34,689 bases of DNA from Desulfurococcales archaeon (lineage in GTDB: Archaea; Thermoproteota; Thermoprotei_A; Sulfolobales; Desulfurococcaceae): assembly GCA_027002875.1 (NCBI GenBank), contig JALWZC010000024.1, positions 37,194 through 71,882 of the forward strand. The letters are read 5' to 3'. Position numbers and translations under genes: made by a program. Shown here one piece after another: positions 1 through 34,689 of the stretch. Below the pieces are notes generated by a model, which was not told the origin of the DNA, made no database searches, and was given only the letters and a program-made list of their open reading frames with translations. The number at the start of each line of letters is the position of its first letter. The first letter of the stretch is position 1.

Positions 1-420
1 ATCTTAATTAATCTAAAGAAATCTAAAGAAATAGAGATCTCTTCATCTAGTTTTTCATCGGAGACTAAAGAAATTCTTGGTAAGGCCGAGGTTTATGCTA
101 GGAAGTATCTTGGTAGAAATCTCGATGATGTGGAGAAGGCGATTATTAGGTTTCTTGTAGAGTATTATGAGGATACTGAGAGAAATTATTGGATGCCCGA
201 AGACTCTCAGCCGTTAGCCGAAGGATTAGCTAGCATTCTCTCCAAGTTTACGAGTAGTAGTATTAGTGGTATAGACGTAGCGGCTGCATTAAAATCTTTA
301 GAATCCGCAGGTATAGTCTTCTCTACATATGATAATAGAAAGAGGACGCCTAAGCTCAGAATCTCCAAGGGCTTCCTAAAGAAAGTGATAGGAAGAAAAA
401 CAACCAGGAAGTCTACCTAG
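1..420 (+). CDS. Hypothetical protein, C-terminal part (left edge partial)
   Basis: The frame is open from base 1, so this is the last ~139 residues of a longer protein; the GTG at 130 is internal to the open frame and need not be the start. The visible part begins with a Ser/Lys-rich stretch, then a helical segment (about residues 30-60), then a C-terminal region ending in a Lys/Arg-rich tail. The segment 'AAALKSLESAGIVFSTYD' resembles the recognition helix and wing of a winged-helix domain. In archaeal plasmids and viruses such a domain often ends a replication or ATPase protein, but nothing here proves that. It converges with the minus-strand regulator, with only 4 bases between stops. Function unknown. 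Confidence 0.6.
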   Translation: MLINLKKSKEIEISSSSFSSETKEILGKAEVYARKYLGRNLDDVEKAIIRFLVEYYEDTERNYWMPEDSQPLAEGLASILSKFTSSSISGIDVAAALKSLESAGIVFSTYDNRKRTPKLRISKGFLKKVIGRKTTRKST

Positions 421-424
421 CACC

Positions 425-688
425 TTATTCCTCTAGAATCTCTAAGAGTTCCTCAGCTAACTCTGCAGCCTTCCTTCCCTTATCGGTTAGGTAGTAAACA
501 TACTTCCCTGGCGGCCCTGGCTCATACCTTTCTTCCGTAATCCCGATTTCCTTTAGATCACTTAGTATCTGCTTTACCGTGTAGTAGTTAGGTACTCCGG
601 CTTCTTTCTGGATAGTTGATATTGGAGCTTCTCCCAGTTTCTTCATGGCTTTTAATACTAGTAGTAGTGAGATGTGTTTTCTCAACAT
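425..688 (-). CDS. Winged-helix transcriptional regulator (PadR/HxlR-like)
   Basis: An 87-residue protein that is almost entirely one winged-helix fold. An N-terminal helix is followed by a helix-turn-helix (about residues 20-48, around 'ISTIQKEAGVPNYYTVKQIL') and a wing (about 50-72, with the PGPPGKYVYYLTDKG hairpin typical of small archaeal wHTH repressors), then an acidic terminal helix. It starts with ATG at 688 and is divergent from the small-gene train at 799. The 110-base gap between them carries repeated AGTTAATAG sites, so it probably controls its own and the element's transcription. DNA-binding role is well supported by the fold; the ligand and targets are not known. Confidence 0.75.
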   Translation of the reverse strand: MLRKHISLLLVLKAMKKLGEAPISTIQKEAGVPNYYTVKQILSDLKEIGITEERYEPGPPGKYVYYLTDKGRKAAELAEELLEILEE

Positions 689-798
689 TGTTAATCACAG
701 TTAATAGTCTATGATTTGTAATATAATAGTGCTACCTACATTTAGCAAGCTAAAAACTTATATATGTAAACTGCAAAATGTAGTTAATAGGTGATAAA
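689..798. promoter_or_regulatory. Divergent promoter/operator of the integrated element
   Basis: This gap separates the winged-helix gene (minus) from the plus-strand gene train. AGTTAATAG occurs at 699-707 and again at 782-790, one copy close to each start, and GTTAAT occurs a third time at 690-695. A TATA-like stretch (cttatatat, about 757-765) preceded by A-rich sequence fits a plus-strand archaeal promoter; ctattatatta on the reverse strand would serve the regulator. AGGTGAT (about 790-796) is a clear Shine-Dalgarno site for the ATG at 799. Operator identity is inferred from the repeats. Confidence 0.5.
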
Positions 799-1002
799 AT
801 GTCTAGGTCCCAGATACTCGAGGAAACACGCCCAGTAGGGGCACGCGTACCTAAGTCCCTATACATAAAATTCAAATCTAAAGTCGCTGAACTAGACTTC
901 AAGATACAAGACGTCATTGTAGCAATGATCAGGTTGTTCCTGGATGACGAGGGGTTTAGGGATCGTGTCTTACAGGAGCTTCGTGGGGGTGATGGCGTGT
1001 GA
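799..1002 (+). CDS. Ribbon-helix-helix-like DNA-binding protein
   Basis: A 67-residue protein. After a short N-terminal arm, 'PVGARVPKSLYIKFKSKVAE' reads as the beta strand and first helix of a ribbon-helix-helix (MetJ/Arc) fold, followed by a second helix (about 35-50, QDVIVAMIRLFLDD) and a charged tail. It starts at ATG 799 with AGGTGAT upstream. It is the first gene of the element's plus-strand operon and overlaps the next start by 4 bases (GTGTGA). RHH proteins of this size are common regulators of crenarchaeal viruses and plasmids, so autoregulation from the upstream repeats is plausible. The fold call is by pattern only. Confidence 0.65.
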   Translation: MSRSQILEETRPVGARVPKSLYIKFKSKVAELDFKIQDVIVAMIRLFLDDEGFRDRVLQELRGGDGV

Positions 1003-1193
1003 GTCAGAAGGAAGCCCAGGAGATAGCGAAATTGATAGCTGGACTCGGTAGACTTGTCAGACTAGCAAGCACTCTCCCTGAAGAATTATTGGCGGCTTGG
1101 TTGGCATGGGATGCTGGTCTTAGTAAGACTCAGGCTAGGCAGGTAGCGAAGAGCATTAAGGACTTGATGAAGATTCTCGGGGAAGAGGTGTAA
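999..1193 (+). CDS. Small helical hypothetical protein (64 aa)
   Basis: It starts with GTG at 999, overlapping the stop of the RHH-like gene, which suggests translational coupling. The product is predicted all-helical: an amphipathic helix (about 3-22), then a Leu/Ala/Trp-rich segment (24-37), then 'GLSKTQARQVAKSIKDLMKIL', which could be a helix-turn-helix-like pair. I recognise no family. Position in a compact, same-strand train argues for a real gene of the element, perhaps a partner of the RHH-like protein. Confidence 0.55.
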   Translation: MSQKEAQEIAKLIAGLGRLVRLASTLPEELLAAWLAWDAGLSKTQARQVAKSIKDLMKILGEEV

Positions 1194-1197
1194 GGGG

Positions 1198-1374
1198 TTG
1201 AGTGAGATCTATCGGGATGAGGCAGATCGGTCTGAGAGATTTATGAGGATGTGCCTTGATGCCGGAGATGTTATGTGTGCTGAGTACTATGCCGATCGAG
1301 CCAAACGCTACAGGGAACTAGCGGAAGAATATGACAAATCCCTAGGAAGAAAAAGAAGCCGGTGGGACTGGTAA
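1198..1374 (+). CDS. Small charged hypothetical protein (58 aa, TTG start)
   Basis: A short open frame filling the gap between two operon genes. It starts at TTG 1198, with GAGGTG at 1185-1190 at proper spacing, and ends at TAA 1372-1374, whose last base is the A of the next gene's ATG. The product is rich in Arg, Glu, Asp and Tyr, with two Cys in 'MRMCLDAGDVMCAEYYADRA' and a basic, Trp-containing tail (GRKRSRWDW). The helical repeat-like spacing of aromatic and charged residues suggests one or two helices. No family recognised; support comes from tight packing, RBS and an uninterrupted frame. Confidence 0.5.
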   Translation: MSEIYRDEADRSERFMRMCLDAGDVMCAEYYADRAKRYRELAEEYDKSLGRKRSRWDW

Positions 1375-1589
1375 TGCAGATCCTAGACGAGAAGAAGAAG
1401 ACACTAGACTACGTCGAGAAAGAATACACTGGTATGCTTGAGAAACTAGAAGAACTATGTGATCTAGCATGGGAGCTTAACGGTAAAATCGCTCATATCA
1501 GTGAGTCCGGTGAGGAATACGATAAACTCATGGAGAAATACCCGATGATCCGGAAACTCCTAACAAGAATATGCTACGTAGGGTGGTAG
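1374..1589 (+). CDS. Small coiled-coil hypothetical protein (71 aa)
   Basis: I choose ATG 1374, which overlaps the previous stop as TAATG and has GGTGG just upstream; an in-frame GTG at 1362 would add four residues. The product begins with a strongly charged heptad-like helix (about 1-35, with KKK, VEKEY and LEKLEELCDL blocks), then a second helix ending in 'KLLTRICYVGW'. Likely a two-helix coiled coil or small oligomeric protein. Two Cys residues are present. Family unknown; membership in the element's operon is the main context. Confidence 0.55.
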   Translation: MQILDEKKKTLDYVEKEYTGMLEKLEELCDLAWELNGKIAHISESGEEYDKLMEKYPMIRKLLTRICYVGW

Positions 1590-1592
1590 CCG

Positions 1593-1883
1593 GTGGGCCG
1601 GGATGATTTTCTTCTTGCTAGGGTTAGGGAGCTGTGTAAGTACTACATGGATCATTATCTTGGCCCCCGGGATAATCCACGTGGAGAAATAGTGATGGTG
1701 CCGTTGAAACGGGAAATCTACCAAGACTTATGGTTACTGATGAAGACGAAAAACCTAGCCACACTCGACGACGCTGTAAGGTATCTACAGACTGAACTGG
1801 CTAAGACAAGGATGGAACTAGAAGACCTGAAAAAGAAGTGCGGCCTTGAAGACGAGGTGATCGGTGATGGTTCTCAGCTTTAA
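1593..1883 (+). CDS. Ribbon-helix-helix-like protein with C-terminal coiled coil
   Basis: A 96-residue protein starting at GTG 1593, with GGGTGG upstream. After an N-terminal helical stretch, 'EIVMVPLKREIYQDLWLLMK' fits a beta strand leading into helix 1 of a ribbon-helix-helix domain. 'ATLDDAVRYLQTEL' fits helix 2, as in archaeal small RHH/VapB-like proteins. The end (about 68-86) is a Lys/Glu/Leu heptad coil. Its end overlaps the start of the next gene by 17 bases. Probably a DNA-binding accessory protein of the element; an antitoxin role cannot be excluded, but no recognisable toxin follows. Confidence 0.55.
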   Translation: MGRDDFLLARVRELCKYYMDHYLGPRDNPRGEIVMVPLKREIYQDLWLLMKTKNLATLDDAVRYLQTELAKTRMELEDLKKKCGLEDEVIGDGSQL

Positions 1884-2415
1884 GGCTAGGTATGCTGATA
1901 AATGGAGAGTTTCAGCGTTAAGGGAGCGCTTCGTGTATGATTACCTGAATGCTTTACTGGTCTCGCATGGGTTTATGCTTGAATACGCTGGTCTCGGTGC
2001 CGGTGATTCAAGGCTTGTTAAACGGTATTTCAACGGTGTTGAGGAAGCATTGGATTTTAGGATTAAAACCTTTGCCGGTGAAGTAGTAGGTTACCTGGAT
2101 GTAACCGGGTATAGGGATCCCCGGCAGGCTAGGGTAGATAGTAAACGCTGTATAGGTAGCTGGAAGCTTTGGAAGGCTGAAAAAATCAGAGACGAGACGG
2201 GGATACCGCTACGCCGGATCTGGTATGCACACTTCACGGATAGCAGCCATATACTAGTGTTTATCAACGCTGAGCGATTGATACAGTTAATCAGCAATGG
2301 TAGAGCCGTGGAGAGAAAACTCTACGAGGACGAGAACATCAGCTACTGCCTAGAACTACGATACTGGATCCCGCCGAAAAAGTTCATTCAAGCTCTCCTA
2401 GAATCTACGAGGTGA
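1867..2415 (+). CDS. Hypothetical protein, possible PD-(D/E)XK-like nuclease
   Basis: A 182-residue protein. I start it at ATG 1867, six bases after GAGGTGA; a GTG at 1864 is also in frame. An N-terminal helix (RERFVYDYLNALLVSHG, about 17-34) is followed by a sheet region with 'ALDFRIKT' and 'EVVGYLDVTGYRD', then a helix with several Lys/Trp and a strand-rich end (RIWYAHFTDSSHILVFINAERL). An acidic residue in a helix, then D, then D-x-T across two strands, resembles the nuclease/resolvase core of the PD-(D/E)XK superfamily. The match is by eye and no Lys aligns clearly, so the function is uncertain. Confidence 0.5.
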   Translation: MVLSFKARYADKWRVSALRERFVYDYLNALLVSHGFMLEYAGLGAGDSRLVKRYFNGVEEALDFRIKTFAGEVVGYLDVTGYRDPRQARVDSKRCIGSWKLWKAEKIRDETGIPLRRIWYAHFTDSSHILVFINAERLIQLISNGRAVERKLYEDENISYCLELRYWIPPKKFIQALLESTR

Positions 2416-2421
2416 AAGCTG

Positions 2422-2613
2422 ATGGTTTGTCTTGAGGGCATAATTGTTTATTCTAACAGGTATACTGATGAGGAAGTAGAAGTATGTGCTGATCATGAAC
2501 ATCTTGACAGTATTGTTGTCGAGAATTCTCCACGTCTATTTCATACACTACTAATATATTTTGATGAGAAATACAATGATACCGGAAAACTACTTATACA
2601 TACAGGAAACTAG
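2422..2613 (+). CDS. Small acidic hypothetical protein (63 aa)
   Basis: ATG 2422 follows GAGGTGA, and the gene starts 6 bases after the previous stop. The product is acidic (EVEVCADHEH) and appears to alternate beta and helix: 'GIIVYSNRY', 'SIVVENSPRLFHTLLIYFD', 'KLLIHTG'. Two Cys and four His residues could bind a metal but do not form a recognisable motif. Family unknown. About 45 AT-rich bases separate it from the methyltransferase gene. Confidence 0.5.
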   Translation: MVCLEGIIVYSNRYTDEEVEVCADHEHLDSIVVENSPRLFHTLLIYFDEKYNDTGKLLIHTGN

Positions 2614-2658
2614 CAACAATAAAACAAATTCTAAAACCCCCGTAAAGGTGAACAAGTA

Positions 2659-3147
2659 ATGGTTTCCGGGATTAGGGAGAGTATTAGGCGTGTTTACGAG
2701 GTTATGCATGATGACCCCATGTATCTTGAGCTATGGGAAACACTGTTTCCCGAAGACAAGAGTATGCATATATTAACAATACTGGATTTCGACGATGCAT
2801 GTAGGGAAGTTAACGGATTCAAGGAGCATATCATGGGTAAAAGAGTTGTTGAGCTAGGGGCTGGCGTAGGATTATTAGCGTATGAGATGAGTAAGTACGC
2901 AGAACTAGTAGTCGCGGTTGAACACGATCCTTTATGGGCTAGAGTATATCTTAAACACGTCTATCCAAGAGTACTTAGGGAGAAACTACCACTACTCTAT
3001 GTTATTGGAGATGCTAGATACCTGGAGCATCTCAATACCAGGTTCAATACAGCAGTAGTATACAGCTACTCCGCCCTAGACATGTTCCTAGACCTAGCCA
3101 ACAAGCTATCAAGTAAAACCATACTAAACGGAAAGGTGATCCCGTGA
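2659..3147 (+). CDS. SAM-dependent methyltransferase of the element
   Basis: A 162-residue class I methyltransferase. Motif I is clear (VVELGAGVGLL, about residues 63-73), followed by the acidic strand-2 end that holds the ribose (VVAVEHDP, E88), then 'YVIGDARYL' (motif III-like) and a strand 4 region. No DPPY/NPPY motif is present, so it does not look like a typical amino-DNA methyltransferase; the substrate could be RNA, protein or a small molecule. RBS AAGGTGA precedes ATG 2659. Its stop overlaps the next start (TGATG). Mobile elements use such enzymes for modification or host takeover, but the role is inferred. Confidence 0.75.
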   Translation: MVSGIRESIRRVYEVMHDDPMYLELWETLFPEDKSMHILTILDFDDACREVNGFKEHIMGKRVVELGAGVGLLAYEMSKYAELVVAVEHDPLWARVYLKHVYPRVLREKLPLLYVIGDARYLEHLNTRFNTAVVYSYSALDMFLDLANKLSSKTILNGKVIP

Positions 3148-3425
3148 TGGCTAGGACTATTCTCGACTATATTACTGAAAAGAAGGTTGAGAAGGCTGAT
3201 AGGAAGCTCATAGCAGAGTACATGGAGCTTATGCATAGATTAACTATTAGAGCAACTGGGAGTTTCATGAAGCTATACGATCTAGTGACTAGTAGTAGTG
3301 ATAAGAAGCTGAGGAAACAGGCGCAGAAGCTATTCGGAAAAACCATGGTGGAAATAGCGGCTTCTCTGAATGAACTCAACAAGATCGAGAAACAGTTGTT
3401 GAATGAAAATAAGGAGCGTAGTTAA
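3147..3425 (+). CDS. Helical hypothetical protein (92 aa)
   Basis: ATG 3147 overlaps the methyltransferase stop; a GTG at 3144 would add one residue. The protein is basic and almost wholly helical: helix about 3-32, helix 35-50 ending in a Ser-rich turn (TSSSDKK), helix 54-85. Leu/Ile spacing suggests a coiled-coil or four-helix bundle. No family is recognised. Coupling to the methyltransferase suggests the two are made together and might interact. It is the last gene before int(N). Confidence 0.55.
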   Translation: MARTILDYITEKKVEKADRKLIAEYMELMHRLTIRATGSFMKLYDLVTSSSDKKLRKQAQKLFGKTMVEIAASLNELNKIEKQLLNENKERS

Positions 3426-3438
3426 GAGTTAACTACAT
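3424..3438 (+). repeat. Left arm of 15-bp perfect inverted repeat around int(N)
   Basis: AAGAGTTAACTACAT here is the exact reverse complement of bases 3706-3720. The arm overlaps the stop of the preceding gene and sits about 15 bases before the int(N) start. Its core AGTTAACT is itself palindromic, as expected for a dimeric protein site. Confidence 0.75.
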
Positions 3439-3452
3439 GTGGGTGTATAATT

Positions 3453-3845
3453 ATGCCTAGGGAGAAAATAGTTACGCTTGGTAAGGCTGGGTTGACAATA
3501 GTAGTCAAGAAAGTCAAGGGGCACTTATATGTCTACGATGAGTATAGGCTTGATGGAAAAGTGATTACTGACTACATAGGCCCATTGGAAGAAATGGCTC
3601 GGGTGTTCCAGGTTTATAAGAGTCTTGGGAAGGTTGAGAAGCTCTCTAAACGTGATCTCCGGAGACTAGCTAAACTCATTGTAGAAGAGATAGTTAAGAA
3701 GATGAATGTAGTTAACTCTTCATCGCAACGCTCCGGGAAGGGATCGGGAATAGCGGGCCCGCGGGGATTCGAACCCCGGATCTCCGGCTCCGCAGGCCGG
3801 CGCCCTATCCAGGCTAGGCTACGGGCCCTCCATTGTGTTTTCTAG
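3453..3845 (+). CDS. SSV-type integrase N-terminal fragment, int(N), split by integration at tRNA-Arg
   Basis: The fragment starts at ATG 3453 after GGGTG. Residues 20-55 (KGHLYVYDEYRLDG..ITDYIGPLEEMARV) match what I remember of the SSV1 integrase N-terminus (KGRYYVYKLEYENGE..RYVGPLADVVESYL). A basic helical region follows. From about residue 98 the frame reads through the opposite strand of tRNA-Arg, giving 'GPRGFEPRISGSAG'; SSV1 integrase has the same kind of PPGFEPGTSGSGG segment because its attP is a tRNA copy. The tyrosine recombinase catalytic domain is absent and should be in int(C) beyond the left edge. Excision would rebuild the gene. Residues past about 98 are not meaningful protein in the integrated state. 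Confidence 0.85.
   Translation: MPREKIVTLGKAGLTIVVKKVKGHLYVYDEYRLDGKVITDYIGPLEEMARVFQVYKSLGKVEKLSKRDLRRLAKLIVEEIVKKMNVVNSSSQRSGKGSGIAGPRGFEPRISGSAGRRPIQARLRALHCVF
3706..3720 (-). repeat. Right arm of 15-bp perfect inverted repeat around int(N)
   Basis: ATGTAGTTAACTCTT is the exact reverse complement of 3424-3438 and lies inside the int(N) frame, 34 bases before the tRNA 3' end. ATGTAGTTAA also occurs at 778-787 beside the first gene's RBS, so this may be an element-wide protein-binding motif such as an integrase arm site or operator. Confidence 0.7.
3754..3828 (-). tRNA. tRNA-Arg (anticodon GCG)
   Basis: On the minus strand the acceptor GGGCCCG pairs with CGGGCCC. The D arm is GCCT...GGGC, the anticodon stem CCGGC/GCCGG encloses loop CTGCGGA (anticodon GCG, reading CGC), and the T arm is CGGGG-TTCGAAT-CCCCG. 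Discriminator G, no encoded CCA, no intron. Its 3' half is the integration target of the element to the left, and the intact gene has been kept. A/T-rich sequence about 25-50 bases upstream (inside the endonuclease V 3' end) could be its TATA box. Confidence 0.95.
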
Positions 3846-4519
3846 TCTTTTCGTGGTTTTATTTTATTTTTCTTTTCCCTAGCTATCTTTTTCGATAATT
3901 GGTCTGCTATGTGGGTTGGTAGGGGTAGGTTGTACTGGGGCTTTAGCATCTTGGTTGTTATCTCTACTGCTTCTTCCAGCGTGATCTTATAGCCTATGCT
4001 TACATATAACTCCTTACCCCTATGCTTAATGATCTTCGCAACGATCCTGCCATGGGCTCTGAGGTAATCCTCGCCGTTAATCGTCACCCTCTCACCATAG
4101 AGTTTCTTCTTTGCAACACCTATACTCGGCTTATCAAGTACTAGACCCATATGAGTTGCTATCCCCAAGCCCCGGGGATGGCTGAGGCCGTGGCCGTCAA
4201 CCATTAATACGTCGGGTTCCCGGCTAAGCTTCAGTATAGCGGATATATATGCGGGGGCTTCGCGGAAAGCTAGGAGGCCTGGAACATATGGTATTGGAGG
4301 CTTCTTATCAACAACACTATACTCGACAAGGATCCCGGATGGGTATTCTAGGAGGACTGCTACACCAACTATCCTACCATGATAATACGCGGCGTCGACT
4401 CCTGCAACATACTTTACTTCTCCCAGCGGCTTAGGTTTTTCGAGGCTTTCTAGTGCTTTACTGCTTAGAATCTTCTGTAGTTGTATTGCTCTCTTATAGT
4501 CGAAAGGGGTGGATTTCAT
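3842..4519 (-). CDS. nfi: Endonuclease V (deoxyinosine-specific)
   Basis: This enzyme cleaves DNA one base 3' of deoxyinosine and so starts repair of deaminated adenine, a frequent lesion at high temperature. With ATG 4519 the protein has 225 residues, the usual size. The family signatures are all visible: VAGVDAAYY (catalytic Asp42), PYVPGLLAFRE (Tyr78, Glu87), VDGHGLSHPRGLGIATHMG (Asp108) and GVAKKKLYG. The frame is open upstream to 4576, overlapping the proteasome gene, but those 19 residues do not resemble the family. The C-terminus is Lys-rich. It lies downstream of psmB on the same strand, 19 bases away, probably co-transcribed. Confidence 0.93.
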   Translation of the reverse strand: MKSTPFDYKRAIQLQKILSSKALESLEKPKPLGEVKYVAGVDAAYYHGRIVGVAVLLEYPSGILVEYSVVDKKPPIPYVPGLLAFREAPAYISAILKLSREPDVLMVDGHGLSHPRGLGIATHMGLVLDKPSIGVAKKKLYGERVTINGEDYLRAHGRIVAKIIKHRGKELYVSIGYKITLEEAVEITTKMLKPQYNLPLPTHIADQLSKKIAREKKNKIKPRKD

Positions 4520-4538
4520 GGGGTTACACTGGGACTTG

Positions 4539-5135
4539 TTAGGATTTGAATAATAATTGCTCCTCCCTATAACCATCCCGAGTAATTATAAGCAAGTCTA
4601 TACCATCACCCGATACAGCGTCTCTCTCAATAGCCTCTCTAAGCGCATCCACTACAAGCTGTTTCGCCTCCTCAATACTCATCTCCTCCCTATACCGAGG
4701 CTCTATGACTCCTATAGCAACCGATCCACCGGTTCCAAGTGCTGCATACTTGTCTTCTATAAGGCTTCCAACCGGATCTAAAACGTATAATTGCGGCCCC
4801 TTTTCATCTACTCCCCCAACTACTATCTCGGTTATTAAGGGCATTAGCTTGTAGGAGTATAGTATTAGTGATAATACCTTTGCTAACCCACGAACCCTTA
4901 TCTCCCTATGAATCTGCAACTCGTAATTCCTAGCCTCATAGCGTAGCAGTTTCAATATAAACTGTGAATCGCCAACTAATCCTGCGAAACCTATACCAAT
5001 ATGTTTAGTTACTGGGAAAACCTTCTTCGTCTGCTTACTAAGTATGTAGCCATTATAGGAGAGTCTCTTCTCCGAGCCGAGGACAACGCCATCCTTAACC
5101 CTAACACCAATAACAGTTCCCGGAACACTACTCAT
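4539..5135 (-). CDS. psmB: Proteasome beta subunit, non-catalytic type (beta-1)
   Basis: A 198-residue beta subunit of the 20S proteasome. The Ntn-hydrolase fold is clear (KDGVVLGSEKR, FAGLVGDSQF, VGGVDEKGPQLYVLDPVGS, ALGTGGSVAIGV, SGDGIDLLII). Aligning KDG with the Thermoplasma beta subunit puts Gly at the position of the catalytic Thr1 (VPG-TVIG), while Glu17 and Lys33 equivalents remain. No propeptide is available for processing. This matches the crenarchaeal beta-1 family, described as structural and paired with an active beta-2; the active copy is at 10868-11488. The start ATG 5135 follows a GAGG-containing leader. Loss of activity is inferred from the missing Thr. Confidence 0.9.
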   Translation of the reverse strand: MSSVPGTVIGVRVKDGVVLGSEKRLSYNGYILSKQTKKVFPVTKHIGIGFAGLVGDSQFILKLLRYEARNYELQIHREIRVRGLAKVLSLILYSYKLMPLITEIVVGGVDEKGPQLYVLDPVGSLIEDKYAALGTGGSVAIGVIEPRYREEMSIEEAKQLVVDALREAIERDAVSGDGIDLLIITRDGYREEQLLFKS

Positions 5136-5220
5136 AACAGTACACGCTCCAAAACCACAATAAACCTCCTAGTGAAACAATACATGTCCTATACCGGTTT
5201 AAAACGATAATGTAAACCCG

Positions 5221-5285
5221 GGGATCAGAGCCCTCTACTCATCCAACACCCCCAGCCCTGGCGGGAGCGTTGTAGAGGGGTCAGT
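5221..5285. other. GC-rich long hairpin with one-sided 6-nt bulge (possible ncRNA)
   Basis: CCCTCTAC (5231-5238) pairs with GTAGAGGG (5272-5279), and AACACCCCC (5245-5253) pairs with GGGAGCGTT (5263-5271) including G-U pairs, leaving a 9-base loop and a one-sided bulge TCATCC (GGATGA on the minus strand). It lies in the 284-base gap between divergent psmB and the TFB-like gene, between their likely TATA boxes, so it belongs to neither mRNA for certain. It is far more GC-rich than the surrounding spacer, as structural RNAs are in this genome. On the minus strand GGATGA, 10 bases, CTGA loosely resembles C/D boxes. No family is assigned. Confidence 0.45.
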
Positions 5286-5419
5286 AAAATTTTCATGTTT
5301 TAAGGTTATCAAAGGTTTCGCTTCGGAATAGTTTCGGCCAACCCTCTCACCCAGTACTAACAGAACATCGAGGAGCAATGAATATGATGCCTTCTAACCC
5401 CATTATTGAGGGATGAGGG

Positions 5420-6031
5420 ATGAGCGAATACCGTTGCCCAGTATGTGGTGGGGAACTAGTCTGGGATTATGAAAGAGGAGAAGTAACGTGTAGCCGCTGC
5501 GGATTAGTAGTTGACCGAATCTATTACTACGGGCCCCCGAGGATAACCGAGGAGGTAAGAGATAAGGAGAGGGAAACGCTTAGAAGACACTACCCGAAAA
5601 GGAATAAGGAGTTTAGAGAATACAGGATACACAGGGCTAGATACTACATGGCCCGGAAATACGTAGAAGACAAGCCATGGCTAGAAGTAGATTATGATAA
5701 AGTAATAGAAACCGGAAAAATGATCCACAGTATAAAGTCTAAAGCAACTATTGAAGCTGAAAGGAATATTGGAGAGAAAGACTTGTGGGAGCCGATCAAT
5801 AGAACGCTGAAACTAATCGAGGAAACCTACCCAATAGCACTAGCACGGACTAAGAGGAGCAGATACGCGTTAGCATACATCGTATACAAGTACATAGAGG
5901 AGAAAAAGTATCCCAATGATAAAGAAATAGTAGAGATCTTCAAGATAAGCGGGACAAGCTATAAGAGATTACTCAAAATAGCAGATAAAATAATAAATAT
6001 ACTCACGGCAAAACCCGTAGCTATACGATAA
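5420..6031 (+). CDS. Short TFIIB-like protein (zinc ribbon plus one cyclin-like repeat)
   Basis: 203 residues. The N-terminal zinc ribbon has CPVCGG (Cys6, Cys9) and CSRCGLVVD (Cys24, Cys27), as in TFB. A long basic, Arg/Tyr-rich linker (about 45-85) follows, and then a single helical region (about 120-195: EPINRTLKLIEETYP..YALAYIVYKYIEE..IVEIFKISGTSYKRLLKIA) resembling one cyclin repeat. Ordinary archaeal TFB is about 300 residues with two repeats, so this is a reduced or divergent paralogue, perhaps comparable to TFB3-type proteins. A strong GAGGG site precedes ATG 5420, and a TATA-like tgttttaa lies about 120 bases upstream. A transcription role is probable; its exact step is unknown. Confidence 0.7.
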   Translation: MSEYRCPVCGGELVWDYERGEVTCSRCGLVVDRIYYYGPPRITEEVRDKERETLRRHYPKRNKEFREYRIHRARYYMARKYVEDKPWLEVDYDKVIETGKMIHSIKSKATIEAERNIGEKDLWEPINRTLKLIEETYPIALARTKRSRYALAYIVYKYIEEKKYPNDKEIVEIFKISGTSYKRLLKIADKIINILTAKPVAIR

Positions 6032-6094
6032 AAACACCACCATAATTATTTATTAAGGGAAACACCCCCTCCTAAACGATAAACGGAGAAGAAA

Positions 6095-7201
6095 ATGACT
6101 AGTCTACCCGATAAAGTGAAAAAATACTATATAAAACCATACGATGAACTCTACACCTATATAGATTCAAAACTAAGAAAAACCACTATACCAGTACCGC
6201 CAAGGCTTAGAAGGGATAAAACGGCCCAGCTGAAAAATATTCTCCTCGGGAAACTAGCAATAGCGTACAATATCGTCGATAAAGAACTAGAAAAAATCAT
6301 CAATATAGTGGAGGAAATCGAGAAATCCAACCCCTTCTACGTGGAAATATACAGAATGATCACAGGTACGGAGCCAGGTATAACAGCTAAAAAACTAAGA
6401 ATAGCCAGGAGGAATCTTAGAAGAATATACTACGAGTACAGGGTAAACATAAAGAATAGCTACTCAGGAAAAGAAGCATCGGGACACTTTAAAGCAGGAC
6501 TCGGTAGAATATTATCCTTCTATAGGAGAAACGACCAGTTAATCCAAGCAATAAAGAAAGTAGTTGTTGAAATAGCTAAACTCCCAGATATATCTGGAGA
6601 CCTAATGGTTATTATAGCTGGAATGCCCCAAGTAGGTAAATCAACAATCATAAGAAGCCTTACGAATGCAGAACCAGAAATTGGAAACTACCCCTTTACA
6701 ACTAAGAACATAATAGTAGGACACATAACAGTCAAACATCTAGGAAAAATAACCCTAATAGATACACCTGGACTACTAGACAGGCCCCAATCTATGAGGA
6801 ACGAGATAGAGAACAAGGCAATACTAGCAATAAAACACCTAGCAGACAAAGCAGTCTACGTATTCGACCCAAGCCCCCAAAGCTACTACACACTAAACGA
6901 ACAATTAAGAGTCTACAGAGAAGTTGAAGAACTCGTAGGGAGTGAAAACATACTACCAGTAATAAACAAGATCGATATAACGCCTAAACAATTACTAGAA
7001 AAAACACACCAATCAATAACAAGGGAGACCGGTAAAAAACCATTACTAATATCAGCTCTAAGAGGAGAGGGACTAGAAGAGTTAAAGAATATACTCATCA
7101 GGTTCTTCATGGAGAAAACCCAATTCCCTCAACAACGATTAAACCCCGAGAACCCTCCTCGCCTTCAACGCGATAATCAGACTCTGGGAGAAAAATTTTA
7201 G
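6095..7201 (+). CDS. Nog1/Obg-type GTPase (ribosome assembly)
   Basis: A 368-residue GTPase with a helical N-terminal domain of about 165 residues as in Nog1, the nucleolar GTP-binding protein of 60S assembly. G1 is GMPQVGKST (about 181-189), G3 is DTPGLLDRP, G4 NKID, G5 SALRG. The N-terminal helical bundle followed by a G domain distinguishes Nog1 from bacterial Obg. The last ~31 residues (after FFMEKT) are encoded in DNA that also encodes, on the other strand, the C-terminus of RtcA: a 95-base convergent overlap. The tail may therefore be poorly conserved. Likely role: 50S subunit maturation. Confidence 0.85.
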   Translation: MTSLPDKVKKYYIKPYDELYTYIDSKLRKTTIPVPPRLRRDKTAQLKNILLGKLAIAYNIVDKELEKIINIVEEIEKSNPFYVEIYRMITGTEPGITAKKLRIARRNLRRIYYEYRVNIKNSYSGKEASGHFKAGLGRILSFYRRNDQLIQAIKKVVVEIAKLPDISGDLMVIIAGMPQVGKSTIIRSLTNAEPEIGNYPFTTKNIIVGHITVKHLGKITLIDTPGLLDRPQSMRNEIENKAILAIKHLADKAVYVFDPSPQSYYTLNEQLRVYREVEELVGSENILPVINKIDITPKQLLEKTHQSITRETGKKPLLISALRGEGLEELKNILIRFFMEKTQFPQQRLNPENPPRLQRDNQTLGEKF

Positions 7202-8177
7202 AAACCATCAATGCAGTTAACGCATGGCTAGTCAACCGGGCGACACCGACTCTACTAGTCCCACTAGCTAGGAACAAGTATGGAACAATCATATCAGCCA
7301 TATGCCTATCGAAAGCCATACCCGTTTCAAGATCCTCTACTAGTTTCTTAGCGGCTTCTAAACCAACGATCTCCGCTCGCTTACCCCGAGCACCAATAGA
7401 ATCCCCTCCAAGCCGAGTACCTGCATCGACATCGGCATAGACAGTTATACCACTACCGGGTCCGAGATGTGGATCCCTATCTCTGGGATAAGCCTCAATC
7501 TCTATCTTGGGTTCAACCCCAAGCCTTTCCAATATGTACTGGGCAGCAGATCTAGCCTGCCTCTCGGCGACGTGTCTAGGAAGCCTCACTGCATGGCTCA
7601 AGCCCCTGATCGACCTAATCCCACCCCTCTCAACAATACTTATCCGCGGCAAAGGCTCTTCTAAGTGTCTAACCTTTAGAATAACCCTACCACCACCTTT
7701 AGGGTAGTGCCCCCTACGGTGAACTTCTATACTAGCATTAATACCTAGTAATGATAGGTTGTACAGGAATACAAACCTCATATAATCGATCGGTGGGCTC
7801 CACGATACATCAGTACCACCAATAATCTCAACACGTGAATCCCCACCACCGAAGAGAAGAGCCGGCAGGATCGCTTGTATGACGAGGGATATGCTTCCAG
7901 CAGTACCGATATTAAACCGGTAACTCCCCGGTTTCCTCCTCTTAGGCTTAAACACTATCTCCATACTCCCAACACGGGCGCCACTAACTTCAGCATCGGT
8001 AATCTCCTGCAAAGCCTTAACAGCAGTTAAATGCTGGGGTCGAAGACCAGGGTTACTCCTCTTAGCCCTAATATTATAAATCCTAACAGGCTTCAATAGA
8101 ACAGCTGAAAAACCGAGACTATACCTGAGAATCTGTCCCCCACCTTCACCCATAGAACCATCTATTTCAACAAGCAC
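7107..8177 (-). CDS. rtcA: RNA 3'-terminal phosphate cyclase
   Basis: RtcA converts RNA 3'-phosphate to a 2',3'-cyclic phosphate using ATP. Signatures: EIDGSMGEGGGQILR at the N-terminus, RAKRSNPGLRPQHLTAV, NIGTAGSISLVIQAILPALL, KRGHYP-like RRGHYPKGGGRV, and the active-site region ending GMAFDRHMADMIVPYL, where the nucleophilic His lies. I start at GTG 8177, which has GAGGGTG upstream and places EIDGS near the N-terminus as in the family; ATG 8210 is also in frame. The start overlaps the NadM stop, so translation is probably coupled. The 3' end overlaps the Nog1 gene by 95 bases. Confidence 0.93.
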   Translation of the reverse strand: MLVEIDGSMGEGGGQILRYSLGFSAVLLKPVRIYNIRAKRSNPGLRPQHLTAVKALQEITDAEVSGARVGSMEIVFKPKRRKPGSYRFNIGTAGSISLVIQAILPALLFGGGDSRVEIIGGTDVSWSPPIDYMRFVFLYNLSLLGINASIEVHRRGHYPKGGGRVILKVRHLEEPLPRISIVERGGIRSIRGLSHAVRLPRHVAERQARSAAQYILERLGVEPKIEIEAYPRDRDPHLGPGSGITVYADVDAGTRLGGDSIGARGKRAEIVGLEAAKKLVEDLETGMAFDRHMADMIVPYLFLASGTSRVGVARLTSHALTALMVSKIFLPESDYRVEGEEGSRGLIVVEGIGFSP

Positions 8178-8685
8178 TACTACACACCCTCTTAACCCTC
8201 TCAACACCATTCACACGATCAATATACTCAGCTACAATCCCTGGTACGCGGCTTCTCCAATCACCACCACTACACATTAACCTTCGAATAAGCGTACCAT
8301 TAAAACGATCAGGCTGGTAAAGTTCGATCCTTAGAACCCTTACACCAAGCCATTCATACAAATAAGCAACATGAGGATTACCGGTAGCGACGGCGTCAAC
8401 CTTGGGAACCATTGCTAACAAATAACTAGTCCACGCTAGAGGCATACGTATATCCGGGACAGGAATTAGCCAGTACCTATCCCTACCAACACCTTCACTC
8501 TTCAAAACATTATTAATCATTTCCAGCCTCTCACCAGCAGTAAAAGGATTACGACAAGTAAATCCTTCCTGAGCAGAACCAACAGCAATAACTACCTCGT
8601 CAAACTCGTCGAGAAGCTTTAACAATACTTTTAAATGACCCTTATGAAAAGGCTGGAAACGGCCCGGGTAAAGGACTCGGAGCAT
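8167..8685 (-). CDS. nadM: Nicotinamide-nucleotide adenylyltransferase (archaeal NadM type)
   Basis: This enzyme makes NAD from NMN and ATP. With ATG 8685 the protein has 172 residues, the family size. The nucleotidyltransferase signature LYPGRFQPFHKGHL sits at residues 4-17, GSAQEGFTCRNPFTAGER follows, and the C-terminal FNGTLIRRL holds the ISxTxIR-like motif. The upstream in-frame extension to 8805 reads through the end of fttA and lacks family similarity, so I reject it. AGGTG lies 10 bases before the start. It follows FttA and precedes RtcA on the same strand, probably in one transcript. Confidence 0.95.
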   Translation of the reverse strand: MLRVLYPGRFQPFHKGHLKVLLKLLDEFDEVVIAVGSAQEGFTCRNPFTAGERLEMINNVLKSEGVGRDRYWLIPVPDIRMPLAWTSYLLAMVPKVDAVATGNPHVAYLYEWLGVRVLRIELYQPDRFNGTLIRRLMCSGGDWRSRVPGIVAEYIDRVNGVERVKRVCSSAC

Positions 8686-8713
8686 AATGATACACCTGGT
8701 TATAATTAGGATA

Positions 8714-10669
8714 TTATTTGTATGCTGTAATATGTATCGTGTCGAGTATTCTAGGAGTAAATATATTAGTTGAGGCTGGGTATCCCGAAGCACTTGACCT
8801 AACATACCTAGATACTAATCGTGCAAGCGTTGTTATAGCGGTTGGCTCTCCGTGGTTCAATACAATGTTCCTAGGTTTTGGATAGATATTTCTCACGTAT
8901 CTCAACAATTCGTTCTGATCACTATGTCCGCTGAATCCTTCAATACTGTAAACCTCCATGTTAATCTTAATAAGCTCTACACGGTTATCAACAACAACTT
9001 GTAGTTCCCTTAGACCATCCTTAATCATCCTACCTAGAGTACCCTCAGCCTGGTACCCTACGAATACTAGGCTATTCCTAGGATCACTAGCGAGTAGCTT
9101 CAAGTACTCAACAGCGGGGCCACCGGTAAGCATGCCGCTTGTAGCGATAATTATAGAAGGCCTATCCTCAACGATGTCCGGCCTTGCAGTCCTACCCTCA
9201 ACGATCTTGAAGAAATCAGCTGTAAAGGGGTTATCACCTCTATAAATCATCTCCTTAAGATTCTTATTCAGATACTCCGGGTATTGCGTATGTATAGCAG
9301 TAACCTCGTTTACAAGGCCCTCAATATAGATGTCAACCTTTGGAAGGAATCCTCGGTTAATAGCATCACTCAACACGAGCATAATCTCCTGTCCACGGCC
9401 TACCGCGAAGACAGGGATTAAAACTATACCGTTCCGCTCCATAGTCTTGCGAATAACCCTTATTAGTTCTAGTTCAGCCTCCCTACGGCTCTGCTGGCGT
9501 GTAGCACCATAAGTGGACTCCATGATTAATGTTTCAACACGTGGAAACCTATCATTAGCTTTGCTGAGAAGCCTTGTATGAGTATACTTGAAATCACCAG
9601 TATACACTATATTGTGAAGCCCCATACCAATATGCAGGTGGACAATAGCAGATCCAAGTATGTGGCCTGCATTATACATTGTAACCTTAATATCTGGAGC
9701 TACGTCGGTAACTTCAGCATACTCGAGCTGTATAGTGTGGAGTATCATTGTAACCATATCCTTCTCAGTATATGGTAGCGGCTTCCCCTCCCTCTGCGTA
9801 ACGTCTATGAAGTCCTTAATCATGATCGTCATTAATTCACGAGTAGGCTTAGTCACGTAGACCGGGCCTCTATAACCATACTTATAGAGGAGGGGAACAA
9901 GGCCCACATGATCTAGGTGGGCATGGGTTACTATTACAGCATCTAGCTCTGCAAGCCTTAATTGATCAATATCTATAAATGGATACGCTTTATCAAAATT
10001 CGAGCCTGCACCAACATTAACGCCAAAATCTAGAAGTACCCTGCTCTCCCTCGTTTCAACTAGAATAGCGGACCTGCCGACCTCCATAAATCCTCCTAGA
10101 GCTGTGATCCTCACATAATTATTCTTAAAGATCACATCCCTATGGATCCTTTCACCGATATACCTCAGAAACTTTAACCTATAATCACTCTCGTTAAGAA
10201 TACTGTACATTACGGATTTCAACGTCTTAGATTCTAGGGGTGAAGCCCTCCAAACCTCCGGTCTCCAACCCGTCTCCGCTAGTATTTGGTGTCTAAGCTT
10301 AGCACCCTTACCAATAACCATTCCAGGCTTTTCAGCTTTAATCCAAACCTCTCCAAGGGTTCGATCAAAAACAATACTATTAGGATCAACGCCCGCCTCC
10401 GGCGGGATAATCTGCAGTATCTTCTCCTTAGCCTGCTCCGGCGGTAGCCTAACATCGGGATCAGCTCTGATCACAAGCCTTTTCCTAACCTTCTTAGCAA
10501 TAGCCTTAACATGATCGAAATACTTAGCAATAGCCTGCCGGTTCCTAACATACAATACTATCTCGGGGCCTTCGAACTCTATATTAGTCAATACAAGCTC
10601 CGGGGGAAGCTCCATTATAATTCTCTTAATAAGCTCTGCTCTATTCTTGTCAAGCATAACCCTCTTCAA
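8714..10669 (-). CDS. fttA: FttA / aCPSF1: KH-domain beta-CASP ribonuclease, transcription termination factor
   Basis: FttA cleaves nascent RNA and terminates archaeal transcription. The N-terminal ~180 residues hold two KH-like domains (IEFEGPEIVLYV; KPGMVIGKGAKLR). The metallo-beta-lactamase core has HAHLDHVG, HILGSAIVHL, YTGDFKYTHTRLL and ESTYGATRQQ, and the beta-CASP part has IPVFAVGRGQE, TSGMLTGGPAVEYL and GFSGHSDQNELL, ending with LNHGEP. At 651 residues it is the full family length. The start is TTG 10669; ATG 10657, four codons in, is a good alternative. The 198-base upstream spacer up to psmB carries TTTATAAT about 5 bases before the TTG, perhaps indicating the later start. Confidence 0.95.
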   Translation of the reverse strand: MKRVMLDKNRAELIKRIIMELPPELVLTNIEFEGPEIVLYVRNRQAIAKYFDHVKAIAKKVRKRLVIRADPDVRLPPEQAKEKILQIIPPEAGVDPNSIVFDRTLGEVWIKAEKPGMVIGKGAKLRHQILAETGWRPEVWRASPLESKTLKSVMYSILNESDYRLKFLRYIGERIHRDVIFKNNYVRITALGGFMEVGRSAILVETRESRVLLDFGVNVGAGSNFDKAYPFIDIDQLRLAELDAVIVTHAHLDHVGLVPLLYKYGYRGPVYVTKPTRELMTIMIKDFIDVTQREGKPLPYTEKDMVTMILHTIQLEYAEVTDVAPDIKVTMYNAGHILGSAIVHLHIGMGLHNIVYTGDFKYTHTRLLSKANDRFPRVETLIMESTYGATRQQSRREAELELIRVIRKTMERNGIVLIPVFAVGRGQEIMLVLSDAINRGFLPKVDIYIEGLVNEVTAIHTQYPEYLNKNLKEMIYRGDNPFTADFFKIVEGRTARPDIVEDRPSIIIATSGMLTGGPAVEYLKLLASDPRNSLVFVGYQAEGTLGRMIKDGLRELQVVVDNRVELIKINMEVYSIEGFSGHSDQNELLRYVRNIYPKPRNIVLNHGEPTAITTLARLVSRYVRSSASGYPASTNIFTPRILDTIHITAYK

Positions 10670-10867
10670 TTATAAACACCAACATACATAATCTATGACT
10701 AGCTGCTAGAACCACCCAGCCTTGATCACTACAAACGGTTCCGGCTATACCAGTGTTAATTTAGTATACGTAGGGATTAACCTTGTAGTAGGACACTATT
10801 ATACTAAGATCAGCCTACTCCTCATAACCAAGATATAATTATAGAGTTTAAAATATTTTCCCAAGTA

Positions 10868-11488
10868 TTATTGTTGAAAAACAAGCTTCTTCTCCCGTAT
10901 AAACGTGTATTCTCTAACACCCTCCCTTCCAATAACAACAACATCAACACCTTCACCGGAAAAACCATCCCTCCTCATAGCAGCTAATACTGCTTTCTTA
11001 GCAAGCTCTACTGCATCATCAACCGTCAAATCCCTACTATAACCCTCCTCAAGCACCCCAATAGCTGTTGGTGAACCAGACCCGGTAGCCATGTATTCCT
11101 CCCTACTAATAGTTCCATACAGGTCTAAATAATACAACTGGGGACCAGTACTGTCAACACCGCCGAGAAGTAGCTGTACTATAAAGGGGTATACTCTCAA
11201 GTATGCTGTAAGGATCAACGACATATTTGATGCTAGAGCCGAGATCTTCATCTGCGAACCAGTATCATTATAATACTTCCTCGCAATATACCGAGCCTGC
11301 TCAACAAGGAACTGTGCATCAGCAACTAAGCCACTAATAGTTAAAGCGGCATAATTAGTTATCAACTGTATCTTCTTAACCCTCTTATGAGCGATAAAAG
11401 AACCTGCAGTAGCTCTCTTATCAGCAGCAAGTACAACGTGATCACCAGCTACTAGTCCGACAGTTGTAGTTTTAGACTCCTTAACCAT
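10868..11488 (-). CDS. psmB: Proteasome beta subunit, catalytic type (beta-2)
   Basis: The active 20S proteasome protease subunit. From ATG 11488 it has a six-residue propeptide, MVKESK, followed by TTTVGLVAGDHVVLAADKRAT, so Thr1, Asp17 and Lys33 are all present. Later blocks (ISGLVADAQF, LLGGVDSTGPQLYYLDLYG, YMATGSGSPTAIGVLE, SGEGVDVVVI) complete the fold; mature length about 200. The frame is open back to 11659, but those 57 residues cross the divergent promoter and resemble no beta subunit; ATG 11515 would give a 15-residue propeptide. GGGGG upstream of 11488 may be the RBS. Partner of the Thr-less subunit at 4539-5135. Confidence 0.93.
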   Translation of the reverse strand: MVKESKTTTVGLVAGDHVVLAADKRATAGSFIAHKRVKKIQLITNYAALTISGLVADAQFLVEQARYIARKYYNDTGSQMKISALASNMSLILTAYLRVYPFIVQLLLGGVDSTGPQLYYLDLYGTISREEYMATGSGSPTAIGVLEEGYSRDLTVDDAVELAKKAVLAAMRRDGFSGEGVDVVVIGREGVREYTFIREKKLVFQQ

Positions 11489-11641
11489 CCCATCCAAACC
11501 CCCAATATAAAACATCCCGGCAGGGAAGAGACACTGGTACATGTTATTAGGGATTACTAACAATGCTATTAAACATATAGCATAGACTATTAAAAACCCC
11601 GTTTTACCAAGAAACACATACGCTTGGTGGTGTCTCAGGTT

Positions 11642-12706
11642 TTGAATAGAAAGATACACGAGATAACCCTGCCGTTAAAAGTAATTATAGGTTCAAGAAT
11701 CCTAGGTAAAATCCCTGAATACTTGGAAGCGATGAAGCTAACCAGTAATTACCCCGTGGGAATAGTTAGCGGTCCTAAAACATATGAAGTAGCTGGTAAA
11801 CTAGTCGAGAAAGCCCTCGAGGAAAAGGGGTATAAAGTTTATGCTTGGAAGATAACTAGTGCACACGTAGAAACAGCTGAGAAAATAGCTTCTGAGACTA
11901 GGAGTAAGGGAGTGGTAATATATCTAGGAGTGGGCGGGGGTAAATCGATCGATATAGCGAAATACAGTGCACACGTTAACAACGGCTACTTTATCAGTGT
12001 ACCCACAGCAGCAAGCCATGACGGTATAGCATCGCCCTTTGCATCACTCAAAGGAACCGAGAAGCCTACAAGTGTGAGGGCAGTAACGCCGTACGCTATA
12101 ATAGCAGATATAGACGTTATAACCAGGGCCCCACCGCGGCTTAACCGTGCCGGTGTAGGAGACCTCATAGGGAAACTAACAGCAGTAAAAGACTGGGAGC
12201 TAGCACACAGGCTTAAAGGAGAATACTATGGAGAATACGCTGCCCAACTAGCACTACTCTCAGCAAAACATGTTCTGAGATACCATGAATTAATAGCTAG
12301 CGGAAACCCAGATGGTGTAAGAGTGCTCGTAGAAGCACTGATAAGTAGTGGAGTAGCAATGTGTATAGCCGGTTCAAGCAGGCCGGCCAGCGGGTCAGAA
12401 CACTTATTCAGTCATGCCCTAGACTTAATAGCGCCCGGAAAAGCACTACACGGAGAACAAGTAGCACTCGGAACAATAATGATGCTATACCTATATGGAG
12501 ACCCTGCTTGGAGGAAGGTTAAGAGGATAATGAAAAAGATAGGCTTACCAACAACTGCTAAAGAACTAGGAGTATCGGCGGAAACAATAGTTAAAGCATT
12601 ACTAATAGCACATAAGATAAGGCCGGAAAGATACACCATACTAGGAGAAAACGGGTTGACAGAAGAAGCGGCTTGGAGGCTTATAAGGGAAACAGGTATC
12701 GCTTAA
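11642..12706 (+). CDS. egsA: sn-Glycerol-1-phosphate dehydrogenase
   Basis: It reduces dihydroxyacetone phosphate to sn-glycerol-1-phosphate, setting the archaeal stereochemistry of membrane lipids. Visible: the Rossmann-type NAD(P) site LGVGGGKSIDIAKYSA, the family signature PTAASHDGIASPFAS, GVGDLIGKLTAVKDW, and the Zn-ligand His blocks (GSEHLFSHALD; HGEQVALGT). I chose TTG 11642, eight bases after GGTGGTG; TTG 11624 and GTG 11627/11630 are in frame and would add up to six residues. Length about 354, as usual. Divergent from psmB with an A/T-rich promoter between. GGGP synthase, the next lipid enzyme, is at 29220-29966. Confidence 0.95.
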   Translation: MNRKIHEITLPLKVIIGSRILGKIPEYLEAMKLTSNYPVGIVSGPKTYEVAGKLVEKALEEKGYKVYAWKITSAHVETAEKIASETRSKGVVIYLGVGGGKSIDIAKYSAHVNNGYFISVPTAASHDGIASPFASLKGTEKPTSVRAVTPYAIIADIDVITRAPPRLNRAGVGDLIGKLTAVKDWELAHRLKGEYYGEYAAQLALLSAKHVLRYHELIASGNPDGVRVLVEALISSGVAMCIAGSSRPASGSEHLFSHALDLIAPGKALHGEQVALGTIMMLYLYGDPAWRKVKRIMKKIGLPTTAKELGVSAETIVKALLIAHKIRPERYTILGENGLTEEAAWRLIRETGIA

Positions 12707-12720
12707 TAAAACACTACCTT

Positions 12721-13530
12721 TTACTCTCCACTACTGCTATTATTCTCGGCTACACCCTCTCCACTGCTTTCCTGTCCAGCCCCCGTTGCTTCGACGGCTT
12801 CACTCTCCTCCTTCTCTACCTTCTTTTCCTCCTTAGGCTTAGCAAACTCTACAACTTCCACGAATACTATTCTATCAATCTTATCCTTGAAGAACTTGTG
12901 TACATCTGCTGCAAAGGATATCTTCCCATACTGTAGATCCTTCTTAGCCATATACTTTGACGGGATCTTAACGGTTACCTCCTTCTTATCCTCATCAACC
13001 ACTATCTCCAATTCCTCACCCGGTATCTGGAGGTGTCTAACGGCGAGGGCTCTAACCTTATCCTCTAAGGATTCAAGCTTTGCTACAACTTTAACCTTAA
13101 ATACTAGCGTTTTACCAGCTAGTGGATGGTTGAAATCTACTATTACCCTACCACCACTAATTCCCTTAACAATCCCCCTCTGACCACCGATCTCGACTAC
13201 GTCTCCAATATTAACGTTGATGTTTCGACGCCTAAACTCCCTGAGACTATACACTTTAACCTTGCTGGGATCCCTCCGCCCAAACGCCTTCTCGGGCGGT
13301 ACAACAACCTCCTTCTCCTCACCAACATTCATCTCCTTCAGAGCATTTTCTACAACTTCGTTAATCCATCCTTTACCTATGACTACTAGTATTGGACCGT
13401 ACAGCCTGTTTGGCTCATATATGTTCTCCTTCCTAGCAATCTCTTCAATAGTAGTATCAACAACATTACCTGTCTCCTTAACTCTAACAACATAATCAAC
13501 TAACACGAAGTCGCCATCACTAAAACCCAT
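12721..13530 (-). CDS. FKBP-type peptidyl-prolyl cis-trans isomerase (long archaeal/SlyD-like)
   Basis: Catalyses proline isomerisation in folding proteins. From ATG 13530 (with AGGTGG upstream) the protein has 269 residues. The FKBP domain has the flap insert of the SlyD/archaeal type: DFVLVDYVVRVKETGNVVDTT, PILVVIGKGWINEVVENAL, VVPPEKAFGRRDP, then the insert 'INVNIGDVVEIG', then VDFNHPLAGKTLVF. About 80 residues with a beta-rich domain follow, and a Glu/Ser/Gly-rich acidic tail ends the protein, probably disordered. The longer frame to 13707 crosses the divergent promoter and is not credible. Role: cytoplasmic chaperone. Confidence 0.92.
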   Translation of the reverse strand: MGFSDGDFVLVDYVVRVKETGNVVDTTIEEIARKENIYEPNRLYGPILVVIGKGWINEVVENALKEMNVGEEKEVVVPPEKAFGRRDPSKVKVYSLREFRRRNINVNIGDVVEIGGQRGIVKGISGGRVIVDFNHPLAGKTLVFKVKVVAKLESLEDKVRALAVRHLQIPGEELEIVVDEDKKEVTVKIPSKYMAKKDLQYGKISFAADVHKFFKDKIDRIVFVEVVEFAKPKEEKKVEKEESEAVEATGAGQESSGEGVAENNSSSGE

Positions 13531-13624
13531 AACTACCACCTTGAACAATAAAATAACATAAACCGGTTTATAAATAAGTAATGTTAAAAGCATATCCGTT
13601 AAAACCTGTACATGGTAAGCGGCG
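13531..13624. promoter_or_regulatory. Divergent promoter between FKBP and a 2-TM protein gene
   Basis: The spacer contains ccggtttataaataag (about 13562-13577). The TATA-like core reads well in both directions (TTTATAAAT / ATTTATAAA), so one A/T-rich core could serve both genes. A second A-rich block (gttaaaagcat) lies nearer the plus-strand gene. Shine-Dalgarno AGGTGG precedes the FKBP ATG. Confidence 0.45.
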
Positions 13625-13918
13625 ATGAACAAGGAGGATCTTAGAACTATCCTAATAATATTGATTGCGGTCAGCCTTATAGGAGCGTTTATAATACTAG
13701 TAGCCAACCAGGATAGTCAACGCAGGATAAACTATTATGAATCGCCGAGGGGTGTTTTGGAGAGGGCTTTGAATAAATCGGCAGATCGCGAATATAATGA
13801 AACACTCATGATACATAATACTAGGCTAGCAATAGGAATCGTCCTAATGATCATATTAATAGGAAGTATAGGTTTATTCAGGGATAATATAAAAAATAGC
13901 ATTGAAGAATACATCTAA
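13625..13918 (+). CDS. Small membrane protein with two transmembrane helices
   Basis: 97 residues. One hydrophobic helix spans about 8-27 (TILIILIAVSLIGAFIILVA), and another spans about 67-84 (TRLAIGIVLMIILIGSIGLF). Between them lies a polar loop of about 40 residues with two possible N-glycosylation sites (NKS, NET). The loop probably faces the outside, with both ends in the cytoplasm, but topology is inferred. ATG 13625; a weak GGCG-type site precedes it. Converges with the PUA gene, 3 bases apart. No family recognised. Confidence 0.6.
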   Translation: MNKEDLRTILIILIAVSLIGAFIILVANQDSQRRINYYESPRGVLERALNKSADREYNETLMIHNTRLAIGIVLMIILIGSIGLFRDNIKNSIEEYI

Positions 13919-13921
13919 ACA

Positions 13922-14404
13922 TTAGATTATGCTCCAGTACTTATCCCCTACACGATGCACATTCCTAATAACCCTGCCCTTCTCCATGGTTTCAACAGTA
14001 GTTGAATCAAATAATGCTTCACCGACTACGAAAGGCTTCAAGTACTTTTCATCAACAACAACTACTGGATCACCCTTATTAAATGATCCGTGAATACTCC
14101 TAATACCAGGCCTCATAACATCAGCACCCCTCAATAAGGGTTTAACAGCACCCATATCAACAACTACATAATGGATCCAGTCATAACCCATAGACAAGAG
14201 GAAGCGGAGATGCGGATAATACTTATTATTAACAACGATAAATCCCGGAACTCCGTTTATAATAATGATCTTCCCCAGCCCTCTATATTCAAAAACCTCC
14301 ATCCTCGAATCCTTACTAATAGGGATCCCCGGATACTTAACGGATAATTCACGGATAACGTTCTTCTTCTCCTTTTTAGATAATAGGTACCGCTTACCCA
14401 ACAC
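13922..14404 (-). CDS. PUA-domain RNA-binding protein (MCT-1-like)
   Basis: 160 residues. The N-terminal ~75 residues form the pre-PUA domain seen in MCT-1/Tma20 and archaeal relatives (LSKKEKKNVIRELSVKYPG..FEYRGLGKIIIINGVPGFIV). The rest is a PUA domain: MGAVKPLLRGADVMRPGI, then FNKGDPVVVVDE, then FVVGEALFDSTTVETMEKGRV. PUA domains bind structured RNA; eukaryotic MCT-1 works with the ribosome in initiation and recycling. The archaeal protein's exact task is not established here. ATG 14404; divergent from the Sm-like gene across a 153-base spacer. Confidence 0.85.
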   Translation of the reverse strand: MLGKRYLLSKKEKKNVIRELSVKYPGIPISKDSRMEVFEYRGLGKIIIINGVPGFIVVNNKYYPHLRFLLSMGYDWIHYVVVDMGAVKPLLRGADVMRPGIRSIHGSFNKGDPVVVVDEKYLKPFVVGEALFDSTTVETMEKGRVIRNVHRVGDKYWSII

Positions 14405-14557
14405 TCACCAGCCACACTAATAGTTAAACACTAATACTACCCATGAAGCAATACCGGGTAAAACTATATATTCCTATACGTTTATCGTTTAAACAAGAAA
14501 TCCACTAGCAACCGGTGAATACGCGAGAAACACCGTATAAGTAAGAGGTAGTCTGTA

Positions 14558-14785
14558 ATGGCTGAGACAGCACATAAAGTACTCCAGGAATCACTTGGAG
14601 ATATAGTATTAATTAAGCTTAGGGGTAACTACGAGGTTAGAGGGAAGCTTAGAAGTTATGATCAACATTTAAACATAGTACTCGACGATGCTGAGGAGCT
14701 GAGGGAGGATGGTTCAACACGTAAACTTGGAACAATAGTCATACGAGGAGATACAGTAATATTAATCTCTCCGACGAAAACCTAG
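14558..14785 (+). CDS. Sm-like archaeal protein (SmAP/LSm)
   Basis: A 75-residue single-domain Sm protein that forms heptameric rings on U-rich RNA. Sm1 motif: [31 protein letters not shown], seen across residues 17-47; Sm2: [13 protein letters not shown] (58-70). GAGGTAG precedes ATG 14558. L37e starts 16 bases after its stop, and this Sm-L37e pair is a well-known archaeal neighbourhood, supporting both calls. Likely roles: RNA chaperone, tRNA/rRNA processing, 3'-end metabolism. Confidence 0.95.
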
Positions 14786-14801
14786 GAATAGGTGAGTATT
14801 C

Positions 14802-14990
14802 ATGGGTAAAGGAACACCCAGCATGGGTAAACACGGTAGGAGTAAAACGCATATAAGATGTCGCAGATGCGGAAGGAGAGCATTCAACGTAGCGAAAGGA
14901 TACTGTGCAGCCTGCGGATTCGGAAGGAGTAAAAGGATTAGAAGATACAGCTGGCAGAACAAGAAGTTTAACCGTGTAAGAATAGTTTGA
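14802..14990 (+). CDS. rpl37e: Ribosomal protein eL37
   Basis: A 62-residue zinc-binding protein of the large ribosomal subunit. It has the typical start [10 protein letters not shown], the zinc pairs CRRCG (Cys20, Cys23) and CAACG (Cys35, Cys38), and a very basic tail ([20 protein letters not shown]). RBS AGGTGAG precedes ATG 14802. Co-transcribed with the upstream Sm-like gene. Confidence 0.97.
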
Positions 14991-15107
14991 CCCAGACTCT
15001 AAAGATTCCTATATTATGCTAAATCCTTGAAACTATAACCTTAAATTACACCCGCCCCTTCTAGAACTATGTTAATAGTTGATAGTCTAGACGTGGTGCT
15101 GTAAGGC

Positions 15108-16214
15108 TTGAAGATTAAGATCCCAATCGCTAAACCCCTCCTCGGAGCTGAAGAGTTTGAAGCAGTGAAGCGTGTAATGGAGTCCGGAATCCTAGCTCAT
15201 GGGCCCGAAGTGGAGGCTTTCGAGAAGGAATTCGCAGAGTATATAGGTGTTAAACACGCTGTAGCAGTAGCTAATGGTACAGCGGCCCTAGATATAGCGT
15301 TGAAAGCAATTGGTGTAGGGCCGGGGGATGAAGTGATAACAACACCCTTTACCTTCATAGCAACGAGTAACGCTGTATTATTCCAGGGCGCAAAGCCCGT
15401 ATTTGCAGATATAGATCCGGAAACATATAATCTAGACCCAGACAACGTACTCGAGAAAATAACTAGCAAAACAAAAGCTATAATCGTAGTGCATCTATAC
15501 GGGCACCCAGCCGAAATGAAGGCTTTCAAAGAAATAGCTGAAGACCACAGTCTATACTTGGTAGAAGACTCGGCCCAAGCACATGGAGCTGAATATAACG
15601 GCGTCAAGGCTGGATCTATGGGCGATGTAGGAGCCTTCAGCTTCTATCCGACGAAAAACATGACCACAGGGGAAGGGGGAATGATCACTACTAACAACGA
15701 TGAAATAGCTAGGAAAGCGAGACTATTGAGAAACCATGGACAATCCGAGAAATACCTACACGTAATCCTAGGATACAATCTAAGAATGACGAGCATAGCG
15801 GCTGCAATAGGGAGAGTACAGTTAAAGAAGCTCGATGAATTCAACGAGAAAAGAAGGCGTAACGCCGTGGAATTAACAAGGGAGATCAAAACAATTAAGG
15901 GATTAAAGCCTCCCGTAGAAAAATCTTATGCTAAACACGTATACCACCAATACGTAGTATGGGTAGGAGAAGAATACCCCCTAACCCGGGATGAGCTACG
16001 GAAACACCTACTCGAGAAAGGTATAGGGACAGCAGTTCACTACCCACGCCCAATATTCCAGCAACCACTATACAAGAAGTTAGGATACCCGCAAAACATA
16101 TGCCCCAACTCGATCGAGGCGAGCAAACACGTACTAAGCATACCAGTACACCCAGCGCTGAGTAGCGAAGACATAAAATACATCCTCGAAGCCTTAAGAG
16201 AACCGACAAGATAG
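15108..16214 (+). CDS. DegT/DnrJ/EryC1-family sugar-nucleotide aminotransferase (WbpE-like)
   Basis: A 368-residue PLP enzyme. Asp154 (VEDSAQAHGAEYNG) contacts the pyridine ring; Lys183 in FYPTKNMTTGEGG forms the Schiff base. VANGTAALDIALKAIGVGPG, TPFTFIATSNAVLFQGAKPVFAD and the C-terminal 'GIGTAVHYPRPIFQQPLYK' are family marks. In the Wbp pathway this enzyme transfers an amino group to the 3-keto carbon of a UDP-GlcNAc uronate. The three genes that follow are the other three steps, which fixes the assignment better than homology alone. Start TTG 15108; a TATA-like ccttaaatta lies about 65 bases upstream, so this is the first gene of the operon. Confidence 0.9.
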   Translation: MKIKIPIAKPLLGAEEFEAVKRVMESGILAHGPEVEAFEKEFAEYIGVKHAVAVANGTAALDIALKAIGVGPGDEVITTPFTFIATSNAVLFQGAKPVFADIDPETYNLDPDNVLEKITSKTKAIIVVHLYGHPAEMKAFKEIAEDHSLYLVEDSAQAHGAEYNGVKAGSMGDVGAFSFYPTKNMTTGEGGMITTNNDEIARKARLLRNHGQSEKYLHVILGYNLRMTSIAAAIGRVQLKKLDEFNEKRRRNAVELTREIKTIKGLKPPVEKSYAKHVYHQYVVWVGEEYPLTRDELRKHLLEKGIGTAVHYPRPIFQQPLYKKLGYPQNICPNSIEASKHVLSIPVHPALSSEDIKYILEALREPTR

Positions 16215-16300
16215 GAAAAACTAGAGATGGCTGCTTATAACTAATACTATACATGTATACGTAATAGAACCCCCTAACCAGAGTGGAGGCATTACCCGAA

Positions 16301-17347
16301 TTGATAAGGATCGCCATTATTGGAGCAGGATACATGGGCTCAGCCCACGCGAGGGTAATTAATCGTGTAATAAGTGAAAACCCTGGAATAGCGGAGCTCT
16401 CCTACATAGTTGATATCGACCGTGAAAGAGCCGAGAAAGTATCAAGGAAATACGGTGGTAAACCGTTGACAAGCATAAATGATATTCCTAGGGGAACGGT
16501 GGATTTAGCATTTATAGCAACACCCACGGAGTACCACTTTGAATCCTTTAAAACCCTAGCCGATAAAGACGTGAAGTACTTCTTCATAGAGAAACCAATG
16601 ACTAGAAACCTCAAGCAGGCAGCGGAATTAATCAAGCGCGCAGAAGAAAACGATCTATGGATTACTGTAGGGCACATAGAGAGGTATAACCCTGCGGTAA
16701 AGAAACTACATCAACATGTCGGCCAAGGCAAGCTGGGAGAAATACTGACAATGATTTCGAGAAGAGTGGGGCCCTTCGTAGCAAGGGTTAAGAATACTGA
16801 TGTAATATACGATCTAGGGATACACGAGATAGATAATAGCCTAGCTATTAATAGGGAATACCCGTTAAGGATTAGGTCATACACGCTGGAAAACGTGGTA
16901 TCAAGGCTTAACGATTATGCATTAATAATACTACAGTACGATAGGGGTTTCTCAAGCCTTGAAGTAAACAGGGTAACACCCTTCAAGCAGAGGATACTAT
17001 ACATAACGGCTGAGAAGGGAGTAGTATTCCTAGACTATATGAAGCAGGAACTCTACATTTACAATAGTGAGCACGAGACAAAAGTAATAATACATAAGGA
17101 GGAACCACTATTTCTAGAAGACAGAGACACTATTATGAGCATAGTGGATGGAAGAAAACCACCCATAGACCCATACCAGGCCTTCGCAAGCCTATTCCTC
17201 TGCGAACTAGCACTAGAATCAACGAGGGAGTCGAGAGAGATAATAATCGAAGAACACGATAAATACAACACGTACCGGGACCTGATCAATAAAGGATTAG
17301 AAGGATACCGTTCATATATTGAGAAGAAACTAATTAAGAAGGGGTAA
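16301..17347 (+). CDS. Gfo/Idh/MocA-family sugar-nucleotide oxidoreductase (WbpB-like)
   Basis: NAD-dependent dehydrogenase: the N-terminal Rossmann motif is IGAGYMGSAHARV, then IATPTEYHFES, EKPMTRN (catalytic Lys), GHIERYNPAVK and YDLGIHEID. These are the family marks. In WbpB the enzyme oxidises C3 of UDP-GlcNAc uronate to give the substrate of the aminotransferase upstream. I chose TTG 16301, which has GTGGAGG 11 bases upstream and gives a Rossmann strand right at the N-terminus; GTG 16283 is in frame and adds six residues. Six bases separate its stop from the acetyltransferase. Confidence 0.9.
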   Translation: MIRIAIIGAGYMGSAHARVINRVISENPGIAELSYIVDIDRERAEKVSRKYGGKPLTSINDIPRGTVDLAFIATPTEYHFESFKTLADKDVKYFFIEKPMTRNLKQAAELIKRAEENDLWITVGHIERYNPAVKKLHQHVGQGKLGEILTMISRRVGPFVARVKNTDVIYDLGIHEIDNSLAINREYPLRIRSYTLENVVSRLNDYALIILQYDRGFSSLEVNRVTPFKQRILYITAEKGVVFLDYMKQELYIYNSEHETKVIIHKEEPLFLEDRDTIMSIVDGRKPPIDPYQAFASLFLCELALESTRESREIIIEEHDKYNTYRDLINKGLEGYRSYIEKKLIKKG

Positions 17348-17352
17348 GCTTC

Positions 17353-18069
17353 ATGCCCTACGTATCTCCGAGAGCAATGGTAAAAACCCGCTTAATAGCC
17401 GAATCCGCGATCATACTTGGGGAAACCCTTATCGGAGAGAATACCATCATAGATGAAGGAGTAATAATTGGCTACCCGACACGGAGAAATCTCCGGAAAA
17501 TAATATCCATAGAAAACGATGAAGATTATAGAAAGATACTAGACAAGGCTAGCAACGGCTCGAGGATAGGATCATCGTCGCATATCAGGCCGGGAACGAC
17601 GATTTATGAAAGAGTAGTAATCGGGAACAACGTTGAGACGGGGCATAACGTCATGATCAGAGAGGAAACGGTAATCGGGAACAACACCGTTATCGGGACA
17701 CATACGATAATCGATGGAAGGGTTAGGATCGGCGACAACGTGAGGATCGAGACGGGAGTATATATTCCTCCCGAAACAATTATCGAAGACAATGTTTTCC
17801 TGGGTCCTTTCGTAGTTATCACTAATGATAGATACCCATTATCGAAACGGTTGAAGGGACCAACAATAAAGAAAGGTGCAGTAATTGGTGCAAACTCCAT
17901 ACTAATACCCGGAATAACTATTAATGAAGGAGCAGTTGTAGCTGCTGGAAGCGTAGTAACGAGAGATGTACCTCCAAACACCGTCGTAGCCGGAGTACCG
18001 GCGAAGCCCTTGACGACACGCGAAATATACGAGGAGAAAAAGAAGAAGTGGGAGGAGGGACTGATATGA
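17353..18069 (+). CDS. Left-handed beta-helix acetyltransferase (WbpD-like)
   Basis: 238 residues dominated by hexapeptide repeats of the [LIV]-G-x-x-x-x type (for example IGENTIIDEGVIIG; IGNNTVIGTHTIID; IGDNVRIETGVYI) from about 15 to 215. An insert at about 45-70 (RRNLRKIISIENDEDYRKIL) is followed by more coils, and near the end come IGANSILIPGITI and VVAAGSVVTRDVPPNTVVAGVPAKP, the usual LbH acetyltransferase finish. WbpD acetylates the 3-amino group to make the 2,3-diacetamido uronate. The C-terminus is Lys/Glu-rich. ATG 17353 follows AAGGGG; the stop overlaps the next ATG (ATGA). Probably a trimer. Confidence 0.9.
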   Translation: MPYVSPRAMVKTRLIAESAIILGETLIGENTIIDEGVIIGYPTRRNLRKIISIENDEDYRKILDKASNGSRIGSSSHIRPGTTIYERVVIGNNVETGHNVMIREETVIGNNTVIGTHTIIDGRVRIGDNVRIETGVYIPPETIIEDNVFLGPFVVITNDRYPLSKRLKGPTIKKGAVIGANSILIPGITINEGAVVAAGSVVTRDVPPNTVVAGVPAKPLTTREIYEEKKKKWEEGLI

Positions 18070-19418
18070 ACCCCGTCGAGAAAGTAGTAGAAGGAAATGG
18101 ATGGATAGCAGTATACGGCGTTGGATACGTAGGTTTAAGCCTAGTAGCAGTCTATCTTAGGAAAGGATACAGGGTTATCGGCGTAGATATTGACGAGGAG
18201 AAACTGGAGAAGATAGGGAAGGGGGAACTGTGGTATGGCGAAGAAGCTATCAGGGAAGCGGTAAGTAAAGGGATCAGAGAGGGAAGGCTAATACTTACAA
18301 CGGATGGAGTAGAAGCCTCGAGGAAATCCGTTATAAAAACCATTACAGTACCAGTATACGTAGACTGGATCAAGAAAACCTATAGCTTCCACGCATTAAG
18401 AGACGTATCGGAAAAAATAGCGCTGGGACTGAAGAAGGATGACTTAGTAATTATAGAGTCAAGCGTACCACCGGGAACAACGATGAGCATAGTAAAACCC
18501 ATACTGGAAGAGAACACTGGTTTAAGAGCGGAACAAGACTTCTACCTAGCCTACAGCCCCGAGAGAGTATATATTGGGAGAGCGGTTAGGGATATCGAGG
18601 AAAACTATCCCAAGATCATTGGGGGGGCTGGGCCCAAGAGCACCGAGATAGCTACTAGCTTCTACGAGAAAATCGCGGTTAAGGGAGTAATACGTATGAG
18701 CAACCCTACAGCGGCAGAATTCGAAAAGCTTGCTGAAGGAGTTTACAGAGACGTAAACATAGCCCTTGCTAACGAGTTAGCAATAGCAGCTATGAAAATG
18801 GGGGTAGACTACTACGAGGTGCGGAAAGCAGCTAACAGCCAGCCCTACAGCCACCTACACCTACCCGGCCCCGGTGTTGGAGGATACTGTATACCGATCT
18901 ATCCATACTTCCTATCAAACGAGCTGTTAAAGAAGGGATACGTTATGGAGCTAACCCGCCTAGCGAGGAGGATTAATGAATCAATGCCCAGCATCGTAGC
19001 ATCACTAGTAGACGAAGCACTACGCAGGGAAGGATTGAAGCCTAAAACATTGAAAGCAGCCGCATTAGGCCTCGCTTTCCGGGGAGACATTGATGATACA
19101 AGGCTATCCCCAAGCCATGATGTAGTAGCACTACTAAAAGCTAGGGGCTTCAAGGAGATAATAATACACGACCCCTACGTGCGGAGAGACCCAATAATAG
19201 AGGATCTAGGCTTAAAGATCACCAGTAACCTGGGCGAAGCACTAAAGGATTCGGGACTAATAGTAGTACTAACAAGACACAGCAACTACAAGGGATTAAA
19301 AGTTAGCAGTATACTAAGATACACGGGCAGAGAACCAGTAATAATCGACACAGTAGCATACCTAGACAACGATATAGACTACGATAAAATAATCACACTA
19401 GGAAAAACACCATGGTAA
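18066..19418 (+). CDS. UDP-N-acetylhexosamine 6-dehydrogenase (WbpA-like)
   Basis: A 450-residue UDP-glucose/GDP-mannose dehydrogenase-family enzyme: NAD motif VYGVGYVGLSLVAVYL, ESSVPPGTT, SPERVYIGRAVRDIEENYPKI, VKGVIRMSNPTAAEFEKLAEG, and the catalytic Cys in PGVGGYCIPIYPYF. It oxidises C6 of UDP-HexNAc to the uronate, the first step of the Wbp pathway, although it is the last gene here. ATG 18066 has GGAGG 10 bases upstream and overlaps the previous stop; GTG 18048 is in frame but unlikely. Whether the substrate is UDP-GlcNAc or UDP-ManNAc is not decided by sequence; the WbpB/D/E neighbours favour UDP-GlcNAc. Confidence 0.92.
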   Translation: MNPVEKVVEGNGWIAVYGVGYVGLSLVAVYLRKGYRVIGVDIDEEKLEKIGKGELWYGEEAIREAVSKGIREGRLILTTDGVEASRKSVIKTITVPVYVDWIKKTYSFHALRDVSEKIALGLKKDDLVIIESSVPPGTTMSIVKPILEENTGLRAEQDFYLAYSPERVYIGRAVRDIEENYPKIIGGAGPKSTEIATSFYEKIAVKGVIRMSNPTAAEFEKLAEGVYRDVNIALANELAIAAMKMGVDYYEVRKAANSQPYSHLHLPGPGVGGYCIPIYPYFLSNELLKKGYVMELTRLARRINESMPSIVASLVDEALRREGLKPKTLKAAALGLAFRGDIDDTRLSPSHDVVALLKARGFKEIIIHDPYVRRDPIIEDLGLKITSNLGEALKDSGLIVVLTRHSNYKGLKVSSILRYTGREPVIIDTVAYLDNDIDYDKIITLGKTPW

Positions 19419-19491
19419 CCCGCCGGGAAAAATATAAAATCACCAAACAATACTATACGGTGAATACTGGGATAGGAAAAACACTAGTAAT

Positions 19492-19718
<227 letters not shown>

Positions 19719-19745
19719 GAGCCTCTCTACAATCCCAACTTGTTA

Positions 19746-22214
19746 TCAAAGTTTGTTATCGCTTCTCTTATTTTCAAGAGATTCCAGTAATATTGCCGGG
19801 CCACTATATAGTTGCAGGCTGTTCTCTGGGAGGAACCCGTAGACAAACAATATATTACTAGGACTATCACCTGCTAAGCCCCTACGCGTTAATAATAGTA
19901 GGATCGAGTAAGCCGTTAACCCTAGTAGTTGTATCAGCGGGGAACTTATCTGGAAACCTCCAGTATATAATGGGACTAGGTAGGACAGGGAATAAACGGG
20001 TAGGCTTCCCCCAAAGATATAGTATGAAAAGTAACGAATTCCTACAACGAGAGGGTTTGGAGGGAGGAATAATACCAGGATAAGGATACTAGTAATTACT
20101 GGCCAGACTAATTTTCTCCAATAAACCCTCCCGGAAACCCACCGATAAATTACGAGGAATAAGCCAGCTAAACCGAAGACAAATAGTAAACCCTCAACAA
20201 ATACCTGGATAAACCTGTTACTAGAGAAGTAATTAATTAATACAAACACGATGAACCAGGTATAGAGTGGGAAAGAGCTTGGAAGCAGGATTACAAATAA
20301 TGTGAGCGTTGAAACTATAAAACCATAGATTAATCGGCCATATTCACTATTAACCTTTAAGCCGACATAGAGTAGTGATAGTGATAACGCTATAGATGAT
20401 AATAAACCGGCCGGTAGTAGGTTGGGTAGTGAGAAAGACCCCGCTATTAAAAGGCCTGGTAGCCCGGTATAATAGGTTACATTGTGTCCTTGCATCGGGG
20501 GATAGCTTGTTAATAACTTGAACCCGTGATCGTAGATATATACCCGGTACATCGTTATATTATTCAAAACATTCTCCAAGCCTAGATAAGGATTAAGCCC
20601 CTGAAACAAGGTATTAACGGAATACAAGCCCAATTGATCCATGGGGGAAAGCTTACCGCGATCAATAACTATCATGTAATGCCTTGGAACCATGAATAAA
20701 ACGAGGACCGAAGCTATAACAATTAAGAGCATTATCAACAAGAAACCGGGCAAAGGCTTAAGAGGCTCCGGTTCCCATCTAGTGGTGATCCATAATATTA
20801 CCGGTATTATTAGTAGTATGGTGAGGGATAATAGATCTATAAACGTTGAAACCCCGATCAATAATGCATACCCGCTAGCAACCGCACCAGTGAAAACACC
20901 TAATAAACCAAGAACCGTGATCCTAGAAGTACTGAAGCCCTTGAAGAAGGCCAATGCTTCACCATGATAGAAGCCGGATACATAGGCTATTAATACAAAG
21001 TAGGGAGCCCATAAGTAATAACCATAAAGCGGCCGATAATAAGCTAATAAGACTATCATGGGTAGCAGAGGACCCAGTATTCTTAGTTTCACGTAATACT
21101 TATAATATATTATTAGCAGGAGTATTAGGAGGGTGAAGAGTATCCCCGTACAAACTTGTTTAGATAAATAAATTCCTAGATAATAAAGACTCGACAAGCC
21201 GAAACCCTCAAAAGGATAGAGGTTGTAGTTGAGGGGCGCAAGGACATGGTCAATAAAGATAGAAGGATCCATTAAGAAGAAGGGGAGATTAATCAAAGCA
21301 CCTGCAAGAGTAGCTGATACTAGTAGTTTCCTCCAATCATAACCCTCCTTAAAGTACATTACGAAGTAGAATAACACGTATACGAGAGTATAGGGGCGGT
21401 AACTAATAATCCAGCCAAGCAATAAACCACTAAGCCAGGGATTACCGGGGAAGAGCAGGGCTATGATGAAAGGCGTAATCCATCCCGGGAGACCAGTATA
21501 GATCAGGGGCATTACTAGTAGGGAGAAGCCGCCGAGGCCAATGATTAATGGGTATATTGATCTAGCAAACCTATCCCTCAACCTGTAATAGAATAATCCA
21601 AGCCCCAGGCCAAGGATAAACCCATCCCATACAACGCCGGGTAATCCAAGCAGTACCGGTGGAACATAGTATAAGAAGCCCGCTGGCGGGTAATCGTATA
21701 TGTCCACGAAGCCGACTACTTCATCGATACTATAAGGCGGATAGGGATCCCGGTAGAGCCATGTAGCTTGCCCTAGCGCTTTACCTGTTACAATATACTC
21801 GTATAACAGGTTGTGGTAGCTAGCATGGTAGGGATTACCGCCCTCTACTAGAGTCTTTGCAGCTGCTACCTGCAGGATATAGGCATCAGTGTATCCGCCG
21901 TAGAAAAACCTCGAGGTGTCATGATACAATAAGCCTGCTCCTACCAGTATTGTCGGTATCGTGATTGTTGCTAGTAGGATTGTTAGATGGAGCCTTGTGA
22001 ACCGGGGAGTTCCCATGGAAGCTTTAAAGAAAAACCAAACACCAACCCCCAATAATAGGAAACCCGCTAGAACACCGATCGGGTTCCCCCTATACTGCGC
22101 CACCGGCAAGCCATTATACAATCCAATGAAGACATAAGACCCGGAACCATAATAAAACAAAACTCCATAAACGACTAAGCTAAGCCCAATAATCATAAAT
22201 AGTAGCTTCCTCAA
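19746..22214 (-). CDS. Large GT-C-like polytopic membrane protein, internally duplicated
   Basis: 822 residues with about 20 hydrophobic segments. A loop after the third segment (about 105-180) holds YTDAYILQVAAAKTLVEGG with NPY at 127-129, then YPP at 158-160. The C-terminal half repeats this: PMDQLGLYSVNTLFQGL, NPY at 541-543, YPP at 571-573, a constant offset of about 414. Asp/Asn-Pro-Tyr loops early in a polytopic protein are typical of GT-C (DUF2029/GT87-like) glycosyltransferases using polyprenyl-phosphate sugars. Proximity to the diacetamido-uronate operon suggests glycan assembly at the membrane. Donor and acceptor are unknown. Start ATG 22214. Confidence 0.75.
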   Translation of the reverse strand: MRKLLFMIIGLSLVVYGVLFYYGSGSYVFIGLYNGLPVAQYRGNPIGVLAGFLLLGVGVWFFFKASMGTPRFTRLHLTILLATITIPTILVGAGLLYHDTSRFFYGGYTDAYILQVAAAKTLVEGGNPYHASYHNLLYEYIVTGKALGQATWLYRDPYPPYSIDEVVGFVDIYDYPPAGFLYYVPPVLLGLPGVVWDGFILGLGLGLFYYRLRDRFARSIYPLIIGLGGFSLLVMPLIYTGLPGWITPFIIALLFPGNPWLSGLLLGWIISYRPYTLVYVLFYFVMYFKEGYDWRKLLVSATLAGALINLPFFLMDPSIFIDHVLAPLNYNLYPFEGFGLSSLYYLGIYLSKQVCTGILFTLLILLLIIYYKYYVKLRILGPLLPMIVLLAYYRPLYGYYLWAPYFVLIAYVSGFYHGEALAFFKGFSTSRITVLGLLGVFTGAVASGYALLIGVSTFIDLLSLTILLIIPVILWITTRWEPEPLKPLPGFLLIMLLIVIASVLVLFMVPRHYMIVIDRGKLSPMDQLGLYSVNTLFQGLNPYLGLENVLNNITMYRVYIYDHGFKLLTSYPPMQGHNVTYYTGLPGLLIAGSFSLPNLLPAGLLSSIALSLSLLYVGLKVNSEYGRLIYGFIVSTLTLFVILLPSSFPLYTWFIVFVLINYFSSNRFIQVFVEGLLFVFGLAGLFLVIYRWVSGRVYWRKLVWPVITSILILVLFLPPNPLVVGIRYFSYYIFGGSLPVYSLSYLVPLYTGGFQISSPLIQLLGLTAYSILLLLTRRGLAGDSPSNILFVYGFLPENSLQLYSGPAILLESLENKRSDNKL

Positions 22215-22371
22215 CCCTCAGCAGCCAATCTCCAGCATTATTATCCTGTAGTGTATACTATTCAGCGCGATCGGTTAATAACGGTAATGATAATGTTTTA
22301 TCGCTGAGGAATTGTCTTTACATGTTTAATGGGAAAAAGCGGTTTATACTGGTATTCTAGTGTAGAACAGT

Positions 22372-22626
22372 CTACTTTTCCTTGATCTTTTCCTCGACGA
22401 TTACCATTGTACTCGTAGTCCTTATTTCGGGTAGTTTCCTTATCTTCGAAGTAATGACTTCCCTTATCCTCTCGAGGCTTTCGGCTTCGACTTTAGCTAT
22501 TACATCATATATCCCGTATACTATGTAGACTTCTTTAACTTCTGGTATGCTGTAGAGTTTTTCCATTACGGTTGATTCGGCCCCTATCTCTGTTTGTATT
22601 AGTACAATCGCCCCTGCCTTCGCCAT
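22372..22626 (-). CDS. Stand-alone Lrp/AsnC ligand-binding (RAM) domain protein
   Basis: 84 residues that equal only the C-terminal effector domain of Lrp/AsnC regulators: AIVLIQTEIG, VMEKLYSIPEVKEVYIVYGIYD, VIAKVEAESLERIREVI, KIRKLPEIRTTSTMVIVEE. The beta-alpha-beta-beta-alpha-beta order is complete, and there is no helix-turn-helix. Such proteins assemble into octamers and bind amino acids; they may modulate full-length Lrp proteins. ATG 22626. It diverges from the Tsr3 gene across a 59-base spacer. Confidence 0.9.
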   Translation of the reverse strand: MAKAGAIVLIQTEIGAESTVMEKLYSIPEVKEVYIVYGIYDVIAKVEAESLERIREVITSKIRKLPEIRTTSTMVIVEEKIKEK

Positions 22627-22685
22627 TATTCCTCACCGTGTATATATTAGGTTGTTAAAGTTTTAATCCCTTACGGGGAGAATAA

Positions 22686-23207
22686 TTGAAGCCCGCCGTA
22701 CTGGTTGTGTACCTTGGAGAAGATGATCCATCTAAGAATACCTCGCTGAAAATGATAAGGTCAGGGATCGCTAGGAGGATCGAGCCCCGAAGGATCCGTG
22801 GCTCACCGATAATCCTAGACCCCTATTCAAAAGAGATCCTTGGATCATGGCTTCGTGGAACGATTGAGCATTACGGCTTAGTCGTTATTGATGGTAGCTG
22901 GAAGAAGCTCTCCCCATCTAAGACCCAGAGAATTAGGGGTTTCCATACACGCCTCCCGCCACTACTAGCCGGTAACCCCGTTAATTACGGGAAACCCTGT
23001 ATACTATCTAGTATTGAAGCAGTTGCAGCTGCACTATATATTACTGGTTTCACTGACCTATACGATAAGCTCCTCGGACTATACAAATGGATGAATACCT
23101 TCCACACGCTTAACAAGGATCTCCTCGAGGACTATGCTTCTGCAGAGGATTCAGCTATGCTTTCCCGGGTTATCATGGATTATTGGGGTGAGTCTCCTCC
23201 CTGTTAG
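22686..23207 (+). CDS. tsr3: 16S rRNA aminocarboxypropyltransferase (Tsr3/DUF367)
   Basis: 173 residues. Tsr3 transfers the aminocarboxypropyl group of SAM to a hypermodified pseudouridine near the decoding site of small-subunit rRNA. Signatures: CSW-like VVIDGSWKKL, FHTRLPPLLAGNPVNYGKP, LSSIEAVAAALYITGF, and the terminal helical part with Tyr/Trp. An N-terminal strand (AVLVVYLGEDDPSKNTSLKM) matches the usual start. TTG 22686 follows GGGGAG. It is the last gene before the 632-base gene-free origin-like region. Confidence 0.9.
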   Translation: MKPAVLVVYLGEDDPSKNTSLKMIRSGIARRIEPRRIRGSPIILDPYSKEILGSWLRGTIEHYGLVVIDGSWKKLSPSKTQRIRGFHTRLPPLLAGNPVNYGKPCILSSIEAVAAALYITGFTDLYDKLLGLYKWMNTFHTLNKDLLEDYASAEDSAMLSRVIMDYWGESPPC

Positions 23208-23219
23208 TTGATCTATGGG

Positions 23220-23342
23220 AACTCCCCGGTTTCACCCTGATGCTTCCACTAGACCCACTAGACCCGCAATTTTATACCTGCCGGCTGGTAACCCCCCGGT
23301 TTCCATGAATAGTTTCTACCGAAAACCGTAAACCCCCCAGTT
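23220..23342. repeat. Left cluster of C-run boxes (inverted relative to right cluster)
   Basis: AACTCCCCGGTTTC at 23220-23233, AACCCCCCGGTTTCCAT at 23290-23306 and AAACCCCCCAGTT at 23330-23342. Reverse complements of their 12-13-base cores occur at 23672-23684, 23809-23825 and 23731-23747 respectively. C-run followed by GTTTCCA in the second box recalls the order in reverse-complemented archaeal ORB elements. Confidence 0.75.
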
Positions 23343-23671
23343 ACTCCCAGAGTCTTCGACTGGAAGTAGAATCACATTATTCGATAATGAACGCCCCCTC
23401 CCCAATGTTTCTATTGGAGTATGTTGTTTTCTATTTTTAATATGAAATAATCATATAGTTTGCATTATTAAAGATAATTGTTTATAAAATCATAAAAATA
23501 TCCAAGACACGGTAAACTGTTCAAATACACGATAAATCTATGCAATGCAATTCTATATCCTAACATTATTCCAGTTGAAGTATAGGGGTGGGGGTTTCAT
23601 GATACACCAATTTTTAATATATGTTTTGATAATAGATGCATAGTGTTATTATTAGTGATATTTTTCATCGT

Positions 23672-23825
23672 AAACCGGGGAGTTATACCCTGATGCTTCG
23701 CCTGTAGGCGCTTTTCCTCTCTATTATGAGAACTGGGGGGTTTCCATAATTATATCCGGTCAAACTTGGATCTACTACCGGTGGGTGGAGTTGAAGGATC
23801 GGAGGATAACCGGGGGGTTTCCATT
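23672..23825. repeat. Right cluster of G-run boxes
   Basis: AAACCGGGGAGTT at 23672-23684, AACTGGGGGGTTTCCAT at 23731-23747 and AACCGGGGGGTTTCCAT at 23809-23825, spaced about 60 and 78 bases. The last two share 16 of 17 bases with each other. A looser member, GGGGTGGGGGTTTCAT, lies at 23585-23600 at the edge of the A/T-rich core. Confidence 0.75.
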
Positions 23826-23833
23826 ATTGCTCG

Positions 23834-23838
23834 AAAAA
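23834..23838 (-). terminator. T-run terminator of RNase P RNA
   Basis: On the minus strand the closing P1 stem ...CTCTCCCCG is followed at once by TTTTT, a typical archaeal T-run termination signal. Confidence 0.6.
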
Positions 23839-23839
23839 C

Positions 23840-24190
23840 GGGGAGAGGAGGCTCGTAACCCGCATTCTGTTCAAGGCCACATTCGACTAAGCGGCCCCGG
23901 CTAGGGGTTGCGCGGCCCTCCTCATCCCCCTGTTAATCGCCGGGGCCTTGCTCCCCACGGGGCGGCCGTTTCAACGCATCCACCACCGTCCTCTGCGGGT
24001 TGCTGGCCCCCCGTTGCCGGCTGGGCCCTCGCCGCTTCATCGCCATCCGAGTGGTGGCCGTGTCGTTTCTGTGCCGGAGCCACGGCTTCTCGCCGTACCC
24101 CTTTTCGGGGTCGTGGTGGCCGCGGGGAGTGCGGAGTTTCCTCACCCCCTCATTGTTTCGGGGGCGTGGGTGGCCTGGCCTCCTCTCCCC
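23840..24190 (-). ncRNA. rnpB: RNase P RNA
   Basis: About 351 nt on the minus strand. The ends pair as helix P1: GGGGAGAGGAGGC (from 24190) with GCCTCCTCTCCCC (to 23840). Conserved blocks are recognisable: CR-I GAGGAAACTCCGCAC (24129-24143), an ACAGAAACGAC block (24062-24072, CR-II/III region) and CR-V ACAGAATGCGGGTTACGAG (23852-23870). G+C is far above the surroundings, as expected for a structural RNA of a hyperthermophile. It processes the 5' ends of pre-tRNAs with protein subunits. Open frames in this stretch are incidental. Promoter and T-run terminator are both visible. Confidence 0.95.
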
Positions 24191-24212
24191 TAGTTTGTAT
24201 TTAGTATTTACC

Positions 24213-24228
24213 GGTTTTAATTCTTTCC
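24213..24228 (-). promoter_or_regulatory. Promoter (BRE/TATA) of RNase P RNA
   Basis: The minus strand reads AAAGAATTAAAACC; the AATTAAAA core is at 24215-24222, 25-32 bases before the RNA 5' end at 24190, with an A-rich BRE-like block just upstream. Spacing is ideal for archaeal TBP/TFB. Confidence 0.6.
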
Positions 24229-24297
24229 CCTTGTTTTGTGATAACTCTTATTTTTACTCGTATCCATCCTATATACGTGTATATACATGTAATTACA

Positions 24298-24918
24298 ATG
24301 GGTGTTGTAGTGTTGCTGGTTGAGATTATATGGCTTGGCCGGGGTGGTCAGGGTGGGGTTACTGCTGCTAATATACTAGTGTATGCTGCGCTGCGGGAGG
24401 GTTTGTATGGGCAGGGCTTCCCCTTCTTTGGAGCGGAGCGTCGTGGTGCGCCCGTTATGGCTTTCTCGAGGATTAGTGACCGCCCGATCCTGAGGCACGG
24501 CATGTTTAGTGAGGCTGATGTACTCGTTGTTCTAGATCCTAAGCTTCCATTGATCGAGGCTACTCGAAGGGTTCTAGTTAGGGATCGCGGCGTGGTTGTT
24601 GTTAATGCTCGAGATGATGAAGCCCTTGATCCAAGGCATTACAGGCTGGAGGGCTCCGCTAAGTTCTACGCCGTAGATGCTACCAGGATCGCGTTGGAGA
24701 ATAAACTAGTTGTAGCCGGCTGGCCTGTTGCTAATACTTCAATGCTGGGGGCTTTCTCCCGCGCGACGGGACTAGTTAGGATTGAGAGCGTTGTGGAGGC
24801 TATAAAGGAGTATTTTAAGGGTAGGATTGGAGAGGTTAATGCAAAAGCAGCCCTCCAAGCTTACAATGAAACAAAACTCGTAGGAGAGGTGGCTAGAAGT
24901 GTCCAAGTCCATGGTTAG
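24298..24918 (+). CDS. porG: Pyruvate/2-oxoacid:ferredoxin oxidoreductase, gamma subunit
   Basis: 207 residues from ATG 24298 (GTG 24310 is also possible). Gamma-subunit marks: EIIWLGRGGQGGVTAANILVYAA at the N-terminus, GQGFPFFGAERRGAPVMAFSRIS, then DVLVVLDP, VVVNARDD and NTSMLGAFSRATGLV. The enzyme oxidatively decarboxylates a 2-oxoacid with CoA to acyl-CoA and reduced ferredoxin, central to peptide and sugar fermentation in hyperthermophiles. First of four genes; the delta gene starts inside its last codons. The open frame back to 24238 crosses the promoter and lacks family similarity. Confidence 0.93.
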   Translation: MGVVVLLVEIIWLGRGGQGGVTAANILVYAALREGLYGQGFPFFGAERRGAPVMAFSRISDRPILRHGMFSEADVLVVLDPKLPLIEATRRVLVRDRGVVVVNARDDEALDPRHYRLEGSAKFYAVDATRIALENKLVVAGWPVANTSMLGAFSRATGLVRIESVVEAIKEYFKGRIGEVNAKAALQAYNETKLVGEVARSVQVHG

Positions 24919-25183
24919 ACTAGAACCCATAAAATACCATGTCCCCCTAGCTCGTCCAAAACAAGGCGTTGCTGGTAAGACTGGTTTTTGGAGGACTGAG
25001 AAACCAATCGTTGATAATGAGAAATGTATACGCTGCTACCTATGCGAGATCTACTGCCCAGTCAACGTTATCAGGGTAGAACCGGAGACCGGTGTAACAA
25101 TAGATTACGACTACTGTAAGGGATGCGGTGTCTGCAGCGATGTATGTCCCGTTAACGCTATAAGAATGGTTCCGGAGGAATAG
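24899..25183 (+). CDS. porD: Pyruvate/2-oxoacid:ferredoxin oxidoreductase, delta subunit
   Basis: A 94-residue ferredoxin-like subunit with two [4Fe-4S] motifs, CIRCYLCEIYCPV and CKGCGVCSDVCPV. The N-terminal arm (TGFWRTEKPIVDNEKC) is typical of PorD/VorD. GTG 24899 has GGAGAGGTGG six bases upstream and overlaps the gamma gene by 20 bases; ATG 24911 is an alternative. It passes electrons from the catalytic subunits to ferredoxin. Confidence 0.95.
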   Translation: MSKSMVRLEPIKYHVPLARPKQGVAGKTGFWRTEKPIVDNEKCIRCYLCEIYCPVNVIRVEPETGVTIDYDYCKGCGVCSDVCPVNAIRMVPEE

Positions 25184-25201
25184 CATGGCTAGGGGGTGAT
25201 C

Positions 25202-26416
25202 GTGTTGACGGCTATACTCGAGGAGAGTAGGGGTGGTAGGATACTCCCACTAACAGGTAATTATGCTGTAGCAATGGCTGCTAAGATGGCTAGGGTACAA
25301 GTAGTTGCAGCATACCCTATAACCCCACAGACTAGTGTTATCGAGAAGTTATCCGAGTATATCGAGGCCGGAGAACTAGAGGCAACTATGATACGTGTAG
25401 AATCCGAGCACTCAGCACTGGCGGCTACTTTTGGAGCAGCTATCGCGGGTGCTAGGGCTTTCACCGCGACTAGTAGTCACGGGCTCCTATATATGCATGA
25501 ATGGGTTCACTGGACTGGTAGAGCCCGAGTACCCATTGTTATGGCTATTGTTACAAGGGCTATTGCACCACCATGGAATATCTGGCCCGACCACTCAGAC
25601 TTCTATGATCAGAGGGATGCAGGCTGGGTTATGGGTTTCGCAATGGATAACCAGGAGGCTTTCGATTTAACGCTTCAAGCATTCAGGATCAGTGAGGATC
25701 CACGCGTCTACTTGCCGGTAATGATTGGCCTCGAGGGATTCATACTCGGACACACTACGATGCCCGTCCACATACCTGATCAAGAGGCTGTTGATGAATG
25801 GCTCGGGCCTAGGAGGCAGGGATTCGTAATCGACGGATCCGAGCCCCTAGCCCATGGTAACCTTGCTTGGCCGGAGGATACTGAGGAGATGTTTATGGAT
25901 ATTCACCGTGCAATGATGGAGGCTAAGAGTGTGATTCGAGAAGTGGATGAGGAGTATTATAGGATTACTGGTAGGCGTTATGGAGGGTTGACTCAGTGCA
26001 TTCGTTGTAGTGATGCAAAATACGTTGTATCCTCAATGGGTGCTTGGAGTGGCGACATAATGGAAGCAGTCGAGAAGCTTAGAGGAGAGGGTTATCCGGT
26101 GGGAGTGTTGAGGTTTAGGTTTATCCGTCCCTTCCCCGAGGAGGATGTAGCAGAACACCTTGCAGGGAAGAAGCTCGTAGTAGTATTTGACAGGGCTATA
26201 AGCTTCGGATCCATGGGTCAATTATTCATGGAAACAGTTGCGCACCTAGCTAAACATACGGGCAAGCTACCGGTGTTGAGGAATATTGTTGCTGGTGTTG
26301 GAGGCGTTAATGTTGAGTGGAGAGAGTTCTACGAGTTGATAAAGGATTCCATTGATCGATTCGAGGAGGGCGGGGAGCTTGAATATTTTACATGGTACCA
26401 TAAAGCTAGGAGGTGA
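25202..26416 (+). CDS. porA: Pyruvate/2-oxoacid:ferredoxin oxidoreductase, alpha subunit
   Basis: About 404 residues. Family blocks: GNYAVAMAAKMARVQVVAAYPITPQT, IRVESEHSALAATFGAAIAGARAFTATSSHGL, VTRAIAPPWNIWPDHSDF, YDQRDAGWV, and a transketolase C-terminal-like part (GAWSGDIMEAVEKLRGEG; VFDRAISFGSMGQLF). The alpha subunit holds the pyrimidine end of TPP and the substrate site. GTG 25202 follows AGGGGGTG; GTG 25196 and TTG 25205 are in frame. Por versus Vor (branched-chain) specificity is not decidable by eye, though the DHSDFYDQRD loop is Por-like. Confidence 0.93.
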   Translation: MLTAILEESRGGRILPLTGNYAVAMAAKMARVQVVAAYPITPQTSVIEKLSEYIEAGELEATMIRVESEHSALAATFGAAIAGARAFTATSSHGLLYMHEWVHWTGRARVPIVMAIVTRAIAPPWNIWPDHSDFYDQRDAGWVMGFAMDNQEAFDLTLQAFRISEDPRVYLPVMIGLEGFILGHTTMPVHIPDQEAVDEWLGPRRQGFVIDGSEPLAHGNLAWPEDTEEMFMDIHRAMMEAKSVIREVDEEYYRITGRRYGGLTQCIRCSDAKYVVSSMGAWSGDIMEAVEKLRGEGYPVGVLRFRFIRPFPEEDVAEHLAGKKLVVVFDRAISFGSMGQLFMETVAHLAKHTGKLPVLRNIVAGVGGVNVEWREFYELIKDSIDRFEEGGELEYFTWYHKARR

Positions 26417-26422
26417 AAGCTA

Positions 26423-27334
26423 ATGGGTGAGTCAAAGCCTAGGCCTAGGCCCCCGCTACCCTATAATATGAGGGATGTAGTACTACCCGGAGACGCTGCC
26501 TGCCCGGGATGCCCGATACCTATGGGTTGGAAGGTCCTCTCAGCAGTGTTTGGGGAGAAGATGATCCTCGTAATACCCGCTAGTTGTTCCAGCGTAGTAG
26601 TAGGAGCTTACCCCGGTAACTCCCTGAAGGCTAGCGTTGTACACGTAGCCTTCGCCTCGGCAGGAGCTGTTGCGAGCGGAATTACGGAGGCTCTCCGCAG
26701 GAGGGGGATTAACGATGTACAAGTAATAGCGTGGGCTGGTGATGGTGGTACAGCCGATATAGGAATGGCTTCACTAAGCGGAGCCGCTGAGCGTAACCAT
26801 GACTTTATATATATAATGTATGATAATGAAGCCTATATGAACACGGGCATCCAGAGATCGTCCTCTACACCCTATGGTGCATGGACAACAACTACACCGA
26901 TAATTGGTAAGACAGAGCATAAGAAGGATGTAGCAAAGATTATGATCGCGCACGGAGTACCCTACGTTGCAACCGCTAGCGTAGCCTACCCGCACGACTT
27001 CTACGCTAAGCTTCAGAGAGCTAAGAGGATACATGGATTCAAATTCATCCACCTACACGCACCATGCCCAGTCGGGTGGAGGTTTGATCCAAAGTATACT
27101 GCTAGGATCGCCAGGCTAGCTGTTGAAACAGGGCTCTGGGTACTATACGAGTACTACGATGGGAAACTTAGACTATCTGGGCCCAGTAGGCCATACCTAG
27201 ACCCATCTAAGCGCAAACCAGTCGAGGAATACTTAAAGCTTCAGGGTAGGTTTAAACGGTTAACTCCTGAGAAGATCGAGGAGATCAAGAAATACGTCGA
27301 ATGGAACTGGGAATGGGTTAAGAGACACATGTAA
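26423..27334 (+). CDS. porB: Pyruvate/2-oxoacid:ferredoxin oxidoreductase, beta subunit
   Basis: 303 residues. The N-terminal CPGCP and a later Cys supply cluster ligands (ACPGCPIPMGW; PASCSSVV; HAPCPVGW). The TPP-binding segment is WAGDGGTADIGMASLSGAAERN followed by YIMYDNEAYMNTG, the GDGx24-27N motif. PIIGKTEHKKD and GVPYVATASVAYPHDF are typical of PorB. AGGAGGTG precedes ATG 26423, 6 bases after the alpha stop. The gamma-delta-alpha-beta order equals the usual archaeal operon. Confidence 0.95.
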   Translation: MGESKPRPRPPLPYNMRDVVLPGDAACPGCPIPMGWKVLSAVFGEKMILVIPASCSSVVVGAYPGNSLKASVVHVAFASAGAVASGITEALRRRGINDVQVIAWAGDGGTADIGMASLSGAAERNHDFIYIMYDNEAYMNTGIQRSSSTPYGAWTTTTPIIGKTEHKKDVAKIMIAHGVPYVATASVAYPHDFYAKLQRAKRIHGFKFIHLHAPCPVGWRFDPKYTARIARLAVETGLWVLYEYYDGKLRLSGPSRPYLDPSKRKPVEEYLKLQGRFKRLTPEKIEEIKKYVEWNWEWVKRHM

Positions 27335-27368
27335 AGCCAGCTTTTTGAAAAAGCCTAGCCCGGATCCG

Positions 27369-27584
27369 TTACTTCTTTTTAAGCTTCATATAGATCCTTG
27401 CAAAGACTAGTAATAATATTAAAAGCAAGGCTACTCCTGCAATTCCGAATAGTAATGAGAATAGCGCTACTAGGAGTAGGAAGAATAATACTATTAGGGG
27501 GCCGAGGAAGGCGAAGACAAGGCCCAGTATAATAGCTTTCTTAAAGCTCTTACCAATGAATAATCCAATAGCAAATCCAGTCAT
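27369..27584 (-). CDS. Small hydrophobic membrane protein (71 aa)
   Basis: ATG 27584. Almost the whole protein is hydrophobic: a short N-terminal helix (TGFAIGLFIGKSF), a Lys-Lys turn, then two long segments (about 18-40 and 41-63, including ALFSLLFGIAGVALLLILLL) and a Lys-rich end (KLKKK), which suggests a cytoplasmic C-terminus. No family recognised. It stands convergent to porB with 34 bases between. The frame is open further upstream but lacks a good earlier start. Confidence 0.5.
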   Translation of the reverse strand: MTGFAIGLFIGKSFKKAIILGLVFAFLGPLIVLFFLLLVALFSLLFGIAGVALLLILLLVFARIYMKLKKK

Positions 27585-27708
27585 GAATAATATTATTAGG
27601 ATTGTTATTGGATGTATTGTGGGCGTCTCAACCCACCACTTGTTATGCTTAAAAGTTTCTATTTTAAGTCTTGTCTTATAGTGTGTTCTCGATAAAATAG
27701 TTTTGGTT

Positions 27709-28578
27709 TTAAAATCGTTTATCTCTTATGGTCTTAATCATTTTATACTCTGATCCCTTAACTCTAAATCCATACTTCATCAATTCTTCCAATAGTGAGT
27801 TTTTGGACGAATCAACCAGTATCACTACTTCTAGTGTATTGTTTTTCTGTAGTTCTTTTTTGAATACTCCTAGGAGTGCTTGTAGTGATTCCCGTGGTTT
27901 ATGGAAGGATACTGCTAGATAGTCTACGACGACTTTTTCATCTGGTTCATACTCTATTAATCCCCGGATCCTGCCCTTCTTGTACACTATTATTGCTTCC
28001 TCGCTATGCATCCTCTTATACAATAATTTATCAACTGGCTCGGTTAGGCTAGACCACCATGTTGATGGTAGGGTTTTTATCCCTTCAACAACGCTACTAC
28101 TCGCATCTAATACTCGGTAAGTATAGTTTCCCGGTAATTCAGCCGTTATATTCTCCGGTTTTGCAGATAATGTTAAAACTACGCCGTTAATCCTATAACC
28201 ATGTTTCAGGTAGAAGCCTAGTGCGGGGATATTATCGTTTTTAACGCTTAAATAGATCTTTCTAACCCTTCTAAGAACTAGTTCTTCTTCTAGTTTATCT
28301 AGTAGTATTCCTCCTAAACCCTTACCCCTATACTCTGGGTGAACTGCTAGCGCATCTATATACGCGGTACTGCGGTGCTTGTATGCTAGGATAAACCCAA
28401 CTACTTTTCCATCCTCTACTGCTACGCGTATAATCCTCCTCTTACTTCTAAGCTTTACGAGGTTATAGTACCACTCATAGTCTTCGGGGTCTATTCCCGA
28501 TAGGCTTTCTAGGTGGATTTTGAATATTGAATCGACATCTTCAATCCTAGGCTTTCTAACAAGTATCTGACTACTCAT
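27709..28578 (-). CDS. GNAT-family N-acetyltransferase
   Basis: 289 residues. The N-terminal GNAT domain (about 5-140) has VGFILAYKHRSTAYIDALAVHP followed by the acetyl-CoA loop EYRGKGLGGILLDKLEEEL and KNDNIPALGFYLKHGYR. The second half (about 150-285) looks like a degenerate second GNAT domain: RGLIEYEPDEKVVVDYLAVS and NSLLEELMKYGFRVKGSEYKM, without a clear Q/RxxGxG loop. Such tandem proteins usually have one active site. Substrate unknown; it is not an obvious RimI. Start ATG 28578. Confidence 0.8.
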   Translation of the reverse strand: MSSQILVRKPRIEDVDSIFKIHLESLSGIDPEDYEWYYNLVKLRSKRRIIRVAVEDGKVVGFILAYKHRSTAYIDALAVHPEYRGKGLGGILLDKLEEELVLRRVRKIYLSVKNDNIPALGFYLKHGYRINGVVLTLSAKPENITAELPGNYTYRVLDASSSVVEGIKTLPSTWWSSLTEPVDKLLYKRMHSEEAIIVYKKGRIRGLIEYEPDEKVVVDYLAVSFHKPRESLQALLGVFKKELQKNNTLEVVILVDSSKNSLLEELMKYGFRVKGSEYKMIKTIRDKRF

Positions 28579-28676
28579 ACTTTCTACTGCATCCCCACAT
28601 GTAACATGTTCTATTTAGAGAATTTAGGATTGCGTGGTTAGTCTCAGCCCCCTCTACTCGGGCCCGGTACCTCGTC

Positions 28677-28877
28677 CTAAGCGTAGGGGTATAGTTTGCT
28701 TAGGACTAGGATAGTGATTGCGAATGCTAGTGCTAGTATTACGAGTGTCTGTGGTTTAACTTTTATACCAACATCCGCTTCCTCGTAGAACCTTATGAGT
28801 CCCGCTGCTGTGAAGGGGCCTGGTGCTTCTTTCTTCCCCTTACCCTTAGATCTTCTCTTGGCCTTCTTTTTAACCAT
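28677..28877 (-). CDS. secG: Preprotein translocase subunit Sec61-beta (SecG)
   Basis: 66 residues: a basic N-terminus (KKKAKRRSKGKGKK), a conserved cytosolic segment (GPFTAAGLIRFYEEADVGIKVKPQTL) and one C-terminal transmembrane helix (VILALAFAITILVLSKLY). This matches archaeal Sec61-beta, the small tail-anchored subunit of the SecYEbeta channel. ATG 28877. The 98-base spacer before the GNAT gene contains a GC-rich stretch discussed in the findings. Confidence 0.95.
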   Translation of the reverse strand: MVKKKAKRRSKGKGKKEAPGPFTAAGLIRFYEEADVGIKVKPQTLVILALAFAITILVLSKLYPYA

Positions 28878-28990
28878 CTCAGCCGACCCTGATTATTATT
28901 GTCAAATTAATTATTCCCCCGGTATACTATCATTATGGTTAGGGGGTATTTAATTGGTGCGATACATGAATTGTTTGGAGGTGTTTTTGA

Positions 28991-29245
28991 TTGGAGATTC
29001 GGGAGGCTCAAGAACTTATTCGTAGATTGTATTATGAGAGGGATAGTTCTCGAGGAGTATTCGCTACATTTACTTGGCTCGTCGAGGAAGTTGGAGAAGT
29101 TGCCGATGGGCTACTCAAAATGGATAGAGCTAGCCTCGAGGAGGAAATAGCTGATGTATTTGCTTGGCTCCTAAGCCTGGCTAATCTCTTGGATATTGAT
29201 GTTGAGAGGGTTTTTAAAGCTAAGTATTTACGTGGTAGGACTTAA
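28991..29245 (+). CDS. MazG-like nucleotide pyrophosphohydrolase
   Basis: 84 residues, one all-alpha NTP-pyrophosphatase domain: the metal-binding helix pair is FTWLVEEVGEVADGLLKMD and EEEIADVFAWLLSLANLLDID (EExxE..ExxD), with the usual N-terminal REAQELIRRLYYERD. These enzymes hydrolyse (d)NTPs to NMP and PPi and clear abnormal nucleotides. TTG 28991 has GGAGGTG at 28977-28983. A longer frame at 28935-29150 is its shadow. The 3' end overlaps the GGGP synthase gene by 26 bases (convergent). Confidence 0.88.
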   Translation: MEIREAQELIRRLYYERDSSRGVFATFTWLVEEVGEVADGLLKMDRASLEEEIADVFAWLLSLANLLDIDVERVFKAKYLRGRT

Positions 29246-29966
29246 CTGCTCTTATAATATTCTTAGCTCTATCGGGATCTTCTTCCACGATTGTACCTGT
29301 AACTATTATGTCTGCACCGGCTTCAACGAGGTTCCGTGCTATAATTGGGGACCTAATGCCTCCCCCAACGATTACTGTTAACTCCGTTTTTTCCTTAACT
29401 ATTCGGGGGTATGTGAGGGGTACTGGATGCTTGGATCCGCTTCCGGCTTCAAGATAGATGTATTTAAGCCCCAGCATTTCCGCTGCTAACGCGTAGGCTA
29501 GTAGTACGCCGGGCTTATTCGTTGGTAGTGGCTGTACCCTTCCAACGTGCGCCACCGCTGTATCACCATATACTACGATATATGCTGTGGGCAGTGTTTC
29601 TAGACTGTATTTTTTAATTATCGGTGCGGCTGAAACCTGTGCTCCAATAAGGTAGTAGGGGTCGTTACTGTTCATAAGGATCATGTATAGTACTGCGTCG
29701 GCTAGCGGTGTTAGACAGTTTATGTTTCCGGGGAAGACTATTACTGGCTTCCCAGTCTCCCTTAGGATCTTTGCTGTCTCACCCGCTTCTTCCGGTGTAA
29801 CGGCTAGGCTACCACCTATCAGGAAGGCGTCTGTTCCAGCTTCTACTAGCTGCTCAGCTGTTTTCTCCAGGTCTCCACCTACTCTATCGGGATCTATTAG
29901 GGTGAAGTGTAGCTTCTCCCCCTTCCCGATCTTCTCCTGGATATACTCATGTACTTTAGGCTTCAC
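29220..29966 (-). CDS. Geranylgeranylglyceryl phosphate synthase
   Basis: 248 residues; a TIM-barrel prenyltransferase joining glycerol-1-phosphate and geranylgeranyl-PP, the first ether bond of archaeal lipids. Marks: LHFTLIDPDRVGG (Asp binding Mg), DAFLIGGSLAV, VIVFPGNINCLTPLADAVLYM, LKYIYLEAGSGS, VIVGGGIRSP and VTGTIVEEDP. ATG 29966 lies inside the end of elf1 (11-base overlap), so it is the last gene of a four-gene operon. Its glycerol-1-phosphate substrate comes from the dehydrogenase at 11642-12706. Confidence 0.96.
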   Translation of the reverse strand: MKPKVHEYIQEKIGKGEKLHFTLIDPDRVGGDLEKTAEQLVEAGTDAFLIGGSLAVTPEEAGETAKILRETGKPVIVFPGNINCLTPLADAVLYMILMNSNDPYYLIGAQVSAAPIIKKYSLETLPTAYIVVYGDTAVAHVGRVQPLPTNKPGVLLAYALAAEMLGLKYIYLEAGSGSKHPVPLTYPRIVKEKTELTVIVGGGIRSPIIARNLVEAGADIIVTGTIVEEDPDRAKNIIRAVKSYHVNT

Positions 29967-30282
29967 TGCTTCCAGCCTGCTCGGCTTTTAATTCCTCCTC
30001 TTCCTCGGGTATCTTCCGGAATTCTACCTCGAGTTCTCCTTCCTCGTATTTATCAATGAAAAGGGAGTACACGTCTACTGGCTCATACATTTGTGGTACT
30101 TCAAGCTCCGCGTATAATCCACAGGTTCCACATGTTATTATTGCGAGTTTTCTTCCTTCAACACCTATCTTTTCAAACTTTATCCTCAGGGTTTTTGCTC
30201 CGCAGTGTGGGCATTGGAAGAATGTTGGTATTCTCCTGATCTTTCTAACTGGTTTCTTATACTTCTTCCTCCTCCTACCCAA
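29956..30282 (-). CDS. Transcription elongation factor Elf1-like zinc protein
   Basis: 108 residues: a very basic start (GRRRKKYKKPVRKIRR), a zinc ribbon with Cys24/Cys27 (CPHCGAK) and Cys51/Cys54 (CGTCGLYAEL), then 'VYSLFIDKYEEGELEVEF' and an acidic tail. This is the Elf1/Elof1 pattern; Elf1 binds RNA polymerase during elongation. ATG 30282, 3 bases after the SWIM-protein stop. Co-transcribed with rpiA and GGGP synthase. Confidence 0.9.
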   Translation of the reverse strand: MGRRRKKYKKPVRKIRRIPTFFQCPHCGAKTLRIKFEKIGVEGRKLAIITCGTCGLYAELEVPQMYEPVDVYSLFIDKYEEGELEVEFRKIPEEEEELKAEQAGSSEA

Positions 30283-30285
30283 TAC

Positions 30286-30687
30286 TCATCTCCTCCTAGT
30301 ATATAATAGGTTTCTAAGCGTTGGGCTCAGCCCTATGCTTATGATCTCGTGTATTATTTTTAAATACTCGTTTACACTTAATTCTAGTTTTCGATAGGTT
30401 TTATTCTTGTATGCAACCCACTGTATTATTAAGTGTTTACATGCTAGCTCCTGCTTCTTAGCCATAACTTTTATTGTGAAGTTTTTACAGGTACAGTACA
30501 TTCTCGGTATTACTATGTGGTCTCTCCTTGTACCAATGTATACCCATACCGGTGCCCATTCATTATATTCTTTAATATATAGCCTAACCATCTTCCTTAA
30601 ACCGGCTCTTGAAACTATTTCAGGCATAGACTTGATCTCTCTTTCGGTCAGCCCGTTGATGTAGTTTATCGTATCCCTTACATCCAT
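30286..30687 (-). CDS. SWIM-type zinc-finger protein (133 aa)
   Basis: The zinc motif is Cys65-x-Cys67-x15-Cys83-x-His85 (CTCKNF...LACKHL), the SWIM pattern, which binds DNA or protein. An N-terminal helical part (about 1-45) and a strand pair (WVYIGTRRDHIVIPRMY) precede it, and a basic helical tail follows. There is no helicase or transposase domain. Its ATG overlaps the rpiA stop (TAATG). The operon with elf1 hints at a transcription- or chromatin-linked job, but function is unknown. Confidence 0.7.
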   Translation of the reverse strand: MDVRDTINYINGLTEREIKSMPEIVSRAGLRKMVRLYIKEYNEWAPVWVYIGTRRDHIVIPRMYCTCKNFTIKVMAKKQELACKHLIIQWVAYKNKTYRKLELSVNEYLKIIHEIISIGLSPTLRNLLYTRRR

Positions 30688-31415
30688 TAGCTCCTTTCCC
30701 CATACACTCTTACTACTCCGTGCGGCGTAGTTATTATTACGGTATCTACTAGTTTTCTGGGAAACAACCCGGTTTCCACTACTCCGCTAATCTCCTTGAT
30801 CACCTTGTCTATTTCCTCAGCGTCGTGTACCTCATTGGTGTACAGGTCTACTATGTAGTTCCCAGTATCCGTTATTATTGGTCCATCCTTCCTCCTACCC
30901 ATCCTCAAAACAGGCTTGCCTAGGGCTGAGAGACTCTTTAAAACGTAGGATAGGCTGGGCGGTGATACTTCTATAGGTATTGGTTTTAGGTATAGGTATG
31001 GTTTACCGTTATACTTTGTATAATCACCTATATAAATCCTCCTATCAGCTATCAATGCAAGCTGCTTCTCCCAGTGTAGTGCACCACCCCTACCCTTAAC
31101 TATGTCAAGCCTACTGCTAACTTCATCGAATCCATCAACGTATAAATCCAAGTGTTCAATATATCCCGGCGGAGTAGCCGTTACGCCTCTACGGGAAAGG
31201 TATAGTAGTGTATCGATGCTTGATACGGTAACCCTTAATCCAGCTAGTACTCCGTCACTAATCAGTTTATCTATGAAGAACTTAATCGTAGAACCCGTAC
31301 CCAACCCTATGGACTCAATACTTTCCAGGAGCGGCTTAACATAATTGTAAGCGTAGAAACCAACCCTCTCCTTTAAAAGGATCGTTGACAAACAAACCAG
31401 CACCCATGTAGGCAT
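30687..31415 (-). CDS. rpiA: Ribose-5-phosphate isomerase A
   Basis: 242 residues; interconverts ribose-5-phosphate and ribulose-5-phosphate. Marks: SIGLGTGSTIKFFIDKL (phosphate loop), YVDGFDEVSSRLDIVKGRGGALHWEKQLA (catalytic region with Asp and Glu), TDTGNYIVDLY and VVETGLF. The usual DGADE reads DGFDE here, so one neighbour of the catalytic Asp is changed while the acidic residues stay. The first ~14 residues (PTWVLVCLSTIL) are more hydrophobic than usual, and a later start is possible. First gene of the rpiA-SWIM-elf1-GGGPS operon; tRNA-Pro lies 16 bases upstream on the same strand. Confidence 0.93.
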   Translation of the reverse strand: MPTWVLVCLSTILLKERVGFYAYNYVKPLLESIESIGLGTGSTIKFFIDKLISDGVLAGLRVTVSSIDTLLYLSRRGVTATPPGYIEHLDLYVDGFDEVSSRLDIVKGRGGALHWEKQLALIADRRIYIGDYTKYNGKPYLYLKPIPIEVSPPSLSYVLKSLSALGKPVLRMGRRKDGPIITDTGNYIVDLYTNEVHDAEEIDKVIKEISGVVETGLFPRKLVDTVIITTPHGVVRVYGERS

Positions 31416-31430
31416 ATTTGAATATTGAGA

Positions 31431-31559
31431 TGGGCCCGCGGGGATTTGAACCCCGGGTCACGGGGAGTCTCGCCCCTGGGTCTCCGGCGGCGTATATCGG
31501 AGGGGCTCTTTAGAGGGGTCCCGAACCCCGCATCCTAGTCCAAGCTAGACGACGGGCCC
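31431..31559 (-). tRNA. tRNA-Pro (anticodon CGG) with 53-nt bulge-helix-bulge intron
   Basis: Acceptor GGGCCCG/CGGGCCC, D stem GTCT/GGAT, anticodon stem CGGGG/CCCCG, T arm CGGGG-TTCAAAT-CCCCG, discriminator A. The loop is TTCGGG then the intron (31467-31519), then T38. A canonical BHB forms: CCCCT/AGGGG helix, bulge GG^A, central helix TTCG/CGAG, bulge AC^T, then the anticodon stem. Cleavage at the carets gives anticodon CGG with the intron between 37 and 38, the usual archaeal position. The intron also has a CTCCG/CGGAG hairpin. Confidence 0.95.
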
Positions 31560-31590
31560 ATATTTCATAAATTCGTGTATTTTCGGTGAT

Positions 31591-31607
31591 TAATATAAAT
31601 ATCTTTT
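31591..31607 (-). promoter_or_regulatory. Promoter of tRNA-Pro
   Basis: On the minus strand AAAAGAT is followed by ATTTATATTA (TATA core at 31591-31600), about 32-41 bases before the tRNA 5' end at 31559. This fits an archaeal BRE/TATA with a short leader. Confidence 0.5.
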
Positions 31608-31700
31608 TCTAACCAAAACATTTTTAATATTTTAAAGAAAAGACCTAAATGAGGGGAAACAAATACCGTTGGATATATTCGTTGTCAGGGGGAGATTTTT

Positions 31701-32762
31701 ATGCTTAATCTATACAGTCGTTTTCTCTTTTTATTGATTATTGTATTCTTCATGATACCCTACTTAAATACTCATACATATGCTTATTCAAATTTAGGGG
31801 TGGAAGTAAAATTCATATATACAAAAATACCCAACCTCGCCAACAAGAACATAACCGTGAGGAACCTATCGAATACTCAAATCATTCAAGCTATTGTAAC
31901 CTCATCTAATTTAACAAAAATAGCGTTCGAAGACGATGTAGATAGTGTTGAAAGAAAATATATCTCGGAGAATAATTTGAGCGTAAAAATAGACTATATA
32001 GCTACATCACTCCTTCAGAATAGTATTAATTGGTCGTGGGTTGGCGATGATGTTTTTGGTGTTAGCGTTTATTCTGGGAAGAACTCTATGCTCGTATTCA
32101 TCGTTGTAAGCAGGGATGCTCCTAGTAATAAGTCTCTGATAAACTACCTCGTTGATAAGGCAAGAGAATTTGCCTCAAAAAGGCCATCCATTAAAAACCT
32201 CAACATAGCATTCATAGTCTTAAGAATACACGGATACAGTATCAAAAAGTTTGAACAAGTGGAAACAAGGGTTTACAAAATGTTTGAAAGAGTAGTTAAG
32301 AAATATTGCAGTGAATGCAGCGTAACAACCGGTACATTCTCATATGGTTTAATGCTGGGTATTATCGTGGAGAATAATGTTAGCGGGTACAAGATATACC
32401 GGATAGTAACATCCAAGTACTTCTTCGAGGAAGTAAAGCCCATCCTCGAATTAATAATCAATAACACGGGTGCGGAGATATTATACATAATAGTATTCGA
32501 CCACTTGTTCAGTCATGGAAACAGCCTCGTAGAGATAAGCCCTAGGAAAATAGCTAATACGGCAACATATGAAGCCCCGCCTACTCCGAGAAATACTACC
32601 AGTATTACTACTAGCGGAAATGAAACAATAGGATTCAAAGGTTTAACAAATAAAACAATGGGTAGGGGCGGGCTAAACTACTACTCCACCCTAACACTAT
32701 TAGTCGCAGTATTGATCGTAGCGGTTGTTGTCTCTTCCTTATTACTGTATAGGAAAACCTAG
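31701..32762 (+). CDS. Secreted, membrane-anchored surface protein rich in N-glycosylation sites
   Basis: 353 residues. An N-terminal signal sequence (RFLFLLIIVFFMIPYL, about 7-22) and a C-terminal transmembrane helix (TLTLLVAVLIVAVVVSSLLL) before RKT predict an extracellular domain tethered to the membrane. The ectodomain has about eleven N-x-S/T sequons (for example NIT, NLS, NLT, NWS, NKS, NVS, NNT, NTT, NET, NKT), dense in the Thr/Ser/Asn-rich stalk before the anchor. The folded part (about 110-270) has mixed beta and alpha segments, with a Cys pair (CSECS). GGGGGAG precedes ATG 31701. Family unknown. It is A/T-richer than its neighbours and overlaps the convergent isomerase gene by 4 bases. 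Confidence 0.7.
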   Translation: MLNLYSRFLFLLIIVFFMIPYLNTHTYAYSNLGVEVKFIYTKIPNLANKNITVRNLSNTQIIQAIVTSSNLTKIAFEDDVDSVERKYISENNLSVKIDYIATSLLQNSINWSWVGDDVFGVSVYSGKNSMLVFIVVSRDAPSNKSLINYLVDKAREFASKRPSIKNLNIAFIVLRIHGYSIKKFEQVETRVYKMFERVVKKYCSECSVTTGTFSYGLMLGIIVENNVSGYKIYRIVTSKYFFEEVKPILELIINNTGAEILYIIVFDHLFSHGNSLVEISPRKIANTATYEAPPTPRNTTSITTSGNETIGFKGLTNKTMGRGGLNYYSTLTLLVAVLIVAVVVSSLLLYRKT

Positions 32763-33829
32763 TGTTCAAGTATTCTCGGAATATTCTCAGGGTATGGTGG
32801 ACGGATTACTCCCTTCTCAGTTATGATAGCGGTTACAAGGTCTGGATCAGTTATATCGAAGGCGTAGTTTAAGGCTGGTACATCCGGTAATGTTATCGGG
32901 TGCCCCAATACTTTCCTAACTTCATCCGGGTTCCTCTCCTCAATTACTACGTCGTCAATACTGGATTCTAGGTCAATAGTGCTTGTTGGTGCTGCAACGT
33001 AGAAGGGTATTCCTTTATGCTTAGCTGCTAATGCGATCATATATGTTCCAATCTTATTAACAACGTATCCCTCCCTCGTAACCCTGTCAGCTCCGACTAT
33101 TACGAGGTCTACTAGTCCCTTCCTAATAACGTATCCAGCCATGTTATCAGTGATCAGTGTTACCGGTATACCCTCTTTTACAAGCTCCCAGACAGTCAGC
33201 CTAGCACCTTGTAGGACTGGTCTGGTTTCTGTCGCTATAACTCTTATCTTTTTGCCCCTATACCATGCAGCCCTCATAACTCCCTCGGCTGTTCCGAAGG
33301 CTGCTGTTGCTAATGCTCCGGCGTTGCAATGGGTTAGTATTGCAGAGTTATCGGGTACTAGTTCTGCACCATACTCTCCCAGTTTTATGTTAGCACGTAT
33401 ATCTTCATCCATGATCGCCAGAGCTTCTTCCTCGAGTTTCTCGGCGAGCGTGACTGTATCCGTTGTCTCTTCCAGCCCACTGTGTAGTTTCTGCTTCATC
33501 CTCTTTAAAGCCCAGAATAGGTTGTGTGCCGTGGGCCTAGTGTTCCATAGTAGGTTTATAGCGTCGATTAGTAGCCTAGTATACTCTTCTAATGGTTTAT
33601 TTGTTATTGTGTGTGCATAACTAGCTACTCCCAACGCTGCGGCTACACCTATTGCTGGTGCTCCGCGTATCTCCATATCAATTATTGCTTTAGCAATCCT
33701 CCCAGGATCACTGCTGCAAACTATTTCTTCATGGAAGGGTAGTTTCAACGTGTTTATCCAGCAAGTCTCTCTACTTTCCTCCTTCCACCATACTGCACGG
33801 ATTTTCAACGGGTAAGGGTACTCGTTCAA
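32759..33829 (-). CDS. mtnA: S-methyl-5-thioribose-1-phosphate isomerase (MtnA/aIF2B-like)
   Basis: 356 residues. Marks of MtnA: MEIRGAPAIGVAAALG, RPTAHNLFWAL, LTHCNAGALATAAFGTA (catalytic Cys), ATETRPVLQGARLTVWEL, TDNMAGYVI, VGADRVTREGYVVNKIGTYMIAL (catalytic Asp) and VAAPTSTIDL. The enzyme isomerises methylthioribose-1-phosphate in methionine salvage. The same fold includes archaeal ribose-1,5-bisphosphate isomerase and eIF2B subunits; full MtnA signatures and length favour MtnA, but in archaea the substrate may include other pentose phosphates. ATG 33829. Confidence 0.9.
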   Translation of the reverse strand: MNEYPYPLKIRAVWWKEESRETCWINTLKLPFHEEIVCSSDPGRIAKAIIDMEIRGAPAIGVAAALGVASYAHTITNKPLEEYTRLLIDAINLLWNTRPTAHNLFWALKRMKQKLHSGLEETTDTVTLAEKLEEEALAIMDEDIRANIKLGEYGAELVPDNSAILTHCNAGALATAAFGTAEGVMRAAWYRGKKIRVIATETRPVLQGARLTVWELVKEGIPVTLITDNMAGYVIRKGLVDLVIVGADRVTREGYVVNKIGTYMIALAAKHKGIPFYVAAPTSTIDLESSIDDVVIEERNPDEVRKVLGHPITLPDVPALNYAFDITDPDLVTAIITEKGVIRPPYPENIPRILEH

Positions 33830-33915
33830 TATGTTGACACCATGAGAACCAGTATTTTTATGGAAAAATATATGAAGAAACCGGAATATAATAGTATAGC
33901 AGTGGTAGATGTGTT

Positions 33916-34521
33916 ATGGGATTAGATACAGCGAAAATCCTAGGCATTATAGGCGTAATCCTTGAGATCATAGGCGGGTTCTTCCAGGGAGTAGGTTCAA
34001 TTGTTGGGCTAGTCCTAGTGATAATAGCGGTATACATGGTGTCTAAGGAGACTAATAGGTCGGATATCTTCAATAACTATATAATATACTTCGTCCTAGC
34101 AATCGTTGCTATTGGTGTATTATTTGTCGGAGTACTAAGTACGATCTTAGCTATGGGTATTGGTAGAGCAGGCTTCTTCACTCCGGGTATGGGCGGGGTC
34201 AATGTTTGGAAGGTTATTAGTGCTATACTCGTATGGCTCGTTATCGCGTGGATAGTACTGGTTATAGGAACATACTTCTTAATGAAGAGTTACTCCGGTA
34301 TAGCTGAAGCACTTGATCATGGAACATTCCGGCTTGCCGGTAAACTCTACTTCTTCGGCGCTATTCTAGCAATTATCGTTGTAGGACTTCTACTCATAGT
34401 GGCTGGTGTAATTGTCGAGTTAATAGCGTGGGCTACAATGCCTACCGAGCTACCGAAGAAACCCGGCGAAATGCCTCCACCTACCAGTGGAGAAACTGGT
34501 ATGGGCGAGCCCGTTATCTAA
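33916..34521 (+). CDS. DUF996-like polytopic membrane protein
   Basis: 201 residues with about five hydrophobic segments: 8-23 (with GIIGVILEIIGG), 27-43 (GLVLVIIAVYMV), 55-83, 101-127 (VISAILVWLVIAWIVLVIG) and 146-173. The pattern, including 'AKILGIIGVILEIIGGF', 'IAVYMVSKETNRSDIFNNY' and 'SGIAEALDHGTFRLAGKLYFFGA', is that of the archaeal DUF996 family of unknown function. The tail is Pro/Gly/Glu-rich and probably cytoplasmic. ATG 33916. No operon partner is visible. Confidence 0.75.
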   Translation: MGLDTAKILGIIGVILEIIGGFFQGVGSIVGLVLVIIAVYMVSKETNRSDIFNNYIIYFVLAIVAIGVLFVGVLSTILAMGIGRAGFFTPGMGGVNVWKVISAILVWLVIAWIVLVIGTYFLMKSYSGIAEALDHGTFRLAGKLYFFGAILAIIVVGLLLIVAGVIVELIAWATMPTELPKKPGEMPPPTSGETGMGEPVI

Positions 34522-34658
34522 GGAGAATCCTTAGTTATTCAATAAACAATTCTGTTTTTTAAAGCGCGTATATTACCCTAGCAGTTATTACTCCTCCTAG
34601 AAATCAGTGTTTACTAGTATTAGGTGTTGAATGAATTATTCCCTAATAGCTGGGGGGT

Positions 34659-34689
34659 GTGTTTAAGGATTGGTTTCTAGGTATGTTGC
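34659..34689 (+). CDS. Possible start of a further gene (cut by right edge)
   Basis: GTG 34659 directly follows GGGGGG (34652-34657) and is open to the window end, giving MFKDWFLGML. Only ten codons are visible, and the spacing from the G-run is short, so this is a guess based on the RBS-like run alone. Confidence 0.2.
   Translation, partial: MFKDWFLGML

Follow-up and report, generated by a model that had tools for sequence, protein, structure and literature searches.

Orc1-1-dependent origins and the tsr3–rnpB spacer

The closest described systems are oriC1 of Sulfolobus, which is Orc1-1-dependent and arranged as ORB3-DUE/ucm-ORB2, and oriC1 of Aeropyrum pernix, the only member of the Desulfurococcales for which experimentally mapped origins are described in the searched literature. 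In Sulfolobus islandicus, origin activity requires both inverted ORBs as well as the intervening ucm, which reads GTTTGTATAAT (PMC12141716). The spacer between tsr3 and rnpB in the window—the whole analyzed stretch of 34,689 nucleotides from a Desulfurococcales archaeon—resembles both systems in its inverted G-string ORBs, its A/T core, and its ucm-like site, and the genome likewise encodes a predicted Orc1-1 orthologue. Unlike these systems, it lies beside rnpB, not beside an initiator gene, and features outer degenerate ORBs, several of them 2 bp from a 12-bp pseudo-palindrome.

The spacer (23208-23843) has a length of 636 bp and was correctly predicted to be gene-free: it contains no ORF of at least 60 aa. 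Both tsr3 and rnpB are oriented into it, placing it 3' of both genes; it is, therefore, not the promoter region of either. The core at 23411-23584 has a G+C content of about 24% compared with 44% window-wide, and the 150-bp stretches with the least G+C in the window are found in it; this A/T-richest part is indeed the one flanked by the boxes. Beyond rnpB, the window carries a pyruvate/2-oxoacid:ferredoxin oxidoreductase gene set at 24238-27334 (Pfam POR, POR_N, and TPP_enzyme_C). With a probability of roughly 0.9, the spacer is a standard Orc1-1/ORB-type chromosomal replication origin, as judged by its anatomy, conservation, fixed spacing, and strand-composition switch. The features of the locus are as follows.

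22686-23207, plus strand: tsr3 (rRNA aminocarboxypropyltransferase family, Ribo_biogen_C; Pfam PF04034, 3.8e-38), left neighbor
23208-23843, unstranded: tsr3–rnpB intergenic spacer, predicted oriC (ORB/DUE/box anatomy, rnpB-side conservation, A/T-skew switch)
23220-23231, minus strand: G-box 1, AACCGGGGAGTT
23234-23253, minus strand: ORB-like element TCTAGTGGAAGCATCAGGGT, 15/20 to the published ORB, 2 bp from G-box 1
23290-23301, minus strand: G-box 2, AACCGGGGGGTT, with a weak ORB-like neighbor only (10/20)
23331-23342, minus strand: G-box 3, AACTGGGGGGTT
23345-23364, minus strand: ORB-like element TCCAGTCGAAGACTCTGGGA, 12/20, 2 bp from G-box 3
23399-23418, minus strand: left inner ORB, TCCAATAGAAACATTGGGGA, 16/20 to the Sulfolobaceae ORB consensus, with equivalents in relatives
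23419-23569, unstranded: A/T-rich core, presumed duplex unwinding element, about 24% G+C
23458-23468, plus strand: ucm-like motif GTTTGCATTAT, 9/11 to the Sulfolobus ucm
23570-23589, plus strand: right inner ORB, TCCAGTTGAAGTATAGGGGT, 18/20 to the published ORB
23673-23684, plus strand: G-box 4, AACCGGGGAGTT
23687-23706, minus strand: ORB-like element, minus-strand reading TACAGGCGAAGCATCAGGGT, 13/20, 2 bp off G-box 4 on the other side
23731-23742, plus strand: G-box 5, AACTGGGGGGTT, without an ORB-like neighbor
23786-23805, plus strand: ORB-like element TGGAGTTGAAGGATCGGAGG, 12/20, 2 bp from G-box 6
23808-23819, plus strand: G-box 6, AACCGGGGGGTT
23844-24186, minus strand: rnpB, RNase P RNA (Rfam RF00373, 163 bits), right neighbor

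Inner ORBs, outer G-boxes, and their spacing

ORBs were scored against the published consensus TCCA[CG]T[TG]GAAA[TC][GA]AAGGGGT and against the Sulfolobaceae form (PMC4164010), both unmodified. The right inner ORB is the sole match in the window at up to three mismatches and has the top score in the 77-kb contig. The two inner ORBs are inverted, with the dyads toward the core and the G-strings outward. This pair had been listed as a looser fourth pair of boxes; it is best described as an inverted pair of predicted textbook ORBs around the A/T core. Its G-run GGGGTGGGGG is found exactly at 23585-23594, whereas the C-run CCCCCTCCCC occupies 23394-23403, one base to the right of its predicted place. 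The original prediction of a candidate origin is supported, but its outer boxes are not the divergent ORBs they were taken for; the textbook ORBs are the pair considered looser. Between the inner ORBs, the ucm-like motif is not significant alone—its score of 9/11 is reached 22 times in the window—and draws its weight from relatives, because these carry a better or exact ucm at the equivalent place: The sister MAG S143_80 has GTTTGTATTAT (10/11), and the exact motif (11/11) is present in G015, G023, G005, G017, G018, PIR-30, AUK105, and ex4484_58.

The outer boxes form three exact mirrored pairs, as originally noted: AACTCCCCGGTTT (23220-23232) is the reverse complement of AAACCGGGGAGTT (23672-23684) over 13 nt; AAACCCCCCAGTT (23330-23342) that of AACTGGGGGGTTT (23731-23743), also over 13 nt; and AACCCCCCGGTT (23290-23301) that of AACCGGGGGGTT (23808-23819) over 12 nt, or 16 nt at 94%. 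Each box, referred to here as a G-box, follows the layout AACC-GGGG-(G/A)GTT with symmetric arms and forms a 12-bp pseudo-palindrome that is near-identical read both ways. The outer boxes (AACYGGGGRGTT) are a pseudo-palindromic element separate from the ORBs and not ORBs themselves. Given the ~34 exact copies elsewhere in the 1.81-Mb assembly, a 636-bp stretch would be expected to contain about 0.012 boxes, whereas six are present; the Poisson chance of such a count is about 4 in 10^15, a figure that ignores clustering. Scattered copies were thus found in the proposed genome-wide search, yet the motif is enriched at this locus. At up to three mismatches to AACYGGGGGGTTTCCA, the whole genome contains 62 sites compared with 4 for the reversed pattern.

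The spacing between G-boxes and ORBs was analyzed for 53 boxes at 14 origin loci, with ORB-like defined as at least 13/20 and offsets from -4 to +15. An ORB-like element lies exactly 2 bp off the box in 30 of the 53 copies—18 on one side and 12 on the other—and at any other offset in this range at most 2 of the 53 boxes have one. The background is low: a score of 13/20 is reached by 0.16% of 20-mers drawn at random from the window. A clear ORB neighbor is missing at two of the six G-boxes of the window (G-box 2 and G-box 5), and none of 24 scattered G-boxes in the same genome has an ORB-like neighbor. Since the ORB occurs on either side of a box that itself reads nearly alike both ways, the box is most naturally taken as the site of a protein with two-fold symmetry. 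This suggests that the G-box may be bound by a dimeric protein, at the origin beside Orc1 as well as elsewhere.

A second G-box cluster is found at G000:C109:39-187 and C85:34-108, on contig ends that possibly abut (8-base overlap only). It was rejected as an origin: It has neither ORB nor ucm, and G015 and G023 have no cluster at its place. Of all contigs of this genome that were examined, C85 features the strongest one-sided A/T skew (-0.41), a hint that another origin may lie there or close by. A two-box pair at 927.3 kb of G015 was likewise rejected, having no ORB pair, no ucm, and little skew change.

Conservation beside rnpB and strand composition

Relatives were gathered via tsr3, the G-box, or rnpB. 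The block ORB(-), ucm, ORB(+), or close variants of it, is found flanked by G-boxes beside rnpB in about ten related genera, at a distance from rnpB of about 0.1-0.6 kb in most relatives and of 3.4 kb in G014. At least one ORB (up to three mismatches, within 1.5 kb) accompanies 15 of 30 rnpB loci, compared with none in the reversed-sequence control, bearing out the conservation of this neighborhood that had been put forward as a check. The exact ucm and ORB pattern occurs in only 2 of 41 genomes, a pattern that is too strict. Species of the window's genus share both the boxes and the ORBs. The rnpB loci of G026 and G036, from another family of the order, carry ORBs and ucm without G-boxes, and G026 exhibits no local A/T-skew switch there. 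In G004, with rnpB at C1:424656-424983, the perfect palindrome GGAAACCGGCCGGTTTCCA occurs at several places, one of them at a distance of about 55 bases from rnpB; no ORBs accompany it.

Depending on the relative, the block lies on the upstream or on the downstream side of rnpB, in either orientation and with its internal order kept, and is, therefore, an independent unit. This bears on a reading in which the spacer regulates rnpB and tsr3 or terminates their transcription and the boxes are transcription-factor sites, for which the adjacency of the boxes to rnpB and the similar palindromes at gene starts in the HerA/secretion-ATPase cluster of G029 (see below) could speak. A position 3' of both genes and a block that changes sides with its order intact argue against it, and neither textbook ORBs nor a strand-composition switch is expected for a terminator, making this reading extremely improbable.

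Returning to the origin assignment, strand composition was measured as skew at codon-fourfold sites, corrected for gene strand and read on the top strand, because raw GC skew is dominated by gene strand and shows nothing clear over 20-kb blocks of the two single-contig complete relatives. These are G015 (1,580,347 bases), presumably S. hellenicus, and G023 (1,570,485 bases), probably Staphylothermus marinus. In the window's contig, the A/T skew changes from +0.26 on the left side of the locus to -0.26 on the right side (z -16.8); the corresponding values over 20 kb are +0.19/-0.27 in G023 (z -12.7) and +0.25/-0.20 in G015 (z -11.9). These z-values assume independent sites and are optimistic, a permutation test being safer. 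In an unconstrained change-point search, the switch falls between tsr3 and the gene left of it in the window's contig, exactly across the block in G023, and at rnpB in G015; its strength is matched by none of 2000 gene permutations in any of the three. Among the sampled 20-kb blocks of G015 and G023, the strongest adjacent A/T change is at the origin locus. The check originally proposed was GC skew, which is weak in all the genomes and at this locus weak or even lacking; the compositional switch at the locus is one of A/T. T exceeds A on the strand that runs outward from the locus, a direction in keeping with a bidirectional origin.

The A/T skew also changes sign at the loci of Thermosphaera Bin P8, ex4484_58, and AUK105. 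No flip was found at the equivalent site, over about 10 kb on each side, in G005, G017, PIR-30, G018, G014, and RSNS19; A/T skew is, therefore, not a universal witness of the origin. These lineages, and the fact that firing is deduced from sequence, could be accommodated by a relict or dormant origin of correct anatomy that no longer fires. Such a relict is nevertheless very improbable in view of the strong skew switches centered on the locus in its own contig and in two complete relatives, and of the conservation of boxes and ORBs between species of the genus.

The absence of a nearby cdc6, named as the weak point of the original prediction, is real. Of the two cdc6 genes in the genome, one is on contig C98 and the other on C103; the window's contig C24 has none. 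The C98 product is assigned as the Orc1-1 orthologue, matching S. solfataricus Orc1-1 (2qby_A) at 3e-124 and A. pernix 2v1u_A at 8e-124; the C103 product has its greater similarity to the Cdc6 in entry 1fnn. The rnpB spacer is located at about 936.8 kb in G023 and about 1443.2 kb in G015, and in both genomes cdc6-1 lies about 140 kb from the predicted origin. Adjacency of origin and initiator gene is usual, not defining. Origins are also called on clustered motifs alone in Ori-Finder 2 (PMC4164010).

The locus can, hence, be described as a conserved origin without a neighboring cdc6, bearing an apparently undescribed element of ORB, 2 bp, and pseudo-palindrome. Neither an rnpB-linked origin nor the G-box is described in the searched open-licence papers; the site may be predicted in DoriC for Staphylothermus. 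The motif originally suggested as lineage-specific or undescribed also occurs in single copies chromosome-wide. A conserved origin that can be located by its position beside rnpB, independently of cdc6, in about ten genera, probably including the cultured Staphylothermus, would be missed by searches tied to cdc6 or whiP neighbors.

Scattered G-boxes and comparison with known systems

About 30 single G-box copies are dispersed over the genome, and in the genus of the window the motif is, therefore, not restricted to the origin. Of 30 examined G-boxes, 20 lie inside ORFs, or 20 of 25 outside the window origin; as most are intragenic, a promoter role of the scattered boxes in this genus was rejected. 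They exhibit no polarity relative to replication or transcription (7/12 and 11/22), by which a KOPS- or Chi-like polar role was also rejected. In every comparison with the second species in the genus, scattered boxes sit at matching positions; the loci compared had been picked for having boxes, which biases this result. The arms of the G-box vary among lineages with retention of the symmetry, which also suggests a dimeric protein; this symmetry is extended in scattered copies: TGGR-AACCGGGGRGTT-YCCA in the window's genus, GTT...AAC in G039, and GC...GC in G029. In G029, the palindrome gcAACCGGGGGGTTgc also recurs about ten times within 16 kb (G029:C10:30000-48000), several copies being right at gene starts, in a cluster with genes for a HerA/TraG-like ATPase, a type II/IV secretion ATPase, and a T2SSF-like membrane protein. 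These palindromes look like putative operator sites controlling a regulon for DNA transfer or pili.

For binding and firing, the following scheme is proposed from motif content. Orc1-1, encoded elsewhere in the genome, would bind the inverted inner ORBs at 23399-23418 and 23570-23589 and recruit MCM to the A/T-rich core; a UBP-type protein at the ucm-like site (23458-23468) would help MCM leave. The outer degenerate ORBs may load additional Orc1, and the G-boxes, 2 bp off these ORBs, may be sites for another protein, a dimer, which would either touch Orc1 or organize the DNA of the origin. The fixed unit of ORB, 2 bp, and pseudo-palindrome points to such a second sequence-specific protein acting with Orc1. 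Desulfurococcales are an order without SMC proteins (PMC10769869), and the scattered G-box copies offer a direct route to a chromosome organizer in archaea of this kind. Tentatively, and with the odds leaning against it, the G-box could be the site of an undescribed dimeric Desulfurococcales protein that docks 2 bp from Orc1-bound ORBs and at dozens of chromosomal sites, coupling origin function to chromosome organization or segregation.

In distribution only, the G-box resembles the SegB sites of Sulfolobales, which number 39-46, are 83% intragenic, and cluster near segAB and oriC1 (PMC12284271): It is palindromic, has some 40 sites per genome, and is mostly intragenic and clustered at the origin. 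The SegB motif TCTAGA-S-TCTAGA, in contrast, is unrelated to the G-box and has 0 to 5 near-matches in each of these genomes, mostly like the reversed control. From the shared pattern, the spacer could be construed as a segregation or chromosome-organization center, parS/SegB-like, with the pseudo-palindromic G-boxes as its sites and replication starting elsewhere nearby. This is very unlikely, as such a center would account neither for the inverted ORBs and the DUE/ucm nor for the skew change point of the spacer, and the known SegB motif is not enriched; a segregation role jointly with the origin is possible.

As a predicted replication origin, the locus has two further counterparts. UBP binds the ucm as a monomer and also many chromosomal sites, enriched between genes (PMC12141716). 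Like the ucm, which is itself found in the core of relatives, the G-box is an origin motif that also occurs at many chromosomal sites; unlike it, the G-box has another sequence, is two-fold symmetric, and is not enriched between genes. In oriC1 of Haloarcula hispanica, G-rich inverted repeats lie directly inside each ORB and act as a replication enhancer (PMC4010727). The locus is similar in layout in placing a G-rich inverted element at a close and regular position by the ORBs; it differs in that its box adjoins degenerate outer ORBs, occurs genome-wide, and belongs to a different lineage.
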